From positions 1,990,858 to 2,054,857 of the forward strand of contig CP017950.1 of the NCBI GenBank assembly GCA_002838205.1: a stretch of DNA of 64,000 bases, written 5' to 3'. The notes under the pieces were generated by a model that saw only the letters and a program-made list of their open reading frames with translations, ran no database searches and was not told where the DNA came from. Below, in pieces: positions 1 through 64,000 of this stretch (positions are counted from its first letter, which is position 1; each line of letters opens with the position of its first letter). The stretch is from Tenericutes bacterium MZ-XQ. Lineage in GTDB: Bacteria > Bacillota_I > Bacilli_A > Acholeplasmatales > Acholeplasmataceae. Made by a program: the position numbers and the translations under genes.

Positions 1-927
1 ATACATTTTGATATGGTTTCAACGGCTAATATTTCAAAACGTAGTGAAAACTATCAAATGAATGTAACTTACATTATGATCGGTGGTTTACAAGATTATC
101 AAACCATTGACATTTTTATTGGAGGATCAACCGAGAACATCCCTCAAGCTATGTATACGATTAGAGGACAAATCAAAGCTGATGGCTCGGATTTATTAAT
201 GGGTCTTCCTTTATTAAGCTTTTTTGGAGCTCCAGTGAATCCAGAAAGTGTCCCTACAGACGAGATTTATCAATTGTTATCTACAGGATTCGATAATTTT
301 AATATTACAGCAGAAACAACTGTTGCAGATTTGCTTGCGCAAGTAAGACTTTATGATAGTGAAAATAGTCTTGTAAAAAATGGTAGAAAAGTTATTGGTC
401 TTACAGGAAAATGGGGTGGTGGAACATTCCACGAACAGCTCATGGCACTTGAGTCTTATATCGTGAGTGAAGCTCTAACTCTAGAAGAACTTTATACATT
501 TTTAACTGAAACGAATCAAGCTGATGATCAACAAAGGGATACCATTGCATGAGCGACTATGATGTTTGAACCAAAAATGATAAAAATTGTCGCTAAAGCA
601 GCTGGTATTGATTTATGGAACGGAGAACCTACAGTTGTAGATGCCAAAGTTGAAAACTCGAATCACATCATCACTGTGCGTATCATGGGTTATCATGAAA
701 TGCTGATTGAAGTAGAACTTTCTACTGAAAAGGAACTGATTAATCTTACGGTTTTAGAACATACAGAAACTGCAGGATTCGGCAAAGACGTTATTGAAGG
801 AGATTACATATCTCAACTCATTAGTGCTGATGACTTAGACCAAGTTCAAATAATCGCCGGATCTACAAAAACCTCTAATGCACTTGTTGATGCAATAAAA
901 ACAGCAATTCAATATCTTAACGATTAA
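1..927 (+). pseudogene. Tandem FMN-binding-domain (flavinylated) protein, 5' partial, split by an in-frame TGA
   Basis: Two open stretches (before 550 and 559-927) lie in the same frame, separated only by TGA at 550-552. Read through, the junction is D-T-I-A-[stop]-A-T, which is the flavinylation signature (S/A)-G-A-T with the Gly codon GGA changed to TGA by one base. The second part ends with a second FMN_bind domain carrying I-A-G-S-T-K-T-S-N-A-L, an NqrC/RnfG-like site where ApbE attaches FMN to the Thr. The protein therefore had at least two covalent-FMN domains, as in extracytoplasmic flavoproteins used for electron transfer. The reading frame is open to the window edge, so any signal peptide lies outside. 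As it stands the first domain is truncated just before its FMN-accepting Thr. A sequencing error or readthrough is possible; TGA is a normal stop elsewhere in the window. Confidence 0.8.
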
Positions 928-944
928 TAGAGTAGTACAAGCAC

Positions 945-957
945 AAAAAAGACCAAA
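945..957 (+). terminator. Left arm of a bidirectional terminator split by an IS element
   Basis: AAAAAAGACCAAA here is the exact reverse complement of TTTGGTCTTTTTT at 2669-2681. Removing the insertion at 961-2665 and one copy of the TAT duplication restores a 13-bp stem with a TAT loop. It lies between the convergent flavoprotein gene (+) and pdhABCD operon (-), so it would have terminated both. Confidence 0.75.
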
Positions 958-1013
958 TATTGAACTGCCCCCTGTCAAGTAGACATCATAAATAAATAAA
1001 ATTTTATATTTTC

Positions 1014-1805
1014 TTAAATTGAGGCTTGATTCCTATATTGTATTGGAGTCAAGCCTTTTAATACGGGTTGGTATCTTTGATTATTGTAAAATATGATATA
1101 TTCTTTAATAGCCATTTTCAATTGATCAATTGAGTAAAACTTATTTAAATTATACATTTCGCACTTTAATGTTCCCCAAAAAGCTTCCATAGGTCCATTA
1201 TCAATACATTTTCCAACTCTTGACATACTTTGTATGAATTTTTTATCATCAAGTTTTTTCTTGAAAACTCGATTTGTATATTGAAATCCTCTATCACTAT
1301 GAAATAGGATGTTTTCAATGTTCGGATATTTGTTGATTGCTTGTTCAAATGTTTTAAAAACGAGATCATTATTATTTGATGTTCCTAATCTATATGTGAC
1401 AATACTATGATCATATAAGTCGATGATTGCACTTAAATATAACTTTATTGTTGATCCAATAATTTTAAATTCAGTAACGTCAGTTAACCACTTTTCATTT
1501 GGCTTGCTTGCTGTAAAATCACGGTTTAAAATGTTTTTTCCTACCTGCTCTGGTTTATATCTTAAATAGTTGGTTTTCTTTCTTCTAATTGCTGAAGAGA
1601 TTCCAAGAAGTCTCATGTGTCTTCTTATCCTTTTGATGTTATAAGTCGTTTTATATATGATATTGATGAACAATGTCATGCGACGATACCCTAAAATATG
1701 ATTAAACAGTTCATGTAGACTTAAAATCTGTTCTTCAATGATTTTATCTGTTTCATTGACAATATCTTTTCGCTTTAACCATTTATAATATGAACTACGA
1801 TTCAT
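1014..1805 (-). CDS. IS3/IS150-type transposase OrfB (rve integrase domain)
   Basis: The catalytic half of the transposase has an HTH_21 region followed by an RNase-H-like integrase core. The DDE residues are visible as the Asp in WLTDVTEF, the Asp in FHSDRGFQYT and the Glu in NGPMEAFWGTLK. The frame stays open upstream of the first ATG and joins orfA through the A-AAA-AAG site at 1919-1925 (in that frame: ARRDRKEVDQRK...), so the functional product is probably the OrfAB fusion. The 263-residue span matches family length and no damage is visible. Confidence 0.88.
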   Translation of the reverse strand: MNRSSYYKWLKRKDIVNETDKIIEEQILSLHELFNHILGYRRMTLFINIIYKTTYNIKRIRRHMRLLGISSAIRRKKTNYLRYKPEQVGKNILNRDFTASKPNEKWLTDVTEFKIIGSTIKLYLSAIIDLYDHSIVTYRLGTSNNNDLVFKTFEQAINKYPNIENILFHSDRGFQYTNRVFKKKLDDKKFIQSMSRVGKCIDNGPMEAFWGTLKCEMYNLNKFYSIDQLKMAIKEYIIFYNNQRYQPVLKGLTPIQYRNQASI

Positions 1806-1852
1806 CTCATAGACAATACATAAGGCTTTTACTGAATAATCTTTACTTAACT

Positions 1853-2584
1853 CTAAGATAGCTTTGTAGATGTTTTCTTGTGTTTTTCTCTGATCGACCT
1901 CCTTTCGATCTCTTCGAGCTTTTTTAGCGCTCTATTCTCCATTTCTAAGTAAACGTTCTTTGCCTCAAGCTTTTTTAAATGATGTCGAAGTTTATCTTCT
2001 TCATTCATCTCAGACTCAACCTTGTTTTTACCCCTACGATCAATTAGCCCTTCTTCACCAAGTTGTTTATATTTTTTTACCCATGAAAAGACTTGGGCAT
2101 AATTTATTCTAAATTTAATCGCTGTTTCTTTGTAGTTTGTTCCATGCTCTAAACAGTATTCTACAATTTCAATACGTTCTTCGTATGTTGTTTTCCTTGA
2201 TTTTGTCATATAGACCTCCGGTTTAGGATCATAATCCTTTATTTCTATATGACTAGTATACTTGTTTATCCAACTTAAGAGAAGCCCACGACTACTTATT
2301 TTGTATCTATTACTGATATCTTCTAGTGACCCTTCTCCTTCTAGATATGCTTTAATGACTGTTTCTTTAAATGCTTTTGAATATGATTTGTTACTCTTGT
2401 CATTTTCAAATGCTGATGATCCTATGCTCTCATATTTATTCAACCATTTAGGAATGATGCTTTTATGTACACCATATATGCCTGCTAGTCTTGATGGTGC
2501 CTCTCCAGCTTTGTATCTCTCTATTATTTCTAACTTCATTTCTTTACTTAGTGTTGCTTTTCTGCTCATATAAAAAACCTCCAA
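1853..2584 (-). CDS. IS3/IS150-type transposase OrfA
   Basis: This 243-residue DNA-binding subunit contains three helix-turn-helix-like repeats (around residues 10-60, 68-110 and 130-185) and a C-terminal Leu/Lys-rich coiled coil used for multimerisation. The extended OrfA with several HTH units is typical of the IS150 group. At the start of the last helix the codons CTA AAA AAG contain the slippery heptamer A-AAA-AAG (plus-strand 1919-1925). A -1 slip there carries ribosomes into the orfB frame to make the OrfAB transposase. A later in-frame ATG (MSRKATLSK, sixth codon) is an alternative start. Confidence 0.85.
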   Translation of the reverse strand: MEVFYMSRKATLSKEMKLEIIERYKAGEAPSRLAGIYGVHKSIIPKWLNKYESIGSSAFENDKSNKSYSKAFKETVIKAYLEGEGSLEDISNRYKISSRGLLLSWINKYTSHIEIKDYDPKPEVYMTKSRKTTYEERIEIVEYCLEHGTNYKETAIKFRINYAQVFSWVKKYKQLGEEGLIDRRGKNKVESEMNEEDKLRHHLKKLEAKNVYLEMENRALKKLEEIERRSIREKHKKTSTKLS

Positions 2585-2668
2585 AGTTTCTACTACATCA
2601 AAGTACTCATAATCTTAAAGATTACTTTCTTTATTTATAGTGTCTACTTTAGAGGTATCATATCATAT

Positions 2669-2681
2669 TTTGGTCTTTTTT
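2669..2681 (-). terminator. Right arm of the split terminator downstream of pdhD
   Basis: TTTGGTCTTTTTT pairs perfectly with 945-957 once the IS is removed. With 1.7 kb now in the loop, efficient termination of the pdh transcript here is doubtful and the IS may receive read-through transcription. Confidence 0.7.
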
Positions 2682-2698
2682 CATTAATTAACTGTATT

Positions 2699-4069
2699 TT
2701 AAATATGAATGGGTTTATCTACCGCACCATGAGCAGCTTCCATAATCACTTCAGAAAGTGTAGGATGTGGATGAACGGTATTTGCAACCTCATAAGCTGT
2801 ACCTTCAAGTTCCATCGTTACACCTAATTCAGCAATCAAATCTGATGCATTATAAGCTAAAATGTGAGCTCCAAGTATTTCTTTGTACTTTTCACTAACT
2901 AATAACTTAACAAATCCATCTTTTTCATTATCTGCTAATGCTTTACCGCTTGCAAGTAATGGGAAAGTCGATGCTTTATAGCTAATACCTTTTTCTTTTA
3001 GTTCTTTTTCAGTATATCCAACAGATGCAATTTCTGGTGAACCATAAACAGCATTTGGCATACGGTTATAGTTCATTTTTTTATCGTGACCTAGTATGTT
3101 TTCTACTGCAACGATACCTTCATGAGATGCAACATGTGCAAGCATATACTTACCATTCACATCACCGATGGCATAAACGTTAGGTACATTCGTCTTAAGT
3201 CTTTCATCAGTAACAATCGCACCGCGTTCCATCTTAAGATTCAACGCTTCTAGACCTTGTGAATTAGCTTTCATGCCAACACTCACTAAAATACTATCGG
3301 CTTTAACTTTTTCTTCTTTGCCATCTAATAGATAGATAACATCATCGCCTTTAACTGCTTTAACTTCTGCATTGACAAAAATCTCAATACCTTCACGCTT
3401 TAAAATCTTCGCATATTGGGTTCTAATATCATCATCCATCATCGGAACAATACCATCAAGTTTTTCAATAATAGTAACTTTCGATCCTAATGAATTAAAG
3501 ATTGTCGCAAACTCTACACCAATCACACCGCCACCAATAATGACTAAGTTTTTAGGTGCTTCTTCAATTTGTAACATCTCTCTTGAAGTTCTAGCAAATC
3601 CCTTTTCATATGCATCTTTAAGTCCCTCAATTGGTGGAACTATTGGAGATGCACCAGTCGCTAAAATCAAATGCTTGCATTCTAAAGTTTCGCCATTAAC
3701 TTCTACTTTATTTTTCGCAACAACTTTGCCTAATCCATTAAAGACTTCAACGCCGTTTTTCTTAAGTAATCCTGCAACACCTGTGGTAAGTTTTTTTACA
3801 ACAAGGTTTTTTCTTTTCAACATTTGCGACCAATCAAAACCAATATTACCATCAATGGTAACACCATAATCTTTCGCATGGCTTAATGTCTTATAGACCT
3901 TTGCATTTTTTAATAACGTTTTTGTTGGAATACATCCATGATTTAAACAAATCCCTCCAACAACTTCTTTTTCTACAAGTGCAACCTTCAAGTTATTTTG
4001 CGCAGCCTTAATCGCAGCCACATAACCACCTGGTCCACCGCCTAATACAACAACATCATAAGTTTTCAT
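2699..4069 (-). CDS. pdhD: Dihydrolipoyl dehydrogenase (E3)
   Basis: A 456-residue flavoprotein disulfide reductase that reoxidises the dihydrolipoyl groups of the PDH complex with NAD+. Visible motifs are an N-terminal FAD-binding GGGPGGYVAA, the redox-active pair in GGICLNHGCIPTK, a second NAD-binding GGGVIGVEFA near residue 180, and the C-terminal dimerisation part with HPHPTLSE holding the catalytic His-Glu pair. It is the last gene of the pdhABCD operon, 10 bp after pdhC, with TGAGGTG as ribosome binding site. There is no N-terminal lipoyl domain, unlike some Mollicute E3 proteins. Confidence 0.96.
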   Translation of the reverse strand: MKTYDVVVLGGGPGGYVAAIKAAQNNLKVALVEKEVVGGICLNHGCIPTKTLLKNAKVYKTLSHAKDYGVTIDGNIGFDWSQMLKRKNLVVKKLTTGVAGLLKKNGVEVFNGLGKVVAKNKVEVNGETLECKHLILATGASPIVPPIEGLKDAYEKGFARTSREMLQIEEAPKNLVIIGGGVIGVEFATIFNSLGSKVTIIEKLDGIVPMMDDDIRTQYAKILKREGIEIFVNAEVKAVKGDDVIYLLDGKEEKVKADSILVSVGMKANSQGLEALNLKMERGAIVTDERLKTNVPNVYAIGDVNGKYMLAHVASHEGIVAVENILGHDKKMNYNRMPNAVYGSPEIASVGYTEKELKEKGISYKASTFPLLASGKALADNEKDGFVKLLVSEKYKEILGAHILAYNASDLIAELGVTMELEGTAYEVANTVHPHPTLSEVIMEAAHGAVDKPIHI

Positions 4070-4079
4070 AATCTACACC

Positions 4080-5396
4080 TCAACTTAATAATAACATCAT
4101 TGGGTCAGATAATAAAGACTTAATTTCATTTAAGAATCTGCCAGCATCAGCGCCATCGATCACTCTATGATCAACTGCTAATGATAAAGGTAGAACATAA
4201 CTGATTTTGATTTCATCATTTACAACAACAGGCTTCTTTTCAATCTTACCAATACCTAAAATACCAACTTCAGGATGGTTAATGATTGGTGTGCCATAAG
4301 CAACATTTGCAGCACCAAAATTTGTAATACTAAATGTTGAGTTTCTTAGTTGATCAAGTTGAACTTTTCTTTCAACAGTTGCATCTGCAACATCTCTAAT
4401 TTCCTTAGCTAATTCTAAAATACTCTTCTTATCAGCATTTTTGATATTTGGCACGATAAGGCCATCTTTTGTATCTACAGCCATACCAATATTATAGAAC
4501 TTCTTAAGTACCATTTGCTCATTTTCTTGATCAAAACTTGCATTGAAATAAGGGAACTTCTTAAGTGCAAGAATAGTTGCTTTCATGATAAAAGCCATAT
4601 AAGTTAACTTAATATCTTGAGCAGCAGCTTGTTCCTTAACTTTAGCACGAAGATCAACAAGTTTATCAACAACAACTTCATCCATCAATACAGTATGCGG
4701 AATCACTTGTTTAGCAATCGTCATAGACTTAACAATAGCTTTTCTTAACTTAGTAATCTTAACAAGTTCAACATCGCCTTCAGTTGAAACCTTTACACTT
4801 GGTATAGAGATACCAGTTGACTTAGCTTCACCTTTTGACTCTGCAGCTTTTTTAATATCTTCTTTTAATACTCTTCCGTTTTCACCAGTACCTTCGATTA
4901 ACTTAATATCAACACCTAAATCTTTTGCAAGTTGTCTTGCAACAGGTGTAGCTAATACACGTTTATTTTCAGTACTTGCTTTTTTAGCACCACTATGTTC
5001 ATTACTAGAAGCCATGACTGCAGAAGATACTTCGATTTCACCAATAACACCTTGTGGCTCATCTTCTTCCTCTTCAGCTACAGAAGCTTTTTTAGGTTCA
5101 TCTTTAGAATCATCTTTCTTTTCTTCTTTAGCTTCTTCTTTTTCTTCGACTTCACCACCGGTACCATCATCGATTACAACTAAGGTTTCACCAACATTAA
5201 TTGTATCTCCTTCTTTAGCACCTAATTTTGTGATGACGCCATCAACAGGAGCAGGTAGTTCAGCATTTACTTTATCTGTTTCCACAATCACTAAAGTTTC
5301 GCCTTCCTTAACCTTATCTCCTTTTTTAAAATTCCATTTTAATATAACACCTTCATGGATACCTTCACCGATATCCGCGAATTTAAAATCATACAT
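4080..5396 (-). CDS. pdhC: Pyruvate dehydrogenase E2, dihydrolipoamide acetyltransferase
   Basis: This 438-residue core subunit of the PDH complex moves acetyl groups from lipoate to CoA. Domain order is one N-terminal lipoyl domain (Lys in [12 protein letters not shown], about residue 42), an acidic Glu/Lys/Asp-rich linker (about 85-125), a peripheral subunit-binding domain ([15 protein letters not shown], about 148-182) and the acyltransferase catalytic domain with [13 protein letters not shown] near the end. The stop codon is TGA, which shows TGA terminates in this genome. AAGGAGG precedes the ATG. Third gene of the operon. Confidence 0.96.
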
Positions 5397-5408
5397 GAGT
5401 AGACCTCC

Positions 5409-6386
5409 TTAAAATTTAGCTACTTTTTTGATCTCAGCAGCAATTCTTTCTGGTTGAACGAAATGGAACATTTCACCTTTTGCAAGTGGAACTGTAATAT
5501 CAAAACCAGTAACTCGAGTTGGTGCAGCTTCTAGATACAAGAACGCTTTTTCATTCACTAATGACATAAGCTCAGCACCAGGTCCATATGTCTTAACCGC
5601 TTCTTGAACCACCAAGAAACGACCTGTCTTTTTAACAGATTCAATAATTGTTTCTTCATCAATTGGGTTGATTGTTCTTAAATCAATAAGTTCAACACTG
5701 ATATTTTCACCTTCTAAAAGCTTAATCGCTTTTTCAGCTTCTCTCATCATTGCACCCCATGCAACAACAGTGATATCAGAACCTTCTTGAACCACTTTAG
5801 CTTTTCCAATCGGTATTCTATACATTTCTTCAGGAACATCTTGTTTACCTGAACGATAGATTCTCTTAGGTTCCATATAAATCACAGGATCCGGATCTTC
5901 AATCGCAGAAACCATTAAACCTTTTGCATCGTAAGGTGTTGAAGGCATAACAACTTTTAATCCTGGAATATGCCCAAGTAGTGTTTCTAAAGATTCACTA
6001 TGGTGTTCTAAAGCTCTAATACCACCACCAACTGGGAATCTTACAACAATAGGCAATCCATATTTACCACGACTTCTATTTCTATATCTCGCCATGTGTG
6101 TCACAATTTCTGTATATCCAGGGAACACAAAGCCATCAAACTGAATTTCCGCTACCGGACGAAGACCATTAATTGCCATGCCAATGGCATTACCTGTAAT
6201 CGCAGCTTCTGCAATCGGTGTATCAAATACACGATCTTCTCCATATTTCTTTTGGAGACCTGCAGTTACTCTAAATACTCCGCCTTCATAGCCGGCATCT
6301 TCACCAAATACGACAACTTTATCATCATCAGCCATTTTTTGGTCTAATGCTTGATTAATTGCTGTTAATAAATTTATAACTGCCAT
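5409..6386 (-). CDS. pdhB: Pyruvate dehydrogenase E1 component, beta subunit
   Basis: The 325-residue beta chain of the thiamine-diphosphate E1 heterotetramer. The N-terminal pyrimidine-binding half has VVFGEDAGYEGGVFRVT and the conserved ALEHHSESLE segment. The C-terminal transketolase-type half ends with the family sequence FDITVPLAKGEMFHFVQPERI. It lies 1 bp after pdhA with a strong AAGGAGG overlapping the end of pdhA, and 12 bp before pdhC, so the four genes form one transcript. Confidence 0.96.
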   Translation of the reverse strand: MAVINLLTAINQALDQKMADDDKVVVFGEDAGYEGGVFRVTAGLQKKYGEDRVFDTPIAEAAITGNAIGMAINGLRPVAEIQFDGFVFPGYTEIVTHMARYRNRSRGKYGLPIVVRFPVGGGIRALEHHSESLETLLGHIPGLKVVMPSTPYDAKGLMVSAIEDPDPVIYMEPKRIYRSGKQDVPEEMYRIPIGKAKVVQEGSDITVVAWGAMMREAEKAIKLLEGENISVELIDLRTINPIDEETIIESVKKTGRFLVVQEAVKTYGPGAELMSLVNEKAFLYLEAAPTRVTGFDITVPLAKGEMFHFVQPERIAAEIKKVAKF

Positions 6387-6387
6387 C

Positions 6388-7473
6388 TTATTTGCCTCCT
6401 TCTTCTAAAAACTTCTTGTGAGTTTCATATTGTTCTTTTAATTGTGGTGTCATTTCTTCATATGTATACTGGAAGATATCAAGCAATTCTGCTGAACCTG
6501 ATTGTTCAACTTTCTTGAATGTTTCACCAACAAAAGTATTGTTTTCTTCTTCTAATTTCTTATCTTCTTCTTCTGTCCAATATTTCTTTTCAATCAAATA
6601 TTTCTTGAATCTTTCAATTGGATCACGTTTTGCCCATAATTCAACTTCTTTATCATCACGATATAATGTAGGATCATCAGAAGTTGTATGTGGCCCCATA
6701 CGATATGTCACAGCCTCAATTAAAACTGGACCTTTTCCACTTCTTGCATGTTCAATCGCTTCTTTCATCGCAACATACATTGCAAGCACATCATTACCAT
6801 CAACTTGCATGCCTGGAATACCAAATGCTACAGCTTTTTGAGCTAATGTTTCTGCTTTAGTCGCTTTTTTTCTAGGGGTAGAAATCGCATATTGATTGTT
6901 TTGAATCATTGTGACTAAAGGCAGATCATATGCAGCAGCAAAGTTCATACCTTCATAAAACTCACCATGTGATGTACCACCATCACCAATCGCAGTGACT
7001 GCAACTTCATTTTTCTTTAAAATTTTTGAAGCATAAGCAATCCCTGATGCATGGTTAACTTGAGATCCAATGATAATGTTCATAGGTGTAACTTTCACAC
7101 CATCATTAAAATGACTTCCCCATTCGTTACCATACCAATAAAGATACACTTGTTCAAGTGTAACTCCTTTGTATAATAATACGTTTAAATCTCTAAATCC
7201 TGGAACATACCAGTCTTGTTCTTGCATTGCTGCAGCAGCGCCAATTTGAGCGCCTTCTTGGCCTCTATTTGGCGCATATGTAAGCATTCTGCCTTGTCTT
7301 TGATATTGCATAGCTTTAACATCTGCAACTCTGCCAAGAGCCATGGTTTTATACATCTTTAGTAGTGTTTCTTTATCTAATTTAGGCTCTAAATCTTTGT
7401 TAACAATTTTACCTTTTTCATCTAGGATTGATAACTGTTTTTTCTTAAGCGGATCATAGTCTTTAAAAAGCAT
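6388..7473 (-). CDS. pdhA: Pyruvate dehydrogenase E1 component, alpha subunit
   Basis: The alpha chain of PDH E1 binds thiamine diphosphate and Mg2+. The diphosphate-binding motif runs from GDGGTSHGEFYEGMNFA to NNQYAIS (about residues 160-195), and the phosphorylation-loop region has YRMGPHTTSDDPTLYR. The start is placed at 7473 (361 residues), because AAGGAGG lies eight bases before that ATG; the longer frame starting at 7491 would put this site inside the gene. First gene of pdhABCD, with a clear promoter at 7502-7530. Confidence 0.95.
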   Translation of the reverse strand: MLFKDYDPLKKKQLSILDEKGKIVNKDLEPKLDKETLLKMYKTMALGRVADVKAMQYQRQGRMLTYAPNRGQEGAQIGAAAAMQEQDWYVPGFRDLNVLLYKGVTLEQVYLYWYGNEWGSHFNDGVKVTPMNIIIGSQVNHASGIAYASKILKKNEVAVTAIGDGGTSHGEFYEGMNFAAAYDLPLVTMIQNNQYAISTPRKKATKAETLAQKAVAFGIPGMQVDGNDVLAMYVAMKEAIEHARSGKGPVLIEAVTYRMGPHTTSDDPTLYRDDKEVELWAKRDPIERFKKYLIEKKYWTEEEDKKLEEENNTFVGETFKKVEQSGSAELLDIFQYTYEEMTPQLKEQYETHKKFLEEGGK

Positions 7474-7501
7474 ATCTTCGCCCTCCTTCATTTACACTTG
7501 T

Positions 7502-7530
7502 ATTATACTTGAGCGGGGTTTTTAATACAA
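7502..7530 (-). promoter_or_regulatory. Sigma-A-type promoter of pdhABCD
   Basis: On the minus strand TTGTAT (7530-7525), a 17-bp spacer and a perfect TATAAT (7507-7502) precede the pdhA ribosome binding site by about 15 bases. The leader is therefore very short and no leader structure fits between them. Confidence 0.75.
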
Positions 7531-7621
7531 AAGTTTTGCTTAAGGGAGAACTCTTAATTATAGAATATATATTTATTATCTTTGTTAAGCGATTTTGCTT
7601 ATTTATTAGATTTATATATGA

Positions 7622-7654
7622 AAATAAAAAAATGGAAGATACGTAGTATCTTCC
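7622..7654 (-). terminator. Rho-independent terminator of the ATPase gene
   Basis: GGAAGATAC, loop of three, GTATCTTCC (a perfect 9-bp stem, 7634-7654), followed on the minus strand by ATTTTTTTATTTT. It lies between the ATPase gene stop and the pdh promoter. Confidence 0.85.
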
Positions 7655-7689
7655 AAATGTCAATTACATTCAATAATCTAATTACTGAA

Positions 7690-8883
7690 TCATTTAGTCT
7701 CTAACAAAAACGATTCAATATTAAGGTGATGAATGCCATCCTGTGAAAAATCAATTTGATCCATAGATATTACATACTTAGGATAATTGTCATTAATTTT
7801 TTTCAGTACTCCGAACTCTCTTAAACGTGTCGTTTCTGATTCCAAGATATAGGATACTTGATAATAACACCTTTCTTTCCCTTTGTATGCTACAAAATCT
7901 ATTTCATAATCATCTACTTTTCCAACATAAACGCTATAACCCCTTCTAAGGAGTTCTATGTAGATAATGTTTTCTAAGATAACTTCTATAACTTTTATAT
8001 TATCCCCTGATATGGCTTCTCTAATCCCTTGGTCTGCAATATAGTATTTTTCTTCAGTCTTTAATATACTTTTACCTAATAAATCATTTCTACTTACCTT
8101 GTATATCAAGAAAGCATCCTGAATCATTTTCAAATAGTTGAGTATCGTATCTACTGAAACACCTGCTTGTTGAGACTTAAAATATTTTGATATAGAAAGT
8201 GCAGAAAAAGTTTTACCAACATTTGTAAAAACATATTGAATTAATTTTTCCAAAATAATAGAATTTCTAATTTTATATCTTGATACTACATCTTGCAAAA
8301 TCGCAGATTGAAAAGAATCTCTTAAGGCATTCATAGAAAAATCATATTGTAAATCAAACGAAGAAATCGATGGAATACCTCCAAATATCAAATAATCTTT
8401 AAACGAAGCTGCTGTATTTAACTCTTTAAATTCTTTATATGAAAATGGATGAACCAGTATTTCTATATACCTTCCTGCAAGATAGGTAGCCAGTTCAGAG
8501 GAAAGCATATCAGCATTTGAACCAGTAATATAAATGTCATATTGATTGATTGCATGGAATGCATTGACAGCTTTCTCCCAATGTTCAACTCTACTAATCT
8601 CGTCTAACAACAAATATATAACACCTTTTTTATTGTTTGAAAACGACAATACATGATTTGTTAAATCTTTATAGTTATTAATCTCAAAACTGTCAGGCAA
8701 TTCAAAATTAATTTTTAATATATGAGTTTCTGGAATTCCTTGTGATAAAAGACTATCCACATAAAGATTTAGTAAAGTGGATTTCCCTACCCTTCTTAAT
8801 CCTGTTAATATTTTAATAAATGGCTTGTCTTTATATCCATTCAAAATATTTATATAAGTATCTCTTTTTATCATTTTCATCAT
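7690..8883 (-). CDS. AAA ATPase with C-terminal DUF4143-type domain
   Basis: A 397-residue protein of the AAA_14/DUF4143 family. Walker A is GLRRVGKSTLL (about residue 29) and Walker B is VIYLLLDEIS (about 88-97). The C-terminal third has the PD-(D/E)xK-like pattern ENIIYIELLRRGYSVYVGKVDDYEIDFVAYKG typical of DUF4143. The cellular role of the family is not settled; proposals include mobile or defence-linked functions. Several ATGs cluster at the start (8883, 8880, 8874) and none has a good ribosome binding site. An IS110 element now lies just upstream and separates the gene from a consensus promoter at 10441-10469. Confidence 0.85.
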   Translation of the reverse strand: MMKMIKRDTYINILNGYKDKPFIKILTGLRRVGKSTLLNLYVDSLLSQGIPETHILKINFELPDSFEINNYKDLTNHVLSFSNNKKGVIYLLLDEISRVEHWEKAVNAFHAINQYDIYITGSNADMLSSELATYLAGRYIEILVHPFSYKEFKELNTAASFKDYLIFGGIPSISSFDLQYDFSMNALRDSFQSAILQDVVSRYKIRNSIILEKLIQYVFTNVGKTFSALSISKYFKSQQAGVSVDTILNYLKMIQDAFLIYKVSRNDLLGKSILKTEEKYYIADQGIREAISGDNIKVIEVILENIIYIELLRRGYSVYVGKVDDYEIDFVAYKGKERCYYQVSYILESETTRLREFGVLKKINDNYPKYVISMDQIDFSQDGIHHLNIESFLLETK

Positions 8884-9139
8884 GTAAGATTTAAACTGTA
8901 TTAAGTTAGTACTTAAGACGGATTTAAATCTTTCCCCTTTCTTTCTAATTTAATATAATAATAATGTACTGTGGATTTGTTTCATTTTTATATAGCTTAG
9001 ACTATTTCGAGGTGACGCTTACCACGGTCTTTATTTTAATCAGCAATAGTTAGTTAGCGCAAGACGCTTTTTACATGATTATGAGATAAAGATTAGCTGG
9101 ACTTACCACATGTACACATAATTTTAAGGAGGTGTACTT

Positions 9140-10300
9140 ATGATCTATATCGGTATCGATATTTCAAAGTACAAGCACGACTGTTTCATCGCCACCGAAA
9201 CAGTTGATTATCAGTTCTCATTTGAGAACAGTCAGTCCGGGTTTAAAGAACTTTTAGAGCATTTTAAACCCTATGTGAAGCAAGAAATGATAATAGGCTT
9301 AGAGGCTACAGGTCATTATGGTGAAAATCTTAAGTCATTTCTTACCCTCCATGGCTATTCGTTCATGGAGATTAATCCTTTTCTAGTGAAGAAGTTTGGA
9401 GAAGCCCATTCACTAAGAAAAACAAAGACGGATAAGAAAGATGCTCAATTGATTTCAACTTATATGAGATCTGTAGACTACAAAGCCTATCATCATCAAT
9501 CTTATCATATAAGTGCTTTAAAATCACTGACTAGGTTACGATTTAAACTCATTTCTATACGGACAAAGCACTACAATATGATGACTAAGGTCTTAGATGT
9601 CATCTTTCCTGAATATAAGCCTTTTATGCGAGAACAAGGCTATAGTGGTACATCTTTGCACATTTTAAAACGTTTTTCTTCTCCAGATAAAATCGCTAAG
9701 ATGACCGATAGTCATTTCGATAAACTTCGAAGACTATCAAAGGGTAAGTTCAATTATCCTAAGTTTGTGAAGCTGAAAGACCTCGCGAAATCAACCATTG
9801 GTGTCACTCAAGATCATCAACTCTTTAAATTAAAGACCTCAATCTCATATGTTGAGAAACTTAACACTGATATCGAAGAAACTGAGAAACAAATCACTTC
9901 TTTAATGGAACGGTATCCAACAAAGATTCAAACAATTATGGGTATTGGCATCATTTCAGCAGCTATTATTATATGTGAATACGGAGACATTCGGCTTTTC
10001 TCAAATCCCTCTGAAATGTTATCCTATGCAGGTCTAGATTCAACCATCAAACAATCTGGCACCATGTCTTCTACAGGTAAACTTGTCAAACGCGGTAGTA
10101 AATATCTACGTTCTACGCTCGTTAATATTTGCCTGATGGTTATGACTCACAACCCTGTGTTCTATGATTATTACACCAAGAAGAAACAAGAGGGGAAACA
10201 TCACCGTGTCGCACTTATTCATCTCGCCAAAAAACTGATTAGAGTGATTCATCATTTGGAAACTCATCATGAAGATTTTGATTCTTCTAAACTCAAATAA
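9140..10300 (+). CDS. IS110-family transposase (DEDD recombinase)
   Basis: A 386-residue recombinase. The N-terminal RuvC-like DEDD domain starts MIYIGIDISKYKHDCFIA and continues through GLEATGHYGENL and KTDKKDAQLIS. The C-terminal Transposase_20 domain contains MGIGIISAAIIICEYGDI, FSNPSEMLSYAGLDS and the expected Ser near SGTMSSTGKLVKRGSKYLR. AAGGAGG lies nine bases before the ATG. The frame is full length and apparently intact. Confidence 0.93.
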   Translation: MIYIGIDISKYKHDCFIATETVDYQFSFENSQSGFKELLEHFKPYVKQEMIIGLEATGHYGENLKSFLTLHGYSFMEINPFLVKKFGEAHSLRKTKTDKKDAQLISTYMRSVDYKAYHHQSYHISALKSLTRLRFKLISIRTKHYNMMTKVLDVIFPEYKPFMREQGYSGTSLHILKRFSSPDKIAKMTDSHFDKLRRLSKGKFNYPKFVKLKDLAKSTIGVTQDHQLFKLKTSISYVEKLNTDIEETEKQITSLMERYPTKIQTIMGIGIISAAIIICEYGDIRLFSNPSEMLSYAGLDSTIKQSGTMSSTGKLVKRGSKYLRSTLVNICLMVMTHNPVFYDYYTKKKQEGKHHRVALIHLAKKLIRVIHHLETHHEDFDSSKLK

Positions 10301-10352
10301 CTGATTACTTAAACTGTGGCGGTTAAGTAAAAAGTCATCTGTAATATAAGCT

Positions 10353-10385
10353 AACCTCCATATTTTATCTGCTATAGGAGGTTTT
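10353..10385 (+). terminator. Terminator-like hairpin after the IS110 transposase
   Basis: AACCTCC and ATA pair with TAT and GGAGGTT around a ten-base loop, followed by TTTTTA. It could terminate the transposase mRNA or be part of a structured end RNA of the element. Confidence 0.55.
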
Positions 10386-10435
10386 TACAGTATGTCTAAT
10401 AAAAGTACTTGACTTTTAATAGTTAGTCACCTCTA

Positions 10436-10493
10436 TTTCGATTATAATAGAAATTAATGCCGATGTCAATATATGTTTCGACTATAATCGAAA
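10436..10493 (-). promoter_or_regulatory. Consensus promoter with two palindromic operator-like boxes
   Basis: The minus strand has a perfect TTGACA (10469-10464), 17-bp spacer and perfect TATAAT (10446-10441). Two near-identical palindromic boxes, TTTCGATTATAATAGAAA (10436-10453) and TTTCGACTATAATCGAAA (10476-10493), have centres 40 bp apart. One covers the -10 and the other lies just upstream of the -35. The promoter points towards the IS110 element and, beyond it, the ATPase gene at 7690-8883. This suggests it is the original ATPase promoter, now detached by the insertion. Confidence 0.65.
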
Positions 10494-10525
10494 CAATCAA
10501 CAGAGTGGAGTGTTATTCCTATTAT

Positions 10526-10559
10526 AAAAAAAATGACCCACTTTCTACAGTGAATCATT
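10526..10559 (-). terminator. Terminator of the decarboxylase-agmatinase operon
   Basis: On the minus strand AATGATTCACT pairs with AGTGGGTCATT (11 bp including G-U pairs) and is followed by a run of eight T. It lies directly after the agmatinase stop. Confidence 0.8.
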
Positions 10560-10579
10560 ATTATTGTATGACTACTTAA

Positions 10580-11473
10580 TCAAACTCTTTTCTCTAATCC
10601 CTTTTGTAAAAGAAGCACCATTTCTCTTAATGTTTTTGCTGCTACAGCAGTTGATGCACCGCTTGGATCAAGCATCGGTGATAATTCCACAAAATCAGCT
10701 GCAACCAAATGGTTCAACTTTTCAAATTGATCAAATGCCCAAAGTAAATCTTTATACTGCATACCGCCTGGTTCTGGAGTTCCTGTACCAGGGAAGACTG
10801 CAGGATCTAAAACATCAAGGTCAATTGTGATATACACTGGAACATCCTTTAATTGTTCACAGACTTGGTCTAATCCTTCGAAATCAAATTTTCTTTGATG
10901 GATATGACCGTTTTCTTTTTTAGCCCAATCAAACTCTGGTTTTTCACCACTTCTAATCCCAAATTGGAAAATTTTTCCATCACCAACAAATTTATGTACA
11001 TGTCTCATAAAAGTCGCATGTGATAGTTCTCTTCCAAAAAAACTTTCTCTAAGATCAGTATGAGCATCTAAATGAATGATATGAAGATTAGGATATTTTT
11101 CGAAAGTAGCTTTAATCACTGGATATGATACCAAGTGTTCGCCACCAACCATCATAGGAATCTTATCATCTTCTAAAATGTCTTTAGTTGTTTGATAAAC
11201 CATATCAAGCGCATCTTCTACAGCTCCAATCGGTAAATCTAAATCTCCGATATCAGCTGTTTTAAATTCATTTAAATCTCTTTCTCTATAAGGTGAATAC
11301 CATTCAACCCCAAAAGAATCCACTCTAATCGCATTTCCTGCAAAACGTGTACCTGGTCTAAATGATGTCGTAGCGTCCATAGGAACACTAAATATTACAA
11401 CATCAGCCTCTTCGTATGTAGATTTACAACTTTGGAAAGATAAATCCACTTTTTCATATTTATTCATTGTCAT
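10580..11473 (-). CDS. speB: Agmatinase (ureohydrolase family)
   Basis: A binuclear-manganese ureohydrolase that should split agmatine to putrescine and urea. The metal ligands are in GGEHLVSYPV, HLDAHTDLRES and DLDVLDPAVFPGTGTPEPGG. The start is placed at the ATG at 11473 (297 residues), because GGAG lies just upstream inside the preceding gene; an ATG two codons later is equally possible, and the longer frame from 11536 would be unusual. It overlaps the end of the decarboxylase gene by 14 bp, so the pair is translationally coupled and forms the arginine-agmatine-putrescine route. Arginase or formiminoglutamase activity is less likely given this neighbour. Confidence 0.9.
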   Translation of the reverse strand: MTMNKYEKVDLSFQSCKSTYEEADVVIFSVPMDATTSFRPGTRFAGNAIRVDSFGVEWYSPYRERDLNEFKTADIGDLDLPIGAVEDALDMVYQTTKDILEDDKIPMMVGGEHLVSYPVIKATFEKYPNLHIIHLDAHTDLRESFFGRELSHATFMRHVHKFVGDGKIFQFGIRSGEKPEFDWAKKENGHIHQRKFDFEGLDQVCEQLKDVPVYITIDLDVLDPAVFPGTGTPEPGGMQYKDLLWAFDQFEKLNHLVAADFVELSPMLDPSGASTAVAAKTLREMVLLLQKGLEKRV

Positions 11474-12947
11474 CTTCGCTCCATTTCGTCCAATATTCTT
11501 TATCAATGACTTTAATATATCCACTTTCTGTATCACTTAAAATGACTGAACCACTTCTTTGGTAGAAATCTAAGTCATCTAAAATGTCTTGACTAATGAC
11601 CTCACCCGGAATCACAATAGGAATCCCTGGAGGATAGATCATAATTGATTCTGCTGCAATCTCATCAACAGCTTGATATAACTGTAAATATTTCTTAGGG
11701 GCATGATATGCCTCTCTTGGTCTAGTGTAAGCTTCTGGATAACTATATTTAATCTTAGGCATAATCGGTTCAAGTTCCATTGGCATGTAAGTTTCACTGA
11801 TTGCTTTTAATGATTCAACCAAAACATCTAAATCTTTTTGAGTTGTTCCAATTGATAAAACAGCTAATATTAAATGCGTTTCGGCAAGTTCTAATTGTAT
11901 TTTATATGTATCGAATAACTCTTTATACACATCAAAACCTGTGAGTCCTAAGTCAGATACTTTAACTATGATTTTAGTTTCATCATAATTATGGGCATTT
12001 CTTGAAATAAAATAAGATTTTCCTAAAGCTTTAAGTCCTGGGATTTGATTGATTTGTTCTCTTGTTTTTCTAGCCATTTCAATTAATTTAGGAATCTTAA
12101 CAGGTCCTTCAAATACCATAGATTTTCTTGCAACATCCAAACTTGCAAGTAGTAATCCTGATGGAGATGTTGATTGAATCATATTGATTGTTGATCTTAA
12201 TCTCACGTGGTCTACTCTAGGACCTTGAGCAATTAATATTGAGCTTTGAGTCAAGGAGCCAACTGTTTTATGAAGTGAACATGATGCTAAATCAGCCCCT
12301 GCTTCCATAGAACCTATAGGAAGTTTATCTGAAAAAGGAAAATGTGAGCCGTGAGCTTCATCTACAAGGACTTTCATGTCATACTCATGCGCAAGGTTCA
12401 CGATTCTTTCTAAGTCACTTGTTACACCGAAATAAGTAGGGTTAATGACAAACACACCCATGGCATCTGGATTTTCTTCGATTGCCTTTTTTACTTCTTC
12501 ATAATCCATATGATTTGCGATACCTAGTTCTTGATCGATATATGGTTTGACAAATATAGGGACAGCCCCACTTAAAATCAGAGCATTAATTGCTGATTTA
12601 TGTACATTTCTTGGTAAAATTATTTTTTCTTTGGCACGACATGTTGACATAATCATCGCTAAAATACCCATGGTTGTACCACCGGTTAAGAAATATGATT
12701 TTTCTGCGCCAAATGCATCGGCCATATATTCCGAGGCTTCTAATATGACACCACTTGGACGGTTTAAATTATCTAACCCTCTTGGTGCATTCGCATCTAA
12801 TTTAAAAACATTTTTACCAACAAAATCCATCATATCATTATCAATATGTCCGAGTTTGTGTCCCGGAACATCATGACAAATAGTATCACTTAGAGCATAT
12901 GCTTTAAGCTTCGTGAAAAACGGTGTAATATTGTGATCTTTTTTCAT
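11460..12947 (-). CDS. speA: Orn/Lys/Arg decarboxylase, probably arginine decarboxylase
   Basis: A 495-residue fold-type-I PLP decarboxylase of the Bacillus SpeA/YaaO/Cad type, without the N-terminal wing domain of enterobacterial enzymes. Visible are the PLP-contacting DEAHGSHFPFSD, the Schiff-base Lys in SCSLHKTVGSLTQSS (about residue 228) and a C-terminal decarboxylase domain with IMIYPPGIPIVIPGE. The coupled agmatinase gene makes arginine the most likely substrate; lysine or ornithine cannot be excluded from motifs alone. AAAGGTGG precedes the ATG. TTGAAA-16-TAAAAT at 12975-13002 is the likely promoter. Confidence 0.88.
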   Translation of the reverse strand: MKKDHNITPFFTKLKAYALSDTICHDVPGHKLGHIDNDMMDFVGKNVFKLDANAPRGLDNLNRPSGVILEASEYMADAFGAEKSYFLTGGTTMGILAMIMSTCRAKEKIILPRNVHKSAINALILSGAVPIFVKPYIDQELGIANHMDYEEVKKAIEENPDAMGVFVINPTYFGVTSDLERIVNLAHEYDMKVLVDEAHGSHFPFSDKLPIGSMEAGADLASCSLHKTVGSLTQSSILIAQGPRVDHVRLRSTINMIQSTSPSGLLLASLDVARKSMVFEGPVKIPKLIEMARKTREQINQIPGLKALGKSYFISRNAHNYDETKIIVKVSDLGLTGFDVYKELFDTYKIQLELAETHLILAVLSIGTTQKDLDVLVESLKAISETYMPMELEPIMPKIKYSYPEAYTRPREAYHAPKKYLQLYQAVDEIAAESIMIYPPGIPIVIPGEVISQDILDDLDFYQRSGSVILSDTESGYIKVIDKEYWTKWSEDDNE

Positions 12948-12974
12948 CTATGAACCACCTTTCGAAACATATTT

Positions 12975-13002
12975 ATTTTAACACTTTTTATGTGTTTTTC
13001 AA
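12975..13002 (-). promoter_or_regulatory. Promoter of the speA-speB pair
   Basis: TTGAAA (13002-12997), 16-bp spacer, TAAAAT (12980-12975) on the minus strand, about 28 bp before the decarboxylase ATG. Confidence 0.5.
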
Positions 13003-13036
13003 TATGAAACGTTAAAAATGTGAAAAATCATCTATC

Positions 13037-13065
13037 TTTAACACTAACATCTTATATGTTATAAT
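13037..13065 (+). promoter_or_regulatory. Promoter of the MscS-like channel gene
   Basis: TTTAAC (13037-13042), 17-bp spacer, perfect TATAAT (13060-13065), 27 bp before the chosen ATG. Confidence 0.6.
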
Positions 13066-13091
13066 GTTTATAAATGAAAGGAGTAAACAAA

Positions 13092-14135
13092 ATGAACTTA
13101 AACATATTTTTAACAACTACTCAAACCAACATATTATACACAGTGGGAATCACTCTATTTATAGCTTTTATACTGATTTTAGAACATTTTTTACTGAAAA
13201 AAGATGAACGCATTAAAGGATGGATTCTATTCATTATTTATTTGATAACATTCTTTGTTATATTAGGGTCCATACTTCTGTTATTTCAAATATGGGGATT
13301 TGATATCAAAGAATATGCAGAATCAACCATATCCAATCTAACAAGTTTGTTAACTGAAAGTATTGGAAGAATTGTTTCTAGTTTGATTATCTTATTTGTT
13401 ACATTCTTTATTATGAAGTTCAGCAAAAAAGCATTTAAAAAGATTGGTAATAAAGAAGGTCCAAATCAAAAACGCAAAAAAACAGTTGGTAAACTTTTAT
13501 CAAGTGTCACAAGATACTCTTTAGGCATTATTTCAATGATTATCATATTATCCATCTGGGGTGTTAATGTAGGTCCAGCACTTGCTGGTTTAGGTATCGC
13601 TGGATTGGTTATTGGTCTTGGAGCACAAAAATTCATCAATGACTTAATTTCTGGGTTCTTTATCATATTTGAACAACACTATGATATTGATGATGTTATT
13701 GAAGTACAAGGATTTAAAGGTGTTGTTACAGATATTGGATTAAAAACTACAAGAATAAGAAACTGGAAAGGTGACGTTAAAATCATGGCTAATGGTGATA
13801 TGACCAATTTAACGAACTATTCTAGAAACCCATCTGTTGCTGTTGTAGATTTTGGTATCGCGTATGAAGAAGATATTCAAAAAACATTTAATCTTTTAGA
13901 AGAATACTTGCCTAAATTTAAAGCAACTCAACCAGATGTCGTAGAAGACCCAATCAACTTAGGCGTAGTGTCTCTAGGTGCTTCTAGTGTTGATATTAGA
14001 GTTATGGCAAGAACAAATAACGAAAAACACTACGGTATCGAAAGAGCCCTAAGAAAATTTATAAAAGATATGTTAGATGAAAACGACGTGGAAATTCCAT
14101 TTCCACAAATCGTTGTTTCGCATAAAGAAAAATAA
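13092..14135 (+). CDS. mscS: MscS-family mechanosensitive channel
   Basis: A 347-residue small-conductance mechanosensitive channel that releases solutes on hypo-osmotic shock. It has about four transmembrane segments. The pore-lining helix is GPALAGLGIAGLVIGLGAQKFINDLISGFFI, shown by family pattern A-G-L-G-I-A...G-A-Q, followed by the beta domain starting FEQHYDIDDVIEVQGFKGVV. The start is at 13092, because AAAGGAG precedes that ATG; the upstream in-frame ATG at 13074 overlaps the Shine-Dalgarno site. It is a single gene with its own promoter and terminator. Confidence 0.92.
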   Translation: MNLNIFLTTTQTNILYTVGITLFIAFILILEHFLLKKDERIKGWILFIIYLITFFVILGSILLLFQIWGFDIKEYAESTISNLTSLLTESIGRIVSSLIILFVTFFIMKFSKKAFKKIGNKEGPNQKRKKTVGKLLSSVTRYSLGIISMIIILSIWGVNVGPALAGLGIAGLVIGLGAQKFINDLISGFFIIFEQHYDIDDVIEVQGFKGVVTDIGLKTTRIRNWKGDVKIMANGDMTNLTNYSRNPSVAVVDFGIAYEEDIQKTFNLLEEYLPKFKATQPDVVEDPINLGVVSLGASSVDIRVMARTNNEKHYGIERALRKFIKDMLDENDVEIPFPQIVVSHKEK

Positions 14136-14163
14136 TTCTTTTTCAAATGACCTAAATAAGATA

Positions 14164-14190
14164 AGAACCGCTCAAAAAAGCGGTTCTTTT
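14164..14190 (+). terminator. Bidirectional terminator between mscS and the AraC gene
   Basis: AGAACCGCT (14164-14172) pairs with AGCGGTTCT (14179-14187) around six bases. It is followed by TTTT on the plus strand, and A-rich flanks make it usable from both sides of this convergent pair. Confidence 0.85.
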
Positions 14191-15019
14191 TAATTAAATA
14201 TCTTTTTTTTACTGACAATAGGTACAAATATTGTAAACTGATGATTCTTAAAGTGTACTGGCGTTGACACATGTCCCATCGGATATTTAAGGTGATAAAA
14301 ATCATCATTATCAATGGTAGATTTTTCATATTCATGACTATGCGAGATTTTATCAAGTAGTTCTTGATAAGCTTTACTCTTCGCTTTAGAAGTATCATCA
14401 CATGTTATGGTAGCGTATAAACCACCTGGAAAATCGAACGTCTCAAATCCTCCAGAGTCTTCGTGGTCATCTAAAATATACAGCCACTCGAGTTTTTTAG
14501 TAATCTCATTATTCCACATGAAATCTTTAGGGAATAAATGATCTTTTTTATTAAATCTTTCACTCCACCAATTTTCAAATGATTTTAAACTTTTTTTCCC
14601 CGATCTTGCCATTTTCACTTTTGGTAACTCAATAATCTTAAAATCCATTTCATCAAACCTTTCTAATCTAATCTTAGGAAATACATTGATGTTTGATGAA
14701 GGTGTTTTCCTTAAAGTCACTGGTGAGATTCCGTGGAAATTCGTAAATGCTCTAGAAAAAGAAGATAGATTGTAGTATGTATACTTAGCTGCAATATCAC
14801 CGATAGCTGCTGATGTGCTAACGATAAGGTTAGCAGCTTCATACATTCTTCTATTTCTCATGTACTCAATCACTGGAATACCTATGACAAATGAAAATAG
14901 TTTTTGAAAATCAATATCTGACATATCTACATGCGAAGAAATATCCACTACTTTTAGTTCTTGTTCTAAATTGTTACGACATAGTCTATTGCCTTTTGTA
15001 AAACCGCTAAATACTTCAT
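14190..15019 (-). pseudogene. AraC-family regulator with GyrI-like effector domain, frameshifted near its start
   Basis: The long frame (14190-14948) encodes the second part of an AraC HTH (DISSHVDMSDIDFQKLFSFVIG...YNLSSFSRAFTNFHGISPVTLRK) and a C-terminal GyrI-like small-molecule-binding domain (about residues 100-252). The missing N-terminus is present upstream in another frame: an ATG at 15019 with AGGTGAT gives MKYLAVLQKAIDYVVT, then the next residues expected for an AraC helix (NLEQELKVV) appear only after restoring one base near 14967-14976. Restored length is about 276 residues, normal for the family. This is a 1-bp deletion pseudogene or a sequence error. Confidence 0.8.
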
Positions 15020-15100
15020 CTAATCACCTATCTTATGTTATCATGAAGATTATCTATTTGTTTGACTTGAAATAATATTTTTTGTATACAAATTCTTAAA

Positions 15101-15238
15101 TTAGTTTGAACATTTCTTTGCGTATGCACATCTTTCGCAATATGATTTATTCTTGTTTTTTAACATTCGATAAATCACTCTTCCAGCTAAAAATCCAACA
15201 ACAAGACAAATGATAAAATCAGCTAAAGTAAATGTCAT
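15101..15238 (-). CDS. FeoB-associated Cys-rich small membrane protein
   Basis: This gene encodes 45 residues. An N-terminal transmembrane helix (FTLADFIICLVVGFLAG) is followed by a basic stretch and a cytosolic Cys cluster C-E-R-C...K-K-C near the C-terminus. This matches the FeoB-associated Cys-rich membrane proteins found beside feoB in Firmicutes. Its ATG overlaps the feoB TGA (ATGA), so it is translationally coupled as the third feo gene. The role is thought to be in assembly or iron handling of the FeoB transporter, but it is poorly tested. Confidence 0.85.
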   Translation of the reverse strand: MTFTLADFIICLVVGFLAGRVIYRMLKNKNKSYCERCAYAKKCSN

Positions 15239-17217
15239 AATACCACCTCAAATATATGCAAAAACTGATAAACAATCGTTGCAATCACCCAAGCAATACC
15301 AGTTTGGAAAAAGACTGCTTTCCACATGCGTTTTGTTGTCCCCAGTTCTCTTCTCATTGCTCCAATAGCTCCAAAGCATGGTGCACTAAATAGGTTAAAG
15401 ACCATAAATGCATATGCTGATGCCGGTGTGAAGAAACTAAAAGCTTGGCTATTGAAAATAAATATGCCATCAGACACTTCCTCTGAATAACCAGCAATAA
15501 TAGCCATTGATGCGACTACTTGTTCTTTTGCAACCAACCCTTGCATCGCAGAAACAGTAGCTTCCCAACTTAACTCTCCTAAAAAAGGATATAAAGCCCA
15601 TGAGAAAACATTCCCTATGCTTGCAAGCATTGATTGATCAGGGGCTATACCATACTCAAAACCAAATGAAAAACTTAGTAAAAACCATACGCCAATGGAA
15701 GCTAATAATATAATTGAACCTGCTTGTTTAACAAAAGCAAGAACCTTATCTCCAACATCCTTAAACAAAAAACCAAAATGTGGAAGTTTATAATTAGGCA
15801 ATTCTAGAATAAAACTTGAAGTCTTACCCCTAAACAAGAGCTGCTTCATCATAAATGCTGATCCAATAATCACTATCACTGCAAAGAAATATAAACTCGC
15901 ACTTACAATGCCTGAATAATCTCCAAAGAAATATCCGGCAAATAAAGTAATAATTGGTAACTTAGCACTACATGGAACAAACGGTGTCAAAAGAATCGTC
16001 ATTTTTTTCTCTGTTTCATCATGAATTGTTCTTGCTGACATAATCGCTGGAACACTACAACCACTACCAATAATAAATGGTATTAATGACTTTCCAGATA
16101 ATCCTACTTTTTGAAACACCTTATCTAAGAAAAATGCAATTCTACTCATATATCCAGTAGTTTCTAAGAAAGAAATGAGCAAAAACAAGATAGTGAGTTG
16201 AGGTAAAAATGTCAAAATAGCTCCAACACCTGCTAAAATGCCATCAACAACTAAGCTTCTAGACCATTCGGATGCACCAACTTGATCCAATGTTGTTGCA
16301 ATCCATTCACTAAACATTGTGACATATTTATCAACAAAATCTACAGTTATAGAACCAAATGGCCCAGCAGCTAAATAATAGACAGTGAACATAATCAACA
16401 TAAAAATAGGAATTGCTAAATACTTGTTTAAAAAAATGCGATCAAGTTTATCAGTTATTGTCATATGCTCTTTGTTAGACTTAATTGCTTCATCTCTTAT
16501 AAACTCAATATATCGATATCTTTCATCAACAATCACTTGCTCCATATCCCTTTGATAATGAAGACTCATATTTTTAACTAACTCTTTTGAACCATTTTGG
16601 TGATACTCATCAAAGGCTTGATCTTCTTCAATTAATTTAATTGCAATATATCTTTTGTGTTTATGAGTCAGTTCTTTTTCTAAAATATTCAGGCAATCTT
16701 CCAACTGATGATCATAAATATGTTCATAGTTATTTTTTCTGTATGATTTGTTTTTTATCACTTGAATTAGATCAAAAACACCTGTTTTTTTGAGTGCAGA
16801 AATAGGAACCATGGTTGTATCCAGTTTTTCTTCTAAAAACTTATAGTCGATGTCTATTCCTCTTTGTAGAGCGATATCACTCATATTAAGTGCAACCACA
16901 ACAGGAATATCTAGTTCTAAAAGTTGAGTGGTTAAATATAAAGATCTTTCAAGATTTGTCGAATCTAAAATATTTAAAATCAAATCGATTTTCTCTTCAA
17001 ATAAATAGTTTCTAGTTATTGATTCTTCAATCGTATAAGGTGTTAGCGAATAAACACCAGGTAGATCAATAATATCAAAATCTGTTGATCTGATTCTTCC
17101 TTCTTTTTTTTCGATTGTCACTCCTGGCCAATTCCCTATTTTTTGGTTATGACCTGTTAGCAAATTGAAAAGTGTCGTTTTACCAGAGTTTTGATTCCCT
17201 AAAAGTGCTACTTTCAT
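15235..17217 (-). CDS. feoB: Ferrous iron transporter FeoB
   Basis: A 660-residue Fe2+ permease. The N-terminal G domain has G1 GNQNSGKTTLFNLLTG (residues 7-22), G3 DLPGVYSL and G4 NMSD. The membrane part carries the Gate motifs, including GSGCSVPAIMSARTI and PFVPCSAKLPIITLFAG, with their conserved Cys residues. Length is near the shorter Firmicutes forms. It overlaps feoA by four bases (ATGA) upstream and the small Cys-rich gene downstream, giving feoA-feoB-small gene as one operon. Confidence 0.95.
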   Translation of the reverse strand: MKVALLGNQNSGKTTLFNLLTGHNQKIGNWPGVTIEKKEGRIRSTDFDIIDLPGVYSLTPYTIEESITRNYLFEEKIDLILNILDSTNLERSLYLTTQLLELDIPVVVALNMSDIALQRGIDIDYKFLEEKLDTTMVPISALKKTGVFDLIQVIKNKSYRKNNYEHIYDHQLEDCLNILEKELTHKHKRYIAIKLIEEDQAFDEYHQNGSKELVKNMSLHYQRDMEQVIVDERYRYIEFIRDEAIKSNKEHMTITDKLDRIFLNKYLAIPIFMLIMFTVYYLAAGPFGSITVDFVDKYVTMFSEWIATTLDQVGASEWSRSLVVDGILAGVGAILTFLPQLTILFLLISFLETTGYMSRIAFFLDKVFQKVGLSGKSLIPFIIGSGCSVPAIMSARTIHDETEKKMTILLTPFVPCSAKLPIITLFAGYFFGDYSGIVSASLYFFAVIVIIGSAFMMKQLLFRGKTSSFILELPNYKLPHFGFLFKDVGDKVLAFVKQAGSIILLASIGVWFLLSFSFGFEYGIAPDQSMLASIGNVFSWALYPFLGELSWEATVSAMQGLVAKEQVVASMAIIAGYSEEVSDGIFIFNSQAFSFFTPASAYAFMVFNLFSAPCFGAIGAMRRELGTTKRMWKAVFFQTGIAWVIATIVYQFLHIFEVVL

Positions 17218-17480
17218 GATAAAACCTCTACATCAATCAGTTTTAAATCTTGCTTTCTTAAACATAATTCATAGCCTCTAAGTTCGATATCATATGGATC
17301 TCCAAGAGGTGCAATTCTTTTAACTTTTATTTGTACACCTTCAGTAATGCCCATGTCTAATAATCTTCTTCTTAAGGCTTTATCTATAGTGTTCAATTTA
17401 ATGACTTTAGCTTTTTGTCCAATAGATAAATCAGCCAAAACAGCTCTGTCATTTTTTTTATATTTAGGTTTTTTTGCCAT
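17214..17480 (-). CDS. feoA: Ferrous iron transport protein FeoA
   Basis: An 88-residue SH3-like cytosolic partner of FeoB. The family sequence runs from LSIGQKAKVIKLN through LRRRLLDMGITEGVQIKVKRIAPLGDPYDIELRGYELCLRKQD. The start is at 17480, preceded by GAGGAGAA; the longer frame from 17570 reads through the promoter and would add non-homologous residues. Its stop overlaps the feoB start. Confidence 0.92.
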   Translation of the reverse strand: MAKKPKYKKNDRAVLADLSIGQKAKVIKLNTIDKALRRRLLDMGITEGVQIKVKRIAPLGDPYDIELRGYELCLRKQDLKLIDVEVLS

Positions 17481-17514
17481 TAGACATTTCTCCTCATCGT
17501 TGTTATTCAGTTTC

Positions 17515-17576
17515 ATTATATTGAAAACAGTGATGAAGTCAAATATATCTATAAACATTCTAATTATCATTATAAA
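17515..17576 (-). promoter_or_regulatory. feo promoter with a candidate Fur box
   Basis: TTGACT (17542-17537), 16-bp spacer and TATAAT (17520-17515) form the promoter. Just upstream, 17557-17576 reads on the minus strand TTATAATGATAATTAGAAT, matching 14 of 19 positions of the classical Fur consensus. This suggests iron-dependent repression by a Fur-family protein. No fur gene lies in the window. Confidence 0.55.
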
Positions 17577-17583
17577 TAAGATA

Positions 17584-17611
17584 ATAAAAAAAGAAAAAGC
17601 CCTGGGGCTTT
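17584..17611 (-). terminator. Terminator of the nitroreductase gene
   Basis: AAAGCCC and GGGCTTT pair around two bases, followed on the minus strand by TTCTTTTTTTATT. Confidence 0.8.
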
Positions 17612-17620
17612 AACTGATAG

Positions 17621-18178
17621 TTACGACTCAATCCAATCATAGAGATCTTCTTTTCGCTTAGGTTTATTGAAAATTTTTTCTGGGTTTTCATAGCCTAAAC
17701 ATACTGCGTATAGTGGCTTATATCCTTCTTTAATATTCAACTTATCCATTGAACTTGGATCTAAAAAATAGTGTTTTATAAGTTCTACCCATAAAGACCC
17801 AATATTTAAAGAGGTAGCTGCTAAAAGCATATTCTCAATTGCTGCACTGCAATCTTCGACTGGAGAATATGCTTTCTCACTCACTGAAATGATGACAACT
17901 GTAGGTGCATGATGAAGCACATGATACTTCTCATTGTTTCCGTATTTTGAGACCCAATCGATATCGGAGTCCTTCATATAAGATTTTGCAACTTCACTCA
18001 TTTCATCGATTAGTTTTGCATTTCTAATAATCGTAAATCTAACTGGTTGTGTGTTGTGCCCACTTGGAGCTTCTATACCCGCTTTAACAATCGTTTCAAC
18101 AATATCTTTCGATATTTGCTTATCTAAAAATTTTCTAACGCTTTTTCTTTTGTATATATTATTTATAACATCATTCAT
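17621..18178 (-). CDS. Nitroreductase-family flavoprotein
   Basis: A 185-residue FMN-dependent NAD(P)H oxidoreductase of the nitroreductase fold. The FMN phosphate-binding start YKRKSVRKFLDKQIS, the APSGHNTQPVRFTII segment and the AAIENMLLAATSLNIGSLWV helix are all recognisable. The physiological substrate cannot be inferred; candidates are quinones, nitro compounds or flavins. AAAGGTGG precedes the ATG, and the gene appears monocistronic. Confidence 0.88.
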   Translation of the reverse strand: MNDVINNIYKRKSVRKFLDKQISKDIVETIVKAGIEAPSGHNTQPVRFTIIRNAKLIDEMSEVAKSYMKDSDIDWVSKYGNNEKYHVLHHAPTVVIISVSEKAYSPVEDCSAAIENMLLAATSLNIGSLWVELIKHYFLDPSSMDKLNIKEGYKPLYAVCLGYENPEKIFNKPKRKEDLYDWIES

Positions 18179-18269
18179 ATCACGACCACCTTTCTTCTCA
18201 TGCCTAGTTTATCTTTTTAGAATTTCATTGTCAAGCCGTATTTCACAAAAAGAAAAAGGCTTATCGCCT

Positions 18270-19430
18270 TTATTCTTGAGATTTCTTAAAGTATTTTTTA
18301 TCATCATACATCATAAGATCTAAGTGTTCAAAAAAACTTGGTAAATCTACATATGTATGTTCATCATAGATGCCCTTACCTAAACTTAAACTTATAGAAA
18401 AATCGTATGGTGATTTTTTATTGAACTCGTGAATCACGTGTTCAATGCGATTCATAATCTCATTGACTATGTCTTTTTTATCACTAATAATAACAATAAC
18501 AAACTCGTCTCCGCCAATTCTAAAGATGTAATCTTGAGATCTAATGGTCGATTTTAATAATTTGGAAACATGAACTAGAATCTCATCACCAACACGATGT
18601 CCATATTGATCGTTGATGTTTTTAAAATCATTGATATCGACCATAATACCAGAAACAGTCAAGCTTTTATGCTTCATATATGATAAGTCTCTAACGATGG
18701 TCTCATATTCTCTTCTGTTAAACAATCCAGTTAAAAAGTCAGTTGATGTTATTCTCGACTGAATATAAATATAAATCATCAATTGAGAAACAACTAAACT
18801 GCTCCATATCATATTAATATCATTAAAAATCATCAATATGCTTGTTGCGAAAAATGGTGGTAGTGAAAATAATAGTAAAGGTAAAAACTCTTTTTTTCTT
18901 ACTTTTTCTTTATGTTTGATAATATCGTAGTTAGCAATCATAATAACTAAAAACGATGAAAGCGCAACGATGTAGTGATGTGGTCCTCTAGAAAAATCAT
19001 TCAAATCGCTGATATTAAAGATTATGTCTTGAAAATAACTTGCAATCACAAAACCAAAATTTATAATGAAAATAATACCTGGAATGATAGAAAATTTTAT
19101 CAAACGTTTACGACTACCAAAAATATTTGTATCTACATAATAGATCCATAATAGTCCGAACAGAGGAGGCAAAGTAAAATACACACCTACACTTGTGTGT
19201 AATACAATGCTTGCAACAATGCCTTCAGTTCCATTTAATAGAATGATGATTGAATCTAGAATAATTAAAGAAAGATTCACTCCAATTAGATAAAAGAAAA
19301 CTTTGTTAATATAGTTTTTCCAATTCAGTTGTCTAATCAGTGAAAAAAACAAAATCACCAAAACAACGCTCGATATGAGGTTCTTCTGTATCTCAATGAA
19401 CAGTGTCACCACCCCCAAATACCTTATCAT
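18270..19430 (-). CDS. Membrane-bound diguanylate cyclase (GGDEF)
   Basis: A 386-residue protein with about seven or eight hydrophobic segments in the first 215 residues and a C-terminal GGDEF domain. The active-site loop is intact (RIGGDEFVIV), and an inhibitory I-site RSQD lies five residues before it, so the enzyme should make c-di-GMP and be product-inhibited. The N-terminal membrane region does not match a sensor I can name. The start at 19430 lacks a clear Shine-Dalgarno site and may be internal. No c-di-GMP effector or EAL protein is present in the window. Confidence 0.88.
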   Translation of the reverse strand: MIRYLGVVTLFIEIQKNLISSVVLVILFFSLIRQLNWKNYINKVFFYLIGVNLSLIILDSIIILLNGTEGIVASIVLHTSVGVYFTLPPLFGLLWIYYVDTNIFGSRKRLIKFSIIPGIIFIINFGFVIASYFQDIIFNISDLNDFSRGPHHYIVALSSFLVIMIANYDIIKHKEKVRKKEFLPLLLFSLPPFFATSILMIFNDINMIWSSLVVSQLMIYIYIQSRITSTDFLTGLFNRREYETIVRDLSYMKHKSLTVSGIMVDINDFKNINDQYGHRVGDEILVHVSKLLKSTIRSQDYIFRIGGDEFVIVIISDKKDIVNEIMNRIEHVIHEFNKKSPYDFSISLSLGKGIYDEHTYVDLPSFFEHLDLMMYDDKKYFKKSQE

Positions 19431-19682
19431 TATATTATCACAAAATGATAAAATATAACTTTCATCTTTATGTCATAATCATGAAGAAATCAATACTTTT
19501 CCTTAAAATCTTCTAAATTCCATAAAAACTTTGAATACTTATGCTTTTTTACGTAGTTGTATATGATTTTATCATATAAGGTCTTTTACTATTTTACCAA
19601 AAAAATAACTGTGTTCAAGATAAATACTGATTTTGTATAACTCATAATTGAATAATAACCTTACGTTTGGTAAAATGATTAT

Positions 19683-19791
19683 GCCAAACAAGAATAGTGA
19701 ATAGAATACCTTTTAAGTTGATGTCTTTAATCAACCAGCTTGGACACTATTTCTTGTTTGGCGATAAGAAAGTTCCTATTCAAGCTGGTTG
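19683..19791 (+). promoter_or_regulatory. Two mutually entangled hairpins in the transposase leader
   Basis: GCCAAACAAGAATAG (19683-19697) pairs with CTATTTCTTGTTTGGC (19747-19762) with one bulge. CAACCAGCTTG (19732-19742), inside that loop, pairs perfectly with CAAGCTGGTTG (19781-19791) just upstream of the ribosome binding site. The two stems can form only as a pseudoknot or as alternatives. Such leaders in other IS families limit transposase translation from external read-through transcripts; here that role is inferred. Confidence 0.55.
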
Positions 19792-19827
19792 CTTAAGGAC
19801 ATTTATCATTTAAGGAGTCTACCAAAC

Positions 19828-20874
19828 ATGAATCAAGCTATAACACCAGAAACATTGTACCCAATCATTCAAACTTTATGTGCTGATGATTATAATGAAC
19901 TGCTTAAGAAAATGCAGCTGAATCAAAAGATAATCAATGATGCTGCGAATGCTCTTCATAAAATCATCTTTAGAGAGCGTCGAGTTCCTAACGGATATGT
20001 TAGAAACGGTAAGACACCTACTGGTCGTCAAAAGTATCTCAATCCTCAAACCAGTAGATCTATTTCAGATACCCATCATTCCATCGTTCGTTACTCCAAG
20101 AAGTCATATGAACAGTGGTTGATGTTTATCAAATGTATGCTCTATGGTCTATCTTTAAGAAAGAGTGCATCTGAAGTTGGGATTTCAACGACTACTGCCT
20201 TTGCGTGGCGTCATAAAGTCATCGAAGCGATGAAAGACTATCAGGAAGTTGTCAAACTGTCTGGGGAAATAGAGATTGATGAAACTTATTTTCTTCTTAA
20301 CATGAAGGGTCCTTGGAAAGGTAAACAAATGCCAAGATCTGCTAAGAAGAAAGGTGAACCCGCCGTTTTACGTGGTGTTTCTAATGAACATGTTTGTGTT
20401 CTTATCGCACTTGATGAAAATGATCAGGTTTTAACGAAGGTCGTTGGTCAAGGAAATCCGTGGAAAGATGATATCTTCGATGCCATTAAAGGTAAGGTTA
20501 AAGCGGGTAGTCATATCACATCAGATAGTAAATCATCTTATTTTGATATTGCTCATCAATTAGAATGTTCAGTTACACAAATTCCTTCTGGTGAACACAC
20601 CAAAGATGAATACAGTTTAGGAGTTATTAATAATTATCATAGTGAATTAAAAACCTGGTTTAGAAGATTTAGAGGCGTATCTACGAAACATTTAGAGGGT
20701 TACTTGATGTGGTTTAGGTTCATGAAGTATTTAAAGTATCAATTGGAGTATGACAAGCACTTAAATGCGGCATTAAAATATGTCATATCAAACCATGTTT
20801 CAATCAAATCAAGTGATATTCATCAAAGAGATTGGCCTATTGATATTTTTAAGCCATATCAGTATTTATCTTGA
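19828..20874 (+). CDS. IS1595-family (ISXO2-like) transposase
   Basis: A 348-residue DDE-type transposase. The ISXO2-like catalytic domain has EIEIDETYFLLNMKG (first Asp), SHITSDSKSSYFDIA (second Asp) and the family C-terminal motif YHSELKTWFRRFRGVSTKHLEGYLMWF. The N-terminal part contains an HTH (SLRKSASEVGISTTTAFAWRHKV) but no zinc ribbon. The start at 19828 has AAGGAG upstream; an in-frame TTG at 19789 sits in the leader hairpin and is unlikely. Confidence 0.85.
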   Translation: MNQAITPETLYPIIQTLCADDYNELLKKMQLNQKIINDAANALHKIIFRERRVPNGYVRNGKTPTGRQKYLNPQTSRSISDTHHSIVRYSKKSYEQWLMFIKCMLYGLSLRKSASEVGISTTTAFAWRHKVIEAMKDYQEVVKLSGEIEIDETYFLLNMKGPWKGKQMPRSAKKKGEPAVLRGVSNEHVCVLIALDENDQVLTKVVGQGNPWKDDIFDAIKGKVKAGSHITSDSKSSYFDIAHQLECSVTQIPSGEHTKDEYSLGVINNYHSELKTWFRRFRGVSTKHLEGYLMWFRFMKYLKYQLEYDKHLNAALKYVISNHVSIKSSDIHQRDWPIDIFKPYQYLS

Positions 20875-20930
20875 ACACAGTTAAAAAATTAAAAAATTAA
20901 ACATCTTTTTATAAATTGAATAAACTTATA

Positions 20931-22307
20931 TTATAATCTCTCTATTTTTTCAATATATTTTCCAATTTCAAACTTACGTTCTAACCCTTTATCATTCATG
21001 TATCTAAGTTTTCCAAAAATGGTTCGTTCTGTCCATGCTCTATCGTGTTTTCCAAAACACCATGCGACACCTGTGTAACTATTTGGGTCTCTACCATCTA
21101 TAAAATACTTGTTATTTAAATATAGAATGTTTTCATATGCTTTTTTAAACGATGGTGACCATTCAATTATTTTTTTTGCCCAGTACATACGCATATAATT
21201 GTGCATATATCCTGTAATTACCATTTCTTTCATTGCTGCATTAAAATATGGGTCATGCGTTTGAAATGTTTCATAATCTTTGGTGTCATAAACATAATCC
21301 CTGTGATCAAATTCATGAGCATTCATTGTTTGATATGCCCAGTCTTCTGTCATGGTTTCAAATGTATCATAACCCTCTTGATAAAAAACATAATTGAAGG
21401 CTAACTCTCTTCTAATAAGTAATTGCTCGACATATTGGTCAAAAGATTCACCTTTGATTTGTCCTTGCTCTAAAGCTATATATAATCGTTCTAACAATTC
21501 TAAACTTGAGATTTGTCCAAAATGAAGATACATGCTCATATGTGAAGTTGCATCTTTTGATGGATCGTTACTTTCTGGATATAAATCTGATTTATATAGT
21601 ATAAACTCACTAAAAAGTTTAGATGCTTCTAAGTATCCGCCCTTATAATAAATACTTCTTGGAACACTTTGATCAATATTCATATGATCAACCAAGTCAG
21701 CAACATCATCTAAATCGTTGTCGCTATGTAAATCAATGATTTGCTGACGATTCAAAACCGCAAGTTTTTTGAAATCTCTAAACTCTTCATATACTCTCTT
21801 AATCTTAGGTCGAATAGTATAAGCACCATATTCAGCCTTATTTGATGCGACATGTACTGGAACAATCAAATCTGTATCTACCATGTCGATATATAAAATC
21901 TCATCATTTTTGACATTGTGATATACATCTTTTCTCCATGTTCTTTGGTGTTTTAAATATCCTCGATCCATGATAAGTGCTTGAGCATCCTTTAAAAATG
22001 GGATGATCATCTCATGTGGTTTACCAAACTTAAGTACAAAACTTATACCTAACTTATTTAATAACTGTTTAACTTCTTTTAAACCTTCAAGCATAAAACT
22101 ATAACTTCTAGCGTTTGCTTCTGGATATTTATCATCTAGACCAAAAAAACAGACAAGTGGTAAATCAAAATGATTTGCCAAACGTATTGCATGATCTAGT
22201 GCATGGTTATAGTGCACTCGTTGAGATTGTTGCATCCAATAAATCACATATTTTCTGCTTGAATCTTTTTTACCATCCTTAATTTTTAGTAGACGCTCTT
22301 TGTGCAT
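20931..22307 (-). CDS. phr: Class II deoxyribodipyrimidine photolyase
   Basis: A 458-residue flavoenzyme that repairs cyclobutane pyrimidine dimers using blue light. The class II start YVIYWMQQSQRVHYNHAL, the VELLIRRELAFNYVFY-type region and the C-terminal ...YMHNYMRMYWAKKIIEWS and NSYTGVAWCFGKHDRAWTERTIFGKLRYM are diagnostic of class II rather than class I enzymes. AAGGGGA precedes the ATG. Light-repair suggests an environmental rather than strictly host-internal life, which is an inference. Confidence 0.93.
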   Translation of the reverse strand: MHKERLLKIKDGKKDSSRKYVIYWMQQSQRVHYNHALDHAIRLANHFDLPLVCFFGLDDKYPEANARSYSFMLEGLKEVKQLLNKLGISFVLKFGKPHEMIIPFLKDAQALIMDRGYLKHQRTWRKDVYHNVKNDEILYIDMVDTDLIVPVHVASNKAEYGAYTIRPKIKRVYEEFRDFKKLAVLNRQQIIDLHSDNDLDDVADLVDHMNIDQSVPRSIYYKGGYLEASKLFSEFILYKSDLYPESNDPSKDATSHMSMYLHFGQISSLELLERLYIALEQGQIKGESFDQYVEQLLIRRELAFNYVFYQEGYDTFETMTEDWAYQTMNAHEFDHRDYVYDTKDYETFQTHDPYFNAAMKEMVITGYMHNYMRMYWAKKIIEWSPSFKKAYENILYLNNKYFIDGRDPNSYTGVAWCFGKHDRAWTERTIFGKLRYMNDKGLERKFEIGKYIEKIERL

Positions 22308-22473
22308 ACAGTTCCCCTTAAAGTTCTATTATTTGGTTCAAATCAAACAATATCAATCCATCATTGTTCACTCATATTTTAACATGAAACAAGATTAATC
22401 TTGAATTTAAATCATTTTTGATCTACCTTGATAAACATGCGTGTTATAATCAAACTAATCAAGAATATGAAGA

Positions 22474-22498
22474 GATCAAAAGATTTAAATCTTTGATC
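22474..22498 (+). repeat. Inverted repeat in the leader of the cyclase-like gene
   Basis: GATCAAAAGATTT pairs with AAATCTTTGATC, a nearly perfect palindrome of 25 bp. It lies between a TATAAT at 22443-22448 and the ribosome binding site. It could be an operator or an mRNA hairpin; no match to a known site was recognised. Confidence 0.4.
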
Positions 22499-22530
22499 AA
22501 GTCATCATTTTATGACAAGGAGATCATTTT

Positions 22531-23484
22531 ATGTATCTAAAAAAAATAAAACATCCCGAACTCTTTCAAGGTAATAAAAAGAAAAATCATTACTTTGAAG
22601 GTTGGTATTATAAATTAGTTACAGCAGATCAAAAAGTATCCATTGCTTTTATTCCTGGAATCAGTATGAATCAGAAAGATCCGCATACATTTATTCAAGT
22701 ATTTGTCTCTAAAGGTGATGATTTAAAAACATATTACTTTAAGTTTAATAGTGATGATTTCATCTATAGTCATGATCAATTTCAAGTGCAAGTCAAAAAT
22801 AATCTATTTACTTTAAGCGAAGTTAACATATCTTTAGATCATGAGCTTATGACTGTTCAAGGAACCATTCACCTAAATCACCATATAGGTTTAAACAAAA
22901 ATTTGTATCAACCAAATATCATGGGACCTTTTGCATATCTACCATTTATGGAATGCAACCACGGTGTCATTAGTATGACATCAAATCTAAAAGGTAGCTT
23001 AACAATAAACAATGAAGTCTATGATTTTAGTGATGGTAAAGCATACATAGAAAAAGATTGGGGAAAATCCTTTCCTAAAGCCTATATCTGGTTACAAAGC
23101 AACCATTTTAATAATGAAAAAACATCCTTTATGTTTTCTTATGCAACCATACCTTTTATGGGTATGTCATTTAAAGGTCTCATCGTCAATTTAATCTACA
23201 ATCAAAAAGAATATAGATTTGCTACGTACAACTTAACAAAAATTTTAAAGAAAGAGATCCAAAAAGATACTATCAGTTTTATTTTGAAAAAAGGCAAATA
23301 CAAACTCTATGTGGATGCAAAAAAGGAGCATGAAATAGACCTAGTTTCACCATCATTTGGACTTATGAAAAATACAATCAAAGAAGGTTTATCTGGAACA
23401 ATTTCTTTGAAACTTTACGAAAATCAACAACTCATCTTTGAAGATATCGGTGAAAATGCCGGTATTGAGATTATGATGAAATAA
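22531..23484 (+). CDS. Tocopherol-cyclase-family protein
   Basis: A 317-residue protein of the tocopherol cyclase-like (lipocalin-related) family. Diagnostic segments are the N-terminal NHYFEGWYYKLVT, the middle PNIMGPFAYLPFMECNHGVISM and FSDGKAYIEKDWGKSFPKAYIWLQSNHF, followed by FSYATIPFMGMSFKGLI. No signal peptide is seen. Plant members cyclise tocopherol precursors, but bacterial homologues of this size in Firmicutes and Mollicutes have no proven substrate and no tocopherol pathway is present here. AAGGAGATC precedes the ATG. Confidence 0.82.
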   Translation: MYLKKIKHPELFQGNKKKNHYFEGWYYKLVTADQKVSIAFIPGISMNQKDPHTFIQVFVSKGDDLKTYYFKFNSDDFIYSHDQFQVQVKNNLFTLSEVNISLDHELMTVQGTIHLNHHIGLNKNLYQPNIMGPFAYLPFMECNHGVISMTSNLKGSLTINNEVYDFSDGKAYIEKDWGKSFPKAYIWLQSNHFNNEKTSFMFSYATIPFMGMSFKGLIVNLIYNQKEYRFATYNLTKILKKEIQKDTISFILKKGKYKLYVDAKKEHEIDLVSPSFGLMKNTIKEGLSGTISLKLYENQQLIFEDIGENAGIEIMMK

Positions 23485-23511
23485 AAAGCATATCGCATGA
23501 TATGCTTTTTT
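23484..23511 (+). terminator. Bidirectional terminator between the cyclase-like gene and phnE2
   Basis: AAAAGCATATC and GATATGCTTTT pair around GCAT, followed by TT. The genes on both sides converge on it. Confidence 0.85.
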
Positions 23512-23517
23512 CATAAA

Positions 23518-24324
23518 TTATCCATTAACAAGTTTTGCTCTGATTCTTGTAGAGAAGAAATCCACAATCAACACAACAATGATAATACCCCATAAAGCTG
23601 CTGAAGCATCTCTCCATCGACCTGCATTCATCGCTAAAATCAATGAAACCCCAATACCACCAGCACCAACGATACCTAAAACTGTGGCATTCTTAACATT
23701 AATCTCAAAACGATAAATAATTACAGATAACATACTTGCTGTCAGCTGAGGAATAATTCCGTATCTGATCTTTTGAAATGTTGTCGCACCTAATGCATCA
23801 AGCGCTTGTATAATACCGGGATCGATATCTTCAATAATCTCGATATAAAGTTTTGAGATCATACCAATGGATAAAACACCAATAGTTAATACCCCGGTCA
23901 TCGCTCCACCACCGGTTACTCTTACGAACATCAACGCTGTAATGAAAAACGGAAATGAACGAATCGTTGTAATGATTGTATTTCCAATAACACTAGGCAC
24001 TCTACCTACAATGTTTTTTGCAGTTAAAAATGCAAACGGAACAGATAAGATAGCACCGAGAAGGGTTCCTAAAAACGCAATACCAATGGTTTCAAACATG
24101 AGTCTAGGAATACTTCCAGCATGATAACTGAAAATTAAATCCCATGTAGGATTAAAGAATGATCTAAACAAGTTTCTTGCGATATTAATACCCTCTTCAA
24201 AAATACCAGGATAATTAATAACATCCAAACTCCATATGAAGAGTGCTAAAATAATGACAGCAGCAATCGTATTTCTAACGGTATGTTTTGGGCGTCTTTC
24301 ATAAGCCAATAATACGTCATTCAT
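23518..24324 (-). CDS. phnE: PhnE-type ABC transporter permease, second copy
   Basis: A 268-residue inner-membrane permease with about six hydrophobic segments. The ABC-coupling loop is DIDPGIIQALDALGATTFQKIRYGIIPQL and the C-terminal permease signature is TVLGIVGAGGIGVSL, both typical of PhnE. It pairs with the upstream permease (one-base TAATG overlap) to form a heterodimeric channel. Last gene of phnC-D-E-E, although here phnD comes first. Confidence 0.9.
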   Translation of the reverse strand: MNDVLLAYERRPKHTVRNTIAAVIILALFIWSLDVINYPGIFEEGINIARNLFRSFFNPTWDLIFSYHAGSIPRLMFETIGIAFLGTLLGAILSVPFAFLTAKNIVGRVPSVIGNTIITTIRSFPFFITALMFVRVTGGGAMTGVLTIGVLSIGMISKLYIEIIEDIDPGIIQALDALGATTFQKIRYGIIPQLTASMLSVIIYRFEINVKNATVLGIVGAGGIGVSLILAMNAGRWRDASAALWGIIIVVLIVDFFSTRIRAKLVNG

Positions 24325-25205
24325 TATGTTAACCTCCTTCTAAGATATTGTGAGAGGTTTTCAACAACTAATACAACGACAAGAAGTGAAAGAACAATCA
24401 CTGATACATTTCCAAATTTATTTAATTGCATTTGATCGTTTAAGACTCTACCAATACCACCAGCGTTGACAAATCCTAAGATTGCTGAAGCTCTTAAATT
24501 TATTTCAAATGTATATAGTACAATCGAGTAAAAACGACCAAGTATTTGTGGTACAATCGCTGCTCTAAAAGCTTCAAGTTTAGTTGCTCCTGTTGCTTCT
24601 ATTGCAATAAATGCACCCATATCTAAACCTTCTATAACTTCAAATAGCATTTTAGTAATAATACCAAATGTAAATAAAATGGTTGCTAAAACACCAATAA
24701 ATGTTCCATAATCAAAAATATAAGAAAAGATTAATGCGTATACTAATGTTGGAAAAGTTCTAATAACTGCTAAAAAAGATTTTACAATGTTAGGTACAGG
24801 ATTTTTTGCACCCATAATATTTCTTGATGCTAATATTGCAACTGGAACAGATAGAATAGCACCAATAAATGTTCCGATTAATGATATTTGAATCGTCTCA
24901 ACCATTGGTGTTACAACATTGCTCGCATAATCTATATTAAACTCTGCAATCATGTCGCCAAGAATGGTAAAGAAGTTGGGGATGTTTCTTATGAAGAAAT
25001 TAAATCCCACACGATTAAAATAATTTTGAATGATGTTAAACCAAAAATAAAGAAACACAGCTATAACTATAGATGCATAAAAAATATTATTTGACTTAGG
25101 TTTTACAATAAATGATCCATCATGAAGATGGGTAGTTCTTTTTATCTCGCTCTTTTGTTTGTAACTTTTGAAAAAATTATTGATCTTTGAACATAATGTC
25201 TTCAT
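24324..25205 (-). CDS. phnE: PhnE-type ABC transporter permease, first copy
   Basis: A 293-residue permease. It has an N-terminal cytosolic extension of about 45 residues, then about six transmembrane segments, the coupling loop EGLDMGAFIAIEATGATKLEAFRAAIVPQI and SAILGFVNAGGIGRVL. It overlaps the end of phnC by 29 bp if the first ATG is used, and a start further in is possible. It forms the pore with the following permease. Confidence 0.88.
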   Translation of the reverse strand: MKTLCSKINNFFKSYKQKSEIKRTTHLHDGSFIVKPKSNNIFYASIVIAVFLYFWFNIIQNYFNRVGFNFFIRNIPNFFTILGDMIAEFNIDYASNVVTPMVETIQISLIGTFIGAILSVPVAILASRNIMGAKNPVPNIVKSFLAVIRTFPTLVYALIFSYIFDYGTFIGVLATILFTFGIITKMLFEVIEGLDMGAFIAIEATGATKLEAFRAAIVPQILGRFYSIVLYTFEINLRASAILGFVNAGGIGRVLNDQMQLNKFGNVSVIVLSLLVVVLVVENLSQYLRRRLT

Positions 25206-25947
25206 CAGTTAACTCTCTTCCGTAGACTTTCTTTAAAATTTCTTCCGTAACCGCTTTAGAGTCGCCATCGTATACAACTTCGCCTTGATTGATTCCAATC
25301 ACTCTTGTGGCATATTTCAACGCTAAATCAACGTGATGCATGTTGACAAGAATTGTAATATTTTCTTCTTTGTTGATTCTTTGGAAATCACTCATAATCT
25401 GATTTGCAGTAATTGGATCTAAAGATGCTACTGGTTCATCCGCTAAAATAATATCTGGGTTTTGAGCGAGAGTGCGTGCTAAAGCAACACGCTGTTGTTG
25501 TCCACCCGATAATTGATCAGCGCGAATATAAGCTTTTTCTAAAATTCCCACTTTATTTAGGGATTCTAGTGCAAGAAGTTTATCTCTTTTGGAGTATAAC
25601 CCGAGAAGACTTTGCATAAAATTCATGTCTGGAACTCTTGCAGCTAAAACATTGTTTAATACATTTGTGCGATTAACTAAATTAAACGATTGAAAAACCA
25701 TACCTACATGTCTTCTAAATCTTCTAAGCTCTACACCTTTCAAATCATTAACATGTTGATCATTTACGATGATCTCTCCATCTGTTATATCAATCATTCT
25801 ATTAACTAGTTTAATGAGTGTTGATTTCCCAGCACCACTTAATCCTATGATTGCTACAAACTCTCCTGGATGTATGACTAAATTTACATTTTTTAGTGCT
25901 TGAACACCATTAGGGTATATCTTTGAAACATTTTGAAACTTAATCAT
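25177..25947 (-). CDS. phnC: Phosphonate-type ABC transporter ATPase
   Basis: A 256-residue ATPase with Walker A GLSGAGKSTLIKLV, Q-loop VGMVFQSFNL, signature LSGGQQQRVALARTL and Walker B DIILADEPVASLDP, closest in form to PhnC. It energises the two PhnE permeases. AAAGGAG precedes the ATG. In other bacteria PhnC systems import phosphonates, phosphite or related phosphorylated compounds; the substrate here is not fixed by sequence. Confidence 0.92.
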   Translation of the reverse strand: MIKFQNVSKIYPNGVQALKNVNLVIHPGEFVAIIGLSGAGKSTLIKLVNRMIDITDGEIIVNDQHVNDLKGVELRRFRRHVGMVFQSFNLVNRTNVLNNVLAARVPDMNFMQSLLGLYSKRDKLLALESLNKVGILEKAYIRADQLSGGQQQRVALARTLAQNPDIILADEPVASLDPITANQIMSDFQRINKEENITILVNMHHVDLALKYATRVIGINQGEVVYDGDSKAVTEEILKKVYGRELTDEDIMFKDQ

Positions 25948-26034
25948 TATGAAAACTCCTTTTGAATAAATATAGGCTTAATATGCATTCTCATACTAAG
26001 CCTATCTATTATTTAAATATTTTTAAATTGTTGA

Positions 26035-27096
26035 TTAGCCGTTAATTAAATCGTTTGCAGCACGAGCGCCATCATAATCAGAATCATCTGCTCTTGTATA
26101 ACCTTGGTGGCTATAAACTGAGAAAATATCCTTAACCATTTCAAACACACCTGCAACTGGTTTAGGAAGTGGTGTTTCATCACTTACTAAATTGATAAAT
26201 GCTTGTTCGATAGCTGCTTGTAAATCATCATCTACAGTTTTCTTAGAAACTGTAATTGTATCATTATAAACACCTTCTGTTACAAATACAACATCTGTTT
26301 CATCCCAAATAGATTCAGTGCGACCATATCCGCCTTCATCACTTGAAATCCACTCATCTGCATAATCTCTTCTGAAATCTGCATAACCGAATGCGATATC
26401 AACTTGGCCTGATGCTAACGCAGCTGCTGCTCCGCCGTATCCAGATACTTGAATCACATTTGCTTGTGGAAGATCATTTAATGTTTTACCAAATAATGTG
26501 TTAAACAATAATGATGGGTAAACACGACCTGCAGAAGATGTAACTGATTGTACACCAACTTTAACATCTTGTAAGTCTTCCCAAGTTAAAGATTCTCCAC
26601 CATTTACTTTAGCAGCAAGTTCTCTACCTTTTGCTGAAGTACCTGCAACAGCAATTGAACGATAGTAAGTAACTTGTTTTGTTGAATCACCAGTAGTTGG
26701 TTTGTTGTCGTTCCAGTCTTTTGGATTATCTGAATCGTTGTTTAATCCAGCACGAGTAGCTGTTAAAGCAACATCCATATTTTCTCCATCAGCATATACA
26801 GCATAAGTACCACCAGGAATAAATCCAACATCAGCAGTACCAGCATCAAGTGCTTGACCAACTGCTTCATAAGAAGTACCTACATAAACACTTACTGTTT
26901 CGAAATCATAACCAAGTTCAGCTAATTCTGCCTTTAATACTTCTGGCAAATAACTAATACCTTGAACTAACGTAGCATTGTCTCTTGAAGGAACGAAGAA
27001 TACGCTTAAATCTGTTTTTTCTTCAGCTTCACCACAAGCAGCAAGCCCTAGCAATGTTACAAAAGCTAATGTAAATAACACTAATTTTTTGTACAT
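26035..27096 (-). CDS. phnD: PhnD-type substrate-binding lipoprotein
   Basis: A 353-residue binding protein with a lipoprotein signal peptide ending LLGLAAC-G. The periplasmic-binding fold of the phosphate/phosphite/phosphonate group includes VFFVPSRDN, GTADVGFIPGGTYAVY, VGVQSVTSSAGRVYPSLLF and SGQVDIAFGYADFRRDY. First gene of phnD-C-E-E, downstream of a long structured leader. It is not followed by any C-P lyase or phosphonatase gene, so the imported ligand may be a phosphate ester or nucleotide-like compound rather than a phosphonate. Confidence 0.9.
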   Translation of the reverse strand: MYKKLVLFTLAFVTLLGLAACGEAEEKTDLSVFFVPSRDNATLVQGISYLPEVLKAELAELGYDFETVSVYVGTSYEAVGQALDAGTADVGFIPGGTYAVYADGENMDVALTATRAGLNNDSDNPKDWNDNKPTTGDSTKQVTYYRSIAVAGTSAKGRELAAKVNGGESLTWEDLQDVKVGVQSVTSSAGRVYPSLLFNTLFGKTLNDLPQANVIQVSGYGGAAAALASGQVDIAFGYADFRRDYADEWISSDEGGYGRTESIWDETDVVFVTEGVYNDTITVSKKTVDDDLQAAIEQAFINLVSDETPLPKPVAGVFEMVKDIFSVYSHQGYTRADDSDYDGARAANDLING

Positions 27097-27129
27097 AAAT
27101 TCACTTTTCTCCTCTATTTTTTTTATTTG

Positions 27130-27299
27130 ATAATCTACAAAAATAAAACCACATATGTGGCTTTTATTTCATGAGCACAAAGAGAAACTCGTGCAGCAGT
27201 TCATCTATGGTGCCAAAGAAATAAAAATCACAAAACTCGGTCATTCATAAGATATATCAAATATGTCTTAATTATAGCAAAGACCCCTACCTTTGTAAA
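27130..27299 (-). promoter_or_regulatory. phn operon promoter and attenuator-type leader (orphan riboswitch candidate)
   Basis: TTTACA (27299-27294), 17-bp spacer and TATAAT (27276-27271) start a leader of about 165 nt. It ends in a strong hairpin built on CCACATATGTGG with AAATAAAA/TTTTATTT flanks (27141-27169), followed by TTTTTG, a good intrinsic terminator. An upstream segment GATTTTTATTTC (plus-strand 27218-27229) can pair with GAAATAAAAG in the terminator's 5' arm, giving an antiterminator. The intervening 60 nt contain smaller hairpins. No known riboswitch class was recognised. Confidence 0.6.
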
Positions 27300-27377
27300 G
27301 AATAAAAGGCTTTAAAAATCATCACCTTGTAGTATACTAGAATTAGCAAAAAAAAATTATGAAAAGGAAACATAGAT

Positions 27378-28943
27378 ATGAAAAGGAAATTCCATCTTAC
27401 TGTTTTTCATACTTCAGATACTCACGGACATTTAACAAGTGACTCATACAGCCATTTACCTCCTATGCCGAAGGGATTATCTCGAGTATCCAGTTTCTTG
27501 AAAACACAAAAACAAGAACACCAAATTAGAATTGATTTAGGAGATACAATCCAAGGAAGCCCTTTAGCTTTTATGTATAAAAATCATCAAAAAAGCAAAA
27601 GGAATCCATTTTCACAGTTACTCAATCATATAAAATATGATTATTTTATCCCAGGTAATCACGATTTCAACTATGGGCTTGAGTATTTAAATGAGTTTTT
27701 GGATCAAACACATGTAAAAGTTTTATGCTCAAATGTATACGATGGTGATAAACTTTACTTTCGTTCAGCTTATGATATCAAAACTTTTGAAGATAATTTA
27801 AGAGTTGCCATCATTGGCATCACTAATAACTATATCCCAAATTGGGAAACAAAAAAAACCATCGGTGATTTAATTTTCGAACAAGCTGATATCAGTGCAC
27901 GAAACATCATTGAATCAATCAAGCAAAAAGAGCATCCTGATTATGTCATTGTTGCATATCACGGAGGCTATGAGTGCAACATAGATACTGGAGTAAATGA
28001 AGCTAAAAACCCAACTGAAAATCTTGGATGTAAAATATTTAAATCCATACCTGATGTTGATCTTCTTCTCACGGGTCACGAACATAGACATCTTGTCCTC
28101 AATGAAAAAAATCGCGTGATGTTACAACCTGGATATGCAGGTGAATGTGTTTCTCAAACTGACATCATCTTTAATAACGAAAATGGAGACTGGAATGTTG
28201 ATACTGTCGATGCAAAACTAGTTTATATGAAAGATTATCAAGATGATCCTGAAGCCATAGATTTGATTAAAGATTTTATTGATGATGCCAACCAAGAACT
28301 CGATCAAGTCATCGGGTTTACTGAACAACCTTTTAAATTAGAGAATCCGTTAAAAGATAGACTTAATAATCACATTATGTTTCAATATATTAATGCTGTT
28401 CAAAAAGATGTCACAAACGCGATGATTAGCTGTTGTGGTTTAGGCAATGATGTAACAGGATTTAATCAAAACATCACGATCAGAGATGTCTTAAATACTT
28501 ATGTGTATCCAAATACTCTAAGTTTATGTGAGATTAGTGGTAAGACCTTAAAATCAGCACTTTTACATAACGCTCAGTTCTTTTATATTAACGATCATCA
28601 AGAAATAGATATCAATCCAAAGTATTTGTACCCAAAAAAAGAGCTCTATAACTATGATATTTTCAGTGGGGTTTCTTATGAGTATCACATATACAAAACC
28701 AAAGATAATGAAGTAAAACATATTAAAGTCAATGATGTACCAATTAACGATAGTGACATATTTACTTTCGTTATTAATTCGTATAGATTAAGCGGTGGTG
28801 GTAATATCACATGGCATGAAGACTTAAAAGTCATCAAACACTTTCCACTTGATATCACTGAAGTTCTTATTGATTCAATTAGCAAAAGTCACCAAGTTAG
28901 TATCTTCGATGAAAACAACATAAAAATTATTAAACATCTTTAA
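27378..28943 (+). CDS. 5'-nucleotidase/metallophosphatase (UshA-like), cytosolic form
   Basis: A 521-residue two-domain enzyme. The calcineurin-like phosphatase domain has FHTSDTHGH, RIDLGDTIQGSP, PGNHDFNYG, YHGGYE and TGHEHRH. The C-terminal 5_nucleotid_C domain runs from about residue 320 to the end, with YRLSGGGNITWH. There is no signal peptide or anchor, unlike UshA, so it probably acts inside the cell. It is divergent from the phn operon, which hints that imported phosphorylated nucleosides or related esters may be its substrates. AAAGGAAA precedes the ATG. Confidence 0.88.
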   Translation: MKRKFHLTVFHTSDTHGHLTSDSYSHLPPMPKGLSRVSSFLKTQKQEHQIRIDLGDTIQGSPLAFMYKNHQKSKRNPFSQLLNHIKYDYFIPGNHDFNYGLEYLNEFLDQTHVKVLCSNVYDGDKLYFRSAYDIKTFEDNLRVAIIGITNNYIPNWETKKTIGDLIFEQADISARNIIESIKQKEHPDYVIVAYHGGYECNIDTGVNEAKNPTENLGCKIFKSIPDVDLLLTGHEHRHLVLNEKNRVMLQPGYAGECVSQTDIIFNNENGDWNVDTVDAKLVYMKDYQDDPEAIDLIKDFIDDANQELDQVIGFTEQPFKLENPLKDRLNNHIMFQYINAVQKDVTNAMISCCGLGNDVTGFNQNITIRDVLNTYVYPNTLSLCEISGKTLKSALLHNAQFFYINDHQEIDINPKYLYPKKELYNYDIFSGVSYEYHIYKTKDNEVKHIKVNDVPINDSDIFTFVINSYRLSGGGNITWHEDLKVIKHFPLDITEVLIDSISKSHQVSIFDENNIKIIKHL

Positions 28944-29002
28944 ATAATAACGTTTATAAGCAATGTGCGAACATTAAAAAGCTTTAAATAATTTTAAATC
29001 AA

Positions 29003-29038
29003 AAAAAACATACCACCAAAATACAGGTATGTTTTTTT
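29003..29038 (+). terminator. Terminator after the nucleotidase gene
   Basis: AAACATACC and GGTATGTTT pair around eleven bases, followed by a T run. Confidence 0.8.
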
Positions 29039-29056
29039 AATATCTTTAAGATATTT

Positions 29057-29131
29057 TTACAATAAGCAAATCAGCACTAATGCCAATAAGATGACTAAAT
29101 CAACAACTATGAATATGTGCTTTCTTTTCAT
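29057..29131 (-). CDS. Possible 24-residue hydrophobic peptide
   Basis: A tiny frame MKRKHIFIVVDLVILLAL..., with a basic start and one transmembrane helix, in the 320-bp gap between the nucleotidase and ptb genes. GAAGGGA lies about 12 bases upstream. On the opposite strand a promoter-like ATGACA-17-TATAAT (29130-29158) starts over its 5' end and leads to AAAGGAG. Small hydrophobic peptides with opposing promoters resemble type I toxin loci, but no antitoxin RNA can be demonstrated and it may be chance. Nothing else was seen in this gap. Confidence 0.25.
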   Translation of the reverse strand: MKRKHIFIVVDLVILLALVLICLL

Positions 29132-29263
29132 GACATTAAATCGTCCCTTCTGTATAATAGAAAAAGGAGTTTTTGTGTTTTCCCCCATGAGAAACTAAAA
29201 CCTTTGAACCCATTATAATGAACGCAGTTCTTAAAATCAAGGGACTTAATGAAATCTTAATGA

Positions 29264-30160
29264 TTATTCAAATGCTGCAGCAAGCGCAATCGAATAAAAT
29301 TTAGATTCTGTTGAATCTGCTCTAGATGTTAAGACGATTGGTCTTTTACCACCAACAACCATAGATGCACTTTTTGCGTCTGCTAAAAACATCATACTCT
29401 TATAAAATACATTTCCAGATTCTATTTGTGGCATCAAAATTAAATCCACATCTCCGGCAACATCACTATCAATACCTTTATGAATTGCAGCTTCTTTATT
29501 GATTGCATTATCTATTGCAAATGGTCCATCAATCATACATCCACCGATGATGCCTTCTTGATTTCTCTTGATTAGTTCTTGTGCATCAACAGTCGGTTGC
29601 ATTTTAGGATTGACTTTCTCAATTGCTGCAATCACACCAATTTTCGGATTACTATTTCCTAATTTATGAAAAACTTTAACAGCATTTTCAATAATCTCTT
29701 GTTTTTCATCAACAGTCGGATACATGTTCATCGCTCCATCTGACATCATTAGCAACTTATGATAATTTTTTAACTCAAAAATTGATACATGTGATAATCT
29801 ATGATCTCCTTTAAACCCAAATTCAGGTTTTAGAACAGATTTTAAAATGATTTTTGTATCTACATAGCCCTTCATTAAAACATATCCATCGTTTTCACTA
29901 ACTAGTTTAACTGAATAATCACAAGCTTGTTCATGGTCCATAAGATCTATGATTTCATAATATGCTGGATCAATTGTTAAATCATCAAGTAGCATAAGAA
30001 TGATTTCTTTATTCCCAACCAATATTGGTCTAATGATACCTTCCGCTCTTGCTTTTTCTACAGCATCTAAAACATGTTTATCATCAGCACATGCGACGAC
30101 TAATGTGCTCATTTCCTTTTCTTTTGCTCTTTGAATTAAGTCATTAATTGTATGTAACAT
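29264..30160 (-). CDS. ptb: Phosphate butyryltransferase (phosphate acyltransferase family)
   Basis: A 298-residue enzyme that converts butyryl- or branched acyl-CoA to the acyl phosphate. Family segments include VVACADDKHVLDAVEKARAEGI, FKGDHRLSHVSIF, SDGAMNMYPTVDEK, GGCMIDGPFAIDNAI and DLILMPQIESGNVFYKSM. The start is the ATG at 30160, with GAGGAG nine bases upstream; the upstream TTG is unlikely. It is the last gene of the tnaA-peptidase-buk-ptb operon and works with the kinase just upstream to make ATP. Confidence 0.93.
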   Translation of the reverse strand: MLHTINDLIQRAKEKEMSTLVVACADDKHVLDAVEKARAEGIIRPILVGNKEIILMLLDDLTIDPAYYEIIDLMDHEQACDYSVKLVSENDGYVLMKGYVDTKIILKSVLKPEFGFKGDHRLSHVSIFELKNYHKLLMMSDGAMNMYPTVDEKQEIIENAVKVFHKLGNSNPKIGVIAAIEKVNPKMQPTVDAQELIKRNQEGIIGGCMIDGPFAIDNAINKEAAIHKGIDSDVAGDVDLILMPQIESGNVFYKSMMFLADAKSASMVVGGKRPIVLTSRADSTESKFYSIALAAAFE

Positions 30161-30177
30161 ATGAATCAACTCCTCAT

Positions 30178-31254
30178 TTATGATTTATATACTTTCGGTT
30201 TTTCTTCACCTTGTAATACTCTAAGCGCTCCTAGTGCTAAAGATTCCATTTCATTTTCTCCAGCATAGACAATCACTGGCGCAATAAACTCAACTCTCTC
30301 TTTAACTAGATCAACAAGTAGTTTATTATATGCCAAACCGCCAGTGAGTATAATTTCGTCTACATGACCTTTTAAAACAGTAGCTTCACTTCCGATTTCT
30401 TTAGCGATTTGATAGCACATAACTTCAAATATAAATTTTGCTTTTTCATCACCTTTTTCAATCATCTCCATGATTTCTCTGCCATCATTTGTTCCAAGGT
30501 ATGCCACCATTCCGCCTTTTCCATAATTTTTTCTTTTGATTTCATCAAGTGTATATTTCCCACTAAATACTAACTTATATAATGGCCCAGCTGGTAGTGA
30601 TCCACTTCTTTCTGGAGACATTGGTCCGTCTCCATCTAGTGCATTATTCACATCGATAACTTTCCCTTTTTCATGAGCTGCAACACTAATACCACCGCCC
30701 AAATGAGCAATGATGAAATTACAATCTTCATATTTTCTTCTTAAGTCTTTTGCCCGTCTTCTTGCAACAGCTTTGTGATTTAATGCATGAAATAGTGAAC
30801 TTCTTTGTAGTTCAGGAAATCCAGTATATCGATAATGATCATCCATTTCATCTACTGCTACTGGATCAACGACAAATGATGGTATGTTATGTTTATCAGC
30901 TAAATCTTTAGCAAGCAAACATCCTAAATTAGATGCATGCTCTCCTCTTTTTGCTTCATACATATCTTTAACCATATCATCAGTCACTTGATATGTTCCA
31001 CTTTCAATCGGTTTAAGCATACCACCTCTTCCAACAATCGCTGAAAATTTTGATAAGTCAACATTTTCCTTCTTTAAGAATTCTAAAATGACTTGTTCTC
31101 TAAAATCATATTGATCGATGATTCTTTTATAGCTCATAATTTTTTCTGTATCGTGACTAATCTTAAACTCAGAAACAAGGTTTTCATTTTCATAAATTGC
31201 TAGTTTTGTAGATGTTGATCCTGGATTAATTGCTAATATTAAGTGTTTTTTCAT
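30178..31254 (-). CDS. buk: Butyrate kinase
   Basis: A 358-residue acetate/propionate-type kinase of the Buk group. It has the N-terminal phosphate-binding ILAINPGSTSTKLAIYEN, the VGRGGML segment, FIIAHLGGGISVAAHEKG, the glycine-rich DGDGPMSPERSG, and VDEIILTGGLAYNK. It makes ATP and butyrate (or isobutyrate, isovalerate) from the acyl phosphate. Start overlaps the upstream peptidase stop (ATGA), with GGAGG upstream. No butyryl-CoA synthesis genes are in the window, so branched-chain acyl-CoA from amino acids is also a possible source. Confidence 0.94.
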   Translation of the reverse strand: MKKHLILAINPGSTSTKLAIYENENLVSEFKISHDTEKIMSYKRIIDQYDFREQVILEFLKKENVDLSKFSAIVGRGGMLKPIESGTYQVTDDMVKDMYEAKRGEHASNLGCLLAKDLADKHNIPSFVVDPVAVDEMDDHYRYTGFPELQRSSLFHALNHKAVARRRAKDLRRKYEDCNFIIAHLGGGISVAAHEKGKVIDVNNALDGDGPMSPERSGSLPAGPLYKLVFSGKYTLDEIKRKNYGKGGMVAYLGTNDGREIMEMIEKGDEKAKFIFEVMCYQIAKEIGSEATVLKGHVDEIILTGGLAYNKLLVDLVKERVEFIAPVIVYAGENEMESLALGALRVLQGEEKPKVYKS

Positions 31255-32489
31255 AAATCCTCCTTTTGATTTAGTGCACTAATTCTTTGTGAAATGGTTG
31301 GGTGATTATAATAGATTGATACATATAAAGGATGTGGGTTTAAGTTGGCGAAGTTCTCTTTAGCTAGAATCTCTAAAGCACCAATCAATTCATCTTTTCC
31401 AACATGTTTCTTCGCGAAGCGATCTGCTCTATACTCTATTTTTCTAGACCATCTATTTGTGACTAGACCCAATAAAATAGAAATAGGTTCCATTAATATC
31501 ATAAATAAAACCAGCGCAAATCCAAAGAATATGCCGCTTAATCCAAACTGAGTGTATAATTCAGAATATTGCAATATAAAGCCAATTAACGCTGCAAAAA
31601 AACCAAATGTAATAATATTTTGTAATAACATTTTTGTTGTATCTTTGTGTGTTGCATGTCCTAGTTCATGCGCCAATACAGCTAGAATTTGTTCATCATT
31701 TAGTTTTTCTATTAAGGTATCAAATAATACAACATCTCTAGTCTTACCTAAACCACTAAAAAATGCATTCAGTTTGCTCGATCTTTTAGATGCATCCATC
31801 ACTGATATCTTCTGCACTTCAAAACCTAGCTCTATAGCTAAAGCATCTATCTTTTCTTTTAAATCGCCATCTTCAAGAGGTGTTAGTTTATTAAATGCTT
31901 TTACGAAAACCTTGGTGTTCAATACAAATATTAAAACTAAAACGATCGCTAGGAATAACCATGCAAATAAAATAAATAACCATAATTGATCTAAAAAAGC
32001 GATATACAACGACTGAAGTCCAGATATTAAAACCCCAAATAAGGCTGCAGACAATAAGAAGCTTTTAATCTTATCTGTCCAAAAAGTTTTGAATGTTGTT
32101 TTGTTGAACCCATATTTCTCTTCAATATAAAATGTACTATAATAATCTAATGGTATTGATATCACGGTCTCTAAAACCAAGTAAACAAGTAAAAATAGCA
32201 GCGTTTGAGTAATACTAAAATCTGAAATGGATTTTGCCCATGCTTCCAAATTACCAAAAATATTAAATATGAGTAACGATAATATAACAATTGTCGAAAC
32301 TGTTTTTCTTAAAATACCCAATCTTAAATGCTCTTGATGATATGACAACCATCTTTTATATTCTTCTTCATTATAAATATGTCTAACATTATCAGGAATG
32401 CCTTGCTTTGAATAACTCACATTTAATATATTTATAACTAACTCAAAAATATACATGAATCCTATAATACTAATAAAAACAATATGCAT
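31251..32489 (-). CDS. M48-family membrane metallopeptidase (Ste24/HtpX-like)
   Basis: A 412-residue zinc peptidase with about six or seven membrane segments. The catalytic zinc motif is LAHELGHATHKD (about residues 278-289), and the third ligand Glu lies in RKIEYRADRFAKKHVG. The N-terminal membrane region and RWLSYHQEHLRLGI resemble Ste24-type CAAX proteases rather than HtpX. Substrates are unknown. Its place between tnaA and buk, with overlapping ends, indicates co-transcription, but no functional link to fermentation is obvious. Confidence 0.9.
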   Translation of the reverse strand: MHIVFISIIGFMYIFELVINILNVSYSKQGIPDNVRHIYNEEEYKRWLSYHQEHLRLGILRKTVSTIVILSLLIFNIFGNLEAWAKSISDFSITQTLLFLLVYLVLETVISIPLDYYSTFYIEEKYGFNKTTFKTFWTDKIKSFLLSAALFGVLISGLQSLYIAFLDQLWLFILFAWLFLAIVLVLIFVLNTKVFVKAFNKLTPLEDGDLKEKIDALAIELGFEVQKISVMDASKRSSKLNAFFSGLGKTRDVVLFDTLIEKLNDEQILAVLAHELGHATHKDTTKMLLQNIITFGFFAALIGFILQYSELYTQFGLSGIFFGFALVLFMILMEPISILLGLVTNRWSRKIEYRADRFAKKHVGKDELIGALEILAKENFANLNPHPLYVSIYYNHPTISQRISALNQKEDL

Positions 32490-32490
32490 G

Positions 32491-33885
32491 TTAATTCTCC
32501 TTCTTTATGGGTTTAAATGTTGATGTAAAATGTCTAAGCATTGGTGATTCATACTCAAACGCATAACCTAAAAGTTCATCTCTTCTTTTAAACACTTCAA
32601 TCATCGCTTCTCCAACTACATGTAGATGCTGATATGTATAAAGTCTTCTAGGAATAGTTAATCTTAAAAACTCGATAGGGCTTTTCAAATTCTCATGTGT
32701 ATCTGGGTCTCTACCCAAAAGCAGAGAACCAATCTCTACACCTCTAACACCCGCTTCTATATAAAGTGCATTTGTAACACTGAGCGCAGGAAACTGATCA
32801 TAGGGAATATGTGGAGCAATCTTTCCACAGTCTACAAAAACTGCATGACCTCCGACAGGATATTGAATAGGGACTCCAGCTGTTTTCAACATATCCCCTA
32901 GATATCTGATTTGATCAATCCGATGTCTCAAAAATCGAATATCCAAGGCTTCCATCAATCCTTGTGCCAAAGCCTCCATATCTCTACCACTTAACCCACC
33001 ATAAGTAGGAAACCCTTCATATGGTACGATATATGTTTGACACTTTCTAAACAACTCTTGATTCTCTTTAATCGCAATAATTCCACCCATATTGACTAAA
33101 CCATCTTTTTTAGCACTCATCATAAAAATATCTGCTAAATCAAATGTTTTTCTTGCAATATCTAAGATAGATAAATCTTCAAACCCTCTTTCTCTTTCTT
33201 TTATAAAATAAGCATTTTCTGCATATCTCGCTCCATCTATAATTAGAGGAATATCATATGTGTCACTGATTTTTTTTACACCCATCATATTTTCAAAACT
33301 TACAGGTTGTCCACCAGCACTATTATTCGTGATGGTCATGATAATACCAGCAATATTTTCTCTACCTTTTTCAAGGACTATATGCTCGAGTCTATTTAAA
33401 TCAAAATTCCCTTTAAATGGATGCTCTAATGCTATATCAAAACATTCATCAATCACGCAATCAAGAGCTCTTGCACCTGCGAGTTCTACATGTGCTCTTG
33501 TCGTATCAAAATGAATATTAGAGATAAAATACATACCCTTATGTTTTACAAGTTGAGGTAATACGATTTGTTCGGCCCCTCTGCCTTGATGGGCAGGAAT
33601 AAAGTATTTATATCCTGTTATATGTTTTACAACACTTTCTAACTTATAAAAACTTTTACTTCCTGCATAAGCTTCATCTGCTGTCATCATCGCTGCCCAC
33701 TGTTCCTGACTCATTGCTCCCGTACCTGAATCGGTCAATAAATCAATGTAAACATCTTCACTTTTCAAAGAAAAAGGATTGTATCCCGCGTTTTTTAATA
33801 GTTCTATTCTTTCTTCCTTTGTTGTTTCAAAAATAGGTTCAACCATCTTAATTCTATATGGTTCTGCTACATATTTCTTGTTCAT
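32491..33885 (-). CDS. tnaA: Tryptophanase
   Basis: A 464-residue PLP-dependent beta-lyase giving indole (or phenol), pyruvate and ammonia. Family motifs are DLLTDSGTGAMSQEQWAAMM, HQGRGAEQIVLPQL, TNNSAGGQPVS and the Schiff-base Lys in MSAKKDGLVNMGG. Near the C-terminus GVRGVEIGSLLLGRDPDT follows the tryptophanase pattern; tyrosine phenol-lyase has an Arg where this protein has Ile (GVEIGS), so tryptophan is the likelier substrate. One oddity is FIPAHQGRG, where both E. coli TnaA and TPL have Thr before HQGRG. First gene of its operon; GAGGTG precedes the ATG and TATAAT lies at 33921-33916. Confidence 0.9.
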   Translation of the reverse strand: MNKKYVAEPYRIKMVEPIFETTKEERIELLKNAGYNPFSLKSEDVYIDLLTDSGTGAMSQEQWAAMMTADEAYAGSKSFYKLESVVKHITGYKYFIPAHQGRGAEQIVLPQLVKHKGMYFISNIHFDTTRAHVELAGARALDCVIDECFDIALEHPFKGNFDLNRLEHIVLEKGRENIAGIIMTITNNSAGGQPVSFENMMGVKKISDTYDIPLIIDGARYAENAYFIKERERGFEDLSILDIARKTFDLADIFMMSAKKDGLVNMGGIIAIKENQELFRKCQTYIVPYEGFPTYGGLSGRDMEALAQGLMEALDIRFLRHRIDQIRYLGDMLKTAGVPIQYPVGGHAVFVDCGKIAPHIPYDQFPALSVTNALYIEAGVRGVEIGSLLLGRDPDTHENLKSPIEFLRLTIPRRLYTYQHLHVVGEAMIEVFKRRDELLGYAFEYESPMLRHFTSTFKPIKKEN

Positions 33886-33965
33886 GTTTCACCTCGGCCT
33901 CGTCTTTTCACTTCTATTATACATGTTAAAAAGCATAAAATAAACCCCTTTATGAAAACGCTAAC

Positions 33966-33991
33966 AAAAAAAGCATCTTAAAAAAAGATGC
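33966..33991 (-). terminator. Terminator of the HIT-protein gene
   Basis: GCATCTT and AAGATGC pair around five bases; on the minus strand seven T follow. Confidence 0.8.
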
Positions 33992-34020
33992 CCTAGGTTC
34001 GTTACAGATTTTTGATACTT

Positions 34021-34392
34021 TTAATAGTTTTGTTTCGCTGGAATAACGCCTCTTACACCACCTCTAGGATTTGAGACATCACCGATATATCTCGGAATGA
34101 TATGGACATGACAGTGTAGTATGGATTGTCCAGCATAAACACCTTCGTTAACACCTAAATTATAAGCGTCAGGTTTATAATTAAAATCAATGTATTCTTT
34201 TGCCTTTAACACAAGTTGATCGATTGCCTTTTTTTCATCAGATGTTAGATTGAAAAATGATTCTTCATGTCGTTTAGGCATGATAAGCATATGTCCTTTA
34301 TTCACTGGGAAACCATCGTAAATCACAAATGCATAATCGTTTTGTAAAATGATTTTATCTTCTTTGTTTAAAAAATCACAAAATACACACAT
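34021..34392 (-). CDS. HIT-family nucleotide hydrolase/transferase
   Basis: A 123-residue histidine-triad protein with the catalytic motif ILHCHVHIIPRY near residue 95 and the N-terminal CVFCDFLNKEDKII pair of Cys. Bacterial members hydrolyse adenosine phosphoramidates or dinucleoside polyphosphates. The C-terminus GGVRGVIPAKQNY is typical of Firmicutes HIT proteins. AGAGGTG precedes the ATG. Single-gene unit. Confidence 0.93.
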   Translation of the reverse strand: MCVFCDFLNKEDKIILQNDYAFVIYDGFPVNKGHMLIMPKRHEESFFNLTSDEKKAIDQLVLKAKEYIDFNYKPDAYNLGVNEGVYAGQSILHCHVHIIPRYIGDVSNPRGGVRGVIPAKQNY

Positions 34393-34568
34393 CTAATCAC
34401 CTCTTTTATTTTATAACCCTATTTTATAAAAAAACTTGAAAAATTACCATATTTTTAATCTATTTTAAGTATTTTTAATGTTGATAATCAATTTTATTTC
34501 TAGAAAACTTACATACTTTCTTTTAATATCAAACAGTGGTATACTTAAAGAAAAATAGGAGGTTTCAA

Positions 34569-34805
34569 ATGAAAGAGTTCATTAAAGCAGTAGATGATCT
34601 GCCAGTAATCATCAAACTAATTTTGGCTTTACCTGGTATTGATAGTTTTGCATGGGGGATTTATCGTATCGTTAAAGGATTAGATAGAAACGATACAGTT
34701 CAAATCATTGTTGGTATCATATGGCTACTTGCTGGTTGGGCAGTGCTATGGATTATAGACATCATCACAATTCTCATGTATAAGAGACCTACTGTATTTG
34801 CTTAA
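34569..34805 (+). CDS. Small membrane protein, two hydrophobic segments
   Basis: A 78-residue protein with amphipathic N-terminus, hydrophobic segments at about 13-30 and 45-68, and a short basic tail. TAGGAGG lies seven bases before this ATG, so the longer frame from 34536 is rejected. I do not recognise the family; it resembles small conserved membrane proteins of Firmicutes with the pattern PGIDSFAWGIYRI. No functional clue comes from the neighbours, the HIT gene (divergent) and an HTH gene. Confidence 0.7.
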   Translation: MKEFIKAVDDLPVIIKLILALPGIDSFAWGIYRIVKGLDRNDTVQIIVGIIWLLAGWAVLWIIDIITILMYKRPTVFA

Positions 34806-34896
34806 CATTCAAAAACTATAACTTTCAAAGAGATGATATATGATTATCATCTTTTTTTGTATATCATCAAACCTGCCATTTCATGCAATTTTGTCA

Positions 34897-34925
34897 TTGT
34901 TATTTTTAATTATCAAATGTATACT
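34897..34925 (+). promoter_or_regulatory. Promoter of the small HTH gene
   Basis: TTGTTA (34897-34902), 17-bp spacer, TATACT (34920-34925), 17 bp before the ATG. Confidence 0.5.
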
Positions 34926-34942
34926 AAAGTTGAGGTGAGAAC

Positions 34943-35359
34943 ATGTATACATTAAAAAATATAATGGATATGCTTAATATTCCCGAACGAACCATACGAA
35001 GACACATGAAGCTCGGATTATTAAAGGGGGGAAAAGTTGGTGGAACATGGAGATTTAGCGAGCATAATATTCACCAATACTTTTCACAAGATATCACAAG
35101 AAAGACTCAAAGACATAACCACATCAATGAAGTTATGGATTATTTAAATGGCATTAGCCAAGAAGGAGAAGATCTCATGGTTATTAAACAAATTAAAAAC
35201 TTATCTTTAAAACAAAAATTAGCACTAACAACTTACATCAGCAATTATGAAAAGCCTTTTTATTTCAACTTAGAAAAAAAAGCAAGTGTTGATGTGATTA
35301 CCTTCAAAGGTAGTGAAGTTCAACACCAAAAACTAATCTCATTTCTAAACTCACTATAA
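34943..35359 (+). CDS. Excisionase-type helix-turn-helix DNA-binding protein
   Basis: A 138-residue protein. Residues 1-50 form an HTH_17/excisionase-like domain (YTLKNIMDMLNIPERTIRRHMKLGLLKGGKVGGTWRF, with the wing motif G-G-T-W-R-F). The C-terminal 80 residues are basic with no recognised domain. Possibly a regulator, since no integrase or phage gene lies nearby. GAGGTGAG precedes the ATG, and the gene has its own promoter and terminator. Confidence 0.75.
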   Translation: MYTLKNIMDMLNIPERTIRRHMKLGLLKGGKVGGTWRFSEHNIHQYFSQDITRKTQRHNHINEVMDYLNGISQEGEDLMVIKQIKNLSLKQKLALTTYISNYEKPFYFNLEKKASVDVITFKGSEVQHQKLISFLNSL

Positions 35360-35364
35360 AAAAT

Positions 35365-35404
35365 AAAGCAATCAGTGGTATCTTTGACTGATTGCTTTTT
35401 TTGT
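35365..35404 (+). terminator. Terminator of the HTH gene
   Basis: AAAGCAATCAGT pairs with ACTGATTGCTTT, followed by TTTTT. The next gene converges on it. Confidence 0.85.
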
Positions 35405-35438
35405 GAATGTTCTTTAATGAAAAAATAAGTTTATTTAC

Positions 35439-36467
35439 TTATCTACCAAACTCTTTATAACAAGTACCTTGAATAATTCTAGTATCGCAAACACATTCCC
35501 CATCGACATCAATAAGTTTAATGTTAGGAGAAATAAAATCTGATTCAACTGAAACCTCTTTTGTTAAGTCTGATGAGAGATATTTCTTTGAATCGTCACT
35601 AAACACGGTAACGATTTTAAAGTCCTTACCATAAGTGTTTTGGAGCATAACTGCACCTAAAAAATTAGCACCGCTTGATATACCAACACCTAAACCTAAT
35701 TTTTTAGCAAGCATTTGTGACATTAGAATTGCATCACCATCATGAACTACGATTGGTTTTTCTAGCAACTCAGTCTTCAATATATCAGGTATAAATCCAT
35801 CGCCAATCCCGTGAATCCTATGATCAATACCTTTTAAACCCTTTGATAAAATTGGAGATTCAAATGGTTCTAGTGGAAAAACTTTCAAATGAGGATGACA
35901 CTGGATTAAACGTTTTCTAACACCCATGATTGTGCCTCCAGATCCTACACCTGCAATAAAACCATCTGGTTCAATGCCTATTTTTTTAAGTTGTGTACAT
36001 ATCTCAAGTCCGGTCGTTTTATAATGAGCATCGACATTATATTCATTTCTGAATTGCTGAGGTCTAAAACCGTTGTTTTCTAGTGCAAACGCATCAGCTA
36101 ATGCTACTGCACCTTCGAAACCACCTTGCTCATGACTAACTTCATGAAGTATAGCACCATACTTCTTAATCATTTGTTTACGCTCGTTAGTCATCCATTC
36201 GGGCATAAATATATGTACCGGATGTTCATTCATTGCACCTAAAGCGCTAAATGAAATTCCTGTGTTTCCACTTGTAGCTTCGACAATCGGCATTCCTCTT
36301 CTTAACGTTCCATCCTTATAAGATTCTTCTATAATATGTTTAGCCATCCTATCTTTAATAGATCCTGTAAGATTATAAAACTCAGCTTTTGCATAAATGA
36401 CTCGTTCTTCTCCATGATACTGATATCTTAAGATTAATAAGGGGGTATTACCTATCATATTATGCAT
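35439..36467 (-). CDS. Cysteine-synthase-family PLP enzyme with Cys-containing C-terminal extension
   Basis: A 342-residue fold-type-II PLP enzyme. The Schiff-base Lys is in FYNLTGSIKDRMA (about residue 39), the substrate loop in EATSGNTGIS, the phosphate-binding loop in GVGSGGTIMGVRK and the Ser near the pyridine N in VFSDDSKKYLS. About 35 residues beyond the usual CysK end carry a C-V-C pair and a later Cys (DVDGECVCDTRIIQGTCYKEF), possibly a metal or redox site. Cysteine synthase is the best guess; cystathionine beta-synthase-like activity is possible. GGGAGG precedes the ATG. No cysE or sulfate genes are adjacent. Confidence 0.85.
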   Translation of the reverse strand: MHNMIGNTPLLILRYQYHGEERVIYAKAEFYNLTGSIKDRMAKHIIEESYKDGTLRRGMPIVEATSGNTGISFSALGAMNEHPVHIFMPEWMTNERKQMIKKYGAILHEVSHEQGGFEGAVALADAFALENNGFRPQQFRNEYNVDAHYKTTGLEICTQLKKIGIEPDGFIAGVGSGGTIMGVRKRLIQCHPHLKVFPLEPFESPILSKGLKGIDHRIHGIGDGFIPDILKTELLEKPIVVHDGDAILMSQMLAKKLGLGVGISSGANFLGAVMLQNTYGKDFKIVTVFSDDSKKYLSSDLTKEVSVESDFISPNIKLIDVDGECVCDTRIIQGTCYKEFGR

Positions 36468-36645
36468 AAAATCCTCCCGAAAGTCAAAAAATTATAACCT
36501 TATTATACATTCTTGTTTAGTCATAAACAATATGCAAATGATTAGATTCAATATTAAACACTACAAGATCAGCTTTTTATGATTACTTTTTTAATGCAAC
36601 TAAGTTGTGATATGGATTCAGCTAAGCGAAAATTCATCCTCATTA

Positions 36646-36686
36646 AAATCAAAAAGATACATTAGATAAAATGCACCTTTTGATTT
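36646..36686 (-). terminator. Likely terminator of the thpR-acetyltransferase pair
   Basis: AAATCAAAAG and CTTTTTGATTT pair on the minus strand around a loop of about 20 bases; the 3' T run is weak. The remaining intergenic DNA to 36467 shows nothing I can name. Confidence 0.45.
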
Positions 36687-36710
36687 CTAAACATATTTTC
36701 ATCATTGTTT

Positions 36711-37208
36711 TTATATCAACTTATGAATATCTTCATCCTCTAATCTAAAAGTGATCCATTCATTTAAAGCCTTAGCACCTAAACTCTCATAAAACTCAAT
36801 AGATTTTTTATTCCAATCTAGACACATCCAATCGATTCTCTTACAATTATTTTCAATCGCAATCTTTCCCAGTGCTTTAAACATGAGTTTCCCATATCCT
36901 TTGTGTCTATAAGGTTCATCAATAAATAGATCTTCTAAATATAAATTTGCCCTACCCCAAAACGTAGAGTACGAAAAAAAATAAAGCATGAATCCGATAG
37001 GTTTGTCATCTACTTCTGCAATAACAACTTCTGCTTGTTTCTTTTCATATATCGATACTTGAATATCATTTACATCTGCAACCACCAAGTCGCTCATTTT
37101 TTCATATGCTGCGATTTTTTTTATATATGCTAATACTAACTCAGCATCACTTATATCAGTTCTTCTAATCGTAAACTCATCTTTTTTTAATATAATGTTA
37201 TTCATCAT
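36711..37208 (-). CDS. GNAT acetyltransferase, diamine/spermidine (SSAT-like)
   Basis: A 165-residue GNAT protein. The acetyl-CoA loop is YRHKGYGKLMFKAL, preceded by ANLYLEDLFIDE and followed by CKRIDWMCLDWNKKSIEFYESLGA, the pattern of spermidine/diamine N1-acetyltransferases. It could acetylate the putrescine made by the SpeA/SpeB pair elsewhere in the window; this is inference. It lies 8 bp after thpR in the same transcript. Confidence 0.82.
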   Translation of the reverse strand: MMNNIILKKDEFTIRRTDISDAELVLAYIKKIAAYEKMSDLVVADVNDIQVSIYEKKQAEVVIAEVDDKPIGFMLYFFSYSTFWGRANLYLEDLFIDEPYRHKGYGKLMFKALGKIAIENNCKRIDWMCLDWNKKSIEFYESLGAKALNEWITFRLEDEDIHKLI

Positions 37209-37216
37209 CTCATCCT

Positions 37217-37753
37217 TTAATCTAATTTAATCTTTGTCATTGGTGTATAGGTTAAAGCATCATCCACATGATGACTATAAAATATGACAACCTCTTTAGC
37301 TTCAAAAATAAACTCTCTTGTCTTATTTTTCTTAAATGTATTCAAATCTTTAACAATCACTTTTCTAGCAAGCGTAACATGTGGACTAAAAAAACCTTTT
37401 TCAAGTTGGAACCGCTCATTAATCTTATCGTCTATTGCTTTATGGAGTTCCTTAAGTTTTCCTACACCTAGTCCCATACCCATCCATAAGATATTTCCGT
37501 CTTTCTTTTCAAAATACCCTAAATCTTTAAGGTGAACATCAAATGCTTTATATCCTTTTAAAGAAGCTCTTAAAATATCTTCTAAATCTTCTAAGTCACT
37601 CACACTAAGTTCGCCTAAAAACTTTAATGTTACATGATAAAGATGATGCTCAACTTGTCTGAATGATTCACAGTACTTTAAAAACTTGCTTGATTCAATC
37701 TGGATTGCTTCTTTAATATGATCTGGTATATCAATGCCTACAAATATTCTCAT
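37217..37753 (-). CDS. thpR: RNA 2',3'-cyclic phosphodiesterase (LigT/ThpR family)
   Basis: A 178-residue 2H-phosphoesterase. Both HxTx motifs are present as HVTL (in YHVTLKFLGELS, about residue 40, and SPHVTLARKV, about residue 125). The start is placed at 37753 (MRIFVGIDIP), the normal family N-terminus, rather than 21 bases upstream. Only a weak Shine-Dalgarno site (TTGGTG) is seen. A TATAAT lies about 25 bp upstream. Confidence 0.88.
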   Translation of the reverse strand: MRIFVGIDIPDHIKEAIQIESSKFLKYCESFRQVEHHLYHVTLKFLGELSVSDLEDLEDILRASLKGYKAFDVHLKDLGYFEKKDGNILWMGMGLGVGKLKELHKAIDDKINERFQLEKGFFSPHVTLARKVIVKDLNTFKKNKTREFIFEAKEVVIFYSHHVDDALTYTPMTKIKLD

Positions 37754-37808
37754 AAAACACCAACTTTCATACATTCATTATAACAAAAAAAGGATTATTT
37801 CTAATCCT

Positions 37809-38534
37809 TTATATGTCATAACTCACTTTATCAATAAAATTTTTAAGTCTATCTGTTTTTGGATGATCTAAGATAGAAACATCTCCATGTTCAATCACTT
37901 TGCCATTTTCCATAAAGACAATATAATCAGCAGCTTTTTTTGCAAACGCAATCTCGTGGGTGACAATCATAAAATTCATATTTTTTTCACGAAGTTTTAG
38001 TATTGTTTTTAATACTTCGTGCGTTAAGATTGGATCAAGTGCGCTTGTTGGTTCATCTAAAAACACAACTTCAGGAGATATTGCCAAAGATCTAATGATA
38101 CTCGCTCTTTGTGCCTGACCACCTGATATCTTTGCTGGAATCTTATCTTTATGTTCAATAAGTTCAAATTGCTACAATAAATCTAATGCAACCCTATTTG
38201 CTTCATTAATATCCATCTTGTGCACTTTTTCTAATACTAATGTTATATTTCTAAGTACAGTTAAATGTGGAAATAAGTTATGTGCTTGAAATACAAATCC
38301 AATTTTCTTATAATACTCGCTTTTGTCTTCATGAGTTACTTCATGATGATTTAGACAAATCTCACCAGAAACAGGATCTTCAATGCCTGATAATAATCTT
38401 AGTAATGTTGATTTCCCAGCACCACTTGGTCCAATAAGTGCAATACCTGATTTATTTTCAATCTTCAAGCTGACATCATCTAAAATTAACTTATCTTCAT
38501 ATGTTTGAACAATATTTTTTAACATTAAATCCAT
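37809..38534 (-). pseudogene. Polar amino-acid ABC transporter ATPase broken by an in-frame TAG
   Basis: Two frames in the same register encode one ATPase. The first part (38534-38175) has Walker A GPSGAGKSTLLRLL and Q-loop IGFVFQAHNLFPHL. The second continues directly with QFELIEHKDKIPAKISGGQAQRASIIRSLA (signature SGGQAQR) and Walker B VVFLDEPTSALDP. They are separated only by TAG at 38172-38174 (TTG TAG CAA), most simply AAG or CAG mutated to TAG. Without readthrough no functional ATPase is made. The gene overlaps the permease end by 10 bp. Neighbouring binding-protein gene is also damaged, so decay is real rather than a single artefact. Confidence 0.85.
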
Positions 38535-39271
38535 GATGCCACCTTCTTTTCAAAGTATTTAGCTAAGAATATTAAAGGTAATGTAATACTTAAATAAAGC
38601 AAGAACATCATTAAATACTTTTCCACTACTGCATAAGTTCTAGATTGAATGGTTGTGATTTGGTTATATAACTCTTCCACGCCAATAAAGTTAAGCAAAC
38701 TCGATCCCTTAATGATAATCGCAAGATTACCAATCATTGGCGGAACGATTACTTTTACTAATTGCGGTAAAATGATATATCTATATTTTTGATAATTTGT
38801 AAAACCTAATACTTTCATAGCCTGATATTGAGTATCATCAATGGATTTCATCGCACCCATAAAAGCATTTCTCATATAAGGTCCCATGAATAGAGTAAAT
38901 CCAACAATGCCTGCTAAAAAACGGTTCCTAAGGTCTAAAGGCACTGCAATAAAATAATAGGTAACAATCAAAAACACTAACGTTGGCGTACCAAAGATGA
39001 CTTCACTAAATATATTAGATATATACTTAAATACCAAAAATTTAGACTCAGATAGCAAATACAATACAAAACCAAAAATAATGCTTAAAAATAAAACAAT
39101 GATACTAATGACAATGGTATTCACATATCCTTTAATTAGGATGTTGGAATAACCAAAAATAGCTTCAATTCTAAAATTACTTCTCCCTGGATAAGCAAAT
39201 ACAATAAAAGCGACTAGCGCTGTGTAAAACAAAAGCGCTAGTCCGACATTTAAAGGTTTATTACTCTTCAT
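38525..39271 (-). CDS. Polar amino-acid ABC transporter permease (HisM-type)
   Basis: A 248-residue permease with about five hydrophobic segments. The ABC coupling motif is SIDDTQYQAMKVLGFTNYQKYRYIILPQ, typical of amino-acid permeases, followed by IKGSSLLNFIGVEELYNQI. The start is the ATG at 39271, overlapping the binding-protein stop; the first track-like start one codon earlier is a TTG. The frame is intact, but its ATPase partner carries a nonsense codon and the upstream gene lost its promoter. Confidence 0.85.
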   Translation of the reverse strand: MKSNKPLNVGLALLFYTALVAFIVFAYPGRSNFRIEAIFGYSNILIKGYVNTIVISIIVLFLSIIFGFVLYLLSESKFLVFKYISNIFSEVIFGTPTLVFLIVTYYFIAVPLDLRNRFLAGIVGFTLFMGPYMRNAFMGAMKSIDDTQYQAMKVLGFTNYQKYRYIILPQLVKVIVPPMIGNLAIIIKGSSLLNFIGVEELYNQITTIQSRTYAVVEKYLMMFLLYLSITLPLIFLAKYFEKKVASWI

Positions 39272-40022
39272 CAATAATCTCTTGTAAATAAACGTTTAAA
39301 GTTTCTCCAGGAATGTTTGCTGCTATATCATCGTTATATAAATTTCTTAAAATATCATAAATTCCATTTGCTTCTAATCCTGCAATAAATTCTTTAGCTT
39401 GTGCAACTAAATCTTCATTACCTTTTCTAAATGCCATACCAATAGGTGATAATACCACTGGATCTAGTAATATTTCAGTGGTATCTGGATTTGCCAAATG
39501 ATGCCCAGCTGCATTACTAATACTCATTAAAAATACATCTGATGTTCCACTAACAACCTCTAGTACTGCCGCATTCACATCATCAACTTCTCTAATTACC
39601 GGATTGTTCGCTAAATTTCTTGCGATATCAAGTGGTGCGAATGTTTTAGGTCCAACAAATCTAACGCCTTCTAGAGTGAAAACATCATCTTTAGTTTGGA
39701 TATTATTTGTATCAAAGAAGTCTTTATTAACAAGTGATACAAGCGGAAAATTAAAGTATGGATCACTAAAATCAACAGATAATGCTCTTTCTTCAGTAAT
39801 ACTCATCGATCCTATGATCACATCAATTGTATTCGCATTTAATTCTGTAATCAAAGTTCCAAATGGTAAATCTACAATTTCCACTTCTCTTCCTAAAAAC
39901 TTACCAAACTCTTCAGCAAGTGTCACACTAATACCTGTAGGATTACCATCATCATCAACAGTTTCAAATGGCGGATATGATAAATCCATACCTACTCTTA
40001 ACACAAATTGGAATATTGAAAT
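39261..40022 (-). pseudogene. Amino-acid-binding protein gene lacking promoter, start and signal peptide
   Basis: Encodes the mature part of a family-3 solute-binding protein (LRVGMDLSYPPFETVDDDGNPTGISVTLAEEFG..., IIGSMSITEERALSVDFSDPYF). The frame meets a TGA at 40023-40025 only ISIFQF residues before the mature domain, and no ATG, signal peptide or lipobox exists. A GTG at 40004 is the only possible start. The transcription terminator of the nqr operon ends about 24 bp upstream, leaving no room for a promoter. A deletion that fused the gene to the nqr terminator is the simplest explanation. Confidence 0.75.
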
Positions 40023-40045
40023 TCAAAAAATATGACCAAATTTAA

Positions 40046-40070
40046 GTAAAAAGAGTGTAAAAATACACTC
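40046..40070 (-). terminator. Terminator of the nqr-like operon
   Basis: GAGTGTA and TACACTC pair around four bases and are followed on the minus strand by TTTTTACTTAAATTT. Confidence 0.8.
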
Positions 40071-40071
40071 C

Positions 40072-41154
40072 TTAACTAAAGTTATCAAATAAAATGTTGT
40101 CATCTTTCATATCATGTTTCTTTAATACATTAATACATGCTTTAATCATACCTGGTGAACCACATAGATAACCTTCTACATCACTTAAATCTTTGGTATG
40201 ACGATCAACAACATCAGTAATTAAACCAACATCTCCATCCCACTCATCTTCTGGAAGTGGTTCTGAAAGTGCTGGAATATACTGAAAGTTTGGAAACTCT
40301 TTTTCAAGCGCTCTAAACTCTTCTGTATAATATAAATCACGCTTCGATCGAGCTCCAAAGAAGTACTTAACTTTACGATGCATACCTCTAGCTTGAAGTG
40401 CATATAAAATCGATCTGATCGGTGCCTTTCCAGATCCACCAGCAATACAAATCATATCTTTATTTGAGTCTTCCCTTAAGAAAAAGTCTCCGTAAGGCCC
40501 TGTAATGATGATTTTATCGCCTACTTCCATAGCTTTATGAACAAATGTTGTTGCTTGTCCATTTGGAACTAAACGGATGATAAGTTCAATTTCACTCTTA
40601 TTTTTTGGATCAGATGCAATTGAATAAGCTCTGATCACTTCAATCCCAGGCACTTGAATTTGCACATATTGTCCAGGTTTAAAATCCATCTCTTTTGGTT
40701 CAATTAATTTAAATCTAACCAGTTTAATATCATAAGTTAAATCAGAAACATGCGATACAACTGTCTTATACTCCTTAGCGTTTAACAAACCTTTAGGTAA
40801 TAATATTTTCATATCACTCTTTACTTTTACTTGACAAGAAAGTCTCACGCCTTCTTCTCTTTCTTCTTCGCTAATAAATGGTTCTTCTGTTGGTTTTAAA
40901 TGTCCATCTCCACCAACTAATTTAAACTTACATAAGCCACATGTTGCTTTACCGCCACATGCAGATGGGATAAATATTTTCTCGCTTGATAATGTATTTA
41001 AAACTGTGTCATCACCTTTAACAGGTATTTTAGTTTCATCGTTGATTGTGATGACTTTTTCACCACCACCACCTAGTAATTTTTCAACTAAAATAAGAAC
41101 TAAAGAGATGACAATTAATACACTAACTAAAACAATAGGTAATACCCAATTCAT
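40072..41154 (-). CDS. nqrF: NqrF-like NADH:acceptor oxidoreductase (2Fe-2S, FAD)
   Basis: A 360-residue protein. It has an N-terminal transmembrane helix (residues 3-25), a plant-type ferredoxin domain with SACGGKATCGLC and a later LSCQV (four 2Fe-2S cysteines), then an FNR-type FAD domain (RAYSIAS) and NADH domain (GGSGKAPIRSIL, near-terminal YLCGSPGMI). It oxidises NADH on the cytosolic face and feeds electrons into the membrane subunits. Last gene of the five-gene operon. It is about 45 residues shorter than Vibrio NqrF, but the cofactor motifs are complete. Confidence 0.93.
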   Translation of the reverse strand: MNWVLPIVLVSVLIVISLVLILVEKLLGGGGEKVITINDETKIPVKGDDTVLNTLSSEKIFIPSACGGKATCGLCKFKLVGGDGHLKPTEEPFISEEEREEGVRLSCQVKVKSDMKILLPKGLLNAKEYKTVVSHVSDLTYDIKLVRFKLIEPKEMDFKPGQYVQIQVPGIEVIRAYSIASDPKNKSEIELIIRLVPNGQATTFVHKAMEVGDKIIITGPYGDFFLREDSNKDMICIAGGSGKAPIRSILYALQARGMHRKVKYFFGARSKRDLYYTEEFRALEKEFPNFQYIPALSEPLPEDEWDGDVGLITDVVDRHTKDLSDVEGYLCGSPGMIKACINVLKKHDMKDDNILFDNFS

Positions 41155-41169
41155 AACATCTCCTCCTTC

Positions 41170-41742
41170 TTATACTAATCCTGTAAAGCCCATAAATGCT
41201 AATGCTAAGATACCTAAGATAATAAATACGATTGCTTTTCCTCTTAATCCTTTAGGTGGATTAGAAATCTTCGCAAGCTTTTCTCTTAAACCTGCAACTA
41301 AAATAATCGCGATCATCCAACCAACACCAGATCCAAATGAAAAGGATACAGTTTCTAAAAATGTATAATCTCTATTGACGAAAAACAATGAAACTGCTAA
41401 TACAACACAGTTTACTGTGATCAGTGGTAAGAAAATCCCAAATGCATTATATAATCTTGGTGAAAATTTTTCTAAGAATATCTCTAGCAATTGTACAACA
41501 GCTGCAATTGTGATAATAAACACGATTAAACTGATAAATTCAGTATTTGTAGCAAGTAACAATTGATAAATCGGATAATTGATAACAGCAGTAATAGTCA
41601 CAACAAATACAACTGCAATTCCCATCCCTTTAGCATTTTTAACACTCGTAGAGATTGCAATCAAAGGACACATACCCAAAATGAAAACAAGTGCAATATT
41701 ATTATTTAATATTGACGATATAAATAGTTCAATAATATTCAT
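41170..41742 (-). CDS. nqrE: NqrE/RnfA-like membrane subunit
   Basis: A 190-residue integral membrane subunit with about six helices. The two intramembrane cysteines that hold the 2Fe-2S cluster with NqrD are present in FILGMCPLIAIS and LPLITVNCVVLAVS. The order nqrB-C-D-E-F supports NqrE rather than RnfA. AGGAGGG precedes the ATG. Confidence 0.9.
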   Translation of the reverse strand: MNIIELFISSILNNNIALVFILGMCPLIAISTSVKNAKGMGIAVVFVVTITAVINYPIYQLLLATNTEFISLIVFIITIAAVVQLLEIFLEKFSPRLYNAFGIFLPLITVNCVVLAVSLFFVNRDYTFLETVSFSFGSGVGWMIAIILVAGLREKLAKISNPPKGLRGKAIVFIILGILALAFMGFTGLV

Positions 41743-41755
41743 TTTCTATGCCCTC

Positions 41756-42382
41756 CTATATATTTGTTTCGTAATTCTTGGTCATTACTCTAATGCCCCA
41801 TATCATAAGTCCTAATACAAAGAACCCACCTGGAGCCATTGTCATTGCAACCCAGTTAATCCAATCTGGTCCAACAACACGAGTACCTAAGAAAGTACCA
41901 AATGCTAATATTTCACGAACAGACGCAACAGCTACTAAAACAAGTGCATAACCTAGACCACTTGCTGCTCCATCAATTAAAGAATATTTAACTGGGTTTT
42001 TAGCAGCAAAAGCTTCAGCACGTCCCATAACAATACAGTTTGTAATAATTAGTCCAACATATGCATCAAGTGAATCTGCAATTTGTGGAAAATATGATTG
42101 CAAAAATAACTGTACGATAATAACAAATGTAGAAATAATAACCATGTAAGTTACCATTCTTACTTTTCCAGGAATAAAGTTTCTAATCAAAGAAACCGTT
42201 GCAGAACTTGCCATCACAACAAATGTAACACCTAAACCCATAGCTATTGCGTTTTCTACACGATTTGAAACTGCTAACGCAGAACAAATCCCTAAAACAG
42301 CTATAGCAATTGGATTGCTTGTCGCAACACCATCTTTAAAAATGTTAAACCATTTCTTATACTTAATTCTAATTAATTTCAT
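41756..42382 (-). CDS. nqrD: NqrD/RnfE-like membrane subunit
   Basis: A 208-residue membrane subunit with about six helices. The cluster-binding cysteines appear in AVLGICSALAVSNRVENA and GLIITNCIVMGRAEAFA. It forms an inverted pair with NqrE that carries electrons across the membrane. GGGGGATG precedes the ATG. Confidence 0.9.
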   Translation of the reverse strand: MKLIRIKYKKWFNIFKDGVATSNPIAIAVLGICSALAVSNRVENAIAMGLGVTFVVMASSATVSLIRNFIPGKVRMVTYMVIISTFVIIVQLFLQSYFPQIADSLDAYVGLIITNCIVMGRAEAFAAKNPVKYSLIDGAASGLGYALVLVAVASVREILAFGTFLGTRVVGPDWINWVAMTMAPGGFFVLGLMIWGIRVMTKNYETNI

Positions 42383-42394
42383 TTAATCATCCCC

Positions 42395-42976
42395 CTACTC
42401 ATTAAGTGCTTGCCATGCAGCACTATACTCATCATAGTTGTCATTGAGGATGCCTTCAAATGCATTTGAAGTACCAGTAGCACCAGTAATTGCATCGACT
42501 TGATTCGGTTCTGTTGCACCTTCTTTAGTCACATCAATCGAAGGCGTCATTTTAACACCAACATAATTATCTAAATACGGTCTTTCAGCAACCACACCAC
42601 CTAAACCAGGCGTTTCTTCTTGTTCCAATATCGTAATACGAACAATCGTTTCAAAATCAGAGTCTAAAGTTAATATACCAATGATAGGTCCCCATAATCC
42701 GCTACCCTCGAAGCGATAAGCAACAGAACCTGTCTGATCATTTACATAGAATGTGTAGCCATCTTCTTCTAAAATAGTTACCTCATCATCGAAAACATCA
42801 TGGATATTTGTGAAGTTATACTCAATTTCAAATCCGTCTAGTATCGCTGATTTCAATTTAGCTTCCTTGTTTAGTTCAATACGATCTTCTGTCAATGCAT
42901 TAGCACCTAACAATAGTGCACTTGTTACTAAACCTAAAATTACGACAAATATCATCATTTTAAGATTTTGATTCAT
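42395..42976 (-). CDS. nqrC: NqrC/RnfG-like flavoprotein subunit
   Basis: A 193-residue subunit with one N-terminal membrane helix and an external FMN_bind domain. The covalent FMN site is TGATGTS in QVDAITGATGTSNAF (about residue 165). The conserved EQEETPGLGG precedes it. The start is at 42976 with AAGGTG upstream, overlapping nqrB by 17 bp; the longer frame from 43009 is unlikely. It requires ApbE for flavinylation; no apbE gene lies in this window. Confidence 0.92.
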   Translation of the reverse strand: MNQNLKMMIFVVILGLVTSALLLGANALTEDRIELNKEAKLKSAILDGFEIEYNFTNIHDVFDDEVTILEEDGYTFYVNDQTGSVAYRFEGSGLWGPIIGILTLDSDFETIVRITILEQEETPGLGGVVAERPYLDNYVGVKMTPSIDVTKEGATEPNQVDAITGATGTSNAFEGILNDNYDEYSAAWQALNE

Positions 42977-43868
42977 CAGTTGCACCTTCTTTCTTTTCGA
43001 TTCTAGCAAAAAACATACTATCGATTAATGGTGCTACCGCACTCATTAATATAATTGCAAACATAGTTCCATCAGGGAATGTTGCAAAGAATCTAATTAA
43101 AACTGTTAAAAAAGCAATCCCAATACCAAATAACACACGACCCCAAGGAAATAGAGGGGCTGTTGTTTCATCGGTTGCGATAAAAAATGAGACTAAGACC
43201 AAATTCCCAACAAATAAACTATTAAATGCACTATCAGGAAAACCATCAAATCCGAACCATACACCTAACTGAGTAAAAACAAATACACCTAGTAAAATGG
43301 TCAGTGGGATTTTCCAATCAATCACTTTAAGACCAATTAAAACAAGTCCCAAAATAATGATTCCTAATCTCAAAGTCTCACCCAAAGCTCCGGGTGCATC
43401 ACCTAAAAGCATTTGCATCAATGTATAATCTGTGCCTACCTGATTTGCTCTAACAAGCATTGTAGGGAAATATGCCGGAAATGAAATCGTTATAAATAAA
43501 AGTCCAACAAGTGCCGGATTAAAAACATATTTACCACTTCCCCCAAAAATACCTTTTCCAAAAAACGTTCCAAATGCAGAACCTACTGCAACCATCCAAA
43601 CATGCTTTAATTCTAATGTTGATGGTATGAGCAGTGTAAGTAATAATGGATAAATCATCCATGCGCCGTCAAATTCGATTTTTCTACCTTTAGAAAACAT
43701 CAATTCTACTAGAAGTGCAGTTACAAGTGAAACTGCAGCAACCACCAAGACTTGATAACCGAATATGATCGTAGACGCAAGCACTAAAACCGATAAAGCA
43801 ATCGTCATGATTGTCAGGTTTCTTTTATCGAGTGCCTTCTTAATCACTGAGTCATAGGATAATGTCAT
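42960..43868 (-). CDS. nqrB: NqrB/RnfD-like membrane subunit
   Basis: A 302-residue membrane protein with about nine helices. Conserved stretches include FGKGIFGGSGKYVFNPALVGLLF, LLGDAPGALGETLRL and FFIATDETTAPLFPWGRV. In Nqr and Rnf this subunit normally carries an FMN on a Thr in an S-G-A-T-type motif; at the equivalent place (NQVGTDYTLMQMLLGDAPG) no such motif is visible. It is at the short end of the family (RnfD-like length). First gene of the operon: the upstream 150 bp contain no nqrA or rnfC. Confidence 0.88.
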   Translation of the reverse strand: MTLSYDSVIKKALDKRNLTIMTIALSVLVLASTIIFGYQVLVVAAVSLVTALLVELMFSKGRKIEFDGAWMIYPLLLTLLIPSTLELKHVWMVAVGSAFGTFFGKGIFGGSGKYVFNPALVGLLFITISFPAYFPTMLVRANQVGTDYTLMQMLLGDAPGALGETLRLGIIILGLVLIGLKVIDWKIPLTILLGVFVFTQLGVWFGFDGFPDSAFNSLFVGNLVLVSFFIATDETTAPLFPWGRVLFGIGIAFLTVLIRFFATFPDGTMFAIILMSAVAPLIDSMFFARIEKKEGATDESKS

Positions 43869-44018
43869 AAAGTCACCGCTACTTTCTATATGTTTTATAA
43901 GTGAACTAATAAGCCCACTAAATTTATCTTTATTTTATCACAATAAACTTGCATGTATAGGTTCTCATGCATTTTTAGTTGAATTCTAAATAAATTTAAA
44001 TAAAAATCAATCAAAGTT

Positions 44019-44062
44019 AAACAAAAAAGACCTGAAACTTTGATTTTAGGTCTTTTTTGTTT
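44019..44062 (-). terminator. Strong hairpin terminator upstream of the nqr operon
   Basis: AAACAAAAAAGACCT and AGGTCTTTTTTGTTT form a 15-bp stem around a 14-base loop. It terminates the leftward transcript of the aldehyde dehydrogenase-small membrane protein unit. The 43869-44018 stretch should hold the nqr promoter; no strong match was seen. Confidence 0.8.
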
Positions 44063-44273
44063 AAAGCATATGATTAGAATAAGATTTCATTTCAAGATAT
44101 TTAACTAGACTGATGATAAAGAAAATCGAAGTGATTAATCCTAGAAATATGAATATGATTGTTAAAAGGATTTGACCAACAGGCAAGATATCCTTAAAAA
44201 CAATGACTAAACTAAAAAGTGAAGATGAAACAACTGTCCAAAAAAAGAACGTATAAATGGATAAAAGCTTTTT
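44061..44273 (-). CDS. 70-codon membrane-helix frame directly after, and in frame with, the preceding gene's stop
   Basis: Immediately after the TAA of the 103-residue gene the same frame continues KKLLSIYTFFFWTVVSSSLF... for 70 codons with two clear transmembrane segments, ending SYSNHML just at the terminator. There is no ATG, GTG or TTG near its beginning. Either the two parts were one four-helix protein split by a nonsense codon (GTT TAA AAA), or this was a separate small gene that lost its start codon. Hydrophobic character and a stop at the hairpin argue against chance. Confidence 0.4.
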   Translation of the reverse strand, partial: KKLLSIYTFFFWTVVSSSLFSLVIVFKDILPVGQILLTIIFIFLGLITSIFFIISLVKYLEMKSYSNHML

Positions 44274-44585
44274 TTAAACGAGATTCATCTCTTCATCATC
44301 GATTTCAAGATCGTGTTCAATGTTATAGATGATTTCATCTACCTCTTCTTTTATATCTTTATCATGCTTTTTTTCTAGTGTATACATTGTCCATGTCAAC
44401 GTAAGAAATAGGACTAAAACAATAATAATAATCCATCTATGTTTAACTAATTCACTTGGTAAAGCAATCGCACCAATCAACGCTAACCCATAAAAAAATG
44501 TATAGAATAGTGGCCTAAATAGACTTGTTTTATACATTTTTTTTAACTGTTTTATCGTTTTTTTGTCTTCTTTAGATAATTTCAT
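44274..44585 (-). CDS. Small two-helix membrane protein
   Basis: A 103-residue protein with a basic N-terminus, two hydrophobic segments (about 26-43 and 50-67) and a highly acidic C-terminus. It starts 4 bp after the aldehyde dehydrogenase stop and so is probably translationally coupled; no clear Shine-Dalgarno site is seen. Family not recognised. Its stop is followed by an in-frame extension of 70 codons (44061-44273). Confidence 0.65.
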   Translation of the reverse strand: MKLSKEDKKTIKQLKKMYKTSLFRPLFYTFFYGLALIGAIALPSELVKHRWIIIIVLVLFLTLTWTMYTLEKKHDKDIKEEVDEIIYNIEHDLEIDDEEMNLV

Positions 44586-44589
44586 ATGT

Positions 44590-45945
44590 TTATGGCTTCA
44601 ATATCTTTCTAATGATTTTTTCTTTATTTTTATCGTATGGAGGATAAGCTAATTTCACATCAAAAAATGTCGTCTTCTTTGTAAAGGTCTTTAAATGTGA
44701 GAAGGCTTTGAAGCTATAAACACCATGATATCTTGCCATACCACTGTGTCCAACTCCACCAAAAGGAAGATTTGGATTTGCAACTTGCATTAATGCCTCA
44801 TTAATTGCTCCATTACCAAAGGAAAGTTTAGTAAACACTTCTTGCATCATCTTTTTATCTTCGGTAAAAAGATATAATGCAAGTGGTTTTTCTTTTGTCT
44901 TTAAAGTTTCTATGATTGTATGTGTATCTTTGAATTTAATAATAGGTAAAATCGGTCCAAAAATCTCTTCTTGCATGACTTTATCATCCCAAGTGACATT
45001 GGTCATGATGACCGGAGATAGAAAATAACCCTCATCCTTGTTTTCATACTCAAAAACTACCTTGTTTTCATCAACCAAACCTTTAAGTCTTTGATGATGT
45101 CTTTCATTTACTATATGTCCCAAATCATTGATATTTGGATATTGTCTTTGAATTTCTTCTTTTAAATAAGCAAGAAACTCATCATGAACAGTCTCATCGA
45201 CATAAATATAATCAGGTGCTATACATGTTTGACCTGCATTTAAAAACTTACCAAACACAATACGTCTTGCGGCTAGTTTTAAATCAGCATCTTTTAAGAC
45301 AATCGTTGGACTTTTTCCGCCGAGTTCTAGAGTTACAGGGATTAAATGTTTACTTGCTTTTTGATATACTATTTTACCTACTTCAGTGCTGCCTGTAAAA
45401 AAGATATGATCAAATCTTAAATCTAATAATTCACTTGTCACATCTTTATCACCTGTCACAACTTTTATATATGCTTCATCAAAATACTCATCAAACATAC
45501 TCAAGATCACTTGTTCTGTGTTTTTTGTATATTCACTTGGTTTAATGATCGCAGTATTACCTGCTGATATCGCACCAATCAAAGGTTCAATAACAAGCTG
45601 GAATGGATAATTGTAAGGACCAATGATTAATACACTTCCAAGCGGTTCATACATCTTATAAGATTTAGACCCAAACATAAAAATAGGTGTTCTTACCTTG
45701 GAAACTTTCATCCATTTTTTCAAACTTTTTAACGCAATTTTAATTGATTTATAAACAAATCCAATCTCAGTTGTATATGCTTCAATTGCTGATTTATGTA
45801 AATCTTTATATAAAGCATCAATGAGTTTATCTTCATACGCTTCAATTGCTTCTTTTAATCTTTGAAGTTGCTTCATTCGAAAATCATATTTTTTAGTCTC
45901 ATCTGTTAAAAAATATGATTTTTGTTTTTTTAGTATATCTAGCAT
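44590..45945 (-). CDS. Aldehyde dehydrogenase (class 3-like)
   Basis: A 451-residue NAD(P)-dependent aldehyde dehydrogenase. Catalytic motifs are LELGGKSPTIV (Glu), FLNAGQTCIAPDYIYV (nucleophilic Cys), IGPYNYPFQLVIEPLIGAI (oxyanion Asn region) and EEIFGPILPII. The short length and C-terminal basic tail match the ALDH3/YwdH type acting on fatty or aromatic aldehydes. GAGGTG precedes the ATG. Confidence 0.92.
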   Translation of the reverse strand: MLDILKKQKSYFLTDETKKYDFRMKQLQRLKEAIEAYEDKLIDALYKDLHKSAIEAYTTEIGFVYKSIKIALKSLKKWMKVSKVRTPIFMFGSKSYKMYEPLGSVLIIGPYNYPFQLVIEPLIGAISAGNTAIIKPSEYTKNTEQVILSMFDEYFDEAYIKVVTGDKDVTSELLDLRFDHIFFTGSTEVGKIVYQKASKHLIPVTLELGGKSPTIVLKDADLKLAARRIVFGKFLNAGQTCIAPDYIYVDETVHDEFLAYLKEEIQRQYPNINDLGHIVNERHHQRLKGLVDENKVVFEYENKDEGYFLSPVIMTNVTWDDKVMQEEIFGPILPIIKFKDTHTIIETLKTKEKPLALYLFTEDKKMMQEVFTKLSFGNGAINEALMQVANPNLPFGGVGHSGMARYHGVYSFKAFSHLKTFTKKTTFFDVKLAYPPYDKNKEKIIRKILKP

Positions 45946-45997
45946 ATCATCACCTCTTAAGTTAATTATATTATAACAAATATCTATAGGTTACTCG

Positions 45998-46027
45998 AAA
46001 AAAAAGAACCAGAGATTATCTGGTTCT
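45998..46027 (-). terminator. Terminator of nrdJ
   Basis: AGAACCAGA and TCTGGTTCT pair around five bases; eight T follow on the minus strand. Confidence 0.85.
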
Positions 46028-46033
46028 AAATAT

Positions 46034-48220
46034 CTAGATTGCACATTTCTCGTAAACACAGTCTGGATCACTACATTGTATACATCCTTGTTTTTTAACA
46101 AGAACGTCTCCGCATAAAGGACACAACTCTTTTTCAATCTTTTCAGGTGTATATCCTGATTGAGAAACAGAAATATGAGTTACATACTCTTTTACTTCGC
46201 CTTTCTTTTTATCAACCCATTTTTCCTCAACATGTAGATGAGGTGGGGTTGCAGGATTTAAATCTTTAGTATCTTCATTAACACCTGCTAAAATACCGAT
46301 CTTCGCACAACGATCTCTAAAGACTGTAGCTCCTTTTAATCCTTTAGACCATGCGGTTGTATAAATGTTCATTACATCTTCAACTGTTGCATTATTATTC
46401 AAATTGAATGTAGATGAAATAGCTGTATCAACATATTTTTGAATGGTTGCTTGAACATTTGCACGATCTTCAAAATCAATATTTTGAGATGTAATTAAAG
46501 CCCATGCAGGTAGATCTTCTGGTTCGACATGCATTGCTTTTGCAAGTGCAAGCGGAGTCTTTTCCCAAACAGTGATTGTTTTTTCTTCTTCAAACATACT
46601 TACAATTCTTCTTGTATAGTTGATTTGGAAGAACGGCTCAACACCACCACTAACACCAAGAATATTAGATATTGAACCTGTAGGCGCGATACTTAATAAT
46701 CTCGAGTTTCTCATACCATATTTTTTAACTAATTCGTCGGTATCTTTATCGATAGCAGTCTTGTAGAATGTTGAATTAGAAACTTTATCATAATCAAATC
46801 TTGGGAAAACACCTAATGCTTTGGCATTTAATGCACTCGCTTTAGTTGCTGTATTAATCATTCTTCTCATGAGTTTATCTAAAAACTCTAAGAAAGGTTT
46901 TGATCCATAAGGGAGTTTCATCGATAATGCTAAATCAGCTAATCCCATAACACCTAATCCGATTTCACGGTACTCAGTTACGTGTTTCCTTTGTTCAGGA
47001 AGTGCATGACGATCTCCGAGTAATGTTAACAACTCATCAAGTGCATAAATCATTTCACTAGTTACAAAGTCAAAACGATCGAAATCATAATACGCTTCAT
47101 CAGTAAACGGATGTTTGACAAAAGCATTTAAGTTAATACTACCTAAATTACATGAACCATGTGCCATAAGTGGTTGTTCACCACATGGGTTAGTTGCAGT
47201 AAATCTTACATCATCATACTCACTCATGAAGTGATAATCATTCATATGATCGATAAACACAACACCAGGATCACCCATTGTGTGTGCAGCATAACCTACA
47301 AGTTTTAATAACTCTTTAGCATTTACTTTCTTTTCAATAATCTCATATGGTGTTTCAAACTTCATCACCCAATCTTTATTGTCTTTAGCTGCTTGCATAA
47401 AGTCATCTGTTAAAGCGATAGAAATATTTGCACCATTCACTTTACTTAAATCAAGTTTTGTAGTAATAAAGTCAATAATATCTGGGTGATCAATATTTAA
47501 AACTAACATTAATGCACCACGTCTAGCGTCTTGTTGTGTATTTAACGTTGTGTGTGAATATTTCTCTGCAAATACCATGACACCAGGTGTTGTATTACTA
47601 CTATTATTAACCTTAGCACCTTTAGGACGAATATTTGATAAGTTCATCCCTTGTCCGCCACCATAACTATAAGTTCTAGCGATTTGGTAGTCGACTTTAT
47701 AAATGCTTTCTAAGCTATCTTGTGGATCTTCTGTTACATAGCAATTTGAACCAGTAATGTTTCCATCTCTACCAATCGCATACAAATTACGACCACCAAA
47801 AATAGCTTCTTTTTTTCTTAGGATTTTTTCTAAAGATGACTTACCTAAGCTAATTCTTTTTAAGAATTCTTTTTTTCCTTCACCTTTAATTAAGTATTTT
47901 TGTAAGATTAAATCTTGTCTTTCGTCATTATCTGACCATGGGTTATCACGATCATGTTTTTGCTTTTCACGATATTTAATATATGCTCTAGCAGCTTCAT
48001 ACTGCTTAGACTGCATCAAAAAGTTTTCAACGTCATCTTGAATTTGTTCAATATTGACATCTTCATCTTTCTTATAACTCTTTGTGATTTTCTCAGCTTG
48101 CTTCTTGCAGTCTTCTAAAGAAAAGTTCGCACCTACCCCTTTATAGGCTTTAAACATTGCTAAAGCAATCTTGTTGAAATCAAAGAGTTCCTTTGCTCCA
48201 TTACGTTTCACTACATACAT
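46034..48220 (-). CDS. nrdJ: Adenosylcobalamin-dependent (class II) ribonucleotide reductase
   Basis: A 728-residue enzyme. It has an N-terminal ATP-cone (about 1-92), then the class II catalytic barrel with GSNCYVTEDPQDS, YGGGQGMNLSNIRPKGA, TLNTQQDARRGALMLVL, NPCGEQPLMAHGSCNLGSINL and SIAPTGSISNILG. The C-terminal redox tail ends with two Cys pairs (CPLCGDVLVKKQGC and CSDPDCVYEKC). It makes deoxyribonucleotides and needs coenzyme B12, so the cell must import or make cobamides; no such genes are in the window. AAGGGGTG precedes the ATG. Confidence 0.94.
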   Translation of the reverse strand: MYVVKRNGAKELFDFNKIALAMFKAYKGVGANFSLEDCKKQAEKITKSYKKDEDVNIEQIQDDVENFLMQSKQYEAARAYIKYREKQKHDRDNPWSDNDERQDLILQKYLIKGEGKKEFLKRISLGKSSLEKILRKKEAIFGGRNLYAIGRDGNITGSNCYVTEDPQDSLESIYKVDYQIARTYSYGGGQGMNLSNIRPKGAKVNNSSNTTPGVMVFAEKYSHTTLNTQQDARRGALMLVLNIDHPDIIDFITTKLDLSKVNGANISIALTDDFMQAAKDNKDWVMKFETPYEIIEKKVNAKELLKLVGYAAHTMGDPGVVFIDHMNDYHFMSEYDDVRFTATNPCGEQPLMAHGSCNLGSINLNAFVKHPFTDEAYYDFDRFDFVTSEMIYALDELLTLLGDRHALPEQRKHVTEYREIGLGVMGLADLALSMKLPYGSKPFLEFLDKLMRRMINTATKASALNAKALGVFPRFDYDKVSNSTFYKTAIDKDTDELVKKYGMRNSRLLSIAPTGSISNILGVSGGVEPFFQINYTRRIVSMFEEEKTITVWEKTPLALAKAMHVEPEDLPAWALITSQNIDFEDRANVQATIQKYVDTAISSTFNLNNNATVEDVMNIYTTAWSKGLKGATVFRDRCAKIGILAGVNEDTKDLNPATPPHLHVEEKWVDKKKGEVKEYVTHISVSQSGYTPEKIEKELCPLCGDVLVKKQGCIQCSDPDCVYEKCAI

Positions 48221-48245
48221 ACTTATCTACACCCCTTAATTTTCT

Positions 48246-48278
48246 ATACTAGCATTGTATCATATTATGAACTAGTAT
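48246..48278 (-). promoter_or_regulatory. Inverted repeat around the nrdJ -10 region
   Basis: ATACTAG (48246-48252) and CTAGTAT (48272-48278) are perfect inverted copies flanking a TACAAT-like -10 on the minus strand, just upstream of nrdJ. The arms do not match the NrdR-box consensus well; a repressor site is possible. Confidence 0.4.
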
Positions 48279-48418
48279 GTGTATGATTTTTTGAATGAAA
48301 ATACTTTCATTTAGAACATAAAAAATATAAACAATTTGGATATCGCTCAACTATCCTTTTAACTCTAATATCTACATTATAGACATATATAGTTTTAACT
48401 TCAAAATATTTGCTTAAA

Positions 48419-48454
48419 GAAAAAAGAGTTAATCATTTTTTTGATTAACTCTTT
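48419..48454 (-). terminator. Terminator of the RND-tetR operon
   Basis: AAAGAGTTAATCA pairs with TGATTAACTCTTT (13 bp) around six bases, with TTTTTTC following on the minus strand. Confidence 0.85.
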
Positions 48455-48462
48455 GAAGTTTA

Positions 48463-49044
48463 TCACTTAAATGTCTTTAAGACTTCATCATAAATAAGGT
48501 CTAATAACTCGTTTTCATTTAAATCTGTTTGATCGTTAATATACTGAAATAAAAGTCCATTAATTAAAGCTTGAATGACATAACCTCTAGTTTTATCTTG
48601 TTTAAATGGCGGTGTTATCATCTGTTGCTCAACGCCCATTTTGAATATACTAAGGAATCTTTCTTCCATTTTTGATTTTATCTCATCTAATTTGTCATCA
48701 AAAGTCGCTTGATTTGGATAATTGATTTGATGATGCTTATTCATGATTGTTTCAATGATATTTTTCGCGTCTTTCATAGCATCTAAAATCATCTTCACTT
48801 GCTCAATAAAAGCATCTCTAAACGCTGTTGATTTAAGCGGTTGTGTTAATAAGTTCTCATAATAGTTAAACATAAACATATATGTATCTGATACTAACTC
48901 ATCTTTATTTGAAAAATATTCATAGACTGTAGATTTACCAATCTCAGCTTTTTTTGCAATTTCAGATAATGAAACCTGAGAAATATCTTTATCTTCCTTA
49001 ATAAAATCAATCATAGTTTCAATGATTTTATCTTTAGTTTGCAT
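48463..49044 (-). CDS. TetR-family transcriptional regulator
   Basis: A 193-residue regulator. The N-terminal HTH is DISQVSLSEIAKKAEIGKSTVYEYFSNKDELV, followed by an all-helical ligand domain. It is the second gene of the RND operon, overlapping the pump gene by 11 bp, with its Shine-Dalgarno site inside the pump gene. The palindrome at the operon promoter (52431-52446) is its likely operator, giving negative autoregulation. Confidence 0.9.
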   Translation of the reverse strand: MQTKDKIIETMIDFIKEDKDISQVSLSEIAKKAEIGKSTVYEYFSNKDELVSDTYMFMFNYYENLLTQPLKSTAFRDAFIEQVKMILDAMKDAKNIIETIMNKHHQINYPNQATFDDKLDEIKSKMEERFLSIFKMGVEQQMITPPFKQDKTRGYVIQALINGLLFQYINDQTDLNENELLDLIYDEVLKTFK

Positions 49045-52000
49045 GGTTAATCTCCTCTTTAATTACCTTCCGGTTAAACAAAGCATAAATCGCTGGAACG
49101 ACAACCAAAGTTAAAATCGTTGCATATATTAATCCACCGATAGCGGTAATAGCCATAGGTTGTAACAACTCAGATCCTTCACCAATTCCTAAAGCCATAA
49201 CAAACAAGGCTAAAATCGTTGTTAATGCCGTCATAAAGATTGGTCTTAGTCTTGTTTTACCAGCTTCGACGATTGCATCTTTAACACCATAACCCTTATC
49301 TCTAAGTTTATTGATGTAATCGATTAACACAATACCATTATTAACAACAACACCAACTAGTATAATTAACCCCATGATCGAAACCATCGATAAGTTCATA
49401 TTTGTAATAAATAACGCGATGAATCCACCAGTAAACGCTAAAGGTATAGTTGCTAATATGATGAGTGGATATAGTAAAGATTGAAATTGAATAGCCATAA
49501 TCATATAAACAAGTAAAATAGCTACAACAGCTGCAATCACTAAATCTTCAACAGCGTCCATGATTTCTTCATTTTCACCAGCAAATTCTATATCATAACC
49601 ATTACCATAATTTTGAAAGTCACTTTCGATATAATCATTGACTTTTTCTGTGACATCAGAGCTAATCAGTGTAACATTAAAACCTTCTTCAACTTGAGCT
49701 CTAACAGTTAAGTAACGATTTGTGCCATCTGTATAAATCGTATTAAATCCAGTTACTTTTTCGACAGTAGTCACACTTTGAGATGTATCACTTATATTAT
49801 ATAGAGGAGCAACCGCTAAACTAGCTAAACTTGGATTAACCATATCCATAGGATTAAGCACTATTTCTCCGTTATCTACGACTAAAAATGGATTAATAAT
49901 AAATTGAATTGGAGTTCCAGGTACATATGTTGGTAACATGAAATTTGGAACATAAACACTCATATTTGAGTTTTCTTGATAAGTTTCAATCATTGCTCTT
50001 GTTTGATCATCGAATAATTTTACGCCACCTAAGAAAGTTAGATAATCACCAAATAAATCTAAGCTAAAACCTTCTAGAGCTTCATTTGGAATATTAAGTT
50101 CATAAGAAATACCTTCAATACTTACAGTTACAACTTCACCAGCTGTAAGTCCAGATAAATTATCGAAAAGATAGTTCAAATTTTGATTGACATCTTCTAA
50201 CGTTAAACCGAAAGTCATCGCCTGATTTTGATTAACAGTTAATTTTACATTATCACTACCTTGGTTTACCCCATTATCAATCTCAACTACATGATCTATA
50301 GTTGCCAAAATGCCTGAAACATCATTAGCGATACTTTCTAAAGTCAATAGATCATAACCACTGATTTTAATTGCAATTCCAGAACCTCCAGTTAATGGTC
50401 CTGCTGAATTTTGAGCACTAACATTGTAATCTAAAATATCTGAATTACTGATGCCTTCAATATCATCATAATTAAACGTATCTATGATATCAATAATTAG
50501 ATTTTCATTATCGACTGTAGTTAATTTACGATTAGCTTTTAAGTTTATTGTAAAGCTAATATCTGAACCAGAACCAAACATATTCATATTTCCCATACCA
50601 GTATTACTGTTGATGGTAGTCGCAACTGTCTCAACATCTGCTATGTCCATGAACACTTCTGTCATAGCATCTGCAAGATTTGCTTTCCCTTGAAATGATG
50701 TTAAGCTTTGAGTTTCAATACTAACATCTATACTACCTTCATCAGATTCTGGAAGTAATATAAATCCTTTTTGATATACTACAAAAAATGAACCTAGGAG
50801 TAGCAATATAACAACAGCAAATGTTAGAGCTTTATGCTTAATCGTGAATAAAACTGATGATTCAAACCACGATTTTAATGTATGAATAATCTTTCCTTCT
50901 TTAATCTCTTTTTGATCATTAAGAAGCTTAGCACTCATCGATGGGACAACAGATAATGCAATGATCAAACTAGCACTTAAAGCAAATGCAATCGTTAGTG
51001 CCATAGACATAAACACATCACTGATTAAACCTTCAACAAAGACGATTGGCAGGAACACAGCTACAGTCGTTAAAGTTGAAGCAGTAATTGCTCCAGCAAC
51101 TTGTTTTGCACCTTCAATGGATGCTTCTACTTTAGATTTGCCTTCTTGGATCATACGATATATGTTTTCAATAACAACAACAGCGTTATCCACTAACATA
51201 CCAATTGCAAGTGCTAAACCTCCCATAGAGACTATATTTAACGTTACATTTGAGAAATACATCATCATAAAAGCTGCTACAACTGAAATCGGTATAGCGA
51301 GGCCAATAATCAGTGTTGGTTTGATATCTTTTAAAAATACAAATAAGATAATAATCGCTAATAAACCACCAATGATAATGTTTTGAACAACAGAATTAAT
51401 TGATGTATTGATATATTCACCTTGATCTAGTAATATCATATATTCTGCGCCAGGATTATTCTCAATGATTTCATCTAACGCTGCTATAATGTTTGCTGTT
51501 GCTTCAGTGATTCCAATATCATTTTGTTTTTGAAATGATATTTGAATACCTTGTTGTCCATTTATTTTTGAATAGCTTTCTTCTGATGCATCGATATATT
51601 TAATGCCGTTTTCTATAGCTAAATCTGAAAGTTTCACAACATCTGATCCATCAAACAAAATCGCAAGATTTTCTATCTGTTCAATCGTCTGTGGTTGATC
51701 ACCAAGATAAAGCATTCTAATCTCGCCTTGGTCAAGCGCAACACCAATGAGGCCACCAACGTTTTGTTCTTCAATAATAGCTAAAACATCTGTTTGAGTG
51801 ACGCCATAAGTTGTTAGTTTAGCTTCATCAAGTTGCACCTGTAAGACTACATCAGCATCACCAGCTATGGATATATCAGCAACACCAGGAATACTATTTA
51901 AATCTGTTATCACTTCTTTATTAATCCATTCTGTGTTACGAATTAATATTTCTTCATCAGATAAGTTTTCATCATATGTCTTAAATAAAGTAACTGTCAT

Positions 52001-52402
52001 GACTGGGAGCATATCCGGTGATATTCTTAAGATTCTTGTTTGGTCAACACCATCTGCAAATGCAATGTTGTTTAAATTTTCTCTCATTTCAATAACAACT
52101 GCATCCATATTTGCTCCATCCGCAAATGTGATAACTGAGACAGCGAAATTCTCATAACTCATAGATTCTACTTCTTCAAAATTCCCTATGGTAGCTACTG
52201 TAGATTCAATCTTATCAGTAACTTCTCTTTCTAATGTTTCAGGGTTTTCTCCAGGAAATGCTGTAACCGTTACAACAAAAGGCAACTCTATATCTGGAAA
52301 TAAAGTTAATGGAAGTCTAGTTAAAGAAAATGCGCCTAAAACGATGATGATTAAGACACCCATTAAAACAGTAATTGGTTTTTTTACACTATATTTGCTC
52401 AT
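49034..52402 (-). CDS. RND-family efflux permease (AcrB/SwrC-like)
   Basis: A 1122-residue proton-driven exporter with the RND layout: one helix at the N-terminus, a large extracytoplasmic loop, helices 2-6 (GLALAIGMLVDNAVVVIENIYRM with the Asp relay), a second large loop, and helices 8-12 (MGLIILVGVVVNNGIVLIDYIN). The second loop is unusually long, with insertions around residues 690-860. No membrane-fusion protein or outer-membrane factor gene accompanies it, as in Gram-positive SwrC-type pumps. AAGGAG precedes the ATG. Confidence 0.92.
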   Translation of the reverse strand: MSKYSVKKPITVLMGVLIIIVLGAFSLTRLPLTLFPDIELPFVVTVTAFPGENPETLEREVTDKIESTVATIGNFEEVESMSYENFAVSVITFADGANMDAVVIEMRENLNNIAFADGVDQTRILRISPDMLPVMTVTLFKTYDENLSDEEILIRNTEWINKEVITDLNSIPGVADISIAGDADVVLQVQLDEAKLTTYGVTQTDVLAIIEEQNVGGLIGVALDQGEIRMLYLGDQPQTIEQIENLAILFDGSDVVKLSDLAIENGIKYIDASEESYSKINGQQGIQISFQKQNDIGITEATANIIAALDEIIENNPGAEYMILLDQGEYINTSINSVVQNIIIGGLLAIIILFVFLKDIKPTLIIGLAIPISVVAAFMMMYFSNVTLNIVSMGGLALAIGMLVDNAVVVIENIYRMIQEGKSKVEASIEGAKQVAGAITASTLTTVAVFLPIVFVEGLISDVFMSMALTIAFALSASLIIALSVVPSMSAKLLNDQKEIKEGKIIHTLKSWFESSVLFTIKHKALTFAVVILLLLGSFFVVYQKGFILLPESDEGSIDVSIETQSLTSFQGKANLADAMTEVFMDIADVETVATTINSNTGMGNMNMFGSGSDISFTINLKANRKLTTVDNENLIIDIIDTFNYDDIEGISNSDILDYNVSAQNSAGPLTGGSGIAIKISGYDLLTLESIANDVSGILATIDHVVEIDNGVNQGSDNVKLTVNQNQAMTFGLTLEDVNQNLNYLFDNLSGLTAGEVVTVSIEGISYELNIPNEALEGFSLDLFGDYLTFLGGVKLFDDQTRAMIETYQENSNMSVYVPNFMLPTYVPGTPIQFIINPFLVVDNGEIVLNPMDMVNPSLASLAVAPLYNISDTSQSVTTVEKVTGFNTIYTDGTNRYLTVRAQVEEGFNVTLISSDVTEKVNDYIESDFQNYGNGYDIEFAGENEEIMDAVEDLVIAAVVAILLVYMIMAIQFQSLLYPLIILATIPLAFTGGFIALFITNMNLSMVSIMGLIILVGVVVNNGIVLIDYINKLRDKGYGVKDAIVEAGKTRLRPIFMTALTTILALFVMALGIGEGSELLQPMAITAIGGLIYATILTLVVVPAIYALFNRKVIKEEINHAN

Positions 52403-52430
52403 AAATTTTCTCCTTGTATTTCATATCCGA

Positions 52431-52487
52431 CCGACCGTTCGGTCGGGTCTAGAATTGATTATACCAAATATATATGTATGAATGCAA
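52431..52487 (-). promoter_or_regulatory. Promoter and TetR operator of the RND-tetR operon
   Basis: TTGCAT (52487-52482), 18-bp spacer and TATAAT (52463-52458) precede a GC-rich palindrome CCGACCG-TT-CGGTCGG (52431-52446) located at the expected transcription start. CCGACCG-type palindromes are common TetR operators, and the GC-rich patch stands out in AT-rich DNA. Confidence 0.75.
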
Positions 52488-52580
52488 TCATTTTGTATCA
52501 TTCCATGAAATACCATAATTTCCATATGGCTTTATCTTTTTAAATATTTCATGTAAACTCAAATATAGGAAGTGATGCAT

Positions 52581-53282
52581 ATGAATTTTTCAGATTTAAT
52601 AAAATTATATTTTAAAAGACATCCTGTAACATTTGTTCTGCTTTCATTAAATACAATCATGTTCTTTGTGGTTCTATTTAATGGTGGATTTAGCCCGGAG
52701 TCATTAGCGGATAATGGTGGATTAGTTCCAAGATATGTTACAGAAAATAAAGAATACTATAGATTGTTAGTCGCCATGTTCTTGCACGGAGGTTTATTCC
52801 ACTTTTTAATGAACTCTTATTTCTTATACTTTTTAGGAGGATTTACCGAAAGATTATTAGGGAGCTCAAAATATGTCATACTTTATATGGTAAGTGGATT
52901 AGGTTCGTCAGTAGCTGTTTGGTTATTTAGCGATCCAGATATCGTAACGATTGGAGCTAGTGGTGCATTATATGGAATTATGGGTGGATTACTCATATTA
53001 ACATATTTGAAATCCAACTGGTTTTCACCATATGGTATAAGATCAATTCGATCGATTTCATTTATAAATATCGTATTAACTCTAGCTTTAGGTGGTGTAT
53101 TAAGTTTTTGGGGTCATATCGGTGGATTTATCGTAGGTATTATCATTACTTATATTTTCATTCCTGATGCTCCAAAATCTCAAACAAGATTTAACGAAGA
53201 AAATAATATAAAAGATACAAGAAATGGACGCATCATTATCGATATGGATGATGTGTCAGATGATGATATTTATCAAAATTAA
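52581..53282 (+). CDS. Rhomboid-family intramembrane serine protease
   Basis: A 233-residue membrane protease with about six helices. The catalytic Ser is in IGASGALYGIMGG (about residue 130), the His in WGHIGGFIVGI (about 180), and the conserved HGGLFHFLMNSYFLYFLGG lies in helix 2. The C-terminus is a 45-residue acidic cytosolic tail. The start is the ATG at 52581, with AGGAAG eight bases upstream. Confidence 0.92.
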   Translation: MNFSDLIKLYFKRHPVTFVLLSLNTIMFFVVLFNGGFSPESLADNGGLVPRYVTENKEYYRLLVAMFLHGGLFHFLMNSYFLYFLGGFTERLLGSSKYVILYMVSGLGSSVAVWLFSDPDIVTIGASGALYGIMGGLLILTYLKSNWFSPYGIRSIRSISFINIVLTLALGGVLSFWGHIGGFIVGIIITYIFIPDAPKSQTRFNEENNIKDTRNGRIIIDMDDVSDDDIYQN

Positions 53283-53283
53283 A

Positions 53284-53309
53284 AAAGACAGTTTTCGAAC
53301 TGTCTTTTT
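53284..53309 (+). terminator. Terminator of the rhomboid gene
   Basis: AAAGACAGTT and AACTGTCTTT pair around TTCG, with TT following; it is also usable by the convergent lipoprotein gene. Confidence 0.85.
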
Positions 53310-53322
53310 GCTGTCCTTAATA

Positions 53323-54510
53323 CTAAAATAATCTCACATGTTTTTTTACTAATGATCCACTTGGATAATATGAAATGATTTCCATCATATACTTTATATT
53401 GTCTTTGATATCCTCTACAATATCATAATCAAGTAAAGCTTGATCTATGACACTTTCAAATTGTTGGAAGGCACTAATGATATCTTCATCAGAAAAACTA
53501 AAGTTTAAATCTTGATTCACAGTAGAATTTCCATCATTTTCTAAAGGTATTATATAATCGACATAAGGCAAATGATATGCATCAAGTCCAATTGTTGCAT
53601 AAGTATCAGTGATCATTTGATTATCATTGATGATTCTGTAGGATCCTATATCAATTGAAATCTTAACAAGTTGATTCCAAGATGGAACTTCTAATAAGTT
53701 GATTTTTGCTTCAATTCGATCAGAGCTCATATCAAAATAGCCAAACACTCTATGATTTTTATATAGTGTGAGTTCTTTTTTATCTTGTATCTTTATATAC
53801 TCAAAAGGACTCTCTTGATCTTTGTACTTAATAATTTTACTCATGAAGTTTGAATAATAAAAGAAGCTCATTGTTTCATAATCATTAAGCTCATATGCAA
53901 AACGTTCATGTTTATGATCAATAAGAATAGTTAAAGTGCTTTTCCCCTTAACAAAGGATTCTCTACCTGACATGACTAGATTCCTTTGATCAAGTTCATA
54001 TTCAAAGTACAGCTTGTCATAAACAATTCGGTTTTCTTCATCTTTATCTATATAAGTGATGTGGTGAAAAAATTGATTAGACTTTGCATAAGCACTAAGT
54101 GTTTCAATTCTAAGCGCTTCATCTTCTAAACAAAATCTAACTTTTCTTTGATCATCAATTTCTAAAAATTCATTCTCAATAAATGATTGAACTTGGCCCA
54201 AATCTAAAATCATATATTCTAAATATGCCTTGACTGAAATAAAATCATCATTATTACCTATGTCAAATGATTCTGATTGATAAAAATCATAATAGCTTCG
54301 ATCAATAATATCAAGTCCATAGGTAAGATTTAAATTGGGATCAATAGGCATTTCATCGACAACATGATTGATATATGTTAGGATGTCTTCTTTACTGTGA
54401 TTAACATCGTTACTCATCGGATGAAACAACTCTATATTTTCAATATTTTTCGTACAACCACTTATGCTAATCAAAATGAGTACTAAAAAAAGTATATAAA
54501 TTTTTTTCAT
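53323..54510 (-). CDS. Lipoprotein of unknown function
   Basis: A 395-residue predicted lipoprotein: signal peptide MKKIYILFLVLILISISGC with lipobox I-S-G-C, then a mature region rich in Asp, Tyr and Phe, with beta-rich character and no repeats. I do not recognise a domain. AGGGGA precedes the ATG. It lies downstream of the MacB-type ABC gene on the same strand, but the terminator at 54564-54593 separates them. Confidence 0.7.
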   Translation of the reverse strand: MKKIYILFLVLILISISGCTKNIENIELFHPMSNDVNHSKEDILTYINHVVDEMPIDPNLNLTYGLDIIDRSYYDFYQSESFDIGNNDDFISVKAYLEYMILDLGQVQSFIENEFLEIDDQRKVRFCLEDEALRIETLSAYAKSNQFFHHITYIDKDEENRIVYDKLYFEYELDQRNLVMSGRESFVKGKSTLTILIDHKHERFAYELNDYETMSFFYYSNFMSKIIKYKDQESPFEYIKIQDKKELTLYKNHRVFGYFDMSSDRIEAKINLLEVPSWNQLVKISIDIGSYRIINDNQMITDTYATIGLDAYHLPYVDYIIPLENDGNSTVNQDLNFSFSDEDIISAFQQFESVIDQALLDYDIVEDIKDNIKYMMEIISYYPSGSLVKKHVRLF

Positions 54511-54563
54511 GGTTTTCCCCTGATTGTATAAGTTATATTTTGATTATAGCATAGAGATTGAAA

Positions 54564-54593
54564 AAAAACACGAGATTATTTTCTCGTGTTTTT
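54564..54593 (-). terminator. Terminator of the MacB-type ABC gene
   Basis: AACACGAGA and TCTCGTGTT pair around six bases, followed by eight T on the minus strand. Confidence 0.85.
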
Positions 54594-54598
54594 GGGTA

Positions 54599-56902
54599 TT
54601 ATTCAGTTCTAAGTGCAACCACAGGATCTCTTTTAGCTGCGATTTTACTTGGAAACAAGCCAGCAATTAAAGTTAGTATTGTCGATAGTACAATTAAAAA
54701 TAATGCATGTGTAACTAATAGTCCTGCAAACCCAGGCTCATCAATGAAGTTTTCCACAATGACATTAATAGGGATAATTAATAGATATGCAATCACAATA
54801 CCAAATATACCTGCAGTAAATCCAATGAGTAAAGTTTCAGCATTAAAGATTCTAGATATATCTTTCTTTCTAGCGCCTAAACTTCTCATGATACCAATTT
54901 CTTTTGTTCTTTCAACAACCGATACATATGTGATAATACCAATCATCACAGAAGATACGACAAGCGATATCGCCGCAAACGCAGTTAGAATGATTGTTAT
55001 TGTGTTAATCAAACCCTGAATGGTTGATGATATAGATTCTGCTAAATCCGTATAAATGATTTGATTAACTTCGTCTCTACCTTCATTATATGCATCGATA
55101 TACGCTTTGATCTCATCTTTATCATCAAAAGATACTGGATAAATTTGGATACCCACTGGTGTATCATCTCCACCGATTAACCTCATCACTTGCTCATATG
55201 TAATTTGAGTATTAAAGGAAAGTCCAGTTAGTACATTTGTACTTGGATTTGCACTTTGTGCTAAAACAATATTTGAGTCTTTTTCAATTTCAAGTAGTCT
55301 ATCTGTTAAATCAGAAGTATATCCAATGCCAGTATCTAATATTTCAGAAGATGCGTCTTCTTTTACTCTTAAGATACCTGATATAGATAAAGTGATTGAT
55401 GTAGAGTCATTATACATCGTTTCATAATCTGTACTTGGTATATAAACACCTGATATTTCACGATAATAAACATCATTTAAAACAACCTTAAATGTTTGTC
55501 CGACTAAATCAGAAGATTGATAATCATCTTCAATAGATATACCTAAATTTTCAAGTAGTGATAAATCTACTCTATTTCTTTCATCTACAATTAAGACAAC
55601 ATCTTGATAATCTGTTGGATAACTACCATAAAGTACATCATACTGAGATTCTATAAAGGTTTTATTGTTTGGCATTTCATTAAAATATGAGCTACCTCCA
55701 AAAAATGGATTACCTGAACTGGTTGTTTGTACTTTAATATAACCACCATTATCTGACAGATTTACCATATTTAACATGATACCTCTTGTATACGAAATAG
55801 AATTATAATAACTATCATCCATATCTTCGAGATAATCAACAAACTCAGGAGTAATAATATTCTCGTGTTGAGTCAAACTTGATGTTTGGTCATAAGGATA
55901 AAAAACATCATCATCAATAAACTCTAAATCAGGTCTAGGATTTGTCACTTCTTCTGGTGGTCCAAATTGCACTACAGTTTGATCGACTGTAATTGGAAAA
56001 CCAGCCAAAGTATCAGATTGAATATTACTTGTATATTCAGTCATGCCATTAGAAATAGCTAAGACCAATGCAATCCCAATAATACCAATACTACCTGCAA
56101 TCGCAGTTATAATTGTTCTTCCTTTTTTAGTTAATAAGTTCTTAAAACTGGTTTTTATGGCAGTACCATAAGACATTGAAGTTCTTTGATTGATTAACTT
56201 TTCTTTCTTATCTTCTTTATTTAAATCAGCTGGTCTTGAGTCATCAGTAACAAGACCATCTAGTAAATGAACAATGCGATCGCTATATGTATTTGCGATT
56301 TCAGAGTTATGCGTAACCATGATCACTAGTCTATCTTTTGATATCTTTTGAATGAGTCTCATGATTTGTCCACTTGTTTCGCTATCTAATGCTCCTGTAG
56401 GTTCATCAGCTAAAAGAATTTTGGGATTATTAACAAGTGCTCTAGCAATCGCAACTCTTTGCATCTGCCCACCTGATAATTGATTAGGTCTTTTGTATAA
56501 ATGTTCCTCTAAACCGACTTCAATAAGTACTTTTTGTGCACGCTCTTTTCTTTCCTTTGGAGATACGCCAGCAAGTCTTAATGACATCTCAACATTGTCT
56601 AAGACAGATAAATGTGAGATGAGGTTATAGGTTTGAAAAACAAAACCAATCGTCGCATTCCGATAAGCATCCCAATCTTGGTCTTTAAAGTTTTTTGTTG
56701 ATTTACCTTCGATTAATAAATCACCACTCGTGTATCTGTCAAGACCTCCAATGATGTTGAGCATTGTTGTTTTTCCACACCCTGACGGACCTAAGATTGA
56801 AACAAACTCATTTTCTTTAAACTCTAGATCTACACCTTTTAGTGCTGGAAATGGTTTTCCAGCTAACATGTAATCTTTTTTAATATTTTTTAGTTGTAAC
56901 AT
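54599..56902 (-). CDS. MacB-type ABC transporter, ATPase fused to FtsX-like permease
   Basis: A 767-residue fusion. The N-terminal LolD-like ATPase (about 1-225) has GPSGCGKTTMLNIIGG, LSGGQMQRVAIARALV and ILLADEPTGALD. A transmembrane helix at about 265 is followed by a large external MacB_PCD-like domain of about 340 residues, and three C-terminal helices of an FtsX domain (GIMRSLGARKKDISRIF). Such mechanotransmission proteins export peptides or lipids or act on the envelope. GGAAGTG precedes the ATG at 56902; a GTG three codons upstream is an alternative start. Confidence 0.88.
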   Translation of the reverse strand: MLQLKNIKKDYMLAGKPFPALKGVDLEFKENEFVSILGPSGCGKTTMLNIIGGLDRYTSGDLLIEGKSTKNFKDQDWDAYRNATIGFVFQTYNLISHLSVLDNVEMSLRLAGVSPKERKERAQKVLIEVGLEEHLYKRPNQLSGGQMQRVAIARALVNNPKILLADEPTGALDSETSGQIMRLIQKISKDRLVIMVTHNSEIANTYSDRIVHLLDGLVTDDSRPADLNKEDKKEKLINQRTSMSYGTAIKTSFKNLLTKKGRTIITAIAGSIGIIGIALVLAISNGMTEYTSNIQSDTLAGFPITVDQTVVQFGPPEEVTNPRPDLEFIDDDVFYPYDQTSSLTQHENIITPEFVDYLEDMDDSYYNSISYTRGIMLNMVNLSDNGGYIKVQTTSSGNPFFGGSSYFNEMPNNKTFIESQYDVLYGSYPTDYQDVVLIVDERNRVDLSLLENLGISIEDDYQSSDLVGQTFKVVLNDVYYREISGVYIPSTDYETMYNDSTSITLSISGILRVKEDASSEILDTGIGYTSDLTDRLLEIEKDSNIVLAQSANPSTNVLTGLSFNTQITYEQVMRLIGGDDTPVGIQIYPVSFDDKDEIKAYIDAYNEGRDEVNQIIYTDLAESISSTIQGLINTITIILTAFAAISLVVSSVMIGIITYVSVVERTKEIGIMRSLGARKKDISRIFNAETLLIGFTAGIFGIVIAYLLIIPINVIVENFIDEPGFAGLLVTHALFLIVLSTILTLIAGLFPSKIAAKRDPVVALRTE

Positions 56903-57074
56903 GTCTTTCACTTCCTTTTTTTGTTCACTCCATATTTTAACAGTTATTTGAAATTCTTATAAAAAAACGCTCATATGAAACTATTTGATTAAAACGGACA
57001 ACTTAAAAAAAGGCTAGGACATAGTATAGTGTTCTAGCTTTTTTTGTTAGAATGAATATAAAGGAGTCGTTAGA

Positions 57075-57422
57075 ATGAATGAAAGAAAAACAAGAAAGCA
57101 TCCATCGTATACAATTGATGAGAAAAACAAGATTGTAGAACTGTATTTAAGCAAAGAGAAAACACAGCGTCAAATACTTAGAAGTTTTGATATTGTTCAT
57201 AGTCAATTAGATTTATGGGTAAAACAGTATCGAAAGCATGGCACTTGTGTAGATCGTAGAGGAAAAGGTACGAAAAAAGATATACCAAACAAAGGTAGAC
57301 CTAAGAAGCTTAACTTGGACATCATGAGTAAAGAAGAACTGTTAAAATATATCAAAAGTGGTGAAGACATAAAAAAAGCGGTAGCCTACCTAAGAACGCG
57401 CGAGAAAAATACCAAGTCATAG
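57075..57422 (+). CDS. IS3-family transposase OrfA
   Basis: A 115-residue OrfA with one HTH (YTIDEKNKIVELYLSKEKTQRQILRSFDIVHSQLDLWVKQY) and a short C-terminal part. A run of seven A at 57371-57377 (ATA AAA AAA GCG in frame) is a -1 slippery site. Slippage reads on as SGSLPKNAREKYQVIDQL and enters orfB. AAAGGAG precedes the ATG. Confidence 0.85.
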   Translation: MNERKTRKHPSYTIDEKNKIVELYLSKEKTQRQILRSFDIVHSQLDLWVKQYRKHGTCVDRRGKGTKKDIPNKGRPKKLNLDIMSKEELLKYIKSGEDIKKAVAYLRTREKNTKS

Positions 57423-57460
57423 ACCAATTAAAGGATCGTTATTCTATCATCTATCTCTGC

Positions 57461-58270
57461 ATGAGGATGTCATGTTCAAGAAGCGGTTACTATGAATGGA
57501 TTCGCTTAGGTAGGCCAAAATATAAAGCGTTCAATGAATTGCTTAACCATCAGATTGTTAGTCTCTACCATAAAGATAAAAGATGGGGCATAGAAACAAT
57601 TCAAATGAAATTAAAGAAAATACACGGCGTCTTTACCACGAAGAGCACCGTGTATCGATACATGAAACTGAATGGTATTCAGTCTATTATCAGACGAAAG
57701 AGAAAAAGATATAGCAAGGTCAACCATCATCGCATTCCTAATCTCCTTCAAAGAGATTTTACCACAAAAATGTCAAATCAAAAGTGGAGTATAGATGTTT
57801 CTTATTTGCCCACAACACAAGGAACCATCTATTTGTGTGCGATAAAAGATCTCTATGATAAATATATTGTCAGTTACAAAGTTTCCGAAAGAAATGATTT
57901 GAAACTAGTCATGGATACTTTAAAACAAGCAACAAGAACCGTACCCAGAAATTATCGCAAAGGATTAATACTGCATTCTGATCAAGGTACCGCATTTGTT
58001 GGACAAACTTACCATAGGTGGTTGAAAAGACATTGGATAAAACATAGTGTATCAGCAAAAGGCAGCTGCGTAGATAATTGTCCAATAGAATCTTTCTTCA
58101 GTCAATTTAAAAGTGAATGTATGCATCTTCATCATCAAATCACAATAAAACAAATGAAAACACTTGTCGATTCTTACATCACATATTACAATGAAGATAG
58201 ACAAAGTAAAATAATAAAAGAGTTGACACCTCTACAATTGAGAATGTCAACTCTTCCTAGCCTTTTTTAA
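57461..58270 (+). CDS. IS3-family transposase OrfB (rve integrase)
   Basis: A 269-residue span with HTH_21 region and integrase core. DDE residues are the Asp in KWSIDVSYLP, the Asp in LHSDQGTAFVG and the Glu in NCPIESFFSQFKSECM. The frame is -1 relative to orfA and open from the slippery site, so the real product is the OrfAB fusion. The catalytic region is intact. Confidence 0.88.
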   Translation: MRMSCSRSGYYEWIRLGRPKYKAFNELLNHQIVSLYHKDKRWGIETIQMKLKKIHGVFTTKSTVYRYMKLNGIQSIIRRKRKRYSKVNHHRIPNLLQRDFTTKMSNQKWSIDVSYLPTTQGTIYLCAIKDLYDKYIVSYKVSERNDLKLVMDTLKQATRTVPRNYRKGLILHSDQGTAFVGQTYHRWLKRHWIKHSVSAKGSCVDNCPIESFFSQFKSECMHLHHQITIKQMKTLVDSYITYYNEDRQSKIIKELTPLQLRMSTLPSLF

Positions 58271-58313
58271 TTACTGTCCATATTTAGCAAACAGTTTCTA
58301 TAGGGCGCTTTTA

Positions 58314-59702
58314 TCATAATTTAACATATTGATTACATATATCTAATAGTGTTTTGAATCCCTGTTCTAAGTCGCCAAGACTTATACCTGCGTATCCGAC
58401 AACAAGATGAATATCCTCTGATAAATTCTCATGAATGTTTATATAAGCTTTCACACCTGAAACCTTTATACTATTAGATTTTAATATTTGAATGAACTCA
58501 TTTTCGCTCTTATAGGATCTAAATGATAAGATGAAATGGAGCCCAGACTCATAACCATTGATACTCATACGAGGTTCGTTTTTCATCATACTTAAAATGA
58601 TATCAAGTTTTTGCTTGTATACCTTCATCATCCGGTGTAAGTGTCTAGTAAATGATCCTGTATTCATAAACTTATATAAAATATACTGTTCAAAATTTGG
58701 AACTGTGCATCTATGATAATTTGATATTTGATCAAATGATTTCAATAAACGTTTAGGTAGGACAACATAAGCAACTCTAAATGAAGGTGCTAACGATTTA
58801 GAAAATGTATTCATATAAATCACTTTATCTAAAGTATCCAATCCCTTGATAGCTTCTATCGGCTTTCCTTGGTATTTAAACTCACTATCATAGTCATCTT
58901 CAATAATGTATCTTTCCTTTTTCTCATACACCCAGTTGAGCAGTTCCTTTTTTCTCTGAATACTCATGGTGACACCTAAAGGAAACTGATGAGACGGAAC
59001 AACATGTATGACGTTGATTTTAGACTTTTTCAACTCATCAACAATAAGACCATTTTGATCGATGCCAATCATATCCACTTCGATATCTAAGGTGTTTAAT
59101 ATATGATAGATTTTTGGATATGCCGGATCTTCGATACCATATATTTGCTTTCTTCCTAAAAGTTCGATAACAACACTTAATAATTGTGTACTACTCGAAC
59201 CTATAAGTATTTGTTTAGGATCTATTTCTATACCTCTATAAATATCTAAATGTTTGGCTATTTCAACACGTAAATCATATAAACCCATAGGATCTACATC
59301 ATTGAGCATTTGATGGTGCTGTTCCGATAAAACTTCTCTCGCTAATTTTGCCCACACTTGATTTGGAAAAAATTCGGTATCAACATGACTTGTACTAAAA
59401 TCATATCGATATGATTCTCTTTCTTTTTCCTGGAATCGATAATCTTTAACATCTTTATTAGGTTTAAATAGAACCACTTTTTTTCCTACAAAATACCCTT
59501 TTTTTTCAATACTATAAACATATCCTTCATCCATTAATTGCACATAAGCTTTTTCAACAGTTAAAGGACTTACCTTAAACTGTTCAGCAAGTTTTCGTTT
59601 AGAAGGCATGATGTCGTTTTCGTTTAAAATATCTTTTTCGATTAAATGTTTTAAGTGTTCATAAATTTCTTCATATAAATACGTTTTTTTATATCCCATC
59701 AT
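58314..59702 (-). CDS. pdxR: PdxR-type MocR regulator (GntR HTH plus aminotransferase domain)
   Basis: A 462-residue MocR protein. The N-terminal GntR winged HTH ([32 protein letters not shown]) is followed by a fold-type-I aminotransferase-like domain from about residue 100, with the PLP Lys in [18 protein letters not shown] and [15 protein letters not shown]. Divergent from pdxST, so it almost certainly senses PLP and controls those genes. AGGTGGTG precedes the ATG. Confidence 0.92.
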
Positions 59703-59710
59703 CTCACCAC

Positions 59711-59770
59711 CTGGTATATATATTTTATCATAATCTGGTTATTCAAGTATACCAGTTTACTTGTTATACT
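59711..59770 (+). promoter_or_regulatory. pdxST control region with three CTGGT half-sites
   Basis: CTGGTATA (59711-59718), CTGGTTAT (59735-59742) and the inverted TATACCAG (59748-59755) lie between pdxR and pdxS. TATACT (59765-59770) is the pdxS -10, and its -35 position (59742-59747) is poor and partly covered by the half-sites, as expected for a promoter needing activation. PdxR is the likely binder. Confidence 0.55.
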
Positions 59771-59798
59771 ATACATGGAAAATAAAGGAGGTCATATC

Positions 59799-60674
59799 AT
59801 GAATAAAGAAAGATTTAAATTAAACAAAGAACTTGCACAAATGTTAAAAGGTGGTGTCATCATGGATGTATCTACACCTGAACAGGCTAAAATAGCTGAA
59901 GCTGCTGGAGCGGTAGCTGTCATGGCACTAGAACGTATCCCTGCAGACATTAGAGCTGCTGGTGGCATTTCAAGAATGAGCGATCCAAAATTGATTAAAG
60001 AAATTCAAAAAGCTGTGTCTATTCCAGTGATGGCAAAAGTTAGAATTGGTCACTTTGCAGAAGCACAGATTCTAGAAGCTTTAGAAATTGATTATATCGA
60101 CGAATCAGAAGTTTTATCCCCAGCTGATGATTTATATCATATCAACAAACATGAATTTAATGCACCATTTGTATGCGGAGCTAAAAATTTATCTGAAGCT
60201 TTAAGAAGAATTTCAGAAGGTGCATCTATGATTAGAACAAAAGGTGAACCTGGTACTGGTGATATTATTCAGGCTGTACGTCATATGCGTTTAATTCAAA
60301 AAGAAATTAGAGATATCGCAGCTTTAAGAAAAGATGAACTTTTTACATTACAAAAGACAATGGGTATATCCATGGATTTAATTGAATATGTTCATGAACA
60401 TAAAAAACTACCAGTTGTAAATTTTGCTGCCGGTGGTATAGCAACACCTGCTGATGCAGCACTTATGATGCAACTTGGCGCTGAAGGAGTGTTTGTTGGT
60501 TCAGGTATCTTCAAATCAAACAATCCTAAAAAGCGTGCAGAAGCTATTGTTAAGGCTGTTACAAATTACAATAATCCAAAAATCTTAGCTGAGGTATCAG
60601 AAGATCTTGGAGAAGCTATGGTTGGTATCAACGAAGATGAAATTAAATTAATCATGAGTCAAAGAGGCATCTAA
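59799..60674 (+). CDS. pdxS: Pyridoxal 5'-phosphate synthase subunit PdxS
   Basis: A 291-residue (beta/alpha)8 enzyme that makes PLP from ribose 5-phosphate, glyceraldehyde 3-phosphate and ammonia. The catalytic Lys in [15 protein letters not shown] (about residue 80) and the second Lys in [10 protein letters not shown] are present. The start is at 59799, because AAAGGAGG lies before that ATG. Co-transcribed with pdxT (TAATG overlap). Confidence 0.96.
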
Positions 60675-61246
60675 TGAAGATTGGTATTATGGCACTACAA
60701 GGCGCATTCATAGAACACAAAGAAAAATTAGATGCGCTTAATATCGATAACTTCTTCATTAGAAATCTCGAAGATTTAAAAAGAGATAAAGATGGTTTAA
60801 TTCTTCCCGGTGGAGAATCAACAGCAATGTATAAACTTCTTAACGAGTTAAAAATGTTTGATACATTAAAAAGTCAAATCAATGAAGGTCTTCCAACATT
60901 TGGGACATGCGCTGGACTTATTCTTCTAGCAAAAAATCTGACAAATCAAGAATATGCATTTTTAAAAGTTATGGACGTGACTGTAACAAGAAATGCTTAT
61001 GGCAGGCAATTATCCAGCTTTATCACCACGGGATTATTTAACAAAATTGAAATCCCAATGGTTTTTATAAGAGCACCATACATTGAACATGCGCATAAAG
61101 ATGTAGAGATACTATCTGTTGTTGATGGTAAGATCGTCGCTGCTAGACAAAATCATTTATTAGGCACTGCATTTCATCCTGAATTAACTGATGATTTAAC
61201 TATCCATAAATATTTTGTTTCTATGATTGACATAGAACAAAAGTAA
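60674..61246 (+). CDS. pdxT: Pyridoxal 5'-phosphate synthase glutaminase subunit PdxT
   Basis: A 190-residue class I glutamine amidotransferase that supplies ammonia to PdxS. The nucleophile is in PTFGTCAGLILLA (about residue 79), LPGGESTAMYKLL precedes it, and the His-Glu pair is in TAFHPELTDD near the C-terminus. Start overlaps the pdxS stop by one base. Confidence 0.95.
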   Translation: MKIGIMALQGAFIEHKEKLDALNIDNFFIRNLEDLKRDKDGLILPGGESTAMYKLLNELKMFDTLKSQINEGLPTFGTCAGLILLAKNLTNQEYAFLKVMDVTVTRNAYGRQLSSFITTGLFNKIEIPMVFIRAPYIEHAHKDVEILSVVDGKIVAARQNHLLGTAFHPELTDDLTIHKYFVSMIDIEQK

Positions 61247-61249
61247 TTT

Positions 61250-61330
61250 TAAAATTACTCCTTTAAAACGACACCTTACCCAAATAGGTAAGTCCGTTTA
61301 GGCGTGTTCCAACCTCTAAACCCTGTCCCT
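61250..61330 (-). ncRNA. Probable omega RNA (reRNA) 3' part of the TnpB element
   Basis: TnpB proteins use an RNA made from the 3' end of their gene and the element's right end. Here the hairpin CTTACC-CAAATA-GGTAAG (61275-61292) overlaps the tnpB stop and is followed, on the minus strand, by TGTCGTTTTAAAGG. An octamer GTAAGTCC occurs both here (61288-61295) and just upstream of the tnpB start (62545-62552). The element boundary and guide start cannot be fixed by eye. Confidence 0.45.
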
Positions 61331-62544
61331 AAGGCATCAGGCTTACATTTTCTAATCATATTTAATGAGGCATTTAAATCTGCATTAATTAAAGTGCCTT
61401 TTTTACTTTCATAAAGTCCTCTTTTAATTCTTCTGCCAGAATACTCTTTTTGATGAAATACATCTTGATCAATAAAAGATGCCACTGACGTGTATGACTC
61501 ATTGATGACTTGATATGAAATATCATTTGCTTCTGCTAAAGATATGATTCTATCTCTTAATCGTGCGATTGGGATCGATTTAAACCACTGATTATTTTTC
61601 TTACTTGTTTTCGCATCTTTAAACCCTTCATTATATCCGATGATGATTTCTTTTACATGTTCTTTTTTAGAATGTTCAATAATCAATTTAGCTGCTTTAT
61701 ATATCCCATAAGACATTTGATGGTTTCTTTTTTCCATCAATGAAATCATTCTTTTTGTAAGTACATGTTGGTTTTCTCTTAAAGAAGCTAGCTTTGATAT
61801 ACGTTTCCAATATCTTTGATTCATACTTTTTAATCTCAACCCGTCGACTAATAGATGATGCCCACTCGTTACTGCACACATGGCTAAGTTATTATATCCA
61901 AAGTCAATCCCCATCACTTCTTTTTTAGTGTTATGCTCATTGGTTACATCATCATCTTCATAAACATGTATCACTTCGATGTACTTGCCATCATATTTTT
62001 CTTTGATGGTGATTTCTTTAATTCGTTTGTTTGATATACATTTAGGTGTGTCTATCTTTAATGATAATGTTTCAATTTCTAATAATGATAATGCATGTTT
62101 GGATAACTGTTTGGATATATCTTCAAAGTCTTTAGATATCTTTTTAATAAAATGTCCTCTAGGCAGTATATACTCATGATCATTTGGTTTATAGACCATT
62201 CGATCAACAAGTGAGAAAAAGCCATCTTTTTTTAAGTATCTAGGTAGTTTTACTTTTTTACTTTTCTTTGATCTCATCGATCCAAAAAAAGCTTTCATGG
62301 CTTCATCAACTTTTTTTATAACTGACTGTCCCAACGATGTTGATAAGGTTCTATAATGGATGCTATCTTTTAATAATTTGTAATTATCAACATAGCTTAA
62401 ATATGTTCCATATTCAAAATAATGTTGTCTAACATGATACAAGGCTTGATTGTATAAATGCTTGGCTTCATGCATTAGAAAAAGTAAGAATTTTTTCTCA
62501 TTTTGACTTAAATATAACTTCGTTTTTATGGCTTTGTAGCGCAT
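61276..62544 (-). CDS. tnpB: TnpB-family RNA-guided nuclease (IS200/IS605 accessory), without TnpA
   Basis: A 422-residue TnpB. RuvC-I is VMGIDFGYNNLAMCAV (Asp, about residue 220), RuvC-II is KEIIIGYNEGFKD (Glu) and RuvC-III is TLINADLNASLNMI (Asp), so the nuclease site is complete. The usual CxxC...CxxC zinc ribbon between RuvC-II and RuvC-III is absent; only NESYTSVASFIDQDVF...GRRIKRGLY is there. No TnpA lies nearby. The start is at 62544, with AAGGGGGGA upstream; the longer frame from 62565 spans that site. Confidence 0.9.
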   Translation of the reverse strand: MRYKAIKTKLYLSQNEKKFLLFLMHEAKHLYNQALYHVRQHYFEYGTYLSYVDNYKLLKDSIHYRTLSTSLGQSVIKKVDEAMKAFFGSMRSKKSKKVKLPRYLKKDGFFSLVDRMVYKPNDHEYILPRGHFIKKISKDFEDISKQLSKHALSLLEIETLSLKIDTPKCISNKRIKEITIKEKYDGKYIEVIHVYEDDDVTNEHNTKKEVMGIDFGYNNLAMCAVTSGHHLLVDGLRLKSMNQRYWKRISKLASLRENQHVLTKRMISLMEKRNHQMSYGIYKAAKLIIEHSKKEHVKEIIIGYNEGFKDAKTSKKNNQWFKSIPIARLRDRIISLAEANDISYQVINESYTSVASFIDQDVFHQKEYSGRRIKRGLYESKKGTLINADLNASLNMIRKCKPDALGTGFRGWNTPKRTYLFG

Positions 62545-62635
62545 GTAAGTCCCCCCTTTCATCAAATGTTTACTATATATCTATTTTACCATTTTTATAC
62601 ATATGATAAAAGGTTGAAATAGAATTTCCTATTAA

Positions 62636-62670
62636 GCAAAAAAAGCCTTAGGATATCGCCTAAGGCTTTT
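62636..62670 (-). terminator. Terminator of htpG
   Basis: AAAAGCCTTAGG and CCTAAGGCTTTT form a perfect 12-bp stem around six bases, with seven consecutive T on the minus strand. Confidence 0.9.
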
Positions 62671-62673
62671 GTT

Positions 62674-64000
62674 TTACTTTGATGACTCAATCATTAATTT
62701 CACTAAGTTATTAGAAAACTCAGTTGGATCCTCAATTGGTAAACCTTCGATAAGCATCGCTTGATGATATAAAAGTGATGCGTACTCATCAATCTTATGA
62801 CTATCTTTTTGATAAACACTTTCTACTGCTTTAAATAAATCATGGTCAGGATTAATTTCTAAAATCTTCTCAGCCTTAATATCTTGTTGATTAGGCATAG
62901 ACTTTAAAATCTTTTCCATCTCTAGACTTAATCCTTCACCAGAAACTAAACACACAGGTGAATCTTTAAGTCTTGCAGTTAATTTAACATCTTTAACTTT
63001 ATCTTTTAATGCTTTCTTCAATGCTTTTAAAATGTCTTTATGTTCTTTTTCTTTTGCTTTTAAATCTTCTTTTTTAGTATCATCTATAAAATCAGCTTCA
63101 CCTTGTTGAACTGATTTAAATGGTACTTCTTCATAACTATTTAATATTTGAATCATGAACTCATCTATTTCATCAGTAAATAGTAAAACTTCATAACCCT
63201 TCTCTTTCATCATATCCATTTGTGGAAGATTTAAAATACTTTGTTTTGATTTACCAGTCGCATAATAAATCGCTTTTTGATCTTCAGGTTTTCTATCAAC
63301 ATACTCTTTAAATGTGACATAATCATCTGATTGAGATGTCTTAAACATAATCAAGTCTTTTAAAGTATCTTTATGAATTCCAAATTGATCATACACACCA
63401 TATTTCAAATTATTCTTATATGCTTCATAAAATTCGATATAACTTTCTCTTTCGTTCTTAAGCATACTTTCTAACTCACTCTTTATTTTCTTTTCTAAGT
63501 GAGAAGCAATTTTTTTAACTTGTCTATTTTGTTGAAGTAACTCTCTTGAGATATTTAAAGATAAGTCCGCAGAATCTACCAAGCCTTTAACAAACTTAAA
63601 GTGATCAGGGATTAAATCTTTATTCTTATCTTGGATAAACACACCTTTTGAATAAAGTTGTAATCCTTTTTCATATTTTTCACTATAAAAATCATATGCT
63701 GGTTTTTTAGGGATGAAAAGTAGTGCGGTATATGTTAACATACCTTCTACTTTAGTGTGAATAACTTTTAAAGGATTTTCATAATCATTAAATTGATGTT
63801 TATAAAAATCGTTCATCTCTTCATCTTTAATATCTGATTTTTGTCTTTTCCAAATTGGAATCATTTGGTTCAATGTTTCTTTTTCTAATTTAGGTTTCTT
63901 ATCATCACCTTTATCAACCATAATGTTAATTGGATATCTGACATAATCAGAATACTTTTTAACAAGGGATCTTAGTGTATAAGTCTCTAAATATGTTGAA
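62674..64000 (-). CDS. htpG: Molecular chaperone HtpG (Hsp90), 5' partial
   Basis: The middle and C-terminal domains of Hsp90, running off the right edge. The frame is open beyond the internal ATG at 63921 (upstream residues read STYLETYTLRSLVKKYSDYVRYPIN), so that ATG is not the start. Recognisable segments are WKRQKSDIKDEEMNDFYKHQF, KGVFIQDKNKDLIPDHFKFVKGLVDSADLSLNISRELLQQNR and DSPVCLVSGEGLSLEMEKILK. The N-terminal ATPase domain lies outside the window. Typical length is about 620 residues, so roughly 440 are seen. Confidence 0.95.
   Translation of the reverse strand, partial: STYLETYTLRSLVKKYSDYVRYPINIMVDKGDDKKPKLEKETLNQMIPIWKRQKSDIKDEEMNDFYKHQFNDYENPLKVIHTKVEGMLTYTALLFIPKKPAYDFYSEKYEKGLQLYSKGVFIQDKNKDLIPDHFKFVKGLVDSADLSLNISRELLQQNRQVKKIASHLEKKIKSELESMLKNERESYIEFYEAYKNNLKYGVYDQFGIHKDTLKDLIMFKTSQSDDYVTFKEYVDRKPEDQKAIYYATGKSKQSILNLPQMDMMKEKGYEVLLFTDEIDEFMIQILNSYEEVPFKSVQQGEADFIDDTKKEDLKAKEKEHKDILKALKKALKDKVKDVKLTARLKDSPVCLVSGEGLSLEMEKILKSMPNQQDIKAEKILEINPDHDLFKAVESVYQKDSHKIDEYASLLYHQAMLIEGLPIEDPTEFSNNLVKLMIESSK

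Follow-up and report, generated by a model that had tools for sequence, protein, structure and literature searches.

Gene content of the operon

The window (the whole stretch of DNA analyzed here, 64,000 nucleotides) lies in the genome of a wall-less bacterium of the Acholeplasmatales; this genome of 2,157,199 bases is a single contig with 99.98% completeness. On the minus strand, positions 43868–40072 contain five intact open reading frames in the order NqrB-NqrC-NqrD-NqrE-NqrF (Table 1). Neighboring genes overlap or are separated by gaps of 11–15 bp, and all five products were identified by both Pfam and NCBIfam. These results confirmed the claim of an earlier sequence-only reading that five tightly linked Nqr genes are present. 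If translation of NqrC starts at the second methionine, the protein has 193 aa. NqrF scored narrowly over the TIGR01941 cut-off of 295 bits, matched the solved Vibrio cholerae NqrF at 1e-64, and carries 2Fe-2S, FAD, and NAD signatures. The dN/dS of the operon genes within the genus, NqrB included, was 0.03–0.18.

Table 1. Features of the nqr operon, in window positions.
Feature	Position	Strand	Evidence
NqrB-like membrane subunit, 302 aa	42960..43868	-	PF03116 (NQR2_RnfD) 1.6e-63; AlphaFold model; residue table
NqrB WMIYPLL, Tyr at the riboflavin-ligand Thr162 position	43641..43661	-	Residue table
NqrB SGKYVFNPAL, Tyr at the riboflavin-ligand Asn200 position, Asn203 kept	43509..43538	-	Residue table
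NqrB deletion site, PTMLVRANQ / VGTDYT junction	43422..43466	-	Alignments
NqrC, extracytosolic FMN subunit, 204 aa as listed	42395..43009	-	PF04205 (FMN_bind) 1.5e-16
NqrC covalent-FMN motif DAITGAT	42476..42496	-	Motif reading and alignments
NqrD, two of the four Cys for the intramembrane 2Fe-2S (GICS, TNCI)	41756..42382	-	PF02508 (Rnf-Nqr) 2.2e-58
NqrE, the other two of the four Cys of the intramembrane 2Fe-2S (GMCP, VNCV)	41170..41742	-	PF02508 (Rnf-Nqr) 5.5e-54
NqrF, NADH-oxidizing subunit: one TM helix, 2Fe-2S, FAD, NAD	40072..41154	-	TIGR01941 296.7 bits; PDB match

About 400 bp upstream of the operon contain no gene, in agreement with the earlier description of this DNA as non-coding. 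Rfam gave chance-level matches only in the upstream DNA, and scans for promoters and terminators did not outperform shuffled sequences.

Redox sites of the outward arm

In Na+-NQR, electrons move outward via NqrF, the 2Fe-2S cluster of NqrD/E, and the NqrC-bound FMN, then come back via the FMN and riboflavin of NqrB to quinone (PMC9325719, PMC10643135). The outward part is intact in the window: the NADH, FAD, and 2Fe-2S sites of NqrF, the 2Fe-2S ligands of NqrD/E, and the FMN motif of NqrC were all found. The cluster cysteines of NqrD and NqrE were kept in 39/39 NqrA-less operons. The NqrC core [ST]G[AG]T was likewise present in 39/39, with the leading Asp absent in one, and the NqrF cluster site was present in 38/39; the exception is an NqrF split across two open reading frames.

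Flavin sites of NqrB

The riboflavin ligands of V. cholerae NqrB are Thr162, Asn200, Asn203, and Asp346 (PMC9325719, PMC10643135). At the deletion site, canonical NqrB and RnfD carry the motif D..[ST]GAT, which includes the Thr that bears FMN. In NqrB of the window genus, the whole covalent-FMN loop is deleted, and two of the four riboflavin ligands are replaced (T162Y and N200Y). The other two riboflavin ligands, Asn203 and Asp346, are retained, and NqrB may still bind flavin non-covalently. As controls, the FMN Thr and the four riboflavin positions were all kept in 24/24 RnfD sequences of the same order, and canonical NqrB kept these flavin positions in 16/16. Alignment error as the source of the degenerate motifs was rejected: the loop was gone in all four window-genus genomes aligned, and RnfD in the same run kept all positions.

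The strict FMN motif of NqrB was found in 52/52 canonical sequences versus 7/39 NqrA-less ones. In the NqrA-less group, Thr or Ser occupied the FMN attachment position in 26/39, and the loop was absent in 7/39. The motif required at least seven changes on a tree constructed without NqrB. The site decayed repeatedly within one NqrA-less clade and not universally in it. The N-terminal RnfC-docking motif was present in 23 of 24 RnfD sequences versus none of the 38 NqrA-less NqrB sequences. The RnfD model gave the window NqrB a higher score (165 bits) than did the NqrB models (118–137 bits).

The dN/dS of NqrB within the genus was 0.10–0.16, and its AlphaFold model (mean pLDDT 79) aligned with solved NqrB and RnfD at TM 0.78–0.81. 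NqrB is therefore maintained under purifying selection with its predicted fold kept, and pseudogenization was rejected by the dN/dS. Loss of the flavin sites, which the sequence-only reading does not mention, is stronger evidence than the absence of NqrA, and the evidence for a probable loss of the inward return arm is new here.

NqrA, quinones, and candidate acceptors

No NqrA was found in the operon or its own genome, and none of 61 relatives had one over the cut-off, consistent with the earlier claim that NqrA is lacking. This absence on its own carries little weight as evidence, because in V. cholerae NqrA is free of cofactors and the quinone site is on NqrB (PMC12174285, PMC10643135). A UbiA-family prenyltransferase over the cut-off was found in 0/61 genomes of the order, with controls at 14/14; synthesis of its own menaquinone or ubiquinone is therefore unlikely. 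The absence of UbiA may still be compatible with scavenged quinones. In a related Acholeplasmataceae isolate, quinones were not detectable (PMC11122141). Cytochrome bd is absent from this genome. The sequence-only reading had named an nqrA gene elsewhere in the genome together with a quinone pathway as the observation that would speak against it; the search for both was negative, with neither NqrA nor UbiA over the cut-off.

No dedicated acceptor gene adjoins the operon. Two other FMN_bind proteins of this genome are acceptor candidates, and neither adjoins the operon. At window positions 1–927 (the gene begins before the window; L148:8577-9785), a lipoprotein-like gene adjoins a gene for a 122-aa FMN_bind protein with no evident signal peptide; the pair is possibly an NqrC partner or a split gene. 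A transposase-like gene pair, IS3-like by eye, lies at 1014–2584 on the minus strand of the window. A membrane-anchored 129-aa FMN_bind protein with the motif DYVSGAT (L147:7724-8113) is a candidate electron acceptor. Its neighbors, judged by eye, are a MarR-like regulator and a flavodoxin-like protein.

Rnf in the same genome and in relatives

A complete Rnf operon with apbE was found at genome positions 188231–196762, separate from the nqr operon. RnfB and RnfC, described earlier as missing, are indeed absent from the nqr operon; at the genome level the description does not hold. Because apbE is present in this Rnf operon, a flavin transferase for NqrC is available. The Rnf operon (L043) has a homologous core in common with the window operon and differs from it in having RnfC, short RnfB pieces, apbE, and an RnfD with its flavin positions kept. 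At L043:11889-12421, RnfB is encoded by two small open reading frames of 71 and 106 aa; both show a four-cysteine cluster pattern, and the usual polyferredoxin part is absent.

In related genera whose Rnf operon has no RnfB, the cluster cysteines of RnfA/RnfE are also gone, and RnfC, RnfD, and RnfG stay. Where RnfB is present, all four RnfA/RnfE cysteines stay. Judged from its retained subunits, the RnfB-less Rnf is the putative complementary half of the Nqr half-machine. Operons without RnfB and the RnfA/RnfE cysteines occur at L149:6417-11767, L150, L209-L214, L220, and L222; they keep copies of RnfC, RnfD, and RnfG together with apbE. At L062 (G094), a second nqrBCDE-like set is preceded by an RnfC-like protein, and the contig ends past the E-like gene.

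Distribution of NqrA-less operons

Operons of the same five genes lacking nqrA also occur elsewhere in the order and in further orders of its class, and a close NqrF was found in 36 of 296 sampled genomes. The gene order in the loci read was B-C-D-E-F. The closest named relative with the operon is 'Tenericutes bacterium MO-XQ', with an NqrF 98% identical; the next relatives are labeled Acholeplasmataceae. In the NqrD+E+F tree, all NqrA-less operons formed one clade against NqrA-containing operons, with a support of 100/100. This clade takes in the operon of one Tissierellia bacterium (L068), the single locus that represents the state outside Bacilli. The NqrB FMN motif is kept at L068, whereas it is deleted in the window genus.

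Several relatives have an NqrC of 531–847 aa with extra FMN_bind-like repeats, and this long NqrC requires two changes on the tree. The Acholeplasma-type NqrC has up to four FMN motifs, about 155 residues apart. By analogy with known multi-flavinylated proteins (PMC10339131), the long NqrC looks like a flavin wire fused to the outside electron-receiving subunit. This design counts in favor of the outward electron path proposed below.

Two genomes from a single genus have, after cydA and cydB, a gene for an NqrB-like/FMN_bind fusion and then a cysteine-free RnfE-like gene. At L200 the contig runs on via an RnfA-like gene directly into nqrBCDEF, and at L201 it ends within rnfE. The insert is absent from the nqrBCDEF locus of a third species in this genus. 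CydA of this genus is about 115–120 residues short at the quinol-binding Q-loop of Escherichia coli bd-I/bd-II. The simplest inference is that this oxidase would be fed by flavins, not by quinol.

Proposed function and alternative explanations

The product of the operon is probably an NADH:extracytosolic-flavin oxidoreductase that works in one direction only and descends from Rnf/Nqr, its return arm having been lost. NADH would reduce the FAD of NqrF, and electrons would then pass to the 2Fe-2S of NqrF, the intramembrane 2Fe-2S of NqrD/E, and the covalent FMN of NqrC outside. Reduced NqrC could deliver them to another extracytosolic acceptor; candidates include a further FMN protein, O2, metals, and free flavins. 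NqrB would be kept as a membrane partner that perhaps docks NqrC or provides a path for ions. We infer the direction of electron flow from what was observed, namely the gene content, the intact outward-arm sites, the eroded flavin sites of NqrB, and the absence of NqrA and UbiA. If electrons moved outward with no accompanying cations, the membrane potential would fall; therefore, coupled export of Na+ or H+ is a plausible candidate activity. The F-type c subunit of this genome has a Q...AETTGLY pattern, which we take to be of the Na+ type. Na+-type ATPases have been reported for acholeplasmas (PMC4221730).

One alternative, considered unlikely, is that the complex is an ordinary Na+-pumping NADH:quinone reductase that can do without NqrA and uses quinone from the environment and a non-covalent flavin in NqrB. 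It would agree with the cofactor-free nature of NqrA and the quinone site on NqrB in V. cholerae (PMC12174285, PMC10643135), with the Asn203 and Asp346 kept in the window genus, and with the operon that adjoins cytochrome bd in one genus. However, the FMN loop is deleted and two riboflavin ligands are replaced, the order has no UbiA and this genome no bd oxidase, and the operon-adjoining oxidase of the other genus is itself without the Q-loop. A decaying Nqr remnant on its way out, with no defined function, was considered very unlikely. The repeated erosion of NqrB flavin sites and the absence of the operon from small-genome family members would fit decay, but the five genes are intact, their dN/dS within the genus is low also for NqrB, and NqrF, NqrD, NqrE, and NqrC have conserved redox sites over 39 operons.

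A third reading involves the Rnf of the same genome alongside the Nqr operon and is about as improbable as the quinone reductase. It draws on the complete Rnf and ApbE in this genome and on the Rnf of related genera, which lost RnfB and the RnfA/E cysteines and retains RnfC, RnfD, and RnfG. Against it, NADH in and NAD out would form a futile loop, the Rnf of this genome retains its own input arm, and the remodeled Rnf occurs without Nqr in some genomes. The best-supported reading is that electrons from NADH pass outward to a flavoprotein or some other acceptor, not to quinone, given the absence of NqrA and UbiA and the lost flavin sites of NqrB. The earlier interpretation is thus supported in part, for outward transfer to a non-quinone acceptor; its statement that Rnf subunits are missing does not hold at the genome level.

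Comparison with known systems

The operon shares the redox sites of NqrF, NqrD/E, and NqrC and the NqrB fold with Na+-NQR of the V. cholerae type, but it has no NqrA, no NqrB FMN site, and two replaced riboflavin ligands. Compared with Na+-NQR, NqrB is shorter by about 80 aa and NqrF by about 50 aa. The nqrBCDEF set without NqrA was published earlier for Clostridium ultunense, Pseudothermotoga lettingae, and P. thermarum (PMC5924567), so that the gene set itself is not new. Those operons are like the window in gene set, order, lack of NqrA, and an Rnf alongside, and their authors likewise proposed a non-quinone acceptor (PMC5924567); no report on their NqrB flavin sites was found in that paper. 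The 'NQR/RNF-like' systems (Meheust 2021, PMC8238504; Huang 2024, PMC11334425) were also proposed to pass electrons one way from NAD(P)H to outside FMN, and their membrane subunit has no flavinylation site, as in the window NqrB. In these systems, an NqrB-like membrane domain is fused to an NqrF-like NAD domain and the path runs via the NqrB-like part (PMC8238504, PMC11334425), whereas the window has five separate subunits, no NqrB-NqrF fusion, and a path via NqrD/E.

The membrane NADH oxidase of Acholeplasma laidlawii, from 1981 biochemistry, is said to be a copper-containing FMN iron-sulfur enzyme with subunits of about 65, 40, and 19 kDa. In the probable A. laidlawii genome, the predicted masses are 72 kDa for NqrC, 40 kDa for NqrF, and 21 kDa for NqrE. 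The masses are alike, but the copper is not accounted for by the operon; the likeness is a lead only.

It is possible, at rather less than an even chance, that Rnf/Nqr of Acholeplasmatales was split into one-way half-complexes for a quinone-free, flavin-wired respiration: Nqr would keep F-D/E-C, the Rnf of some genera would keep C-D-G, and the Nqr of one genus would feed a Q-loop-less cytochrome bd via the NqrB-FMN fusion. In the proposed function, an out-and-back membrane redox pump would be reduced to its outward half, with a paralogue in the same genome as a control. Such a natural half-complex would allow a test of which arm powers ion pumping, and it provides candidate genes for respiration-like NADH oxidation in quinone-free bacteria.
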